From Polytrichum commune (Eukaryota; Streptophyta; Polytrichopsida; Polytrichales; Polytrichaceae), in contig OX485808.1 of the NCBI GenBank assembly GCA_950295325.1, positions 22,154,527 through 22,218,526 of the forward strand: a stretch of 64,000 bases of DNA, read 5' to 3'. Positions within the stretch are counted from its first letter, which is position 1; each line of letters opens with the position of its first letter. Positions 1 to 64,000 of the stretch are shown here, in pieces. The notes beneath the pieces were generated by a model, which was given only the letters and a program-made list of their open reading frames with translations, was not told the DNA's origin and made no database searches. The translations under genes and the position numbers were made by a program.

Positions 1-765
1 AATGTGCAAGATCACGATCAAGACTAGGACACCATATCTTAAGAAAGTGTTCCTTAAGCATGTGCAAACACACCCTCCAATTGAGCAACGGATTTCCACT
101 CTCATAATTCGTTTTGTTGACCTCACCACTCACTCATACTCAAGCAGTGTCTAGTTTCTCCATATATACATGCCATGGTCATGTAGGGCTATCCGTTTGT
201 GCTATTTCGGTTTGTGTGATATCAATGTGTGGGGGCAAGATGCCGTATTCCAATGTATCGTTGAGGAAACGTTGGAAGAAAATCATTCCGAAAGTGAAAG
301 CTCACGTTGCCATATATGCTAGAGGCCGTATAATATCTACTCCACCTATAATTGAGTTTCCTAAAAATGAGGATTACTTGTACACACCTCCTGCGGGAAC
401 GATCCAAAGGGCCGAAGATAGAGCATGCTTGTGAATCAAAGAATGACCAATTTATGCATGTGATTCCCCCAGATTGACATGATGCACCAGCCGCTTTTGG
501 GTGAGAAGCATTGGCTTTTTGACCTTCTGTCTCAAAAGTTTAATAACAATAAACAAAAATTTATATAATTTTTTTTTTAAAAAGTTCTGTGGGTGAGATA
601 AAGTTCAGTTCAGTCCCGGGGCCTCAAATAGGTAGGAGGCATGTTGGGTATATTTATAGCATGTCCAACTACCTACGAAATTCCATCATGCTTGGAAACT
701 GGAATCCTGAGCTTCATAAAAGGTAGTCACATTGTGGCCCTGTTGTGGGCACTTGCAACTTCAAA
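1..765. other. Unassigned sequence
   Basis: Short open frames only (for example 114-434 plus), with no recognisable domain. No repeat recognised. Confidence 0.4.
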
Positions 766-773
766 CTCCACAG

Positions 774-1002
774 CTATGATCGGGGAGAACCGGCAGCTAG
801 TTACAGATGAACTGGTGGAGTTTGAGAAATAACCGGTTGAAGTTCAAGACTGCAGGAAAATTACCGGTCGTTTCAGAGGAATTTATAGAATATACCCCAA
901 TTTAATAAAGGAAAACCGGAGGATGTGAACATGTAACCGGTTGGACTTGCAAACACTAGGATCTCAACCGATTAGTATGCCCAAAAATCTCCCCGATCAC
1001 TG
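774..1002 (+). mobile_element. hAT-like MITE A1 (229 bp)
   Basis: The ends are near-perfect inverted repeats around TGATCGGGGAGA and TCTCCCCGATCACTG. The flanks 766-773 (ctccacag) and 1003-1010 (cttcacag) match at 7 of 8 bases. An 8-bp duplication with CA(G/A)TG-type ends is characteristic of hAT transposons. The interior is rich in ACCGGTTGA-type motifs and is non-coding. It matches the complement of A2 closely by eye. Confidence 0.9.
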
Positions 1003-1241
1003 CTTCACAGACAATGTTGACTGTTGGATTCAATGGGAGAGTCATGCGGATTTGTATTGTGTTGGCATGGGCTCCCCAGCATGAGTTTGTGTTTCTTGTG
1101 TTCTTTGGCATAAGCATCAGTGTGCGGGGAGATTTTTGGGCATCATCGGTGAAGATCCTTGTGTTTCCAAGTCCAATCGGCGTGTACATGTTGTGATCTT
1201 TTGATTGTTGTTTGTTAATTTGAAGTATGTTCTATAGATTC

Positions 1242-1468
1242 CAATGATCGGGGAGATTTTTGGGCATTATCGGTTGAGATCCTAGTGTTTGCAAATCCAA
1301 CCAGTTACATGTTGACATCCTTCGGTTTTTTCTATATTAATTTGAGGTGTATTTCATAAATTCCTCTAAAGTGATTGGTAATTCTCCTGAAGTCTTGAAC
1401 TTCAACCGGTTATTTCTCAAACTCAACCGGCTCATCTGTAACTAATTGTCGGTTCTCCCCGATCATTG
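1242..1468 (-). mobile_element. hAT-like MITE A2 nested in A3 (227 bp)
   Basis: It has perfect 15-bp inverted ends, CAATGATCGGGGAGA, and a perfect 8-bp target duplication, ATAGATTC at 1234-1241 and 1469-1476. The flanking sequence on both sides is family A itself, so this is an insertion of one copy into another. The perfect duplication suggests it inserted later than A1 and A3. Confidence 0.95.
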
Positions 1469-1536
1469 ATAGATTCTTCTAAAAAGTCGGGTAATTTTCT
1501 AGAGGTCTGGAACATCAACTAGTTCATATGTAACTA

Positions 1537-2434
1537 CACTAATGCCCCCTTCCCACTTGACTTTACCAAATAACCAAAGTATTTCCTAAAAACCAGGTAA
1601 AGCTCCCTCGGTTATCACGGAGGCATCCGTCTATCCCGATGCACCTACAAGAACTTGCTCTGGAGACCATCGAGTAGGTTTTAGTTGAGTAGCTTTCACA
1701 CATGTTCGTTGGTTTATCTACCAAGCGATGACATGTTGGATAGTTTTTGTACCGTCCCAAATGCCTTACTACTCATCTATCTTACCGTCGGTTTTTGGTA
1801 ATGCAGCTCCTCGTGCCCTCATAGCTAAGACTAAAAGCAACCAATCACAAGGACGGGAGGCGACACTTTTAAGAGTCCTACATTCTTGCCTCATGTCTAG
1901 GTACCGATGGGAGGGTCGGTGCTTGAGGCTTAAAACCTCCACTTTTAAAGCATGCCACATCATTTGCCAACTAGCCTCGGCACTAGATAATGTCGATGGT
2001 GTGAAGGCCGTGTTTTTAGAACCAACTTTTAGGCTTAGCTAAAGGCAAGTGGGAAGGGGGCATAAGTACGGTATTTAGTGTCATATGGCATTTAATGTCA
2101 CTGCGGTAAAAGAAATTATTGAGACTTTCTTTGAATAAGTTTACAAATATTGTCATGGATGGTGGGTGAGTTCATCCATTGGCCAAAACCCTACCTTCTC
2201 TTTGTCAGCAACTTGTGATGAAACATTGTCACAGATGATAGAAATTTAGATGAAATTTTCACTTGGTAAGTGACAATAATTGCAACACTGTAAATCTATA
2301 ATCCCCCTAAAAAATCACAAGGAATGACAAATGATGTTGGGTTAACATTTAGTGTTGGTGACACTATACTGCGGTTCACCAATTAGTATGAGCAAGACAA
2401 TTAGAATTGGTGACACTAAATATCATATTTAGTG
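1537..2434. mobile_element. Palindrome-ended MITE B1, split by element C1
   Basis: After removing C1, segments 1537-1542 and 2066-2434 join to give CACTAAGTACGGTATTTAGTGTC at the left end, with CACTAAATATCATATTTAGTG at the right. Both ends are near-palindromic. The flanks are TA on both sides (1535-1536, 2435-2436). The 375-bp reconstructed length agrees with B2 (367 bp). Insertion was into the distal part of A3. The family is non-coding; TA duplication resembles Tc1/mariner-type targeting, but the superfamily is not settled. Confidence 0.85.
1543..2062. mobile_element. Terminal-inverted-repeat element C1 (520 bp) inside B1
   Basis: The terminal inverted repeats are TGCCCCCTTCCCACTTG and its complement, flanked by TAA on both sides (1540-1542 and 2063-2065). 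Removing the element and one TAA restores the left end of B1. A TWA 3-bp duplication is typical of PIF/Harbinger elements, so C1 may be a non-autonomous member. The open frames inside are unconvincing. It is the youngest layer along this insertion path; no second copy was seen in the window. Confidence 0.85.
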
Positions 2435-2468
2435 TAGCTACCGGTTCTCCATGTTCATTGATGAGCAT

Positions 2469-3416
2469 GCTTGGTGTCCATGCCTTACACCAAAAGTATG
2501 AAATGAAATGAAATTGATTTTGAAGTCTAAGAAACCAAAAACGCTAATGTTACTAAAAATACATCAGGATGGTTTCAAACCGGCTAATACTTGCTTCAGT
2601 ATACTTACACCGGAATGGCAACAGTGCATGCTCATGGCTCTTTTCCTTTCTCTAATTGACCATCTACTTTTTTTCCACTTTCTGAAGATGGCAACATACT
2701 CTACAGCTTCCATGTCAACTTTCACCAGATACGTCAACAAACAAATGCAAAACCCAAATAACAAACAGGGCATCGGGCATGATATTGGAAGTCCACACAG
2801 TCCGGGGTTTTTAAGAATGACATGAGCTATCAACAAAGCAAACACAGCACTTTGATTTTCAGCACAATGTCACACTTGGAAGATCCAAGTAGAAATAGAC
2901 AAACTAAGACAAATTCAAGTGGGCATTACAGCTGCAACCTGGCACCCAAACAAACCACATCCGAAAGAGATTGAACTTTTGAGAGCTCAGGATATTAGCT
3001 CAGGTTACAGGTAGCCAGGGATACACAAAATGACTGCACAGTGAGCATGCTGAGACAGGGAAATATTGAACAAACAAAACAAATCAGGATCAATGGACCT
3101 ACTCTTTCCCCCATTACCACACCTCAAATCATAGACTTCACATTGAAATTGGCCGATGGTCAACTATCCCAGTCCCTACAGAGAATAGATTCTGCCACTT
3201 CCGCTCTTACAATTTAGTTGAAAATGAGGCACTCTTTGTGTTGGAGTGTCCTCTCAGCAACTCCACCTGAGATTAGTTCCCTTCACTATTTGAGAGTCTC
3301 ATGTCTTTCTTCCAATTGGACCATCAAGTTGATATTAGCCTCCCCACGGAGGCTACTGCACTTCACTAATCTGAGGAATTAGCATGTTTGGCCCCATCTT
3401 GATGTACGCCTTTTGG
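2469..3416. other. Unassigned sequence
   Basis: Between the nested MITE cluster and element F2. The overlapping open frames at 2508-2845 on both strands show no domain. No gene recognised. Confidence 0.4.
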
Positions 3417-3632
3417 CTTCCCGGACTTTATAACTCATTTAATTTAATTCATTGGGACATTTCATCAAAAGTCAGCCCCTTATGATTTTTCATTGGTTGT
3501 TTTGCATACAAAAATCAACAATTTCTTCCCGGACTATATAACTCATTTAATTTAATTCATTGGGACATTTCGTCAAAAGTCAGCCCCCTATGATTTTTCA
3601 TTGGTTGTTTTGCATACAAAAATCAACAATTT
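3417..3632. repeat. 108-bp direct tandem duplication
   Basis: Two head-to-tail copies, 3417-3524 and 3525-3632, differ at about three positions. The near-identity means the duplication is much younger than the surrounding diverged element F2. Confidence 0.92.
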
Positions 3633-3850
3633 CTTCCCATTTGTAGTGCACGCTCGAAGGTAATGTTATAATTGAAATAATGAGCGACCTCTTTTGTGAG
3701 CTTCATTGAGGGTCTTTAGCATTGAACTCATTTTAGCATCTTTTGACATGCCAAGATGAGTGTCTTCATTCAAACCTCCACACAACATTCCAGCATGCAC
3801 CAAACATGGAAGGTGTTCTATGCAAAACAACCAACTCTCAACCAAAAGTC
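3417..3850. mobile_element. Diverged foldback element F2 with internal duplication
   Basis: Both sides of F1 are recognisable here in inverted orientation. The stretch CATTGGTTGTTTTGCATACA occurs at about 3491 and 3599, and matches the complement of the right side of F1 (about 7250-7275). The stretch around 3795-3835 matches the complement of F1's left side. The left part has been tandemly duplicated (see 3417-3632). It probably lies in or just beyond the transcribed 3' flank of the NST1-like gene. Confidence 0.6.
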
Positions 3851-4055
3851 CCGTTGAGCAAAAGGTAGCTCTGATAAAAGAGCCACATTCCAAAACCATT
3901 GATCAGAAGCCCGGCAGACAACAGACTTCAGTGGACGCAGATAATCATAACAAAGAGAGAGCTCAAGTTAATCAATTGGGAGAAAGAGATCGGATTGGAT
4001 CTATTACATGAATTTGGATACAAACCCCATTGATCTTATAAGTTGGGGAACAGAA

Positions 4056-4078
4056 AAGCTCCTCTGCAGAAGGAGCTT
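4056..4078 (-). other. Short 3' UTR hairpin
   Basis: An 8-bp perfect inverted repeat (AAGCTCCT and AGGAGCTT) with a 7-nt loop lies about 105 nt past the stop codon of the NST1-like gene, so it is probably in its 3' UTR. It could be a processing or stability element. Chance occurrence is also possible. Confidence 0.4.
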
Positions 4079-4182
4079 CTTGTCATTCTCTGTATCTCAC
4101 TCTACTCACTTCTATAGTGGTGTCAGTAACTTAAATACCTGGAATAATTTTGGGAACAACAGGACTCAGCCGAACTCCTTTC

Positions 4183-7100
4183 TTAGAAGAAGCCGAAACC
4201 CTTGCTGGGTGCAGACGCAAAGAGACTATACTCTGCGGACGCCAAATTTGGTTTCACAACCCCAGCAGCAGCTTGCTCATCCAACCCTGATGCTTTACAC
4301 CGAATTTTCTCTGGAAGAACACTTTTTGATATGTTCTCCGAAGAACTATTATCACCCTTCGAAACCTGTATGGAGTTCTCATTCTCTTTACTACTGCCTC
4401 CGGAGATCGGCCAACCCGAGTGGAATAAAGAGAAATCTGATATTTTTGGATCAATCTGCCCTGTCTCTTTTTGGGCATTCGGCATCGCCAAAGCTCCATT
4501 CGCCAAAGAAGAATGCTCACCAGGAGCATTTGTACTTGCATCTGCAGTCGCTGGGATTGCCTCCAGCAAACTGGTCGAGGGCAACCCTGGAATCAATTGC
4601 ACAAGACCCCGATTATCCAGACCCCCCCTTCCTCCCGGACCTCCAAACCTCGACAAGAAAACCTGTTGATGTTCTCGAAACTGCACCGAGTTCAACCCAT
4701 TGGGCATTGCAGGCAGGCGCCCGACACCAAGCCCCACCGGCGCCGTTTGAAGCGACCCTGGAACACCCATGGACATTGGAGGAATTACACCCATTGACAC
4801 ACCGATACCTCCTGGTCCAGAAATGAGGAATCCTCCAGGCTGAGGGAGCGGTAACACACCGTTCCGTCCGCGTGCTGCCCAGGGTCCAACTTGGAAGTAC
4901 CCAAACGGCTGCTGCTGATGGTGCATGCTCATCGGCCCACCATGCAACATGTTGGGAACTTGTTGCATGCTATGTTGTTGGACATGTCCTTGTAACGGTA
5001 ACATATCCGTAAACGCATACATGCCCCCCTTGTGTTGTGGTCGCACAGGATTCTCCTGGGTATAACTCATTGGCATATGACCATTCGAGTGCAGATGTTG
5101 TTGTGGAGGCGGCGAAGATCCATTCCCCAAAGGAATTGAGTTGTCCACATGATGCAACTGTGGGGTTGAATCCAACCCAGGTAATGCCATACTAGCCGTG
5201 CCTTGTGTTGACACCGGCCTTGACACATGTAAAACACCTTCTCCCTCCAACGGTTTATGTGAACCTGGAGTACTAACTCTGGGTTCAACAACAGACATGG
5301 CAGCACCTTGCTCACTTGTCTGCTGTAGAACTAATTCCACTGATGCTGTAGGTAAACCCATGCTTGAAGAACACTGGGGTAATACCACCGCCGGTGCAAG
5401 AGAATTACCACTTTTGGCTGCAGAAGCTCCGTGACCTCCATCTCCAGTGGGTCCAGCCAATACAAGAACTGGTATTTTCACATCGACCGCATGACCAATT
5501 TGTCCATCCTCTCTTGCAGCCGGCACCAAAGTGACAGGAACATCTTCTTTAGAGCTTTCCAATGTGTTCATACTGGATAACCTGGGTGAAGAGACTTTTG
5601 ACAACACAGGGGTCGCAGTAGTGGTTGATGGCCTTGATGATGCTTTTGAGTTTCGTAAAATGTCACTCTTCCCATGTCCACTTTCTGATGAAGAGTGGCA
5701 GCCAACTGGTCCTGATGCCTTCACTGCTGATCCTGCTACTGCTGGTCCACTTGCATTTGGTGTATTTGATGTTGCTCTCGGAGTCCACACGGGTTTCATT
5801 GTTACAGGCAAAGTCGAGCCATTCTCAGACCCATGATGACCTGTCACCCCATTACAAGAACCTCGCAAACTTCCATGGTACCCGTTTGACATCCCAGGAA
5901 GCATCTCCATCGAGGAGCTTCTCAGGTACGATGGTTTTGGTGTTTGTGTCCTCTCCGTAACAAATGACCTCTCTTCCCTCCGCTCTGAGTTCGGACAACT
6001 ACTACCTACCTTTTTCTGAACATGTTGTTCTTGTGCAGACCCAGCAGGATCAACATCTGCAACTACCACCCGAGGGGAGCCTTTTGATGTGGAATCCTTA
6101 TGACTACTTGGATTTATTTCTCGAACCCCTACGACTCTACCAGGAACTCGTTGACCCGCCTTCGACCGGGAGCCCCGCGCACAGGATTGGATATCTTCGT
6201 GTCTATTATAACTAAGATGATTATGCGATTGAGTTCGAGACCAGCTTTCAGCCCGTTTCATCACCGTTTCCATCTCAGCTTTATGAAGTCCATTCTTCAG
6301 GTGACCCTGCGGGCTAAATCCACGTTTGTTTTCAAGGGAAGGTGCAGCAGATCCTACCCTGCGGACTGTGCCATTGTTAGCTTCCACAGACAAAACTGAT
6401 CCTCTTCTACAACTTGCACTTGAATAATCTGCTGCCGCTGGTCCTTTCCGACCCTGTGTCCTCCTTTTCGCAGACTTCGACCGTTCTACTATAAATGCAC
6501 CATTTCCGTCCCTTAAACTTAAGGCATCATCAATATCCTGTGCAAGAGTGAAAGCTTCGTGCTGACTTGAGCCTCCATTCTCACTGTCGAAACCATCCGC
6601 CGACGGCCTTGCTTCAACCATGTCAGGAGATGAAGGCCTCGCAGACATGCTGTCCTCACTATTATTACCTTCAGTTCCTTCTATTTGACTGCCTGAGCTG
6701 CTCTCCCTCTCCTCTTCAGGACCTGAGTACAGAAGCATCGTATAATAGTTTCAATACTTGTTCAGTAAGTAAACATAGCATTGCTAAGCATGTGTAAGGG
6801 TGTTCTCTTTCTATTCTAGCTTCAAGAATAAATTTCCAAGAATCAAGCTCCTTGAGTACATGCATGAATGCCAAGCATAGTCAAGTGGCAAGCTCTTGTT
6901 AGTCAATACCTCATTTTACCTATCTTTGGACAAAGCCTTCTACATCTACCAAGATTCAACTTTACAAATTTTATCATTCTCCATTTACAAATTTTATCAG
7001 TAAAAGTATGATATTACATTTTGTCAGGAGTTGGTTGTTTCAATACAACACCTTCCATGTTCTCCTTAGATTTCAGTGCATGCTCGGAGGCAGTGGTTAC

Positions 7101-10100
7101 ATTTGAATGAAGAGCAATCTATATCCATTCATTGAAGGTCAATCTCATTTTGGCATGCCAAGAGGTGCTAAAATGAGTTTGGCCCTCAATGAACCAACAG
7201 AGATTGCTCTTCATTCAAATGTAACCACTGCCTCCAAGAATACACCACAAGTGATTTTGTATGCAAAACAACCAATGGAAAATCAGAGGACCAACTCCTG
7301 ACAAAGTGAGTTAAAAGATGACTCTAGTATATTGATTTTTTTTTAAATCCCAAGACTAACAATTATATCCAGCACAGGAAGTCCTTGCAAATCAAATATT
7401 CTCCCGACCTGGTGGATATTTGATTCTCTTTGAAGTCAGAACATCGGCATGTTATGATCACATTACTATCTCCCATGACAGATCAAAGCATACCAGTAGA
7501 TGGAAATGCACAAGGATGCTAAATCAGCATAGATACAAATTACATGCACTAGTTCAAAAAATAATAATGTTCCACTCACCTAATATGGTTGATGTAAGGC
7601 AACCATTTGAATTAATGGGAACAGGAGTGCTATTATTTCTGTTGCCCTTCTCCTTGCTTTTTAACTTCTCCTTCCTTCGTAGTTTCTTCTCCTTTTCCTT
7701 TTGTTTTCTCCGCTCCCGCCTCTCCTCCTCTTCCCGCTTCTCATACTCTTCTTCCTCTAAGAGCTTGTTCTGGTGACACAAACAACACTTATTGTAAGTG
7801 CACAAAAGTAACTCTTTGAATTTCACATCAACTACATGAGAAAGTCACAGGGAAATGATTTCCAGATGTAAAGATGAAAAGACGGCATACTACAAACATG
7901 GGTATTAACTTGTAAGTGTTGTGACATATCATTCCCTTTATATTGTACTATAGTGGATAGTAAATCAAGAGTTACTGAATTGGAGATACTTTGCTGAACA
8001 ATTAACATGGTAAGTATTTTTATTTCTGACAGGCTTCAATTAAAGGCTCAATGTTTATGGAGTTCAACAACCCACTCGCATCCTCGGAAAACAGTCACCA
8101 TGAAGACAACACCAGACTCAGAAATAGAAAGAGGTTCATAGGCATTGATCCAGATAACAGACCTGTTTTTCCAGCGTCGTTATCTCTTTGCAAGCTACAC
8201 GCACACGCTCTTCAAGTAAGCTCAATGCTAGGCATACAAAAATACTATGGGCGTTCTGTCGTGCTGTGCCCTCTCTGAAGGCCTTTTCAACCTGTCAATT
8301 TAACAATGACGAAGGAAAAGTCAGCAAAGCTAAGACATAGTTGACAACGATGTACTTTTGAGAAAGTCCACTACAGAAGGAAAGCACAACATGCTCAACA
8401 TCATTCTTCTTAGTCATGTCACCAGAAATCTTCTTTTTGGATAACCCAAAGTTGAAAGTTTGAGCTACCTCATGGAGGTCGCTTATGATTGTGAAGAGTT
8501 TTTGTTAATGGGCCCTGACCCAGTTGGGCTTTCAAGAATTCCTTGGTTTTTCATTAGATTTTCCAACTTTGGACCATCAACCAAATCATTCAGTAAGAAG
8601 ATTAAAGTCACTGATGTCACTAGCAATGACTAAAAAGATTGATGTCATTGACTTGCAAGTGAAATCCAGAGTCCATGCATAGAAAATACCCTGTCACAGG
8701 ATTAAAAAGCAATGCTTCACCTCAATCAGGAAAACCAAGACAACAAAAAGAGTCTATTCTTACAGCTCAGGGTAGATTCCAACCTTATTCCAAATCTCAC
8801 ACAATAACATGCAGCAGAGCTCAACTACCCATACAAGTCTACAGGCCAGAACTACTATCTCTCCAAATTTGGAGACCACCACATACGTCATGTAGCATTC
8901 AACTGAAAGGTGAGAATATGTAAAGGTACAAAGATGTTAAACTTAGATAGCCCCATGTCTTGAACCTGGAGTTTCAAGCTACAGCGAACATACTCTTGAT
9001 TTTAATTAGTCTCATATATGGACAACTGGTCCATAGTTAACCGACCTATTCAAAGCTGTCATTATAAGTCAAGGAAATATTGATAGCCCATTAGTTCAGA
9101 GAACTTTCAAGAGAATCGCTTTCTAGACTGAACTTTCAACTTTGGGCTCCCAAAGAATCACTTCATACAAATCTACTAAACCTCCACTGACATATCCTCT
9201 GGGCGAGAGCTCAAAGTAAGATAACAAAGGCAATCAAGACAGTATCTGCAAATAAAAGGACTTGGTTCGTTGAGCTACTCTGTAAAGCAAGTGGCTGCTT
9301 CTTTTATGATCAAAATCCTCAAATCAGTAGATCTACCCTCAAGGACAAATTGGGAACATCAAACATGAAGATGTTATTGAAACTTCTCACTACCTGCTCT
9401 TTGAATATAACAGTTGCAGCATCCAACAGGAAGTCACGTGCAAGCTCAGGGCTTTTTGCATGCTTTTGAGGACGAGAACCTTCACCTTCATAGTCATTGC
9501 CATCTTTGTCAATGGCATCTTCATCCTGCAAACAAAAAAAGAAGAAATGTCCCTCAGCTTCTAATGTATTGGGGTCTCCAAAAAATCTGAATATTATTCT
9601 CCCTTGGAACTTTACTCATTGTCGCCAGGAGAATCATCTCATTGCAGCAAGATTCATGGAAATTTTGTATCAAAAGCTCTTAACTTAAGTGATAAGATGA
9701 TCTCCGCCTTGCACTGACAAGATGAAAGGATATGGGAGAAGTGACAATTGATTTATGCACTATAATTAAAATTGTTGAAATTTGTTAATAAATCAACATG
9801 ATCTTAAACTTTGAAAATTACACCTCTTATGGATTTGCACGACAATATTCACTAATATGGAGCCAAAACCATCAGATCTTGCAACTCCTTGAAGTCATCT
9901 GTGAGACAGAGAAAGATATGGCTCAATCAAATTCATGACCTCTACTCATGAACACAAGAGTGGCCTAAAGGAACTAATATGCAGGTTCTCTTTGAAATTT
10001 TTAGGTTGAGTGGTCAGAAAGAAATGCTTGTGATAATCATTCCTTTCTCCCTCAATACCCACAAGGTCTGGACTGTTGTTGCACGCCTTATATGACCATG

Positions 10101-13100
10101 AATTTGCCCATGGCTGCATTACTACTAGATGTTAGGAACAATAATAATGTCACCAAGATGTTACTCACAAGCTTAAGACATTTTAGTGATTCAACTTTCT
10201 AAGGTCTGTCCAAACTATCTGTGTGCAAGTTGAGGACTTAAAAGCCTGAAATGAAAGTGTTATAAGAGAATCATTGCAAGAAGGCTCATGTTATACTGTG
10301 AGCCACTACACAACTGAGGTCCCCCATACAGGAATGTATTATAATCATTTCCAAAAGTGTTTAGCTATACATAAGAGAAAGGAATGCATTCAAGAATAAA
10401 GCAGACACTAGATCAGAAAGCTGCATGACATTTTCGCAAACATTCCTCAAAATATAGGGACATCATGAATTACCTAAGTATTGGTGCCATCACTATTGAG
10501 ATCTGGATCTACAATATTCAAGACCAAGATAATCAAGGTGAAATCTTACATGCAAAACAATCATGGTTCCACCCATGTTTGATAACATGGGGGTTGAATT
10601 AAGCCACGAGGAATTTAGAGTTGTGGAACACAGGTGTCACAATTAAGCTCTTAACTGCTCCTGCTGTTAAAAATACTACTTAGCCAATAAAAATATTTTT
10701 TAAAATCAATTGTTTAATATATATTGTCACTCTCAAGACAAACACTTTCCAGTCAAACCCAGTCGTACCTCTTCTTCTTCTGTCTCTTCTGCCCGTTCAA
10801 AAAACCTTTGAATACTCTCTCCTTTAGTGATAGATACATAGCCATCTCCTACAATCAGTCGGCGATGAACACATAACTGTCCTTTCAGAGCATGTGCTTT
10901 AGCAGAAAGCTCTGTACTCCGACCATCACGCTTCCAACCTCGTACAGTGACAAAACAAGCACTTATGTTGGTAAGGTCAAGGTTGTCTGCATGAGCTGAC
11001 TCAGACAAGCCCACATCTTCAAAGCCTAGAATATCACTCTTTCCTTCTCCAGTGCCTAATGCCCACTCAAATCGCTGAAAGACACTGCCCACGTCACCAG
11101 CAAAGCAGTCACGCCAATCCACTTGCACTGCACTCTCTGACACCTGATACAACAGACCATTCCCAAAGTTGAGAAATATGATTATGCCATTTATAAAGCT
11201 TACAGCCAAATAGTAATAATAATAATAATATCTAAAAATGCTCATACAGTTCTTCCATTTGACTCAGAAGTAGACATTGACCTCAAAAGTATTGCAACTC
11301 CTTTTTATTTTGTTTGTGATACATCTTGACACATGCATCAATTGAAATGCTTTAAATTGAAAACATTTCATTGATAGACGTCTACACTTGTGAGACAACA
11401 GTTGACACTCCCATAGTATCCTCAAGAGAAAGCCATTCTTCATAAAACAAACAACATAGGGACAAAAAATACATCACTAGCTTCATGGAAACTATGACTG
11501 GTAATAGAAGAACCATTTGCACAATTCCAAGTGACCAGGAAGTGTAAGAAAGTAACTTTAGACAACTTCCAGAAGCCAACTACATCCTCATCAGTAAAAC
11601 AGACAAGGGAAATTGATGAGAAAGAACTCCCCCCAAGACAATTCTCGCACTCTGAAACAAGCAGAATCTTTCCATTATGCTCATTCAAACAGGTCATCCA
11701 ATCTGAGAGTGCACTTAAGTACCTCATAGCGGAATACTGTATCAGCAGCACAAAACCATCTTGTGCACTGAGGCTCTTTCCTAGACCGCTTCAGCTCTTT
11801 CATCTCTTTGAACTCTCGGAGGACATTCCGTCTACAATCTCGGCAAAAACGTTTACTGTCGAATCTGCCAGTGTGTACAGGCATGTACATATACATATGT
11901 TAATAACAGTGGCAAACCCGGTCTATTGATCAAAGTCGTAATCTTGCGCGCTTTCTAACAGTCGTATTGAAAATATAACGACCCTAGAGAGATAATTTCA
12001 GTTGCCCAAATATAAAACGCAAACCAAAGCCAAGACTAGTAGAAAAGGACTGTATGCAAGAATACCTGAACATCAATCTTTCAATAAAGTCTTCTTCTTT
12101 CATCCTTAGCAAGGACCGTCTAGTTTCATCTCCTAAAGCAGACCAGAAGTCTACAAGTGCTTCACAAGACAGCCTGGCTGTGTGAAGAGCACAGGTTTCC
12201 TTCATGCCATGTCCCCGTCCATTGAAGCTCCCATTTTGACATATCCAACCCCTTCCACCTCCTCCACAAGCATCAGGATATAGCAGTTCCCGTTCCCGCT
12301 CTCTTGCCCGAGCACTTTCAAACACCTGCAAAACTTTTTGTCAAATGGAGAAAACCTTCAAAGCAGATACTCCAATGCGTAACCCAGGCAACCCTACAAA
12401 ATAGTGAAGTAAGAAAACCTAGACAGAATTTAAATAGTATTTTAGAAAGACCATATGTTTATCTTGACCAAAGCAGACATGAGAACATATAATAGTATCA
12501 ACAGGCAATATACATTCTTTAAAAGTAGAGATGCGTTGCAGTCTTCGACCACTATTTCAGATAAAACATGCTCTACAAATTTAATAATATTCCCTCACAT
12601 CAACTGCTTTGTAATTTGAGGCAACTAGCAAATCACCAATAAAATACAGAAATGAAAAGAGAAAGTAAAACTGGAGGTACATTTTGGAGCACCTCGAGTG
12701 GCATCCCATCCAGAAAACAGTCCAAGACCGTGAGCATACTGTCACGAGTGGCTGCTAAGCCACCCCAAGGATGAACAGACGGGTCCCTTGTGTCATCAGA
12801 GAAGCCTGAAGCTGCTGCACTGTGTCCATTCTCAGGCAACTGTTTGCTGTTGTTTCCTGCACCATTACTGTAACCAACCACGCCTGCCTGCAGACTCTTG
12901 CCATACAGAATAATCTGACTAAACCCTTCCACAAGGAGTCCATGGCAGCGTGAGCAATAGAGATTCTTGCGCACTTGCTCAAAGAGTGACTGCTTATCAA
13001 TGCGCAGCAATTCTCGACGAGCTGCAACAGGCAGTCCACTCCAAAACTGCACAGCAAAAAGCTGGCCGAGTTAGCCATGGTCTGATATCCATAAGGCATT

Positions 13101-15156
13101 TGGTGCCTGACCCATTCCTCTGATATACCAATGTTCACAATTCAAAGTAACTGCATAATTTTAAACGTGAGACATGGAGGATGGTCCATTGGGATTGCTT
13201 GTTTGAAATGTCAATCCACTAGTCTAGATGGAAGGAATTGCTGATAAAATGGTAAATTTGCCAATCAAATCCTTAAAGAGGAGTATACCCTAACACAAAT
13301 CAGAAGTGTATCCTTATAACACCATCTTGGCTTAATATAAAAGTGGCACTTGGAACATCTTCAACCTAAGAACGTGCTCCATATATTTAGAGATTATTTC
13401 ATCACCAGCTGTAGAAACCATCACTTGACCTAAAATAATAGCTGTAGGCCAATAAATTGCTGTAGGTCATGCATAATTAGTTCCAGATTAAAGAAAAAGT
13501 TGCAAGGATCAGAAACCTGCTTTGATTTCTAAAAAAGAAAGTTCAAAGGCAATCTGTAGGATTGAACAGGTATAGTAGTGAACTCTACATAGATATTACA
13601 CAGTCAAGTTACAAAAACACATTCATTCACAACCATGAAGAAGCCAAGAAGGCTAATTCAAGCAGCTCAACCTTTGGATATAAAGAACAGACACTGAACG
13701 AGCAAGACCAGCAATATCTATGAAACAAAACACAAAACAAAGCCACCTCAATCTGGATTGCCAATGAAGTTCATTAAAATTGGATAATCACAACACATTA
13801 GGACACCATCAAGGGGAGCTACCATTGTAATAATACACGAGCAGTGTGCACATATCTCCTGAACCTGACCAGAAACGCAAATTCTTCTACAATATGAGAA
13901 TTTTGCATCCTAAAATCAACTACCCATAACTGTCCTATTAGGGCGTACAGAAAAATAGAGTGGTCTTCAAATTAATCGTGCTTCAATACATTAAATCAAC
14001 TCACATCGTTTTCTCTTAAAACAATGTGTCTGGTAGTTGCACATTGTCAGTGATCCCACTGAGTTGAGGAATTAGAGTACGTTCTCAGTGATCAACATGG
14101 CCCTCTGTAGTCAGAGTAATGTGTCTGAAAGATAGTGGAAGCATCAATAAAACTCTCATCATTACCTGCAGGATGGAATAAGCACTAAATCATCTTACAC
14201 TGATCTTCTTTCTGGCTCAAAGTGCAAGAATATCAAGGGTGGTACAAAACCGCCTACATGGCCCCGCAATTCGGATGCCTCTGAAGTTACAATGCAGTCC
14301 TACCCAGAGAACACTCCGAGCTCATCAAAAATCATTCCTTTACCTCACAGATATGTTGCTAGAGGCTACAATCTGGTATCCTGATAGACCTTACACCAAT
14401 GGAGTAGTAATCAGGGACAGACCAATTGCACGAATGACCACTGCAGATTACAACATTCAACTCTGAGTTTGACGAATTAGGGCTTGTCAACAGTCAATCT
14501 GATCATGTAGGTCCAACTGAGATTTGCACCACAAACTAACTTCAACCTGTAGTGGAAGCTTGAATGAAAGCATATCAAATGGGTTAGGTCACACAGAGAG
14601 AATGTGCAACACATTTCCTTCTAAATATCACGAGTGGCATCACAAAACTGGCTCCTGAACGCCACAATATCCGATTCCAATCCGTGAGGTCTCCAATCCC
14701 TAACAGTTCACTTCTCCGGAAAGCCAACTCCAAGTGAGATGGAACTGATAAAAGGGGAGTGAATTCAGTTCCACTCTCCTATACCAAAACAGGGGCTGAA
14801 GTGTCCCTGAGGTTGCCAAGTGCTGAGGTCCAATACCTGCACCGGAAGATCTGGATGTCCGATAATGGATGCAGGACGGAATAATACCTATGCTGCTAAA
14901 GAGTGCCCCCGAAAGGGAAAGGATCGATTTGATTTTTCTGATCATCGTCTAGAGTGATGGAATGGCAAAGTGATGATGCGGCATGGGAGCGAAGATAAAA
15001 CAATACCTTGTGCAGCTGGGAGAGACTGACGTCCTCGGTATTTGACCGGGTCCACACAGCGCCCCCCGACGAGCGTCCACCATCTCCGTTGTGCTGCCCT
15101 GTTGCCGACGAGGATGAGGATTGCTGCAGTGCCACCTTGTGTAACAGACTCGGCAT
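4183..15156 (-). CDS. NST1-like plant protein, 9 exons, 1,427 aa
   Basis: Exons on the minus strand are 15156-15007, 13046-12681, 12325-12066, 11864-11723, 11143-10769, 9525-9394, 8291-8163, 7769-7580 and 6722-4183. All introns are GT-AG; the total is 4,284 nt including TAA. The start is the first ATG after an in-frame stop (15192-15190) and gives MPSLLHK. Recognisable family blocks are FWSGLPVAARRELLRIDKQ (51-69), YCSRC (80-84), a RERERELLYPDACGGGGRGW block in exon 3, FCRDC (265-269) with CTRWFC (292-297), GEGKSDILGFE in exon 5, KSPELARDFLLDAATVIFKEQ in exon 6, and a Glu/Lys/Arg coiled coil (about 519-565). Residues 582-1427, one exon, are Ser/Gly/Pro-rich and look disordered, ending in short conserved FSLFH (1345) and EYSLFA (1412) motifs. 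From memory this matches the plant family annotated stress response NST1-like. Its biochemical role is unknown to me; the clustered cysteines could bind metal, which is inference. The gene appears intact. Confidence 0.93.
7020..7305. mobile_element. Foldback element F1 in intron 8 of the NST1-like gene
   Basis: The termini are perfect inverted repeats, TTTGTCAGGAGTTGGT at 7020 and its complement ending at 7305. Inside, 7086-7120 and 7201-7235 are perfectly complementary over 35 bp. The 80-nt middle is itself imperfectly complementary, so the whole 286 bp would fold into one long hairpin in the pre-mRNA. Flanks show no clear target duplication. It is compatible with a non-autonomous inverted-repeat transposon that a host could process into small RNAs. 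A related copy (F2) lies beyond the gene's 3' end. Confidence 0.8.
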
Positions 15157-15960
15157 CTTTCTCGGTGGCCTCCGTCGCCCCCCCCTCTGTTATGCTCTGT
15201 CCTTCCTCTTCCGCCTCTCGTCCATCTGCCCCTCCCTCCCATACACCTCTTGCTCCTCTTCTTCTGCCCCTCCCGCTATCAATACAATCTCCACCTAGGA
15301 CTAGTGGATCCAACTAACATCCAATTCGACTAAAACATTCCCCTGACCATTCGACCATCACCTCTCCGCCCTAGTTCGTCCGCCGCCTCGATCCTCCACA
15401 AACGCCCCCCGCATCCACACCGAAAGTCTCGAGATGAATCATCGTCCCAACCTCTCCGATCAAAAACGGCATCCCCCTCCACCCCGGACGCATTCTGATC
15501 AACATCGCTCGACCGTCACCTTGCACCTTTGCCCACCTCCCCGGGTGATGATGATGATTCTTCCTCCTCCCCCGATTCGATTCCCTCCACAATTCATTCA
15601 ATTGGATTGCGCCTTACTTCCCGATCCCCGCCGAACGGATAGAACTCCTTGTCCTCCTCCCCTCCTGTCCGCAGCTTCGCCCCAATCCCCCAAGCCCAAC
15701 TCCTGCCCACCATAGCCCGCAATCAATCCTCCCCGCAGCCATGGCCAGCGCCTCCAATCCCAATCCCTCCCACAACGGCCCCGCCGTCTGCCATTCCGGC
15801 ACCCAGATCTTCACATAGGCCGGCCTCAGCAACAAGAGCGCGCAGAGCAAGTAGCGACAGCACTAATGGCAATGGCTATGGTGGCTATGGCGTCCTCTTT
15901 GCTTGCAACAAATGAGGAAATGGTGAAGCAGAGAGAGAGAGAGAGAGAGATGGCAAGGAA
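15157..15960 (-). promoter_or_regulatory. Putative 5' leader and core promoter of the NST1-like gene
   Basis: This stretch directly upstream of the start codon is much richer in G and C than its surroundings. Read on the minus strand it is pyrimidine-rich, ending in a CT microsatellite at about 15930-15950 and CCTTC-type repeats beyond. Such pyrimidine patches are common near plant transcription starts. The long overlapping open frames on both strands here look like by-products of GC content, since none joins a recognisable domain. Out-of-frame ATGs at 15313 and 15242 (minus) could act as upstream start codons if transcription begins above them. No TATA box was assigned and the transcription start is not known. 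Confidence 0.5.
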
Positions 15961-15996
15961 GGGCAGGGGAAGGGAAGGGAAGGGAAGGGAGGGGGC
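15930..15996. repeat. GA and GGGAA microsatellites
   Basis: A run of about ten GA units (15930-15950) is followed by several GGGAA-type units (to 15996). They sit at the upstream edge of the NST1-like gene's promoter and form a CT/CCCTT tract on the gene's strand. Confidence 0.85.
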
Positions 15997-16013
15997 CAGG
16001 CTCATGGCTCATG

Positions 16014-16560
16014 TGGTGTCTTGCATTACAGCTAATGTTATTTGTGTGTTTTTATCTTTTGCCCTCTTTCTTCAGTGAATTTGTATTCTTCACTTTCTTA
16101 GCCCTAAGTTAATCACATTTGGTTCCCAATTTACTTATGTTGTTTCTTGTTGTAGACTCTTTACTCTCGATGGACGTTAGGAGTTTTTTCCCAAAAAAGT
16201 TTCGCATCCTATGCAATGTGCAAATGTTTTCATTGTTGAAGATGAGATCATCACGTGTGTCATGCATTATGTCTAATGTTAATTGTGTGTGTTTTCTTCT
16301 TTCTTAGTCCGAATTGCATTTGATTCCTAATCTATGTCGTCTCATGTAGGGTGTCTCATGTAACTTTGTTATTCGTGCATTACAACTTTTATGATCCTAA
16401 TTGCACTTGGTTTCCAATTTACATTGTTTCATATAAGTGGAATTTTTATTCTCAATGAATGTTAGGAGGTTTTACATTTAAATTTTTCATCCTTTGAAAT
16501 GTGTATTATCGTGTGTTTCGTGCATTGCAACTTATATTATTTGTGTGTGTATCTTCAGGG
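16014..16560. repeat. Degenerate tandem repeat upstream of the gene promoter
   Basis: A unit anchored on a GTGTGT-TGCATT motif followed by TAATGTTATTTGTGTG recurs at about 16016, 16255 and 16511 (spacing about 240 and 256 bp). Matching internal segments around ATTGCATTTGGTTCCCAATTTA and GAATGTTAGGAG occur. The middle unit has lost parts. Confidence 0.65.
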
Positions 16561-16599
16561 AAAATGAATTGTTCCACACGAATTCACCTAGGGTGAACA

Positions 16600-18180
16600 A
16601 CCATGTACATTACTAACCATACATTACCAACTAAATCTCCACATGTATCTCAGCTCCATACATAATACAAACTACAACCAAACTCACAATCAAGACTTTT
16701 GATACATACAAAAACCCTTGGACCCACCCAACACATCCATGCACACTATGCATGCAATCCCTACAAAGACATCATGGCCCATGTTTCTGCAATACAATTG
16801 AACATTGCACTTATGAAGATATTTGATTCAAAAGGCTTTGTGATCTTCAAACTATCATGGAGTTGTTCACTTGGCTATGACAACGATCCAACCAAACTCT
16901 CCATTCACCTTCGTGTAAACCCCTAAACCCACCATCCAAACATCCACCACCATAACATTGGTTCATCCAAATATGTGCCCCCACCCTCCCCTTTCATGGG
17001 GCACTTCCCCCTGCCAAACCCACCAGCCTATGAGAATTCATAATCGCCCTTGAATACGTCTTCCTCTTAATAATCATCATATTATAAATCACCATAAATG
17101 ATTTTCACATAACACGCTCATATCGGTGAAGCCCACTTACTTGCCCCACCCAATGCAATATATATTGCCTCCCACACCAAAAGGAACATAACCTCTGCAT
17201 TTGAACACCCCACCAAGCAACACAAATGCAAATGCAAAGGTTTCACCCACCCCCAAACCCACAATATGTCCTAGAAACATTTTTATTGGGCATGCATGAC
17301 CCACACTATACAAGCCATAAACCTTATGAAATCAAGCCAAAGAAGGATTCCCGGACAATGTCACCAAAGAAAGTCCTAAGCCCATCGCCATTTTATGCAT
17401 ATCAATATTCATTCCATCATCTGAAGATGTATCACATCCAATCTCCATATTTGTCTAAGAACACCATGCTCAAATTGAGGTACATCCTTGCTTATTCCTA
17501 TCCCACTTCACACCAAACCCAAAATCAAAGTCTTGGAGAAGTAGAAAAGATCCCCTGACCTACCCCCAATCTCCTCCACTATACATTTCATCCCCTCCCG
17601 AAAATGCCCACCATGCCAATAACTTGAATGAATCCATGCCTCTTAAGCCTATTACACGATGGACTCCTTCACACAGCCCCCCCCCCCATTTATGAAGGAT
17701 CCTTCCAAATAGACATCAACCACTCCCACGCCAACAACAACTATTACTCGCGACTCTTAGGTAAACAAAATATCATGGATGCCAAATTAACAACCATACT
17801 TCTGGCCCTCAAAATCGCAAAAAAAAAACACACAAATCACTATTATCGTGCATATTCATTGGAACCCTCACTTCCAATAACTTCATCAGGAACCACATCC
17901 CAATACAACCACCCCGACAATCTTCTTATCTCCCCAAATAGTTAATCTCCTACACCAACATAAATGTTTCATTGACCGCAACAAAATCAAAAGCCATATT
18001 GGCATTTTTGAAAACGAAGAAACATACATCTTCACCAAAGACTTGTATTCCTTCCATGCAACGATCAAAATTTTGGGAACCCATCCAATTATGTATCCAA
18101 CCAAACATATTCTTATGCCCATCACCATTGCCATCCATGCAACAATCTAATACCCGAGTGTTTGCTCTACCAACTTATTA
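16600..18180 (+). mobile_element. Decayed LINE-type retrotransposon relic with RNase H domain
   Basis: Around 17690-18010 the plus strand, across frameshifts, reads as an RNase H domain of the kind found in plant LINEs. It contains YEGSFQ, then RLLGKQNIMDAKLTTILLALKIA (catalytic Glu position occupied by Lys), then IVNLLHQHKCFID, and NKIKSHIGIFENEE at about 17960-18020. The proline-rich open frames upstream to 16600 may be more of the same element but I could not assign domains. It is interrupted by stops and frameshifts. Confidence 0.5.
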
Positions 18181-19054
18181 AAATTGCTCTTTAAATTACA
18201 TTCTTTAGGATTTATTAAAATTTGAATACATGTTTAAAAACATTGTTGGTAGTAGGAGTCTTAGATTCCCATAACCATCCATGTGTAGAATAGATCGTTG
18301 AGATCTCAATACAATCATGAAAACCATACTGCCATGAGTTACATTTTTTGTAGTGAACCAACACATAACTCTTGGTATACAAATCTCATGTCGTCCAAAA
18401 ACCTTCAGACTTTGGTAATGTAGAAATGTGCCTCACCATACTCATGCTCAATAACTTGAAATGACCAACTTCCCGTCTTATTACCTAGACACCACATCCA
18501 CCCATATGCCATAATGCATAGTTGAACGCTACAAATTGCATAAACCAACTCACTTAGATCATATATCGAGGTAGACACATAAGACTAGACCTCAAGATTC
18601 AAACACTACACACGTTGGGACTGATAAAAACTCTTTGCCACCATAAGAGCCAATCTCATGGTACCCACATAAACACGCAACATAGCAATCTACAAACCAA
18701 CACGAGGTCTTTTCCGGGCCCCTACTGTACATGGTTTTTTAAAAGGTACCACTTCCAACATGAGGCAATAGTGCATATCCCATAGCCATGCTCCGAAAGC
18801 AACTTCGGGGTTACACATAATAAACACAACTATGAAAGCACATGACAACCAAGAGTTGTGAGCTTTCAATCTCAATGCACTAGAAATGACAGCGCAATTT
18901 AATAACAATATTGTAATTTGTCATGCTTCGAACCACGTGACCATAGGAGATAGACAAAATGTCCTCTCTCATGTTTTAAGTTTTTTCTTATAGCATAGTC
19001 ACTCTTTTATGTTTCTAAATGAAACATAGTGAACTATCCTATTTGTAATCTACG
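18181..19054. other. Unassigned AT-rich sequence
   Basis: Between the LINE relic and repeat K0. I recognise no gene, domain or repeat unit here. Confidence 0.5.
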
Positions 19055-19215
19055 TTTAGGTTGTACACTTGAAAATTCCACTTTCTAGTGATCACAAGCT
19101 TATGGAAACGAAGTTACAATTCAAACCCTAAAGCAAACATGAGTAAAGTAATGACAAGCGGTGATTGGATACAACAACCAAATGAGAAACATGGTTGGAA
19201 ATATAACCAGACTCT
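19055..19215 (+). repeat. Dispersed repeat family K, partial copy K0
   Basis: It aligns with 27175-27345: GGTTGTACACTTG, then CTTTCTAGTG, TTATGGAAACGAAG and GACAAGCGGTGATTGG. The match ends just before the copia gag relic. Confidence 0.6.
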
Positions 19216-19239
19216 TTCACATTACCTCACTATGACTTC

Positions 19240-22200
19240 AACTCGTGTTTTGTAGGTTTAATCACTACGGAAACAATTATTTTACCAAATGCTCGCTATG
19301 ATTGGATACATTTTCAAGTACATGATTATCCAGCCATAGCCGAGTATAATATTGAGATGTAGAGAATAACATCTTAGTTATTTGTGTGTGGTGAATCAAT
19401 TGATGATGCACAAACAATAGAGAAAACTTTATTTATGTTTCATATTTTCAATATTATATTGGCTCAATAGTATCGAAACATGTGTTACATGAAATATTAT
19501 GACCTCATGTCAATATTATTATGCGTTGAGAAACATAATGAATTATTGTTAAAAAACCATGAAGAACATTCTACTGTAATGTTTCCCATGCAAAGCCATG
19601 CAACAATGAGTTGACGATATGATTCACATTTCAAATATCAAGAAAAAGACTGAAGTTGTAGAAAATAAATTAACCACCAATACGAAGAGGACCTCAATAA
19701 GCATGTAAGCATCACATTCCATAATTTTCACACAAAGATCATTTCTTAGGGCCTTCACTCATACAAGATACAAATACGTTCATTTGTATTTGTTTCAAAT
19801 GTGAAACCAAGGGTCATATTGCCAAATTTTGGAAGAGAACCTTTCACCTTGTAAACTTTACAAAGTACATGATGAACGACGTGACAACCATGTCACAGAT
19901 GTGGAGCATACGGAGACACCATACGATAAAACAACTACAAACCCATTTATAAATATAAAATCTTATACCAATTCTATTGGCACTGGATTTGATACTTTGA
20001 ATGTTTTTTTGTTTTTAGATAGTGTTACCATTGACATTATTCGCAACAATAAATGTTTGTCATCTATAGGTCCTATATGATGACAAAGTATATCATCACC
20101 ATGATCGATAGTCCTTTGACCAGTATCGTACCAGAATGGTAAAGTTTATCTTGTTATGCCTACAGGTACATGCATATATGTTTTTAGAGTTGTTTACTTG
20201 CCAACATCTATTAGAAACCTATTGAATTTTCATGACATTTGATGCAACGGATTTCATCTTCGTACAATATAAGACGGTGACCAAAAGTTATTACAGATTT
20301 TGGATTGTGATGGACGTCTAAATGAAGACATTCCGACATACACCTCAAGTCTATACATCATTCATTTGATTTGTTCACCCAATGGGGAGATTGCAGCATT
20401 TTGTGTCAATAAATGGCATGAGCATTTGGGACACCAAGGAGTTTAGATGATAAGGTGTATTATTCCTCACACAAAAGGACATGAATTTCAAGTGTCGAGT
20501 TTTTTTAAAAGATATGAAATCCTACGAGTTTTGAATTTTTGAGAAAATTTATCACTTGACCTTATAGATTGAAATTATCACATGAACTCCCAATTATGTT
20601 TCAAAAGATTCAAGGGGTTATTTGCGCTCCAATAGATCCACCATTCGGACCGTTTAGATATTTTCTTGCTTTGATTGATGCATCCATAAAATTGTTACAT
20701 CTTCCTCTTCTAGCTAGTAGAAATCTAGTTTTTTTCTTAAATTATTGGTACAAATTATACAACTTCAGAATAGGCTCTTTGTTCATCCAATTTAATCGCT
20801 ACATTTAGATGGTGCAAGAGAATTTAAATCTCAAGTTTTTTTTAACATGTTGTGAGTCAATTGGAATACAATCAGAACATTCATTGGCATATGTCCATGA
20901 GACAGATGGTTTAGCAAAATTCTTCATTACGAAATTGCAATTAATCGCCATACTATTACTTATGAGACCCAACCTTCCTACTTTAGATTATAGTTATGTT
21001 ATCCTTCATGTAAGAATATTGGTTTGTTTGAGACCCTCTGCGTTAGAATACATTATACCTTCATAAATAATGTTTGGTCAAGTACTTAGCATGAAACACC
21101 TAAGGGATTTTTGTTATAAGGTGTTAGTGTCTATTTCTCCCCCATAGAGAACTAAGATGGATTCCACATGAGAGAAGGATATATGTTGGGTGTAAACGAC
21201 CTACCATTATTAGATATTTAGATCTTCCAACTAAAAATCTAATGCAAGGAAGATTTGTTGATTGTTTCATCAATGAGAAGGAAAAAAATCCATGTTTGAT
21301 ATATAGGACAACCAGATTCATGTAGAGTTTAAACTTCAATGATTTGTCTATTCCAAACAAATTTCTAGATCCTTGTACCCAAGAATGCAAAAGAGAGGTT
21401 TAGTATGTGTTGCATTTAAATCAATTAGCAATTAATCTACCTAATTCATTCAATAATTCAACAACGAATTTGACTAAGACATATATTCTTGCTACAGACG
21501 TTCATGCTCGTCTAGATAGACATGTTGTCCAAACCACACCCATGAAAAGAGGTCATGGTAAAGTCCTTCAACCCTACAAACAACGTACCCATGCAAAGGT
21601 ATGTGCCACATGTGAGGGTGTGCTTTCAAATATTGAGCATGATAACTTTGAAAGAGAAACATTGGTTTATTCACAAAGAATTTGCAATCAAACTTGTGAA
21701 AACATGAAAGATCTTCAACCCCACAAATGACGTATCCATGCAAAGGTATGTGTGGCACACAAATGTGTGTTTCCAAACATTGATATAAAATGTTCTAAAA
21801 CATAAGTACGTGTTGATTCAACATAGATTGCAATCAACTTTATGAAGACATAAAAACTATGGGACCATACGCATGTATACCTAGATGATACCTTTTGTTT
21901 CTATGTATCAAAACACTTGGACAATGATTGTGATCCAACTAATGTAACCAAGGTTTGTAATTTAAGTGATTGGCCCATGGGAGAAAAGACCATGGAATAT
22001 GAACCCAAGTCTTTGAGATCATGAAAGGTATTTAGTCTAGTTAAGATTACACCGAAAAGGGGTTAACCCAATGGGTTGTAAATGAGTGTTTGTGGAGAAA
22101 TGAGATAAGTATTGAAGCACAATAAAACTAGAGGTCAAATCGCACAAAATACAAAGGCATATGAACATATTTGGAATGAGATGGTCACCCTCACCCCTTG

Positions 22201-23775
22201 CCTAACCTTGTATTGCACTTTTCCTCCTTGGTTTATACACTGCATATGAGATATCCTAACTCCCACAAACCACATGGGTTTATTCAAACCTTCTTCACTT
22301 TTAATCCTTTAACAAACATTATCCTATGATTATGAGCAACCTAATGCTCTACCTTCAAAAATAAGTTTGAAAGCATATCCCAACACGAAATATGGATAGT
22401 TGCATGATGCTTCACCCAACATCCATGCATTGATTATGAAGAGACATATTCCCTTGTAATGGACTCAATTACATTCATGTATCTCCTAAGTCTCGCAATT
22501 AACAAGAAATTGGAAACGAGATTGGTGGATGTGGCTACTGCATACTTATATGGCAATCTTGATATTGACATATATATGAAGGTCATTGCAAGGTTGGTAA
22601 AATTGCATAACTCTCAAAGACAAGCACAATGCCTTAGACTTGAGAGGGCATTATATGGCCTGAAATAACTCGGCACGATGTAGTACAAGCATCTAAGATA
22701 TTTTTTAATAGGTCAAGATTTTAAAACCGACGAGGTTTGTCCATGTGTTTCCATTAAACATACACCATGCATAGTTAGTTATTGTGGCCGTATATGTTGA
22801 TGACCTCAACCTTATCAACGGGTTGATACCATCTTCCAAATTGTTTCTCGATTCAAAGGTGAATATGAAATGAAAGATCTTGGAGAAACCATCTTTTGTC
22901 TCGGTCTACACGTTGAACATCTTGTAAGAGTCATTTTTCTACATCAGAGTTTGTATACTCAAAAGATATTCAAACATTTCTCAATGGATGCAACTCAACC
23001 ACTAATGTCTCCAATAGTCGTGCGATCATTGGATCTAAAGGAGGAGTTCAAACCATGCGATGAGGAGGATAATCGATTAGGACCTACAACTTCATATGTG
23101 GCAGCAGTAGGTGCATTGTTGTATTTGGCAAATTACACTAGGCCCGACATTGCATTTGCAATTTATTTATTGGTTATATTTAGCACTAAACCAACAGATA
23201 GCATTGGAATGGTGTCAAACATGTACTATGATACCTCAAAGGCACGGAGGATCTAGTATTGTTTCATAGAGTTGGAGAGGATAGCAACATCAAACGATAC
23301 CTGGATGCGGGTTATCTCTCGGATCCTCATCAAGGGAAATCACAAACATGTTATGTTTTTCTCATACAAGGAGCAACGACATCTTGGAAATGTACAAAGT
23401 GAAGTTTTACGGCCACATCTTCAAACCATTCAAAAATCATGGCCATGCATAAGGCTTCATGTGAATGGATTTGGTTGCGATTGGTTGATGGCTTCATCAA
23501 AAGTTTTTGTGATTTTCCAGATGTTCCAACATCTCCAAATTTAGTTTACGAAGATAATGCAACATGCATTGCTCATATAAAGGCAAGCTACATCGAAGGA
23601 GATCGAATCAAACACATCTTGCCAAAGTTTCTTTCACTTGTGAACTATTAGGATCATATTTAGATGTGAAGCATATTAGGTTTGTTGATAATCTAGTAAA
23701 TATATTTAGTAAGTCATTACCAATTGCTAGGCATAGACAAATTGTTAAGGGAATAGGGATGTAGAGGTTTGTATT
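19240..23775 (+). pseudogene. Ty1/copia gag-pol relic
   Basis: Domains appear in copia order, broken by many stops and frameshifts. Gag runs about 19276-19600 (ARYDWIHFQV, ESIDDAQTIEKTLFMFH, ...EKHNELLLKNHEEH). The zinc knuckle CFKCETKGHIAKFW at 19791-19832 has its last Cys replaced by Trp. The integrase core is about 20605-21060 (DPPFGPFRYFLALIDAS; GIQSEHSLAYVHETDGLAKF), with the post-core region to about 21370. Reverse transcriptase runs from about 22440 (LVDVATAYLYGNLD), with the YVDD motif at 22793-22804. RNase H is about 23540-23760 (YEDNATCIAHIKA; VDNLVNIFSKSLP). The element cannot encode functional products. Confidence 0.9.
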
Positions 23776-23958
23776 AATACATGACATGTGAACAATCATG
23801 TGTAGACCCTTCTATTTACTTGCCCTTCAATGTGAGTTTTTACCTCAATTTTGAGGTTTTAATTTTTTTTTTTAATTATTATTATTATTATGGCAAGGTT
23901 TCTAACGAGGGGAAGGTAATATGGTGTCCAAACCAAGACTTGTTGTGTCTAGGGGGAG

Positions 23959-24258
23959 TGTTTAGACACCACCGTCAATGGCGATTAGGTGTCAATAAAC
24001 CCAACTTCTTTGTCATAAGATATTATCTCAACAAGGGTGTTATCTTGGAACTATAGTCATGATAGCTTGGAACTATAGGTTCCAACGAGGCATGTTATCT
24101 TGAAAGTATTAAACCTTCTATATATACCCAAGTAGAAGGTCAATATAAAAGAAGTGACCTCTCACTCTTGTGTGCTCTTGCTTGTAGAGTTTTATTCATT
24201 ATTGCTCTCCCATCTTCTCTCACTTTGTTTTGTAGCAACGTAGTCCTTGTTAAGAACA
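23959..24258 (+). repeat. Probable 3' LTR of the copia relic
   Basis: A purine tract AGGGGGAG (23951-23958) after the pol relic is followed by TGTTTAGACACC. The segment ends with TTAAGAACA at 24258, giving TGTT...AACA termini and 300 bp. It holds a TATATATA box near 24120. No matching 5' LTR or primer-binding site was found upstream of gag, so the element is 5'-truncated. Confidence 0.65.
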
Positions 24259-27039
24259 CCAACTTTAATAATATTTAATAATATTTAAATATTTAAAATA
24301 TACAAATATAAATTGAGTATAGCAATAATAGGTGCCAATTACATATATTGAAGGGGTGGAGGTCTAGTATGAATAATCATGGCACATTTACCCCTTATAA
24401 GTCTTTAAAGTGTAGCCTAGACATCTATATGAACAAAAGTTACAAAAGTGGACAGAAATAAATGATGTTGATGTTGCCACCAACAAGAGTTTTGGCATTG
24501 CTTCAACTCCGAGTGGGTGTAAGTGTATGTATTTTTTGCATATAGGTTCAATGATGTTGTTCTTGGGTTGGCCTTATCGAGAGCGACCCTATCTAAAACT
24601 TGCTCATTCATCAATTACATTTTCTTCTTATTGGACCAATTCATGTACGTGAGTAGATATTTGGGTTTAAATACATAACTTGGACTCAACACGCAATGAC
24701 CACAATTGATCTTTGTTGTTATTTCTTCTGTGATAGTAGCTCATAGATGGAACACATCAATGAATGCTTGATACTTGATGAAGGCTTGTAGAAATGATGC
24801 ACACAAGGCATGTGAGTTTGACCTTACATGTAGAAGGTTTTGTGTTTGGAATCGAGACAATGACGAGTGACATCCAATGCTCTGGTGTTGTTTACACCTC
24901 CAAAGTGTCATTTCTCATTGGAAGGGTAAAATGACATGTGTAGGTGTAGTTAGGTTTTTGTTATGGTTTAAAATAATGAAACATGTGGTGCTAAATCTCA
25001 AGGAGGATCGATTTAGTGTCTACCATGATAAACATCACAATTATTTTGATGAATTCTATAACAATCTAAGGTTCATTCCGTTTGATTTTCATTTGACAAG
25101 GTTCATTCTTCGTTATTTTTCCTCTTACGATTTTTTCATGAAGATTCTAAAATCCTAATAACATGCTTCTAATGTTGTTGTGTAACTCTTCTGCTTTTGA
25201 CAATAGTCTTTTATATAGCAGTTGTATGCCAATGAAATTTCATCCATTTTAGGTAAGTGGTTATTCCTTAACTATTGATATTTGATTAATTTTGATCATA
25301 AATCAAATTGCTCATTTATTTCTTTGTAAATCCCCTTACTTCCAATCAAAAGTCCCAAGTTCACTTATCCATGCCATCAATCAACACACACCACACACTA
25401 CCTTGCCCGGACTGTCCAAAATCTCCAAGTTAGAAGTATATCCTATAGCCATGTAGTTACAACAACAAAAACATCATTAAGGCTTAAGCCTATTACAAAA
25501 TACAATGAGATCAAATTTGTAATAATCATGTAAAAAATGCTCTCCTTGGCTGGGTTTTTTACTCAAAATAAAATAAAATAGTATTTGCCAATTTCAAACT
25601 TTGTCCTATCATGTCTTAACCTATTTGGAGTATCTCCATGTTTGTGTCTCGTGCTATCAACCTAGCAAACTTGTTATCGATTCCTATTCCAAAGCTCTCC
25701 TCCTCCTCCACCAATCTCTCACTTAGTTGTGATTGCTTTGACTTTTCTTTTGCGCTCTTTCACACTACTTTGCTCTACAAATGTATCAATTCCTAACCAT
25801 TGTGGTTTTGGCTCTACATCCCCCCCACACAAAACTAGAGTAGAGGCATCCATAACCAATCACTTAAGAGATTATGTGTCAAATATGGAGAAGTTTAAGG
25901 TGGTGCAATTTTTTATATGTAAGAAGATAGAAATCACGAGGACTGCAAATTTTTCGGTATTTTCATTCATTGAATTGAAATTATTGTAAAAGTTGAAGCC
26001 AAAAGTTGGCCTGAATGTATTACCAATGTCTAGAGTCTGCCATAAGCACTCATGTTACCCGTCCATTCCTCCTCACTTTGGCATCAACACCAGGGACATG
26101 TGTTATGACACTATTGGTTCCGACCTTATCAAAGTTATGGCACCCTATAGGATCCTAATGGGGCCATGATCGGGAATAGGTGCTTTGACTATATTTTATG
26201 TTAAGATATGTTTGCCAAGGCAATGACCATTACATATATCAAGAAGTTCATCTTCTTTGACCGATGTAGTTTTTGTTTCTTATTCTTTATTCCACCATAT
26301 TCCTTTCACAAATAAAGACTATAGCTTACTTCTTACTCTTCCTCTATCAAGTATCAACAGACTATCCCTTCAAATCCTATGCTTCGCTCAAACTACACAT
26401 CTTTACAATACGTTTGCTCCAATCTTAGACTCTTACTCAAACAATATCGCATACTTAGAACATTATAGACACACATAAATTTCCATAGCTCTCTCTCGTT
26501 GTAACCAAATGCAAATAAAGTCTACAAAATAGCATTCTCAATTCTTGACTAAATCGCTTTGCTACAAACTTTGTCTTGCACATCTCATTCCCCTACCACA
26601 AGTGGTAATGAGTCCTTCGTTCTAGCTCTATACAACTTTAGGCATCACACTTGAATCAATTTCTTGACACTCTTGCATGTAGCCTAACTCTACGTGGACT
26701 ACGGTTTAGCATGTTGTTCTTGACTGCTCTCCTCTCTTACGACTATGGCCTTCTTAGCTTTCTGAGACCACAATGTTTACAACGACCTAGATTCACTTCC
26801 TAACAAAACCATAGCCTCACTTACCCGCTTCAAAATGACTTTCATTCCTTATCTAGTCCAAATTGTTGTCAAAATAGTTTCTTCCATGTATATATAAGAG
26901 TTACGTAAAGAAAAATAGAAATTAACATACTAATGATACACTAGATAATAGACTTGTGTTTTTATAATAAAATTTTGAATTTAATGTGATAAAACGTCTC
27001 AATCACATTCTTAAATTTCAAATTATGAAAAAAAAACAT
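24259..27039. other. Unassigned sequence
   Basis: AT-rich, with short A/T-only tracts near 24270-24300. I see no gene, domain or repeat that I can support. Confidence 0.5.
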
Positions 27040-27565
27040 GTATAATGCACTTTATTTTCCAATATGGAAGGGATTTTCATCCATAGGATGTAGCTCGTAA
27101 TATATCATTAATGGACACAATGAACAACTAATACAATTAGAAAAATAAGAATAAAATATCAGTAGGAAACTCCATGTATAGGTTGTATACTTGCACAAGA
27201 AATAGAAAAAACTATCAATTTCTAGTGTCCACGAGGTTGTGGAAACAAGGTTACTTAAGCAAACCCTCACGCAAATAGATTGATGACGGGTGATGACTAG
27301 GTATGCAACCAAAAGAAAGTTACGAATGAAAATATAAATAGGATAAACTAGCACATCCGTTGTCTAAACCTCAAGACCTTTTTTGTACATATACCTCTAC
27401 TTTAAGAATTTTGATGGTTTTTTAAAATAAATAAATTTGTGCACACTAGAGGGGGAAAAGAAGTACCTTCTCAATTGTATATGTTATGTATGCCAATGCC
27501 TCAAATAACACCCCTACTTACACTCGCATTGGTTTGGATATGGTAATAAAGAGCAAAGATTTTCT
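27040..27565 (+). repeat. Dispersed repeat family K, copy K1
   Basis: Its parts align with K2 and with the complement of K3: TTTTCATCCATAGGATGTA, GGTGATGACTAGGTATG, ACTAGCACATCCGTT, CAAGACCTTTTTTGTACATA, GCCTCAAATAACACCCCTA. It is non-coding; the ends are not defined. Confidence 0.7.
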
Positions 27566-28049
27566 TTAAGAGTGTTTGACTCAATAGTAAGGGTTAGAAA
27601 ACCCAAATCACTCTTGTGACATCAAGTAAGCATGAAGCAAAAGTAAATATAAAAGAGTTATTTTTACAACCAAATCCCTTGGGTTAGGTTTACACACTAA
27701 GGTATAGGACCAAACCAAACTCCAAACTCAAAGAATCCTACTGGTCAATAGCAAAATGCAAGACCCAACGAGGTTGGACTAAGGTTCAAGTCCAAGGTAT
27801 GAAAAACTGAAGTGACACTAACATACATGACAACACTTTTCCACCAAATATTGTTGGTTCCTACTAAAGAAAATACTTCTCCTAGGTTGAGAATCCAATC
27901 TTGAACATGATGTCCAATTTTGAATCCACAAACAATATTATTTAGCCTCTTGTTTTGGGCCCTCTTGTAAATACGCCCTTACATTGTTGTTATGAATCTT
28001 GAGCCCAAAAGCACAAAGTAAGGTAAATACACCTACTCCAATTTATAAT

Positions 28050-28330
28050 CCTAATCACACACCTATAGTTAAGTGGTATGTTGGTTTGTGTGGCTTCAAC
28101 AACAAATACCAAAAAGACATGTGTTTAGAAAAGATTGAACTATGTGCTCAAAATATGACAACCATTATAAGTTCAATATTCAACATAACTATAAAGACCT
28201 ATATGACCATTTCATAAGCACAAGAATCTTTGCTTTGACAATGAATAAGATTTACGTATGAATTCCAAAAAATAAGGAAACTAGCTACGGCCTCGATTTG
28301 GATGTGCTAACCATCTTGTATTAAACCATG
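28050..28330 (-). repeat. Dispersed repeat family D, inverted copy
   Basis: The reverse complement matches the family D part containing TTTCTAAACACATGTC and ACATACCACTTAACTATAGG. It closely resembles the other inverted copy at 47985-48290 (AGCACAAGAATCTT and GACAATGAATAAGAT are shared). Confidence 0.65.
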
Positions 28331-31300
28331 ACTTCCCAAGCAACCTATTTATGGTCAATGGATGATTATTTCCTTGCATTCATTTGCCAATCAAACTAAC
28401 TATAAACATCAAGCCAACATATTTATCTACTCATAAACACATGGGCAGTGCAATTTGAGGATGAATCAAATGTGGGAAAACACTGTCAAAGTGGCAAGTG
28501 GTCATGTTTTTGTTATGTTGGGAGATCATGTGAGGATGTTGACTCCAATCAATGGTTGCCACTCCAATGCAAACTTTGCATGAATGTCAATGGTGTTTAT
28601 TTGGTAAAAGTACATTTTTATATCTTCATGTAAAAACGGGCTATGTGCTCAAATCAACCATTCAACAAAACTTTTACGCACTCTTTAAATTTGAAGGAAT
28701 TTGTTGCATGTATGTAGTTAGAAATATGGGTTAATTTACATACTCCAAATGCAAGGTGGCTAGCCTACAGTCATTTGCACATTTTGGCATGAGAATTTGT
28801 GGAGGTGCTTAATTATTGAGTTGTTCTCATCTTCTAGATCACATAAGCATTCCACTCACTTTCCAATTACATTTGATTGATAAAATATACTTTTATGGGG
28901 GGATAAAACATGGCATTTTCTTGTGTATCCCTTCCTTCATTCTTTATTTTAAAATAAATGAAAGGCTCAAATCATGCCCTTTTTTCCCGAACATAGCTCA
29001 TCTCCTATGCTTCAAGGTCCTCAGGAAAAATATTATTCTAACCTCAAAACTTGTCCATGAAAATTCCATAATCAACATTGAGTGAAATGCACTCAAAACA
29101 CCCTTTCATGGGATTGGGAAGTTAGAGGTTAATCACTTGTTTCATATGTTTGGAGGTGTATTTGTTGGAAAAGTACCCATTAAAGACCCGTCTACTTTAG
29201 CCACCAAAATGTTGGGATAAATCCAACAACTATGGTATGCCCTTATTTGGTCCCACATTATGTAAAGTGCTCTTTCTAAACATAAGCCATCATACTATTG
29301 GTTTTTGATGGTGACCATCAAGTTAGTCAAAGGATCGCCTACATAGGTATTGGTTCCTCCAACCAAGTCCGTGTCATGTCCAAGTTCCATATCGAGGAGA
29401 TGGGTGTGTTATCATATGAGCAATGAGCAGCGATAAAGAAATATTTTGTAGAAATAGACACACTAGTGTCCTAGAGTTGTGGGTTACTCTTAGAGTGTAT
29501 AAGTTCATTGTCCCCAACCCAATCCCATAGCCTTGGTAATTACAAATACATATTCATTGTACATGTAAAAGTTTGAAAAACTTGAAGGATGCATAGAACT
29601 AACACGTGCAGTTGCTCAAACAAAACCATGCCCATTGCTCGTGGTTATTAAAACGAATGTAAAAATCAGAACCCAAAAACACTATTCCAAATTTGATCAC
29701 ACTTAATGTGGTCTATGTTCTACCATTACTGAAACCATCCTTACTATGGTTCTTATTACATTTGTTGAGGTTGGAGTATAGAAATTGCTAAACCTCCAAT
29801 GTAATAGGTCACCATGCACCCCTTGAATATCATTTCTAACATGAGGGGTAGTGGTCTTTTGAAAGGAAACCCCATATAGTCTTGCAGCTCAAGGACACTA
29901 AACATCTTCACACAATACAATATGTAAACGTGGTATGTCTTCACATGGTCGCTTTTAGTGGACCTACAAATGCAATTGTATCATGAATAACTAAAGGAAA
30001 CCAAAGCTCAATAAGCTTTGGACAAATCAAGGAAGAATAACACCAACTAGAAACAAGACAACACATGGATTTTACCAAGTTGACATTATGCATTGCATTG
30101 AGCAAGACACCAGTGGAGCCCATGGGATCCGAGAATATGCAATCAACATAGTAGAGCAAATTTGGATCATTGTGATGACGTCAATCAATACGAAGTCTCC
30201 AAGTTGTAAGCCTATGACTCCCATCCCAAACTCAAACCATTGTACCTCCGAGCATTATGAAATCATCATCAATGGACAACCAGAAAGTCAAATGATTCAT
30301 TGGATTGCCTTTTGACGATGATCCCAACCATCATAGGTATGTTGAGTGATCTTCTCCATTTTGTCATGGTTGTCCACAACAAACACATAGGGGACTCGTC
30401 ACCTGCACAATAGCATTGGCAAACTAATTTTGTAACAATTGCACATCTACCTTCAATATTGGACAAACCAATGGCAATGGCAAGAGACAACACAATGGAG
30501 CAACAAGACAAGATTCCTCTGTCAATTTCACACGCAAACAACCATCAAATGATTGGAGTTTGTGTGTCGGAGGTTGTGCATGTGGTTCACATTGTCACCA
30601 ATGATATTTAAGCCATGGGGATACTCATATCCTCCACTAGGCTCATCCCATAATACAAAAGCAAGAGTAGCATCAAACCCCATAAGATGTGTCACTAATT
30701 GACCACAAAATTTAAGTCTTTAAACAACAATTCAAAAGAAAACAATGCAATGTTTATGTCCTCCAATCCAACCAACACCAATCAAACCATGCAGTGCTTG
30801 AAGATAGAGGCATATAATGCCATCAAAGGGTGGGGGGGGGGGTAAAAGAAAGAAAAGTAGAAAAAACAAATCTTGGTACCAAGACTCTTATTTTCATATC
30901 TTCACACATTTTTTTATTTTTACTTTTGAGAGCCACCGACCCCTATATGGAGGCCAACCTAAAGTGTTGTGATTGGGTTTGGTCACCAAACCATGGCCAC
31001 ATTACAAGTCCTCTAAATAAACATATTATATTCATTTCAAAATGTAGGTTGAGGAGTATGCCTTCAAATCCTCGTCCCTACCATTTGAGGCCCATTTCAA
31101 TGCAAAATTGGGGAGTTGAGGTTATGAACTCCTAAGCCTTCCATCCACAAGCCATAGACTACTATTCTAAAGTCAAAATACCATAAAATAATAATATATA
31201 ATGGCAAAAAATGACTACAATAAGATTGTGCTGATAAATTTTTTAAAAAAAAATCTATATCTAAATTTTTGGACAAAAAGATTTGGCACCAAGTTTCAAA

Positions 31301-33598
31301 CACTTAATCATGTAGTCAATCTCAAGTAACATCAAGCATTCTAGCCAAAATCACCAACTCAAACCAAGCTAGGTTAAGGCTACACCTCATCACCTCCATG
31401 CCCTCCTCTGCATATTGTACAATTGCATCCCCATCCTCCACAGTCTAGTCCTCCCTCACCTCCTTCGTAACCAACTCTTCCCCAGTTATTGGCTCCAAAA
31501 TGCATCCCTCTAACATGCTCCCCACGGCCCCTTCCACACTTCTTTGCTGACCACAACTCCAATCCCAGTTCTACCTACCCCAACCACAATGCTCCACTCC
31601 TACACGCTCCCTCATCACCCCCCCCCCCTCTTTCAAACAACAATGTTAAAGTACGTTGCCTTCAAATTTTAAATGAACTAGGGTGTATAGACCCCTTACC
31701 GTGTTTTTGATGCCTATCAACACACCCTATCAAATGTTTAGGACACGTGAAGAAGTGTGGAGTATGGTGTATGGTGTAAGGGAGAATACGGCATCGTTCG
31801 ATTAAATCTAAGTTGTCATTCATGTGCTATCTTGAAATCAAAAATCAATCATTAGTATGATTGAGGAATGTGTGTGGTGTTAGGTTTTGAGAAGTTGAGA
31901 ACTTCATGTCTCCAATTAGACTCGCTTGAATACAAATACATGATTAAGTGTATGTGAATCCTAAAATTGCACAAAACAATCTCCCTACACATAGTACCTC
32001 AACCACTTTGATACATGTGAATTTCCCTCTTCTTCATAAATTGATGGTTTGTGCACAATGTCGCTCTTTGTTCATTGGTGTTTGCAAAAATGGTAGGTTG
32101 GATCTACTCCACTCCCCCTTGTTACCACTTGCATAATCCTTCTTTCCTATAGAATGAAGTGTTCAGGTGGTATCCAATGTATTACATTCTTTTATTTTGC
32201 ACTTCATCTTGTCCATCCCAACCTCCTTGATTTTGTGGTGGTGGAGTACCTTAACCTTTCAATTTTTGTCTCTTTCTCTTTTGTGGTGCCAAATTCCCTT
32301 TCTCTGGCATATGTAAAGGTAAATTTCTATGTTCTCAATCTATGCATATGCTATGACTATGAGGAGTAGTGCTTTGATAGCATGGATGAATTCATTGTTG
32401 GTTGTTGGTCGTTGGTTTAACATGTGCGAAGATGTAGGCTCAGGTTTGCTAATCTCATTACATTAACAATGGTATCTAGCTAATTGGTTGAACACATGAT
32501 AATGCTGAAAGGTGATCACATGTATTATGTAGGCATGACAAGTGGAGAGAACAAATCTTAAGTAACATGTGGGATACTCAATAATCTCACAACATTGAAG
32601 CTAATATGTGGTAGTGAGTCATAGTATGCGGCAACCACCAAACATCTCGGAACTATCTTAATTACAAGAGTCCAAATTTCTTTCAAATTATATAATATCT
32701 AAACCTACAATCACTATGACATCATCATGTGTGGGAAAACACGGAATTACGTAGAGAACATACATGCATGGATGACTAATGCTATGCAGTGTATGGATCC
32801 ATGCAAACATTTAGATTGGAGGAGTGAGCCAGTCCTTCATCATTGCCATGAGGTATTGTGAGGAGGGTTTGATAGATATTGAACTACCTTACATGCCGCA
32901 TTTTCATGTGTTGACCAAGTTTGTGAGAACCAATATATGGCAAAATTTTAAACTTCTCCCCTTCACATGTGAGTGTGGTTTGATATTCCACGGAGGACAA
33001 GAATCAGCAACCGATGCAATCATATGGGGGAGGCTGACGTTTGAGACGAGGGATTGTCTACCATTCCATTCTGCAAAGCGAAGATTGACTTTCATTAGTG
33101 GAAAAAAATTCATTTGATAAACTTGTTGGTGTGGACCTAAGATTGATGTATTTTATGAAAAGAATTATGTGTTGACACGCTCTTAGTAGTCAAACTTTGT
33201 CCAATGTTTTGAATTCTAATTATTTCTTTAAATTTGTTTCTTAGAGTCTTAAAATATAAGATTCGATGAATCCACTAATACACACTAATCAAAATGGATA
33301 AATGTGATGACTATCACATCTCAAAATGCATGTTTGATAGCAAAGCAAATCCACAATTCCATTGCTCCCATATATTAGCCGACTCGGAAGTGCTCGGTAA
33401 CAAGATGCTTAGAGATGTTGGCCAAAGCTTCACTTTATCACAATTGTTAGAAGTGTATTTTGCTTTGCCGGAGCGACTGACAAATGGGAGTTTGCCACTT
33501 GTACAAGAACATGCAATTTGATTTCCTCGAACACCCATGACGTTCCCTTCCAATTTGTAACTCTCCGTTTCATGTTATGTTTTGCTCCTTGCTAATTT
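28331..33598. other. Unassigned sequence
   Basis: Short open frames occur on both strands, but none continues into a recognisable domain. Poly-G (30832-30842) and poly-C (31618-31628) tracts of 11 bases are present. I see no gene here. Confidence 0.45.
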
Positions 33599-33605
33599 TA
33601 TAGCA

Positions 33606-33796
33606 TTTCTTTTTTCTTTTTTGAGACAGAAGGCCGACATGCCAACGCCAAAGCACAGGAGGCAGTTCACCACCTGGCAAGTTTTCCGTCAAGTATAGAG
33701 GAGATCTCACAGCCGGGATTCGAACCGCCAACCTCTTCCTTGAGATTTGGGTATCTCTCCACCATCATCCAATAGTTTAAGGTCATCTCGGACCAG
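33606..33796 (-). mobile_element. tRNA-derived SINE copy 1
   Basis: Read on the minus strand, the head (from 33796) contains a box-A-like TGGTGGAGAGA and, about 37 nt on, a perfect RNA polymerase III B box GGTTCGAATCC. The 3' end is A-rich (poly-T-rich on the plus strand, 33607-33622). The flanks carry a 7-bp direct repeat TATAGCA (33599-33605 and 33797-33803). Length of about 190 bp and the structure fit a SINE. Confidence 0.85.
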
Positions 33797-33803
33797 TATA
33801 GCA

Positions 33804-36449
33804 CAATTTGTATGCATCAACCATCTTCTAAGGTCACGTGGGCCTACACTGAAATTAGGGTTTTTTTCCACTTTTTCCTTCATTATTCCTTTTTATTCCT
33901 TTAAAAATAAATTATTAGCCCACTTCTCCAAGGATAGTAAACAAACGGTTGGTACAATGTGAGTACTTAGCAAATCTAAGTCCAAGGTTTTCCTCACAGT
34001 TTTCAGAGCACGATATTAACGGGAAGATTCTAAGTTTTATTTCTTAAGTGATCATATATACTAGGTCCTTCCCATTGTGTTGATATCGAAGCTAGAATAG
34101 TTAACAAATGCTTAGCATTTGTTATAACAATAGTTCACATTACTCAATGGCGTGAGGTCTTAGAATATAACAGTGGGATGTTGGGAGCTCAATTTGAATA
34201 TGAGTCCCCTGCATAAATTTTCGAGCATCCAACTACTATATTTTGAGGGCCCACAAAATGAGGATTGAACATTGAATATGTGTGTGTGTGTGTGTGTGTG
34301 TGTAGCATTATGAACATTGTGTTTTATTGCATGTTTACACTAGTGACTAGTGGTAAGGACCACCATTTTGTAAAATTTTCAGTTGTTGAGAAATGAGCGG
34401 CGGTCCCACTTCGTCTTACGCAAGGTCAACAAAATAAAAGTGATCATGGGTGAGCATTTCTAAAAAGGAATGAGAAAGTGACATGGAATCTTAAATATCC
34501 ATAATTGTATAATGTTTGGTTATCAACCGGATTTTGCAACGAGAGAACCCAAATAGATTGTCTCAACGGAAAATAAGGTGACCATGTTAGGGAGAATATA
34601 TTATTTATCTATTTGAGTAGATATTTATTTAAGGAAAATATATTATTTCTTGTAAAAACACATTACTTAATACATATTTTTAGCAAAAATTTATATCTTA
34701 GTTCACTTTAAACAATATCCCATGTCATGGTCTTTCAAAAAATGATGTGAATTTCTCTTGGTCATGGTTTTGAACCGCCAACCTTGACCACAAGAAATCC
34801 TAAATCATTTTTCCTCATGGTCCTTGGTCACATGTGTAAGTTGGCCCTTAATATGAGTTTTCCAACAATAAATTGTGCCCCCTTCGAGTGTTGTTTTTAT
34901 ACCAATCAAGCCATATTGAACACAAAACATTGAAATCCGTTATTATTGGAAATTGGTAGATATTGATCATCTATACCAGAGAGAGAATTATTGCATATGA
35001 GTGCACCTCTCTATCATCCAACATAAAGCCTTGAAATAGTATGTAACTAGATGTTATTATGTTTTGATTGATTTGACACTGGAATTGGTTTCAAAGACCC
35101 AAACTAGTTTAGTTCAAGTCATTTGACATAAATAGCCTAGAAACCTACAAAGGGTTAATGTTTTATGTTGGATGGATGAGAAGTACCTTTATATGCAATA
35201 ATTCCCTCTCTCTCCAATCTAAACCCACATGGTACATGTTCCCAATGCCTACTATTGAGAGGGTGAAAACATTTACTCCTATGTAAATAGCCCTATTTTT
35301 TGTTTTTTTAAAAGCAAATTCAACACATAAACCGAGGATAGAGACCCCGAGTTAGTCTATTGAGGTTGAGTATATGTGAATTAGCAATAACACATAGGGG
35401 CAAGTTTTTACCGCACTCAAATGATAGGTGTTAGGAAACTCATGGTTTTAGAAGAAAAACATGTGCAACAAAATTGGAAAATAAATAAATTTATAGATAT
35501 TTGTGTGGTCCAAGAATGTCTACTCTAATATAGGCAACTACTTTGACTTTGTACTAATTTACCAACATTCCACATTGATTTGATTGGTTTACCAAAGTAG
35601 GAAAACAAAAAACAAATTAAAAAAAATCTTCATGTGGTTGCTACACAAATGAATACACAAAGTCAACAACTTTTGTGATTTGATTTTGACTCAAGATAAC
35701 CTTAATGGGTAATGATACTTCTTGATTTCCCCTTGGGTTGCGTTGGCTTCAATTTGTGCCAAGAGAGAAAGAAAAAGAAAGGGTAATGAGTCAACATATT
35801 TGCAGGGATCACCTAACTACACACATCATTGTAGATATTTATTCCATGTTGGGTACCTCATTGCCAATTGCAGGTGATACGTGTTCTAAGGATACTTGAA
35901 ATTTCTATTCAATGTTTCCTAATACATGTTCTCTATTGTTGCCTAAAATCTTTGGCTATTATAAACAATTCAATGAACGGTGAATATCCCAATGACCTAC
36001 GGTAGTGTCGGGATGCAATTAACATGATTCATAACCACTTGGCATCTCTAGTACTTACATAGGGGGTCCATTGCATCGGTAACACATATGGAGGTCAAAG
36101 TCCCATATCCCCATCTTTACAAAAGAAGCAACATCATTACAAACTTCCGAGGGTCAACATATAACAATACAACATTAGAATGTCACTACTAACATCACAA
36201 TTACTCTAATTCCATCTACCGCATGTCGCATCGTACTATTAATGATCATAAAACCATATGAGATATAGTAGGTTCATTGTAGCAAAACCCATTTATACAC
36301 ATGGTCAATTGTAAACAATTTAACTAATTGTATGGTAAACTATGGTGATGATGAAGTTGAATCGTGGATCTTGTAATTTGCAGGGCCCCTAAGTGGCCAA
36401 ACACCTAGATGACTACATATTCCTTCTTTAAGCTCATGTGCCAATCTAT
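33804..36449. other. Unassigned sequence with TG microsatellite
   Basis: A TG dinucleotide run occupies about 34279-34304. Otherwise no gene, domain or repeat family was recognised. Confidence 0.5.
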
Positions 36450-36781
36450 GTCACTAGGCGTTGTGAATGGAGGGTTTGTGGCCGTGGGCAGACCACATTC
36501 AAGCCATTCGTTCACATAGCCCTATCTTATGGTCTACGAAACTGCTTGGGCAGCCTGAAAAAAAAAATTCCAATGGATGAAATTTTGGTAGATGCAAAAT
36601 CAATGTTTGTAAGATGAAGGGGTTGATTATTCATCGCAACGTATAAGAGCGTTTGTGTGGGGTTTTGAAGGTTCCTAGAGGTTTCCCTAAGTTCCCAATG
36701 GAGTTCCCTGGATGCTAAATCCCATCCTGAGATCTTCCTAGCCCCCGACCACACGGGAGGCGTTCACAACGCCTCAGTGAC
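36450..36781. mobile_element. Terminal-inverted-repeat element G (332 bp)
   Basis: GTCACTAGGCGTTGTGAA at 36450-36467 is complementary to TTCACAACGCCTCAGTGAC at 36763-36781, with one single-base gap. No target duplication was identified. The interior is non-coding as far as I can see. Confidence 0.55.
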
Positions 36782-38215
36782 GCGGGCTGCCAACCCTCAA
36801 GATTTATATGGTTTATACATACCACCATAGAGGGCTCTCTGTTCCCACACAATTTAATTATTTGCCCAAAATGTTTTAGATTTTATTTTATTTTACAAAA
36901 TTAACATGTCATGCTCACATTTGCTAAGATCCACTTGTATTCCACATGGAAATTATATTCCAACACAAATTAATATGAAATAGAGAGCCCTATACATTAT
37001 TGAAACTAATGCAACCAATCAAAAATAAAATAAAATACTAATGGTTGGTACAAATATGAACTCCTAAATTCATATGCAGCGGGAGAGTGGTTGTGAGAGG
37101 TTGTCAATTAATATTTTCCTCAAGGATATTTTGTGGTCTCTTTTTGGTCTTATTTTTGTAGTGTTTCAAAGTTTTGTTTCGTCAAGGAACTAGAGGAGTT
37201 CTACATTAGTTCAAAAAACAAATGATTCTTTTTTTATTAACAACTATTTGTGGTGGACTTTGAAGTGGTTGGAACCCTTGATTTCTTGCTACAAATTACA
37301 TTGGTTGATAAAAGTGAAAATAGTTAACAAAATTATATTGTTTAACCTTTCTCAACGAAGTTGCAAAACTCATATTTTCGCCAACTCATGTGAAATTTAA
37401 GTGACCTTTATTCATCTTGGATTTGAGTAATAATACAAATGAAATGCTTTCAAAATTATTTGGTCAATGACAACAATTCTTATATCAATTAGATACAAAG
37501 CTCTCCATGTAATCCATTCAAATGTATGTCAACTCCATACAAGGTCTCCAACTCATATAGTATATCTTTGACAGTCTCCTTTCCAAGAACGATGAACCAA
37601 AATGATTCCAAAATACAAACAAGAACACCGCATATAAGCAATTTTTAGCTCATTTACAGCTATTATACGTTGTGTTTTTTCTATTAACATTGACTACAAG
37701 TATGATAGTTTGAAGACACTTGATATGTGTTATGCTAACACTTTTAAAAAAAAATTGTATGGAACATGGGCATATGTGAGGATTACATATATTTACCAAG
37801 TTTGGTCGTTACTCCCCGATAGTATTGTCGTGTTGTTTGTCTCCAACATACTAAAAATGCTTTTATACACATGAAGAATATTTATTACGACTCGAAGCTT
37901 TAAAAACACTTGCCTATCCTCTTGGTGATCTTATCATTTAGTTTTAGTTATATTGGCCTTACAAATATTTATATACATATAAACAATTAATCTTAAAATT
38001 TATATGGTGAATCATACATGCTCGTGATATAATGAACAATGGATGGTAATATAAGTTCATCATGAAAAAATGTAGTCACCGTGGTCAACTCTTTGCTACC
38101 CGAACAAATAGTTGTGTAAATAGAGAAATTAGCCTATGTAAAAACCGCAGTTGAAACTAAATTGAGGTTGGTGTATCGTAACCCAACCCCAAAAAAAACA
38201 CTACATTAACTCACC
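36782..38215. other. Unassigned sequence
   Basis: AT-rich. No gene, domain or repeat family recognised. Confidence 0.5.
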
Positions 38216-38236
38216 ACATTGTGGCAAATGTACACT

Positions 38237-38262
38237 AAACCCTAAACCCTAAACCCTAAACC
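38237..38262. repeat. Interstitial plant-type telomere repeat
   Basis: Perfect AAACCCT units (about 3.7 repeats, 26 bp). The tract sits between two 21-bp direct copies of an ACATTGTGG(C/T)AAATGTACACT motif, at 38216-38236 and 38268-38288, that differ at one base. Confidence 0.9.
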
Positions 38263-38391
38263 TCTCTACATTGTGGTAAATGTACACTTAAGTGGTCACT
38301 TGCTAAAGTGACTACCTTTGAGATATTTAGTCTGTGGTAAAACTTGTGAGTTAGCCCAAAAGAACAATATAATTAAACAATGCATTGTTTT

Positions 38392-38558
38392 GTTTGAGAT
38401 GACCCTAAACTACCGGATGATAGTGGAGACGTACTCAAACTGAACAAAGTGGTTGGCGGTTTGATTCCAGGCCATGAAATTGTCTCTCTACTTGATGGAA
38501 TACTAGCTAGGTTGTCAAGCACCTCCTGTTTTCCAAAAGTGATAATAATATAATAAAT
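38392..38558 (+). mobile_element. tRNA-derived SINE copy 2
   Basis: It aligns throughout with SINE copy 1 read on the other strand: GAGATGACC, then TAGTGGAGACG as box A, then a mutated B box GGTTTGATTCC. The 3' end is A/T-rich. It is flanked by a perfect 13-bp target duplication, AATGCATTGTTTT at 38379-38391 and 38559-38571. Confidence 0.88.
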
Positions 38559-38769
38559 AATGCATTGTTTTCATGTGTGTGACATGTATGACCATTGAGT
38601 CATGTTAGTTGCTCTTCTTTTCTTTTGCAGTACTAATCTTCAATTGTGTTGGTTGGTGGTATGGGTACATGTGAAGTAAGCTCTTAACATTGATTTTACA
38701 AACATGTAAATATTTTGTACCTTCGTCATAGTATCCTACATTTCCGAGCTTCTTCATACTTGTTTATTG

Positions 38770-39136
38770 CACTAAATAGCGTATTTGGTGTCACGTGGTA
38801 ACTTGTGTCGTTGTGGTAACTTTTCTAATGACACTTCTTATGAATAAATTTATAAGCATTGTTACCTTGACTTACTTTGAGTTCATCTACTTTTGGTATA
38901 TTTTGCATTCCATTTTATAAAGAAGATTGTCACGGTTGATTGAAATTTGGATGAAAAAAACACGTAGTAAGTGACAGTAATTGCAACATTGTAAATCTAT
39001 AGTGCCCAATTCTTTGTATACAAAATGACAAAGAACTTTAGGTTTACATTTAGTGTTGATGACACTACATGGGCATTTTACAATTAGTATTCGGCAAGAC
39101 AAATAGCATCGGAGACACTAAATACAATATTTAGTG
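38770..39136. mobile_element. Palindrome-ended MITE B2 (367 bp)
   Basis: The left end is CACTAAATAGCGTATTTGGTG and the right end CACTAAATACAATATTTAGTG (20 or 21 bases each, inverted to each other). The interior aligns along its length with B1, for example in the segments around 38830-38900 and 38960-39110. Flanking dinucleotides are TG and TC, so the TA duplication is not preserved. Confidence 0.8.
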
Positions 39137-40764
39137 TCGCATACATCTAGTTCCCCTTTTATGATTACACTCTTTGAGTTAAGAAATACTTGTAAGCACT
39201 CATATTTTGCAACTACTTTATACACTTGAATGATACCCTTATCAAGGATAGGATGACATCCGCACAAACCCTTTGTTTGGATGGTGATGCACGCTTCACT
39301 CTTTTCATTTCATGAAAACTATGGATTTTGAAAATGTGTTTAGAACATCGACAACTTGTGCTTGTTGTAGTGCATGCTTTGTATTGTATTCCACTCATCC
39401 ACCCAAAACATAGCAATTAGAAGGATATTGAAATCAATTTTGAGGATGCACGTTGTCGAAGAGCATATATTTATTCAACTTAGGATTCAACTCTCTATCA
39501 CCTGGTTATTTGGAACATGAAGGAAAGGTAGATATATCATAGGGGGCTTGTTGAGTTTCTAAGATGCATTCCCAACCATGGGGATGCACACAATATTGGT
39601 TGTACGTACGCAGAAAGAGAGAGAAGAGAAGAAACGTTGACCATGCGATTAGCGTGATTGGAATGCCCGTTCGACCCACCCTTGGTATTATACCCTCGGG
39701 ACATAATACCAGTGGTGCAGGACTACTAACCCCTCTCGGGGTGGGCACTATAGTAACCAGACTTGGTTGTACGCACTCATATGGGTGCACAAAAAGGGTA
39801 TAATTTAAGGAGAAGGGATAACAAATACACATGACAACAAAGTAGTAACTTTCATAACATTGTTCAACTTTCCATGGCCGATCCATACCAAGAAAAATGA
39901 TAGGCCCATTTGTAAATTGGCCGGATTATTAGTGCAACCCAATTATAGATTATAATAGTATTACGTGACTTGCTATGGTTATGTCAAATGTTTCCCCACC
40001 AGTGGTCATGCCCCACATACCCTAGGTTTGTGGAAGTGGTGGTACTAGGTCGTCTGTGCATTGGGTTTTAGATTGTGATACATGTTCCATTGCTATAGAG
40101 AATAGACCAAAAAATCACAAGGGTTTAAAAAATGTGGGCAAACACTCCCTCAACCACTCCCCTTGGAAAACAACCCATAATTTCTTTGGAAAGTGTGTTT
40201 TGCATCAAAATGTGGAGACAACGTGCCTACCATAAGGGAATTGCACTATGTGAAGAAGAAGACAGTGCATTGGCGGGCAAATGCGGTGTTCAAAAACAAC
40301 AACATAGTGGCTTGCAATTAATTCCACCAAACAACAGGAGGCAACAACGATGCCAAATAGGAATACCAACTATTCCAACACATTGTAATATGCACCAGGG
40401 CAACATTTGCTTGAACGAGGTATTCAAAATATATGGCAATTGTGGACGTGATTGGACGCATGGCACATGCCTTTGGTGAAGCCATACTAGGAAGCAAGAA
40501 GATTTTATGGACCAATATCATGGCATAAAAGCATGATTATGGGGCATGGACTCTTCATTGAACACCTAAATGACTTGTGTGGGTTGCTATGAAATTCAAC
40601 CCCCTATATACAAGAATTTTATAAAGAAAACACATATATACGTACTAATGGCAAGCTAGAAAATGGACTCATGTATTTATACTAGTTTGTCTACGTGATC
40701 TAATAAATGTCTCCACTACATATACAAATATTAAATCTCAAATAAAATAAAATAAAATAAAATA
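39137..40764. other. Unassigned sequence
   Basis: A short inverted repeat (TGGTATTAT at 39683-39691 and ATAATACCA at 39703-39711) lies in a locally GC-richer patch. The open frame at 40132-40479 shows no domain I can name. Confidence 0.4.
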
Positions 40765-41345
40765 TAAAATCCACTTTCCCTTTACAATAAGAAAGTCATT
40801 GAACATTTTTTCCATCCATAGCATGTAACTCAACAATTACGTTAAACAAACAAAGACAAGAGCATAATAACTTAGCCACAATCCAAAGAGCAAATCTCAA
40901 GGGAGCCCATGAACCTCCAATTTGTAAAAAAAACCCAAATGCAAATCTCAAGAAGAATGGATAAGGTAGTCATTAAGGATTGTTACCATATGACAACAAT
41001 GCATGAAAATGTGAAGTTGGATGGAACTAGCATATTTGTTCTAATTGTTGATTTCCACTCGGGGGTTGCGCTGTTTTGGCCAGGTTGGTTGTATTTTGGG
41101 TTCTCTTTGCAATTGAAATTTCAATTTGTGCCCAAAAAAAACCATATCTGTTGTAATTATTGCCCCTAAACCATAGGACCTTTTTGTACATCTACCTTTA
41201 CTTTAGCATTTTTAATAGCCTTCTTTGAATGTAAACACTAGAGAAAACTACTACCTCTCTCTTACATGCACTATGTACGTTGGTGCCTCAAATAATACCC
41301 CTTCGTACACTCACATTAGTTCATATGTGATATGAAGAGTCCACT
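40765..41345 (+). repeat. Dispersed repeat family K, copy K2
   Basis: It aligns with K1 and K3, including AAGAATGGATAAGGTAGTCA, ACTAGCATATTTGTT and GCCTCAAATAATACCCCTTC. About 120 bp at 41041-41160 are not shared with K3, suggesting an insertion. An AAAAT-type microsatellite lies at its left edge. Confidence 0.7.
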
Positions 41346-44300
41346 CACTAGGAGCACAATATGTTGTTAAACTATTTAACATCCAAATGGCGTTTTTTTT
41401 TTGGGGGGGGGGGTGGTGCAACATATTAGTTTAAGACCACAAACAATAAAACTCCCAATAATACGAGAAGAAAGGAGCAATCATGGATCATGCACAAGTG
41501 ACCCATGAAAATCAGATAGCATGTGAATAGATGACTTTGTTGTAGACCCCCAAATTTGGGCCTTCTAGAGTGCCTTACGACAATCAAAGTTTAGTGCAAG
41601 AAAACTATAACGAAGGCAAATTAGCCAATTAAAGATGCGGCTTTAAAATCACCACACCCTAAACTGCTAAGTGGATGCTTCCACACACTATGCTTAATTA
41701 AAAACCTTTATAAATTTAAGTCAACCTCAACCATTCGTTAATAAATAATAGTGTTGATTATGGCAACAACCATGATTACTAGGAGACCATGATGGTCTCA
41801 ACCAATGCAAGTGACCCCTACCCCCGGGAGGGACCTTAATTTGGCAGCTTAAAGGTCCTTAGGCCACAAACATATGTCGGCTAACATGGGATTGCCCTTG
41901 GAATATACATGTTGGTCTTCACATTGACATGTGGCAATTAACCATGTACTCCTAGGCCCCGCCGGCCTTAACAAATACTAGCAAACTACAATGTCAACGG
42001 CAAATGGCAAACGTCTTTTGAAAACCCCAAGCCATGGGACATGTCAGGAATGAAGCCAACGAATTCGGTGGGTCCCATGTAGCACAAACCCATGTCACTT
42101 GGTGTGCAGCTGTCGACAATGTTGTCTAAACTCAACTTCAACCTTGTCATGCTACAAATCCCACCTGGATTATCCATGCATAACCCTAGCATATACATGA
42201 GACTCCAAAATCAACAAGGAGGTCGATTCATGTTATGCTCTTCATTTTGTAGATATACTAGGGTATTTACAGTGAAAGTCGTCAACTTGCATCGAAGGTT
42301 TTAGGCACCATGTTGTTGAGGTATATGTATGTTAGGCCTTTGATTATTTACCATTTCCAACCTGTGTAAATGCTTGAGGTTATTTATGATCTAATATAGA
42401 TTTGTGCATATATATATAGAGACCTAAAACTTTACATATAGGGTATTGATTAAGGACAGTGTGCACAAGCCTGTTATTATTTCAGTTGTGTGTTAACTCC
42501 CGAGTTTCCATTGAGAAGTGGACACATAAACATTGATATATGACACAACAATTTCTCAATGAATATCAAATACGAATACCTCGACCTTCTACCCCTCTCA
42601 TGTTGTAAGATGGACTTTATAATTGGTTGTGGAGATACTCTATGTACTTGGAGAACGTGGTATCAAGATGACATCAATGTTCCCTTTGCGCTTCTCAATG
42701 GAAATGCACCCAAGACGTGTCTCCTTGTCCAATTCTATCAACATGCATTCAAATGGTTCATCGGATAATTGGTCAAAATCTCCAATCCTAATTTATCCAT
42801 TCCTTGTCCAAAATAACAATAACAATAACAATATACACACACACACACATGAACGTTAATGAAAATTAGCTTCTAGTTTACTCTTCCACTTTGGGCGGCA
42901 TGTCACTCGAGCGTCTTGAGTACAAGTCGAAAGCTTCTGCTATCCTCTTGAATCCTTGACTAAGTTTAGTGGACCAAGTTACACCATACATGTTACTTGG
43001 CTTGTAATTTTTGGCTCTCGTGTTCTTAAACGCTCCTTTGAAACCCTAACTTTTGGTTTTTGTGAAATTGTAGGGTACAATTACTTTCTTCACTTTGAAA
43101 TTCACAAGTTGAGAAGTGCTTGTTACTTTTTAAGTGGGTTCGACGCCGGGAACTCATGGCACCAAATCCCACATCATATAACCAAACCATTGTCATTGGA
43201 GCCATGTTTGTTCTTTGGCTTTGTCTTGGAACATAGCTAATGGTTTCATTGACAACTTTGGCCCATAATTTTCTCACTAGATGATTGCGAGGATCCATGT
43301 TATTAAAAAATGTTTATTTGGCATTTATTCATTGGTTAGGAATATCTATATTACTTAGGTTTTACACATATATTGTGAACATTATCTATGACAACATCAT
43401 CGTGGCATGGATTAACGTAGAGAGAGGTCACAAAAATTTAGGGAAAAAAAAGTGAGCTAAAATGAAGAGTCTATTTTGTTCTTGAAAAAGAAATGTTATA
43501 CTTCATTTTCAAATAACAAAGCATTAAGTAAATGCTTGAAGTATGAAGTTTATTTATTGAATTTAGATTTTATACCTTTCTAACATGATCTAAAATTGAT
43601 GAATGTTCCTATACACCGCCAGTAGTGAGGTTCCCAAAAGTCCTTGGTTTCAACGTGGTAGCAAGAGTATGAGACACTTTTCATGAGATACTTTGAAGAC
43701 TCTAAACGAATTGTTGTGTGTTGTCAATGAGATTTGGTATGATCATATTGTTTTGCACTGACCAATATATGTCAACACTTTAGAGAGAGAGATGACGGCA
43801 ACCTTCTGTTGGTGTGAGAGAGGATTGCTTCATCCTTATTCATAGCCACAAGTTCATATGTGAACCCAAAACACGTTCAGGGAGCAAGACTATGGGACAA
43901 GTGCCAACACTTTAGGAATAAAGAGTTCTAGATTTAAGATTGTAAGAGATCGCCCTTGGATTGTCAAGTCTATTCTTTGTTGATGTTTTAGCTGAATAGA
44001 TGTGCTTGCTAGTTTACTATTGTCGTGCATTTAAAATTTGAATTGCGTGTATCATTTTGGCATTTAGGTCATACTTGTTTGTCCTTAGTAAAGTACCGTG
44101 GTGGAAAAACCAAGATCATGGGAGTTATAAATAATCAAATAGTATCGGCATTGGCCCATTGGGTAAATTGCAATTAATTATAATTCAAGGGTCTTAAAAA
44201 CTCTTAGAATCATGTATAATTACTCCCATAATAATACACATTGAATGTAAACATGTATCAAAAAACAAAACAAACCAAAACATAACATAAGGGAGGGTGA

Positions 44301-45344
44301 CCCTCACGTCCATGGTGCAATTTCAAATCTCATCACTCGTATGTTAGAAATTGGATGAAATCATTCATTCAATATGATAATACATGACATGCTTATTAAC
44401 CAAGGGAAATGGCACTCTCGTGTTACTTGGGCTATGGAGTTTGATTACAAATGGTCGATCAAGGAGCTTTGACATGTGAGTAGGGGATTTTCCTTGACTT
44501 TTGAGCCCCACCATTATTGTCTCAAGAGTTTATCCTTTTCCATGTTCTCACCATGTAGGATTTATTTTCTAATTGATTTAATTTCATAGAGGTTTTTGTT
44601 GGATTCTTGCCTTCAATGCATCATAGGGGACATGTTGGTCAATCCATCAAGGAGGATTCTCAAGGCACGAGGTCTTGAGATCCAAACTCCACAACGTCAA
44701 TATTTTGCCTAAGTTATTAAGAGGTTGCAAGTAGTTGTAGTATTGTAAGCATGGGTTCTAACCAACCGCCGAGTCGTGATAAGATAAGATTATTGTAACT
44801 CGAGGCCGTAACATGATCAATTTTGACTCAGTTGTCGAAGCGAACTTGTAAAGTGAAGGTAATGTGTTCAATGGTTATTAGCTATATAGAACGTTTTAGA
44901 ATGAGAGAGAGGGTTGTCACAAGGTAATGACATCACATGTAAAATATCAAATTAACCTATCCCCCAAATAGTTGTACATGTTGAGAACAAGAAAGGTAAA
45001 ATAAACTATGGAGTCAAAAGAAGATGGGACACAAAAGTCAAGGAAAGTCCTTGCCTCCCACATGTCATAGCTCCTCAATTAGCCATCTATAATTAAATGC
45101 TAGGGCCCAATTGATGTGAGGAGGAAATGGCATGCTTGCCATTTCCTTTGATTCCTACCAATCATCTCCTAATCCATCGAGTTGAGCCTCACGTGCATAG
45201 CACCTTGTTGCTACATTAATTATCCCAATTAGTACATGTTACTATTCAGAATCACACAATACAATAACCTCTTACTTAAAAGTTCAATCTTTACTGATGA
45301 ATAATAATAATAGTAACGTACAACGTCGGGCAATCCGACGTGAA
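41346..45344. other. Unassigned sequence
   Basis: Contains a T10-G11 homopolymer junction (41393-41413) and an AAC/AC microsatellite near 42815-42850. No gene or transposon domain recognised. Confidence 0.45.
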
Positions 45345-45440
45345 TTTGAGCACGTTGGCCCTACCCGGCTCAAGAATCCCCTCTGGTTCAAGCAGAGAGA
45401 AGATTTCACAGTCGGGAATCACCCCGGCAACCGTTCAAGT
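45345..45440 (-). repeat. Possible SINE fragment
   Basis: The stretch around GAGAAGATTTCACAGTCGGG resembles the B-box-to-tail part of SINE copy 1 (about 33690-33735), with the B box disrupted. No target duplication was identified. Confidence 0.35.
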
Positions 45441-45452
45441 TTCACACAAGTG

Positions 45453-46055
45453 AGGACCACTTCACACATGAGCCAAGAGCCGTGACCTTGTAATGGTAAG
45501 GACCCTTGACACTCATCCAAAGGCCATACGATGGGTGTTGGGAAAGCCGTTTTATGTAGTCACGGGCCCTCAAGCATAGTGTGAAGTGAGAATGGACCAT
45601 GTTGTGGGACCATTGCATATTTTGTTGGCGGAAAAAGAGGGGAGGATTTGGTTTAATATAATATGTCTCAATATCTATCAATTTAAGAGAAATACTTGGT
45701 GGTGTTTGTCTGTCATGGAATTTGTCCTAGAATCTATCTTGGGATGTATTATGAAAATTATCTTGCTGGTTTTTATTTTTATTTAAAAAAATCATGGTCT
45801 CCCAAAAATTGCGTCAAGCCTTGGAGGTGGGCCTGACGCAAATTCCGGCAAACCATCCACCCTTATCCACAACCTGCCATGTAGGACTCCACATAGACTT
45901 TTCATCCACGAACTTTTCTTTGGGACTTTAGGCCTTCACCTCCTAGTGTGAAGTGAACTTGGACGGTCTGCGCCTTCTCGACCAATGAGAGCTCTTACAT
46001 TTACATTGCCATTGCCATGGTGATGGGCCTTCAGCCATGTGTGTGAAGTGGGCCT
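45453..46055. mobile_element. Inverted-repeat family E, copy E1
   Basis: Left end AGGACCACTTCACACATGAG, and right end CATGTGTGTGAAGTGGGCCT complementary to it. The interior shares segments with E2 (GGAGGTGGGC; TGCCATGTAGGA; TTCACCTCCTAGTGT; ACCAATGAGAG). Non-coding. Confidence 0.65.
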
Positions 46056-46129
46056 GAAGTGAGGGTGGGTTTGGCCGTTCGATATTCCTTTGAATTTGTC
46101 CTTCAAGTTAAGTTAAAAGGGAGCCCTAG

Positions 46130-46340
46130 TTGGGGCCAGCTCTAGGTTAGGTTAGGTTAGGGCAGGGCAGGGCAGGGCTGCCATGTGCATGCAAATGACA
46201 GCACTTCCTCTTTCCACAGGCCAGCCAGCCAGGACCCCACCACCCCTCCTCTCTGCTCTTCCAGCTATGCGTGCCCATCCACTCACTCAGCGCCACGTGG
46301 CACGCTCGCATTGGCTAAAGAGCATCATCTCCACATCCTA
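46130..46340. other. GC-rich island with G-box and short tandem repeats
   Basis: GGTTA units (46145-46159) run into GGGCA units (to about 46175). The stretch then stays GC-rich to about 46310 and includes a perfect G-box core CCACGTGG (46293-46300) and ATTGGCT, an inverted CCAAT box. It looks like a promoter or leader fragment, but no gene follows on either strand. Confidence 0.4.
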
Positions 46341-46659
46341 GTAAGTAAAGGTTGTGAGTAATTTGTATAGTATTTTGAGAATGCGTACACTTGTTGAATA
46401 ACTTGGTTGAAGGATATTTGGACGAACCCAACCCATACACTCATTCCTTATTGGATGCCTAAACCCTTGCCTTTAAGGAACCAGTGTACAGGTTGTTTCG
46501 CCCCAGCCGTTGAATGACTACACCGATTGTTCCAATACGTGTGAGTGTTACTATTCGGAGTTACGCAATGCTATTTAATGAGAGTTTCGTATGTTAGCAA
46601 GCAAAGCCATTGATGTTCGATAATGTTCGAACAACCTATTGAACTTTCATATGTAAAAC

Positions 46660-46732
46660 GGTCTGAGATGACCATGTACTACTGGATGGCAGTGGGGAGG
46701 TACCCAAATCTGAACGGAAGGAACACCCCGAC
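46660..46732 (+). mobile_element. SINE copy 3, 5' fragment
   Basis: It contains the SINE head (GGTCTGAGATGACC, then GGCAGTGGGGAGGTACCCAA), aligned with copies 1 and 2. It loses similarity before the B box and ends at MITE A4. Confidence 0.7.
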
Positions 46733-46926
46733 CAGTGTCTTGGGGAGATTTTAGGGAATAATCGGTCAAGTTCCTAGTGTTTCCAAGTCCAACCGGTTAC
46801 ATGTTGCGGTCGGTCTTTCGGTTTTTCCTTTATTAATTTGAGGCATATATTCCATAGATTCCTCTACAACGACAATCGGTGATTTTCACGAAGTCTTGGA
46901 TTTCGACCATTACTTCTCAAATTCAA
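46733..46926 (-). mobile_element. Truncated hAT-like MITE A4
   Basis: It starts CAGTGTCTTGGGGAGA and follows the family A sequence in the A2/A3 orientation to about 46926, where it passes abruptly into a family D repeat. The distal end and second target duplication are missing. Its proximal end abuts a truncated SINE head. Confidence 0.75.
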
Positions 46927-47190
46927 ATCCCAAATCGAGCACGGAGCCACTATCCGAGCTCACATAGATATTTTAGGCATTATCAAAATGAAGATTTTCT
47001 TGTTCATTAAGCATTCATAAAGGTCCCTTTGTTCGTGTTGAATGTTGAGCATGTAGTCCAACCTCTTTTCAACACATGTCTTCTTGGTATTCGTCATTGG
47101 ACCAACACCCAATGACATACCACTCAAATATAGTTGTCCAATCTAGATAAGTAACCAAGTTAGGCACGTTCACCTTAGGGTTATAATATG
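46927..47190 (+). repeat. Dispersed repeat family D, copy Da
   Basis: Aligns with the downstream copy at 47515-47860: CGGAGCCACTATCC, GTTCATTAAG, CATAAAGGTCCCT, CATACCACTCAAATATAG. It begins exactly where MITE A4 is truncated. Confidence 0.7.
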
Positions 47191-47242
47191 GGTTCATTTG
47201 TAACTAAGCGGCCAATCCTCGCCATCCAACTGAATATCACTA

Positions 47243-47459
47243 CACTAAATATGATATTTAATGTGACTGACTATTTGGAATTACACAATGCTATATCTAA
47301 TTACTATACATCTCATATTTTACCAACAAATGTTAAATTGGTAGTTTGGACATTACAGAACATTGACAACTTGACTTGGTAGAGAATTATTTCAATAGTA
47401 AAAAGATATAGCACTATGTAAATCTAAATACTAGGTCACACTAAATATCATATTTGGTG
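47243..47459. mobile_element. Palindrome-ended MITE B3 (217 bp)
   Basis: The ends are CACTAAATATGATATTTAATG and CACTAAATATCATATTTGGTG, flanked by TA on both sides (47241-47242, 47460-47461). The interior is shorter than and only loosely like B1/B2, so it is a different subfamily sharing the same ends. Confidence 0.8.
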
Positions 47460-47514
47460 TACCTATCATCTCTTTTTCAAATCATGGCGATTCCAAGCTC
47501 CCCCCCCCCAAACA

Positions 47515-47860
47515 AGGTAGATGGGTTTTAAATGGTCAATTTATCCCAGCTAACCCACTTCTCCTAGGATATGAAACATGTGACTACCTAGTACAAGATG
47601 GTTTGCAAATCCAAACTGAGCCCGGAGCCACTATCCTCAAAATTGTTGGAGCTCATACGGAAACGAAGATTCTCTTGTTCATTACGTGGTCATAAAGGTC
47701 CCTCCATTCATGTTGAATGTTGAACCAATCTCTTTTAAACACATGACTTTTTGGTATTCGTCATTGGAGCTACACCCAACAACATACCACTCAAATATAG
47801 ATGTCCAATTTAGATATGTAAATGAGTCAGGTGCATTTACCTAAGGTTATATGGGTTCTC
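47515..47860 (+). repeat. Dispersed repeat family D, copy Db
   Basis: The most complete forward copy with 60345-60745. It starts near AAGGTAGATGGGTTTTAAATGG and ends after CCACTCAAATATAGATGTCC. It contains no coding signal. Confidence 0.7.
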
Positions 47861-47984
47861 GCAGCAAAACTTCTTGCTTTTTGTTTTATCTTATGAGATT
47901 GGATATCGAGGTTGGCAAGGGCATGCAACAAGAGCCATAATATTGCTTATCGTTGCCAAGCACAACCTTTTTTTTGGGTAGTAA

Positions 47985-48290
47985 GATAGATGTGCCTAAA
48001 TCGAACACAACAATAACATGGATACTTATATTTAAGTGGTATGTGCTTAGACGTGGGTCTGAGAACTGGCACCCAAAACACGTGTGTTTAAAAAAAGATT
48101 GGGCTACATGCTCAACACATGCTAACAATTTGAGGTTTGATAGTCAACATGATTGGGAAAACCTGTATGACCATTTATCGAGCACAAGAATCTTCACATT
48201 GATAATGAATAAAATATTAATTCGAGCTCTACAAAATATGAGACAAATGACTACGTGCACGATTTGGATTTGTTAATCATCTTGCCTTGA
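47985..48290 (-). repeat. Dispersed repeat family D, inverted copy
   Basis: Reverse complement of the family D core, facing Db across about 125 bp. It is most similar to the copy at 28050-28330. Confidence 0.65.
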
Positions 48291-50587
48291 TTGTGTGTTT
48301 CATATCATATGAGAAGTGGATGCAAAGAGAAGAAAAAAAAATCTATCTAAGGCACGCCTACCTTAAATGGCACATAGGGTCTATCCTTTACCCTTAAAGG
48401 CCCATCCTTTTTCACATAGTAGCACACATGCTTGGACATTTGTTGTGATATGAAGGTTTTTAAGGTAGAAAGGTAATGACTTTGTAACCCAACATTGTAA
48501 ACATCGTTCTAAACATCACATGCAAGGGTTGGTGTTCCCAAATAACTTGGTGAACTTCATGTAAACGATTGTAGTTTCAAATCAAATAAACTCTTCAGTG
48601 AACCATAACTGTGTAGATTTGGGGTTGAAAGTTATTTCAATGTTACGCGTTCATATAGGTCTACGATGGGTTTATGATGTGTCCAGGTATAAATTTAAAT
48701 GATTTTTTTGGGGTTACACTCAAAAGTCAGAAGCTAGTCTAATATAGAATAATTATCGTAATTAGAAAACAATATTATTTCAATACTTGGTTGGATTCCG
48801 TACTACGAATTGTCACAAGTCTCATAGAAGGACACGCCCCCAGTCCTGTAAAGGTTCAGGTCTCTGTCCAAGTTTCACAAGGAAGCTTCGTAGATAAAAT
48901 AATGGGCTTACTGTCCTACCTGAGCCGCCTCAATGGAAATTATATCATTTCATAATATACCAAAACTTACAAATTTGTACTCTTAGGAATTTACATTTCT
49001 TCTTCTTCAAAATTTCCTTTCAAAATGTCAATTTTCATGTGTCTCGAAGTTTGTTTATAGATTTTTGTATTTTTGTATTCTTAAAATCTTAGATTCACAT
49101 CCGTGCAGGTAGGATGGCGGTCACATGAACACACTAGGCAAATGTAGTGAACTATTTTGTGCTTTTTTTCCTTTTTCTTTTTCTTTTTCTTTTTGGAGTA
49201 GGATGGCAGTCATATGAACACACTAGTCAAATGTAGTGAACTATTTTGTGCTATATATATATATATATATATCTTTTTCTTTTTGGAGTTGATTTGACAC
49301 ATTTTAAGGGTGATTTAGTACACGGCATGAGCATTATGAGCCCATTCTCAAGCATTCAGCTCTAATTCCGGCCCAACTTTATCAGTGTTTTTTTTGGGGG
49401 ACCCAACCTTGTCACTTGTAAAGCGACGAGGCGTGGTTTCATGTCATGTTTTCTTGAGGAGATGTTTTAGTATAGAGAATTAACCTTCCATGGATCGACG
49501 CTAAAGATGTTCATTATCCAACATATGAAAGAGACAAAAATGCCAACAATCAACATTATCTACTTTGGGGCCTACGTGACTAGGAAGGGCGAATCAAAGT
49601 TTGTGACTTAAAACATTTCTATAGAGATTATATATACTAGTACGATTCATGTCATAACAATACATAGTTGTGGGACAGTGCATTATGGGCCTTGAAATCT
49701 CACAAGCATCGTGCTTCTCTTATCCTGGCCAAGGCGTCCCCCCCCCTCCGCCCATCTCTCTCTTGTCACACTGACCATTGTTGACCATTTGAACGCTCAT
49801 ACCAATAATTGTGGCTAACCTATTGTAACCATGTATTTGATATAAAAAATGACTAAACAATGTTGTCAACCTCCATGCGTCAAGCCCCACGTGCAAGCCG
49901 CCACCTGCCAGACAAGACAATTGTCATTTGCACGAACCCCAGAACATGGGGAGTGGTAATAGTTGGTCGTGCTTTCAAAAATTATGGTACCCTCTCACCG
50001 TTCAACCCCCGTTTAGCAAGGGAGCCACACATGAGGTTGAGTAATGTTACGGTGATCATAACACACTTGCTACATCAAACAAGCCCCTAGTTGCAAGAGT
50101 ATTCTACCCTGTTAGTAGGTCCGACGAAGGCCAAACCCTGGCTCACATCAAAGACCGTTTGAAATCAACAAGTCACTTTCAACTGGACTCCACTTCAAGA
50201 ACGAGGTGCCAACACTATGTCACACTTACGGATCACATCACACACGTGGTTGGTTCATGACAGGTTGCTGAACTTTTGGCTCATTTCAAATACCATCACT
50301 CGGTCTCTCTTCCCACAAGACAAAGCCAATAAACTATTGGATAATATGTCTAGATTAGGTAAGAAAGGAAGCACTGTAGTGCTCAAAGCTTCTACCTTAC
50401 ACCTACTATTCATTTTCTGCTGAAAATGGGGCCATTCCTGTTGAGGCGGCTGCATGTATGACAACACAATGACAACATACAAAAAGGTTGTGAAAGGCTT
50501 TTAATGTGGGTCCGAGCAAAATGGGGTTCCTAGCCCTTAGTTATTTAGTGGACGCGGGAGCTCGAAGAAGATGGTGACATGCTTCGT
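48291..50587. other. Mostly unassigned sequence
   Basis: Apart from the 89-bp duplication at 49109-49288 and a 9-base C run at 49738-49746, I recognise nothing here. Confidence 0.45.
49109..49288. repeat. 89-bp tandem duplication with diverged microsatellite
   Basis: Units 49109-49197 and 49198-49288 share GTAGGATGGC through GTGAACTATTTTGTGCT with few differences. One then carries a CTTTTT-rich tract where the other carries an AT repeat; both end CTTTTTCTTTTTGGAGT. Confidence 0.85.
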
Positions 50588-51094
50588 AGGGCCACTTCAC
50601 ACACGAGACCAAGAGCCCGTGACCATTACACTTCAAGCACTCTCATTGGTGGAAAACATGGGGCCGGTCCAAGTTCGCTACTTCACACTACGCTTGAGGG
50701 ACCAACGGAGTATGTGAATGCAAGATGATGGACGTAAAGTCTACATGGAGTCCTATATGGCATCGAATGGATCATGTCTCATGGTCACTTGGACTATTTT
50801 CAAACACCGCCTCGTGGAGGTGGGCTTAACACAAAACCGGGAGACCATGGCACTCCGAACGCTCGCAACCGTTGATTTATTCTATTTTATCATGTGTGAG
50901 GACCCGCATGAATAGAAATTCTTTCAAATAGCATTTGGTTGAGGGACCAGTCACATATGACTTCACACTACACTTGAGGGTCCGTGACCATACCACGTGA
51001 TTTTGGAAGTGTCTTGGGATGCCGTTTGGACACTTTCTTTTGGGCTCTCACAATTTCATGGTCACGGCTCTTGGCTCGTGTGTGAAGTGGCCCT
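50588..51094. mobile_element. Inverted-repeat family E, copy E3
   Basis: Arms at 50588-50626 and 51058-51094 are almost perfectly complementary (AGGGCCACTTCACACACGAG at the left; CTCGTGTGTGAAGTGGCCCT at the right). The interior carries parts of E1/E2 in opposite orientation, for example TGGAGGTGGGCTTAA, plus a directly repeated TACTTCACACTACGCTTGAG-like motif. No target duplication found. Confidence 0.75.
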
Positions 51095-53238
51095 TAGGAA
51101 TCCAAAAGCAAAATGTTTGTGATGGCTTACTTACTTGCATGGGGGGCTCTAGTCTACATCTACCAATCCCCGGGCGATTAAAGGTACACATAACAATTTC
51201 GGGATTCACAGACACATCAAAATGCCATGTTCATTAATTTCCCCGAGTTTTTAGCTTTCGAAAAAATGACCATCGCGCCATAGATCACAAAATATCAACA
51301 CACAAACACACACACGTAAGCTAAATGCATGGTACATAGTGTTGTTGGGTTTGGGATGTCCATAGCCAATCAACTTTCTAAAAGCAACTGAAATCAACAC
51401 AAGATCGAAAACTAACATCATGTAAGTTACCATACATTTCAAGCCCATGATTGTGTGATTGCGATACATAGTATTGGATATGGTGTTTGAAGGGTTGGGG
51501 CGAAATAAGCTGTACACTGGCTCCTTGGAGGCAGGGTTGTAATCATCCAACAAGGAACCAATGTATGGGTTGGTTTGCCCTCCCCGTGTTTGAAGGTACA
51601 TCATATGTCGTGTTGATTGGAATTTCAAAGTTTTTAGTTGTTGAAGAGATGGACCATCATGCACAAATGAACAAAATCTATCACACACCTCACCTAGATG
51701 TATGTTACAAAGTTTTGGTGTTAGGACGTGCATGGATTTGGTGTTCATTTCCTCGTTAGCTAAACGAAATCAACACAAAGCATAAAGCTAAACACTATGT
51801 AAGTTACCACACGTTCCAAGTTTGCAAATGTATGATATGATATGCTACATAATATTGGTTTCAGGTTCAATGTTGGTTCTAGATGTATCTCTATTGTGAC
51901 AAACCCAGACAATGATGCTAGGAATGTATAGGGAATACATAGTTACTTGATATCCCTCTTGATTTTAGAGTTATAACATGTGAGATTTTTTGTGACTCGG
52001 ACTAGACTTAACTTAGTCTCATTCACATGGAACCTACATGTCATGAAAACGATTATAGTTGCAACAGTGCTTGATAATGGGACTCCTCTAAGTTATAAGG
52101 CAGATGAACCTCTAATGGTTACTTTCAACACATGTACTTATTCTACAAAACAATGAAAAATTACATGAGAACATTTGCAAATTCAACTGAGGAACATACA
52201 CAAGCATTGAGCCTATAATTTGCGCAGCCAAGATGAGACTCTGTTAAATTCTCGATGTTCTATTCATATATTTGCATCAACTTGTTTCATTGAAAATACA
52301 TAGATTTTCAGATTTTAATTATTATGCGTCGAAAAACAACCAAAGACTACTTGGTGTTGGAACAAGATATGTGCACATTATGTAACTGAAAACGATGATC
52401 TTGAATCATGTCACAGAGCTCATGAGGCACTGCATCAATCAAAAGCGGAAAACTATCAAAATTCTTGAAGTGTATCGATTTTGTCGAGGTTTGTAAAAAA
52501 GAAAGTAAATGGTGATCAAACGTAAAAGAACGTGAGGTTGCTACTGGTAAAGAAGGCATGAAATGTTGCGTATGAAATAGGTTTGGTGAGTAGGGGGATT
52601 TCCATGTCACCTATCATAAAATTCCTAGTAACATAACTTCGATTCCAACGTTACGTAAGAAACAATATCTTGAACTCACCCTCAACGACGCCTTTGCAAG
52701 TTGTGTTATAATCTCCAACTTCCACTCGACGTGGACGGTAAACTTGAAGTACAAGGAACAACATCCCAACCACGACATTTTAAACACAAGACTTGCAATA
52801 AGGTAGATAGGTCTAATTCGGTTACTGCAATTATTTGTATGCCTATTTTTTGGGTACCATTCGATTATTTTAATGCCACAAATGGTCAACATTCTCTCTA
52901 AAACAAACATTGAACATATATGCTAAAAAGAGATTGGACTATGTGCTAAAAATTGTTACCCATTCTAGGTTCAATAGTCAATATAATTGGGGGAGGGAGG
53001 AGGATCTACGTGATCTTCTTATGACTCACCGTCTGAAGAGCTTGAACTTTCATAACAGTGCAAGATTAGCTCCAAAACCTTGTAGAAGCGATCTTGACTT
53101 CTACAAGAATATTTGCATGTGCACAAAATTCGAACCTCGCGAATCTGAGTAGTATAACGTAGTGAACAACGAGAACGAAGTAACCAAATAAGGACCCATC
53201 TACTTCAACAAGTTACAAAAACGTATGGTTAAAAGGTT
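51095..53238. other. Unassigned sequence with a diverged direct repeat
   Basis: About 100 bp at 51386-51485 recurs, diverged, at 51764-51865 (GAAATCAACACAA, TATGTAAGTTACCA). A weak inverted family D fragment lies at about 52845-53000. No gene recognised. Confidence 0.45.
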
Positions 53239-53246
53239 GTTCCGAT

Positions 53247-53453
53247 CTATGTCCGGGAAGAACTGGTTGAGTTTGAGAAACAACCGGTTGAAGATGGAGA
53301 GTTCAGGAGAATTACCGATCATTTTAGAGGAATCTATAGAAGGAATATACCTCAAACAAATGAAGCAAAACTGGAAGATGTCAACATGTAACCGATTGGA
53401 TTTAGAATCACATGGATCTCAACCGACTATGCCCAAAAGCTTCCCGGGCACTG
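53247..53453 (+). mobile_element. hAT-like MITE A5 (207 bp)
   Basis: Same orientation as A1. The ends are diverged (CTATGTCCGGGAAGA and CTTCCCGGGCACTG). The flanks 53239-53246 (gttccgat) and 53454-53461 (gttctgat) match at 7 of 8 bases, supporting an hAT-type target duplication. Confidence 0.87.
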
Positions 53454-53974
53454 GTTCTGATGAATCGAGAGTGTGGGTGAAGAGTGCAAAGCAAGTTTTT
53501 GGCGACGATATATACGCACATACTGACTGTCAGACTGAGGCACAAAGGACTACAGTACTCACGTACACAATACCTTGAAAGAGAAAACAGATCGCCCCAA
53601 GAAAGGGCACAAGAAAAAAATTTCTGTATCCACATCAGCAGTGGATTAAAAGGACCTGAATCAGGTGTACCCTAGCAAATTGCTCGATCGGCCTGTCAGC
53701 TTCGATTTCTAGTCGAAAAGACATGGAAGCAAGTGCAAGCGGGGCCTTCACTTTGATCTGCTTAAAGTAAAGCACATCGAATGTTTATGCATAAAAGTAA
53801 GAAGTGTGGGTGCTATTCAGTGTGTTTTCCATGTTCTCTTAACTTCTACCGATGATATTCATGCAACACACCTTCTGTTTGCAGTAGCAAGTCTACGAGG
53901 AAGCATCGACCCAAAAAAAAACACATATTGAGAATCGGATCTTCCTTGATCTGGTTATGGTTATCGGAAGTGTA

Positions 53975-54105
53975 CGTATGTTGATTCTTTAACTGAACAC
54001 ATGGGTTCTCCCGATTGTGTTCATTGTTGAGTGTGGAGTAGCTGATGAAATTTAAAGATGTAGTCCAGTCTCTTCTAAACACGTGTTTTTATGGTGTTTG
54101 TTTTG
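53975..54105 (+). repeat. Dispersed repeat family D, fragment
   Basis: Contains GTTCATTGTTGAGTGTGGAG and TCTCTTCTAAACACGTGTTTTT, matching part of the D core. Confidence 0.5.
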
Positions 54106-54284
54106 TGAACCTCACCTAAGCGCTGCACCGATTGAATAAAGAGGTTTGATTAAGAAGGGTGGTTGAATAACTGCCGCATACCTTAATTTACGTGAAAAGA
54201 GTTTGTTAACAAACTGAAGAAAGAAATGTTCAGCGTATGGGTTGCTAGTATTGCTACTGAGCATGGTCAGATTCTTATATGAGT

Positions 54285-56510
54285 TCGGTCTATGTCCAAA
54301 GGTGAAGCGTCCCTCATTCACACTAATATTCAGTTAGTATAGGTTTTTGCCTTTCGCTCAACATGAGATATTGCACACGTTTTGTGATATGCAAGTTGTT
54401 CAATCGACTTGTCTATAGTGACTTTTAGTGGCAAATAAATGGAAAGGGCCTCTAAAGCACACCCCGTTAATATGCTCAAAGCAAGCACACCAAATGTTGT
54501 ACGAACTAAATAATAGACAATGAGAGATTGTTAACAAATTGAACATGGAAACTTACTCATCATGAGATCACACAACATGATTGGGTTGACATATGTGGCC
54601 AACTATCTCGTTCAATCCAACTTCCAAATTGCATCATCTCTTTCTCACTCAACATGATGTATATTGCACACACTTATGTGACAAGGAGATGGTCACGGTC
54701 TTCCAAAGATGATTCATTGCATTACATTTCAATATTAGATAACAATAAGACCTAAGAGAAACAAAATTATAGCATTTGGGATTTCATGATTAACGAGCAT
54801 AGTTGGGTTTCCATATATGAGGTTAGTGTTTGCCGTAAAAGGTGGAGTACCTCTCATGGATTTCAACCAACTCCGGGTTGGTGTTATCTCTCTCCCTCTC
54901 ACTCGACATGATATATTGCACACTTTTGTGACAAGGAAGTTGTCATCATGGCCAAACTCTTTCGAGCATTTTTTTTATAATACATTTGTGAAACCATCTA
55001 ATAAAAAATGCCACAAAATCAATAATAGGATGAGCGGATAAATGTTTGACATTTAGGATCCCATGAGCACTCAAACATAGTCGAATTTACTTATGGACTC
55101 CGTCGTTGTTGAAGGGCGTAGTGTCTCCCATTCAAGCCAACCCTAAGTTGGCGTCAACTCTTATTCACTAAGCGTGATGTATTGTGCACATTCATGAGAC
55201 ATGGCAACGTCCACCAAGCCACAATCTTCTCAACATTGTGCTATATTATGCATTGAAAATCATAACCATATAATAATAGCCAAAAGTAATTTTGTTAACA
55301 ATTTTAACATGTTCTTGTTGGAATATGAAATTCTTGGATCACTTGGCATGGATAGGATTTCATATGTGTCCAACAAAGGTGAAGCGTCTCTCATTTATAA
55401 TTTACACCATTCTTTTCTTACTCATCATGATGTACTCTACACACTTCTATGATAAGGGAGTGTTCACCATAGCCACAGTATTGTGAACATTGTATTATAA
55501 TCCTGGGGGGTGGACTCTTCATAACATGTATGAACTAATGTGAGTGTAAGAAGGGGTATAATTTGAGGCATTAGCGTACATATGATACATAAGGGAGAGG
55601 TGTTAATTCTTTTGTGTACATTTAAAAATGCTATGAATTATTCTAAAGTATAGCTAGATGTACAAAAGAGGGCCTTGATGCTTAAAGAAAAAATTAATTA
55701 TAGATGTGCTAGTGTCATCCAACTCACGTTTTCATCCATTATTATCATGTGGTAATAGTCCTTAATGACTACCATGTCCATTCTTGGTAGGGTTTGCATT
55801 AGGGTTCTAGGTATTTACAAATTGGAGACTCTTAGATCACTCATGGGATCCCTTGAGACTTTCTTTATGGATTAAGGCTAAGTTATTGTGCTCTTGCCTT
55901 TGTTTGTTTGATGCAACCATTGAGTTACATGATAGGGTGGAAGATGTTCAATGACAGTTTCATTAGAAATTGAAAGTGGGTTTATATGCAATAAGGCATG
56001 TTTCATTCATGATCCATATTTTGTATATGTAGTGGAGGCATTCACCATATTAAATTGAAAGCTTAGTGTAAATACATAAGTCTATTCTCTAACCTATTTT
56101 TAGTACGTATTTTATCTGTAAAGTTCTCATATTTAGGTGGTTAAATTTCATAATGACCCACAGACGCCATTCAAGTTTCCAATGAAGAGTCCACACCCTG
56201 GGCATATAATACAATCAATATGAGAACCATCTCATATGAACCAGCAAGATATTTGTTAATAGAGTGCATGGTGAAATTTTTGGCACATAGAATTAAAGAT
56301 TTACTTAGGATGGATGGGTTTGAATATGAGCTTAGTATGTGACCAACGAGGGTGAAACATCTCCAGTTCACACCAATCCCCAATTGGCATGATCTCTTTC
56401 TCACGCAACATAATGCCCTCCACACACTTCAAGCACATGGCATCATTCACCGTGGCCACAACCTTTCGAGCAATGTAATATATAATACATCAACATGGGA
56501 ACCATCTACT
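54285..56510. repeat. Degenerate ~250-290 bp tandem array
   Basis: A unit with GGTGAAGCGTCTCTCATTC, TTTCTCACTCAACATGATGT, a TTGCACAC anchor and ACAAGGAAGTTGTCACCATGG recurs. Anchors lie at 54371, 54664, 54916, 55182 and about 55436, so spacing is 293, 252, 266 and 254 bp. A sixth unit lies at 56318-56510 after an interruption containing repeat K3. Units are well diverged, so the array is old. Confidence 0.75.
55505..55815 (-). repeat. Dispersed repeat family K, copy K3 (inverted)
   Basis: The reverse complement aligns with K2 nearly end to end (AAGAATGGACATGGTAGTCA; TTTTGTACATCTAGCTATAC; GCCTCAAATTATACCCCTTC; TATGAAGAGTCCACCC). It interrupts the tandem array at 54285-56510. Confidence 0.75.
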
Positions 56511-57680
56511 TTCTTAATGGCTCCCACTCATCTTAATGGCTCACACTCATTGTTTTACATGGACATTTACATAACTCTAATGTATTGAACCCCTATCGAA
56601 AACGGGCAATAGCATGCGGCCAAAGTGGCTCTTTTATTCATGCTTGCTTCCAAGGGAGCTGCCGTTTATATTCATCAATTCATTTAATGTATTGAATTCG
56701 ACTGTAGCATTCCACTCATCACTTGGTGTGGGCTATCAACACTTCTGCACGAATGAATGAAGTGTGTCCTGTATGAATTGACTAAGCTTAGATGTCACAA
56801 GCAGCAACAACAATAAGTCAAATCTGAGGATCATTCTGCACACTGTTATGGAGAATCAACTGAGCAATCAAAGACGCTGGGATCGATTTATAATAAAAAT
56901 GTATTGTGCAAATTCTCAGATCCTCCGGACATTATACAGGCTCTGACCTGATTAAAACAGTGATGTGAATTAGTCTCCACAATTCAGGAATAACAGACAG
57001 GTGACACACTGTTAGTGTGGTAGAACCTCAGAGTGATTATTAATTCAAGTTTGGACAGTTGTGTACGGCTTGTAACCTTGTCGAAGTGGGACATTCTTGT
57101 AGTCGAGGCTAATTATAGTGCAAGCCTTCTGCATCTCTGGGGCAGAAAGTTTCCGAAATTGCAAAGTCTTAAGCATCGATTGAGCCTAAATTTGTATAGA
57201 ACTTGTATTTGCGAGTTGCAATTTATGTAATTGAGTTACGAACTACATGACCGATTAGTACAATTTCTCATAACTTTGTCTAGGTGTAACAAATTCTTGA
57301 CAGCGTACATTACTGACAAAATCAAACAACAGTTGCTGATACACACCAAAGTCCTCCACAAAATTTGGGAACTGCAATTGGCAGAGGTCAGTGTCATCAA
57401 ATTCAAAATTATATCCTATGCTTCAATCACTGCAGGAAAAAATATTTGAAGCCATACATCAATTTACCCAATCACTCACTCTTGGACTACTGAAGGTGAT
57501 GTTGACGAGTGCATATTCTGAACATGAGTGAACTATAGTGGGTCCATGTTGTGCAAGCCCACCAATCATTATGTTCCAGGTGATGACATTCCATTTCGCC
57601 ATTCTGCGCAAGACTAGTCAGGCATCATTCTGTTAAAATACTGCCACTTTTTGCATACGTGATGTGAACAAAAATGCGCT
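56511..57680. other. Unassigned sequence
   Basis: No gene or repeat family recognised between the tandem array and the PPR fragments. Confidence 0.45.
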
Positions 57681-57682
57681 GC

Positions 57683-57790
57683 CCATACACATCCAGCTCC
57701 AGTCCCACTTCGAGGGCATGGCTATGAATCTCCTTCATTCACTCCACAGCCCCTGCGCTTGCAGATGCATACAGTGTGCTCACATTAGTG
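57683..57790 (-). pseudogene. PPR protein gene fragment
   Basis: The minus strand reads ...ASASAGAVE, a TGA stop, then MKEIHSHALEVGLELDVYGQ. This matches the linker and helix pattern of plant PLS-class pentatricopeptide repeats (LKACASAGAVEWMKEIHSHA type), with the expected Trp codon mutated to stop. Only about one repeat is present. Confidence 0.65.
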
Positions 57791-57837
57791 ATACATCTGG
57801 GTTTAGACCCTTCTTGATCCATTTGGAGCTGGAGTTG

Positions 57838-58400
57838 GAGAGAGAGAGAGAACCTATGTTGTCATCGTGTGAATATGGTCTTGCTTCATCTTCAAGTTAG
57901 GCGTAAACTAGCCAATGTGCACTGAATCTCCCCTGAGGGCAAGCCTTTGGGTTCAACCATAGTTGGTTGATAGTACCTGGGTTCATCCAGATACTCCACT
58001 ATGACTGGATGGACCATACAGATAGGGTGCATTGGATATCAAGTGCTAGGAAGGTAACCCATCTAAGCATTGTTCCAACCTTAAGCAACTTCACCTCAGT
58101 GTTAAGTGAATTTGAACTCTTCATGTGCTATTTGGAGAGAGAGAGAGAGAGGACTCTCATGTTGTCACTGTGTGAATGAGGTGTTGCTTCATCTTCAAAT
58201 CAAGCGTGACCAAGCTAAGCGCACCCCAATCTCCCACAAGGGCAGGCCTCTAAATTTCCATTTGGTTGGTTGAAAGTATCTGGGTGAACCCTGATACTCC
58301 CACTATGATTTTACGGACCATAGTGATAGGGTGCAGGTCACCCATCTGAGAACTATTCCAGCCTTGGGATTGCTTAATCTCAGAGCTCCCAGGGGATATT
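57838..58400. repeat. ~295-bp direct duplication between PPR fragments
   Basis: A unit starting with a GA microsatellite (57838 and about 58134) continues with matching GTTGTCA(C/T)(C/T)GTGTGAAT, TTGCTTCATCTTCAA, CCAATCTCCC-type and CTGGATGGACC/TTTTACGGACC segments in both copies. The units are clearly diverged. Confidence 0.7.
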
Positions 58401-58419
58401 CCAGGTTAAGGCCTTGGAT

Positions 58420-58647
58420 TTAAGCAACCACGTTTGGAGAAAGAGTAGATTGGCTCCCAAAAACTTGGCTATGGATCTCCTTTACCCACTCCAAAGCCCC
58501 TGCTCTTGCATGAATTTCTTTGCGCCAGTTTGCCTTCAGCATGCTCAAAAAATTAATATTTTTTGGCTGCACACCTTGTGGGTGCATTTCTATGAGGACT
58601 TCCATTGCATCTTTAACATGATTGTGCTGAGCGTAACCTCCAATCAT
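58420..58647 (-). pseudogene. PPR protein gene fragment
   Basis: An open stretch of 75 codons begins MIGGYAQHNHVKDAMEVLIEM and continues QGVQPKNINFLSMLKAN, then GALEWVKEIHSQVF. This is the typical order of plant organellar PPR proteins (MIGGYAQ-G..EAL..F..M...GV.PD..TF..LKAC). It is isolated, lacks neighbouring repeats, a targeting peptide and a DYW/E end, and seems displaced in the middle. Judged a relic. Confidence 0.75.
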
Positions 58648-58650
58648 GAC

Positions 58651-59790
58651 CTTCCAAGTAGGCCTGACTCATCAATAGAATCTTCATTGAAACAAAAAAA
58701 ACACAACACTCACACAAAAAGAGAAAATGTGCAAGACCATTACTGCTCTAACCTCATATTCTGTATACACAAAATTGCATACATCCAATTGAAATCTGAA
58801 TGTCTCTCACAAATGTAGCAATATTTAAAACACCAGCCCACTTTAAGTGCACCCAATGAAGCAAAGAAAGAGAAGCATGTGTTACATAAACTAAATCCTC
58901 AAACTTCCTCAAATCAGAAATTTTAGACTGCACCTGCTTGTTCTCATTACGGAAGAAAGTAACCCAACTCTTATAGTTAAATGCTCTCGTAAATCTACAT
59001 GCTGGTTATGGCACCAGAGACTCTCAAGAGCATGTAACCCTATTACCCTCTCTTAATAATCTCTAGTGCCAGAACCAACATAAGAATTGCAATATGTCAC
59101 CAAATGCAGCCCTGCCCTCACCTATGATCTGGGAGTCCAATGTACGCGCCGCAACCAAAGTTCAAATCTGAGTGATAGTTAATGTGCACCCAACAATAAA
59201 CAATCAAGGTATATATGTTTTGAAACAACCACAACGATCTTATAAGTGACACCTTGTCAACTCTGTTCATCTCAAAAGGCAATGCAAGTGACCAGCGCTT
59301 AATGTTGAATCAGTGTTGGTACATACCTTAAGGGTTTAATTATTTCCAGTCCTAAGTCAACATGAATTAGCTTACGATTCATTCAATTTGATTCAATTCA
59401 CATTTCAACCTTTCAGGTCTTGCAACCATAGCATATAGAATCTAAAGACTAAATTTGCAACCCTATGTTTGGTAGACGTGATTCAATGTTGTGGTGTGAT
59501 GTGATTGATTCACTGTGAAATCAGTGTTGGTAATAAATGAATTTAAAGGTTTGTGATGTTGTCCCAGCCCTGAGAAGGATCTGCAAAATACTCCTCCCAA
59601 AGTTTTTCAATCCTCTGTGCTTCCATAACTGAAGAATACGAGCTCAGTAAAGATTCCCTCCAAACTGATATAAAGAATACCTCATTTGTTCCCTGCTTCT
59701 AATTTGTCCAAAAGAAGACAAGAGCAGAAATATAGAATAGTAAGATACCTAGGCCTTACGCGGTCCCTCTCCTTAATCGCACCGAAAATT
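58651..59790. other. Unassigned sequence
   Basis: No gene or repeat family recognised. Confidence 0.45.
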
Positions 59791-59794
59791 TAAA

Positions 59795-59905
59795 GGCACG
59801 TTCCATAACGAGATTGGACTATGGGCTCAGAATGTAGATCATCGTTCTAGGTTCAATAGTTAACATGATTGCGAGGGGTATGTGATCACTTCATGAGAAG
59901 AGAGA
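59795..59905 (-). repeat. Dispersed repeat family D, inverted fragment
   Basis: Shares GAGATTGGACTATG, CTAGGTTCAATAGT and AACATGATTG with the inverted copies at 47985 and 52845. Confidence 0.55.
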
Positions 59906-60344
59906 AATCTTCCCTTTAACCTCGTATATCTTTTGCATCTCAATTCCGTTTCTGACACTTGAAATGACAATCTTTGTGATTCGCAGTTCCTAACTTGACG
60001 AGAATCTGTCCGTGGAGCTGGACTAAATTCCAACAGCGTTTCAAAACCTTTCGACTTAGTAGCGGCTTAAAAGTTACTCTTCCACACCAACACGTTGCAG
60101 TGCAGGAAACCTCGTATTTGGGCACACGTAAGCGTGTTCCAGCATGAGCTCAAGAGTTCAACAAGTCACAATCCATTCAAACAAAAAGTAAGAAATCACT
60201 CACCTGTGCATCAGCTCCCCTCCACCAAAGAAAACCATAGCCTTGACAAACAGAGCAAAGACCATGAAACCACATAGTTAGGGTTTTGGGTTTGGAAGAT
60301 GATCACATCTCATGTATTCTTGTTGTTTTTGTGTGAGTATCATA

Positions 60345-60745
60345 TCCAACACAAGGAGCCCAACTAAGGTAGATGGGTCTTAAATGGTTACTTTTTCCTG
60401 ACTAATCCACTTCTTCTAGAATATGAAACATGCAATTAGTATGAGAGATGGTTAGCAAATCCAAATCAAGGCCTAGCCACTTTCCTTGTAAATCTCAATG
60501 CTCATATGAATATCTTATACATTACCAAAGTGAAGATTGTTGTGTTCATTAAATGATCATATAGGTCCCCCAACTATGATGATTATTGAGCATCAAATGT
60601 TCATCATATTTTACATCCCTGGTCTAATTTCTTTTAAACACATGTCCTTTTGGTATCCGTTTTTAAATACACGCCTAACCACATACCACTCAAATATAGG
60701 CGTGTGATTAAGATAAGTAGCTAAATTACGCAAAACTCCCTTATG
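60345..60745 (+). repeat. Dispersed repeat family D, copy Dc
   Basis: Near full-length match to Db: GGTAGATGGGTCTTAAATGG, GAATATGAAACATGC, GTGTTCATTAAATG, CATACCACTCAAATATAGGC. It is followed directly by another copy (60765-61120). Confidence 0.7.
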
Positions 60746-60764
60746 AGTTAAGGTAAGTTAGACG

Positions 60765-61120
60765 TGTGTTCTTCGTATACTTTTCTATATGTGCTCACTC
60801 CTCATAGGACATGAAACACACGATTAGTGTGAGATGATTAGCAAATCCACATGGTTTATTTAGCCATTTGCCTTGTGATTTTTAGGGCTTGTTTGAATAT
60901 CTTACTCATTATCAAAGTGAAGATGCATGTGCTCATTAAGTGGTCGTATAGGTCCCTCCAATCATGTTGAGTATTGAGCCTATAATGGCTAGCATGTTTT
61001 TTTGAGTATGCAGTCCAAGCTCTTCTAAAGTTTGGTGTTTGATCTTAAATCCACACCTAATCGCATACCACTCAAATATAGGTGTTTGTTTAAAATGAGT
61101 AATCGTAAATTGCTTTCAAG
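60765..61120 (+). repeat. Dispersed repeat family D, copy Dd
   Basis: In direct tandem with Dc and diverged from it: GGACATGAAACACACGATTA, GCTCATTAAGTGGTCGTATA, CATACCACTCAAATATAGG. Confidence 0.7.
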
Positions 61121-61300
61121 AGTTGTGGAAGGAGCAAGTGGCTACTGACCATAACCCATAGTTGGATGACATGTGCCATGTAGTAACTTATACACAAACA
61201 GTGTGTGTGTATTTTATTTTATTTTATTTTAAATTTTCTTGGGGTACAAATTGTGAAAATCAATTGCAAAGGAATACACAAACAATGTGATGAGGAACTT

Positions 61301-61790
61301 AGGGCCACTTCACACATGAGCCAAGGGCCGTGACCATGCAATTGTGAGGGTCCTTCAAAAAGAAGAAGAACTCCGGTCCCTACTAGGGACCGGAGTGAAT
61401 AAAGTGTTTGTTCGTAGGACAACCGTGGCCGTACCCCAGGGTAGCGGCGTTGGGTGTAATACTACTTCACCCTTTGGTCCTTCACTCACATCCGAAGGCC
61501 ATACCAGTTGTTTAAGGCCCTTGACTCTAATATGGTTTGCCAAACTTTGTGTCAAGCCCACCTCTTGGAGGTGGGCTTAATCAAATTCCAGCATATATAC
61601 CATGATACATTATCCATAGTTTGCCATGTAGGAGTCCATGCAGACCTTTCATACATGATAACAATAATTTGGACCCTTAGGCATTCACCTTCTAGTGTTA
61701 GATGAACTTGGATGATCTCAACTTTTTGACCAATGAGAGATCTTAGAATGTAATGGTCACATGCCTTTAGTCTCGTGTGTTGAGTGGCCT
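61301..61790. mobile_element. Inverted-repeat family E, copy E2
   Basis: The left arm 61301-61336 (AGGGCCACTTCACACATGAG start) is complementary to 61753-61790, with some mismatches. The interior aligns with E1 over 61545-61745. It includes a small palindrome CCCACCTCTTGGAGGTGGG near 61557. Confidence 0.7.
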
Positions 61791-64000
61791 CGAGTATCAA
61801 CTTAAGGAATTCATTGAGATTTCATTTTTTTTTTAAGGTTTTTGATAGACCAATCACGGGGGCATATGGTTATAGGTTATAACCCTTTGTTAGATTAGCA
61901 CTAGAAAGACATCACATCATCGGGATTCCTCCTCACATTGGTTTTGTGTGTATGACATATGATTCATGAAAACCAAGGTTCCTTTGATGATTTAGGCCCC
62001 CCACAATACGTGACAACACCTAACCACACTACAAATTTATAACACAACAAACAATCAATTTCTAAGTGTCCTCCTGACAACATGTTACAAAATTGATCCG
62101 TTAAGTGGTCGATGTTTTATAACCTAACAAACCCCCCATCACATTCAATTCCTTTTTGAAAAAAATGGAAGACTTGTGTTGGATTCAAAATAGATGCATA
62201 GTGGTGTGAGTGTGCCAAAACGTAGTTTCCACGTAAGATACAAACGGGTCTTAGCGAATGTGAGAATGACATGTGGCAATTTTAATAGGGGGGGGTAAAA
62301 TTGTGTTGGAATAAAGAACAGTCTCCAGTACTAGGGTGAAGAACATGTTGCATGGTTGGAAAATGGGTAGATAGATTGCGACTTATGCCTTGAGATTCAA
62401 ACTTAGGGCTAGTTTACACTAGGAGTTGAGACCGATTTTTTGGTGCCATAAGGTTGGAATTTGTGCTTCTCGTTGGTGCAATTTCTGAAATCGGCCCTAA
62501 CCATGTTACACGTAGGGTGAGGTTGATTTTTTCCAAAATAGCTTTTTGTTCATGGAAAGATATGTTCTGACATGGTCCAAGCTCAAGCAAAGGAGTGCAT
62601 CATTCTTGGAATGCCAGTTCTTGACCCTAGGACCGATATCAAATTCGAATATAGATTTATTATTCTTATAAATCTAAATTTGTTGAAGTGTGTTAGGCCA
62701 TTTGATTTATTGGAAATCCAAATGGCTCCCTCTCTTCTTCTCTTTTCTTCGAGGCTTTATGCAATGGCCTCCATTCTTTGACCTCAAGGCCTTTAGACAA
62801 TGAAGAATTGCCCTTTGTTACAAAATTATTCTAATGAGTACTGGGGACCAACTTGAAGGCTATTGGGGCTAAAACCCCAAGAACAATTGGTCTGCACTTG
62901 AGGTTTACACCGGCCCTTATTTCCAATCGTGTATGTGACCCAATATTTATGCAAAGGCGGTGGCTAAAATATTGATCCCCAACATGTTTCGAGGGGTATA
63001 TTTAAGAAATGATTGTAGGTTCGTGGGCTTCACTCATTTACTTTCTTACCCGGACACCTTTATTTGAGTGGTACGTGGTTTAGTGTGGATTCAAGAACGA
63101 GGACCAAAAGACATGTGTTTAGAAAAGATCGGATTACCACTTTTACTCATTTTCAATATTGAAATTGAAATCCCAAATTGTTGAATGAAGCCCCTTTTAC
63201 GTCAGAGAGATTGAAAGCCTAAAGAATTAAGAGAGCTTGAAGAAAGTGGTCTTCTCATCGTTTGGAGAGTTTCTTACTTGTGCATGATCATTGAAGTCCA
63301 CCTTACGCTTGAGCTTTCAACGTTAGAGCTTACACTTCTAAGAGGACTTGTAACAAATAGATGGTGTCTTGGTGGATCCCACGTGGAACATCTTTGACAT
63401 GCTCTTAGTCATCATGGAGGTCACTTTTGAATGTCAAGAGTTCAATTTTTTTCATATGATTTACAAGTCAACAAGGTTTCATGTATTCTTTGGCTTGTCG
63501 CAAATTCTCCTTTGTCTTGTATTATCATTCCCATGACCCTAAAAGCTGCAAAGGATTTTTTGTGTCTGGACAACCACCTTTGCCCAACCAAACCAGTGTA
63601 CATGTTTACATAATAGTCTTATGAACCGAGACAAGTGGGACAAGGTTAATATTGTATGAACAATCCTAATCTCACAAACATGCCTTCTATTTGGACATAT
63701 CCATCATTAAGGGTACATATTTTCTTCATTAAACATATGAATTTAGATGATGTTTCTAGACAAATTCAAGAGACATGGGCTTGGACCATTACATAACTTG
63801 CTCACAATATTTGAGAATTTGAGAATTGGTCAAGCTATGATAACTTAAGGTTTCAATGAGCTTGTCAAATACCGACAAGCATCAAGCTCCCCAATATTGC
63901 AAGTTTGCGCTCTCAACGCGAGCTTTAATAACACATAGTATAAAGGGATGTAAGCCCCCGAGGAAACCCTAAACTTTCAGGAATGATGGCCATGCTGCCA
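61791..64000. other. Unassigned sequence
   Basis: Apart from the inverted D fragment at 63030-63160 and an 8-base G run at 62288-62295, I recognise nothing. Confidence 0.45.
63030..63160 (-). repeat. Dispersed repeat family D, inverted fragment
   Basis: TTTATTTGAGTGGTACGTGG and AAAGACATGTGTTTAGAAAAG are the complement of the D core. Confidence 0.55.

Follow-up and report, generated by a model that had tools for sequence, protein, structure and literature searches.

Four nested MITEs of three families in Polytrichum commune, with very probably target-matched landings

Jiang and Wessler reportedly used the nested MITEs of rice and maize in 2001 (Plant Cell 13:2553) to read insertion preference. 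According to PMC5907723, that study already took nested MITEs as a guide to target preference. PIF/Harbinger elements carry a DDE transposase, leave a 3-bp TTA/TAA duplication and have a target preference that extends beyond it, to 9 bp in plants, and Tourist-like MITEs are non-autonomous deletion derivatives from such elements (PMC2836001, PMC2213677). Among the Stowaway-like DcSto MITEs of carrot there is a TA-type family with a nested Tourist-like MITE flanked by a TTA duplication (PMC3695323), and nested LTR retrotransposons also prefer certain regions of their host elements (PMC6911290).

The window analysed here, a stretch of 64,000 nucleotides from Polytrichum commune, had been described in a preliminary description as holding four nested MITEs of three families (A, B and C), and its coordinates and all junctions were borne out when the sequence was re-read (Table 1). 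The anatomy and the target duplications are directly visible: A3 is interrupted by A2, with a perfect 8-bp duplication, and by B1 at a TA, and B1 in turn is split by C1 with a TAA duplication. The number and order of events proposed at that time, with A3 first, then A2 and B1, and C1 after B1, are supported by our analysis. What had been missed is that the landings of B in A and of C in B are recurrent and motif-linked. We consider it very likely that three families of non-autonomous DNA transposons built the nest in four separate transpositions, with B and C landing at sites that match their targets. An A copy (A3) would have landed first and a second one (A2) later in A3 at an ordinary site; a B copy would have landed in the AACTAG site of A3, a close match to B's preferred target AACTAGTT, and a C copy would then have landed at CACTAA in the left terminal repeat of B, one of two mirror-image sites resembling the C target. 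The split of its terminal repeat by C1 would have immobilised B1.

Table 1. Parts of the nest and the adjoining A copy, in window positions.
Feature	Positions	Strand	Detail
A1, complete A copy adjoining but outside the nest	774-1002	-	flanks CTCCACAG / CTTCACAG, 7/8
A3 left target duplication	1110-1117	.	ATAAGCAT
A3 segment 1, hAT-like MITE	1118-1241	+	alignment with 22 A copies
A2 left target duplication	1234-1241	.	ATAGATTC; the final 8 bases of A3 segment 1
A2, complete A-family MITE	1242-1468	+	227 bp
A2 right target duplication	1469-1476	.	ATAGATTC
A3 segment 2	1477-1536	+	closes with AACTA, one half of the B target; TA duplication at 1535-1536
B1, first six bases	1537-1542	+	CACTAA; final TAA (1540-1542) is the C1 left duplication
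C1, PIF/Harbinger-derived MITE	1543-2062	+	520 bp; ends TGCCCCCTTCCCAC...GTGGGAAGGGGGCA
C1 right target duplication	2063-2065	.	TAA
B1 remainder, B-family MITE	2066-2434	+	
B1 right TA duplication	2435-2436	.	
A3 segment 3	2437-2460	+	
A3 right target duplication	2461-2468	.	ATGAGCAT

The host genome comprises 408 Mb in seven chromosome-sized contigs (C1-C7, 42-78 Mb each), and A, B and C are separate families, each abundant across it. Pattern searches returned 13,438 B ends (TACACTAAATATGATATTTAGTGTCA, at most 3 mismatches), 1,226 exact C ends, 143 junctions in which a B end abuts one and the same base of A and 5,571 empty A sites (within 3 mismatches), whereas the reversed patterns used as controls returned 0, 5, 0 and 0 matches, respectively. 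In the whole-element searches with A, B and C, the best 40 of thousands of candidates were scored, so that the matches are those closest to the window copies and the resulting copy counts are lower bounds.

The three segments of A3, when rejoined (208 nt), aligned over their full length with 22 other copies of A, apart from a gap of ~21 nt that had escaped the preliminary description. Rejoined A3 is 79.3% identical to the majority row of these copies. The corresponding values are 95.5% for A2 and 92.9% for A1, and 20 other copies average 97.0%, which makes A3 much the most diverged A copy. For rejoined B1 (375 nt), each of the 20 solo B copies that were tried gave an alignment, at 84.8-87.2% identity, starting at B1 base 1-4 in 17 of them and at base 12-14 in L035, L051 and L052, and the genome contains B and C copies with the same ends as those in the nest. 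Compared with the majority row of the solo copies of its own family, C1 has 94.0% and B1 has 88.5% identity; these values are in keeping with an insertion of C after B but prove nothing alone, since families differ in age. When the right flank (2469-3420) was used as a query, the best 40 of 2,207 candidates matched, besides the flank itself, only another repeat family at 2498-2588 and 3114-3407, and therefore no unoccupied site was found among them that would prove the order directly. The two pieces of this other family lie on opposite strands relative to its genome copies. The window also contains a 108-bp tandem duplication with 97% identity (3417-3632) and an 80-nt inverted repeat, 85% complementary with a 10-nt spacer (7076-7245).

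hAT-type MITEs have 8-bp duplications and short inverted ends starting CAGTG, and the A family resembles them in both respects. A is 227 bp long, and by our own reading of the flanks its 8-bp duplication is 8/8 in 11 and 7/8 in four of 20 solo copies; in the nest, the duplication of A2 is 8/8 and that of A3 (ATAAGCAT / ATGAGCAT) is 7/8 identical. A thus has hAT features, and its mover was probably a hAT-type transposase. A hot spot for A in A was considered and rejected, as the A2-in-A3 junction had a single genome match, the window itself. At one locus (L001), truncated, tandem-like A copies were clustered beside a B and C composite.

B is about 372 bp long and TA-flanked, and its near-palindromic end CACTAAATATGATATTTAGTG, starting CACTAAATATG, forms a palindrome in which the central base alone is unpaired. 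Among 20 solo copies, TA followed the right end in 18 and clearly preceded the left end in 13 by our own reading. The TA target duplication, a feature of the Tc1/mariner-Stowaway group, is thus present in B, including both sides of B1. Stowaway-type ends read CTCCCTC..., and those of B are different. The mover of B may have been a Tc1/mariner-like transposase. Although the ends begin with CACTA, an identity of B as a CACTA element was rejected, because CACTA elements make a 3-bp target duplication and the flanks of B, mostly ...CTA / TAG..., share only TA. No facing pair of B ends 1-8 kb apart, as in a long B element, was seen by eye among the 100 B-end matches listed.

The position of B1 in A3 is one that B uses repeatedly across the genome. 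In 93 different B flanks, the bases after TA were G in 65, T in 60 and T in 72, which gives the preferred target AACTAGTT, and many A copies carry AACTAG[CT]T at one place, where B1 of the window sits. In a motif model, an A site of this reading would receive B at 235-393 times the average insertion rate, which would account for the order of magnitude of the B-in-A junctions observed; many of the listed empty A sites read AACTAACT or AACTAATT and would be weaker B targets. At 15 of 20 B-in-A loci that were fetched, the A body lies beyond B. Relative to A, B had the same orientation in five of the 20 (L078, L079, L081, L089, L094) and the opposite one in four (L075, L076, L084, L087), and the remaining 11 had no clear long match to the interior of the window B. 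At L077, L080, L083, L086 and L091, B-type ends flank an interior unlike that of the window B at the same A site, as subfamilies with common ends. A second A>B>C nest was found at L007, where B lies at the same A base but reversed, C lies in the other of the two B sites (site 2) and further A sequence lies outside; this is the same three-level build reached via different events.

C is about 520 bp long, and by our own reading 15 of 20 loci (L014-L033) carry the same trinucleotide, TAA or TTA, at either end, the 3-bp duplication of PIF/Harbinger elements that is also seen with C1. A long relative was found at L074:519-4866 (G000:C1:15020918-15025265), a PIF/Harbinger element of 4,348 bp that has the ends of the C family and a TAA duplication. 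It encodes a transposase, seen as a 479-aa frame with DDE_Tnp_4 (111.7 bits against a cut-off of 24.8, 3.3e-32), together with a 209-aa frame, a candidate for the second, Myb-like protein of PIF/Harbinger elements, in which Myb_DNA-bind_4 scored 20.3 bits, under the cut-off of 27. Positions 1-378 and 387-520 of C1 match the two ends of this element at 86.8% and 89.6% identity, and C1 therefore appears to derive from such an element by a simple internal deletion. The long element itself sits within a C MITE (L074:147-518 and 4867-5007) with a TTA duplication. At L021 and L108, C copies adjoin another C end at TTA.

The landing of C1 in B1 is also recurrent. In a sample of 98 different C ends from contig C1, the flanks after TWA had G in 63, T in 45, T in 48, T in 63 and A in 49 at +1, +2, +4, +7 and +8, an extended preference around TWA of the PIF/Harbinger kind. 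For PIF itself the target is CWCTTAGWG, a motif that was not found in the literature searched. In the B repeat, site 2 reads GTGTCATA and site 1 reads GTGTA plus the adjoining flank, and the C preference matches these two mirror-image sites in the palindromic terminal repeat of B. Clear inner C/B junctions made up 4 of the 98 sampled C ends, and ~38 junction rows (18 for site 1 and 20 for site 2) stand against the 1,226 exact C ends, two counts of differing stringency; because each insertion has one inner end, the observed share of C insertions in the two sites is roughly 6-8%. Uniform insertion would give 0.17%, and the C motif model, trained without 12 suspected B rows, gave 2.9% with 8 flank positions and 0.2% with 2 or 4. 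The enrichment of C in the two sites is strong; the motif under-predicts it and therefore is not the whole account, and the model is also wrong in placing site 2 far above site 1 (30.2 versus 5.3 times the average), where the junction rows are 20 versus 18.

Two explanations that dispense with a choice of target letters have to be weighed against these counts. A chance pile-up in a repeat-rich genome is hardly credible: all three families are very abundant and A2 in A3 does look like a chance landing, but the 143 B junctions at one A base (a few of the 100 listed being identical in sequence) compare with about 1.3 expected at random TA sites by our own arithmetic, from ~6,700 B copies, that is, half of the B ends, and 69.3 TA per kb, and C in the two B sites likewise far exceeds the uniform share. 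It is rather unlikely that C is guided by the shape of the DNA instead of its letters, through a palindromic B end that extrudes or bends and so draws insertions. The palindrome itself and the shortfall of the motif model, about two- to threefold, speak for a role of shape, whereas the solo flanks of C favour the same letters as those offered by the B end, and the insertions in that end occur at exact TWA positions. We therefore prefer target-matched landings of B and C, with the motif as part of the account for C.

A further reading, that B with C already inside moved into A3 as a unit and C had landed elsewhere, is suggested by the fact that B and C match together at no fewer than 11 other places, nine of them near-complete and two partial, among the best 40 candidates of the whole-element search; a twelfth, L017, was recognised by its junction. 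The preliminary description had treated B1 and C1 as separate arrivals, and although B and C do occur together elsewhere, those copies look like independent insertions and not like a single moving unit. C lies in the left repeat of B at site 1 (CACTAA) in L001, L002, L003, L005, L008, L009, L011 and L017, and at site 2 (ATATTTA) in L004, L006, L007 and L010. A single clade was rejected for the C copies at site 1 (p 2.75e-07), at site 2 (p 0.00885) and at both (p 2.9e-149), and also for the B copies with C at site 1 (p 0.00319). The site-1 label was unclustered on the C tree (9 changes; shuffled mean 8.2), whereas on the B tree it was somewhat clustered (5 changes; shuffled mean 7.2; 12/500 shuffles as low), a weak point in favour of a composite; L008, L009 and L011 belong to a divergent B group outside the coverage of the solo B sample, which was chosen by likeness to the window's B. 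The inner branches of the two trees were mostly weak (starred 4/32 and 3/31), and the nearest relative of the window's B is the C-free L035, its sister with support 100/95.

Because a query with B and C in one order is biased, junctions were searched by pattern. By our own reading, the 25 site-1 matches comprised 18 inner junctions, 3 outer site-2 or uncertain ones and 4 without an exact C end; the site-2 pattern had 61 matches, 22 of them with at most one mismatch, and 20 of these 22 appear to be site-2 junctions. Of these 86 rows, 20 among the closest matches were fetched (10/25 and 10/61), and C was present in 19 (absent in L099) and the B body in 15; the other five may be subfamilies with only ends in common. 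At the 15 readable loci, C had the same orientation as B in 7 and the opposite one in 8, and lay in the left B end in 8 and the right in 6, L106 being irregular, as expected from independent insertions. Moreover, C splits the left terminal repeat of B after six bases and should disable that end. Taken with the two sites and the clade tests, these observations make a moving composite very improbable, and we keep to separate insertions of B and C.

Two of the three internal landings are thus recurrent hot spots, the favourite target of one family being carried by the family before it. It is conceivable, though on balance doubtful, that such nesting is a target-matched chain, in which A bears the B target, the B repeat bears two C targets and a landing of C would disable the B end. 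If so, one MITE family would be a natural brake on another, and the rates of A>B>C nests would be predictable from three motifs and copy numbers. A single nest here leads to a measurable rule, as copy numbers and flank preferences allow one to ask how much of MITE nesting is target choice, and it also carries a warning that a composite seen repeatedly in a genome is not necessarily a single mobile unit.

Among the papers listed in literature searches, no title or abstract dealt with one MITE family inserting repeatedly at the same base of another, which does not show its absence from print. Pieces of 10 and 14 letters from the B and C ends had matches in 59 papers, and the 15 of these that were listed look unrelated by title. 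The kind of thing seen here is known; since nested MITEs and extended PIF-type target preferences had already been described, the locus is a clear, quantified example of it, to which it adds a chain of three levels and the counts. PIF/Harbinger elements and Tourist-like MITEs share with C the duplication, a DDE transposase in a long relative, the target preference and the origin by deletion, whereas C has its own end sequence and a preference seen out to +7/+8 on each side. The carrot DcSto case, in the part of PMC3695323 drawn on, is alike in that a TA-type MITE hosts a Tourist-like MITE; it differs in that single nests were found by PCR and in that the CACTAAATATG... ends of B are not Stowaway-like. 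The nested MITEs of rice and maize, compared here through citing papers, are likewise MITEs inside MITEs of the same and of other families that record target preference, and the moss locus may differ from them in its three-level chain and in the genome-wide counts of hits at one and the same base.
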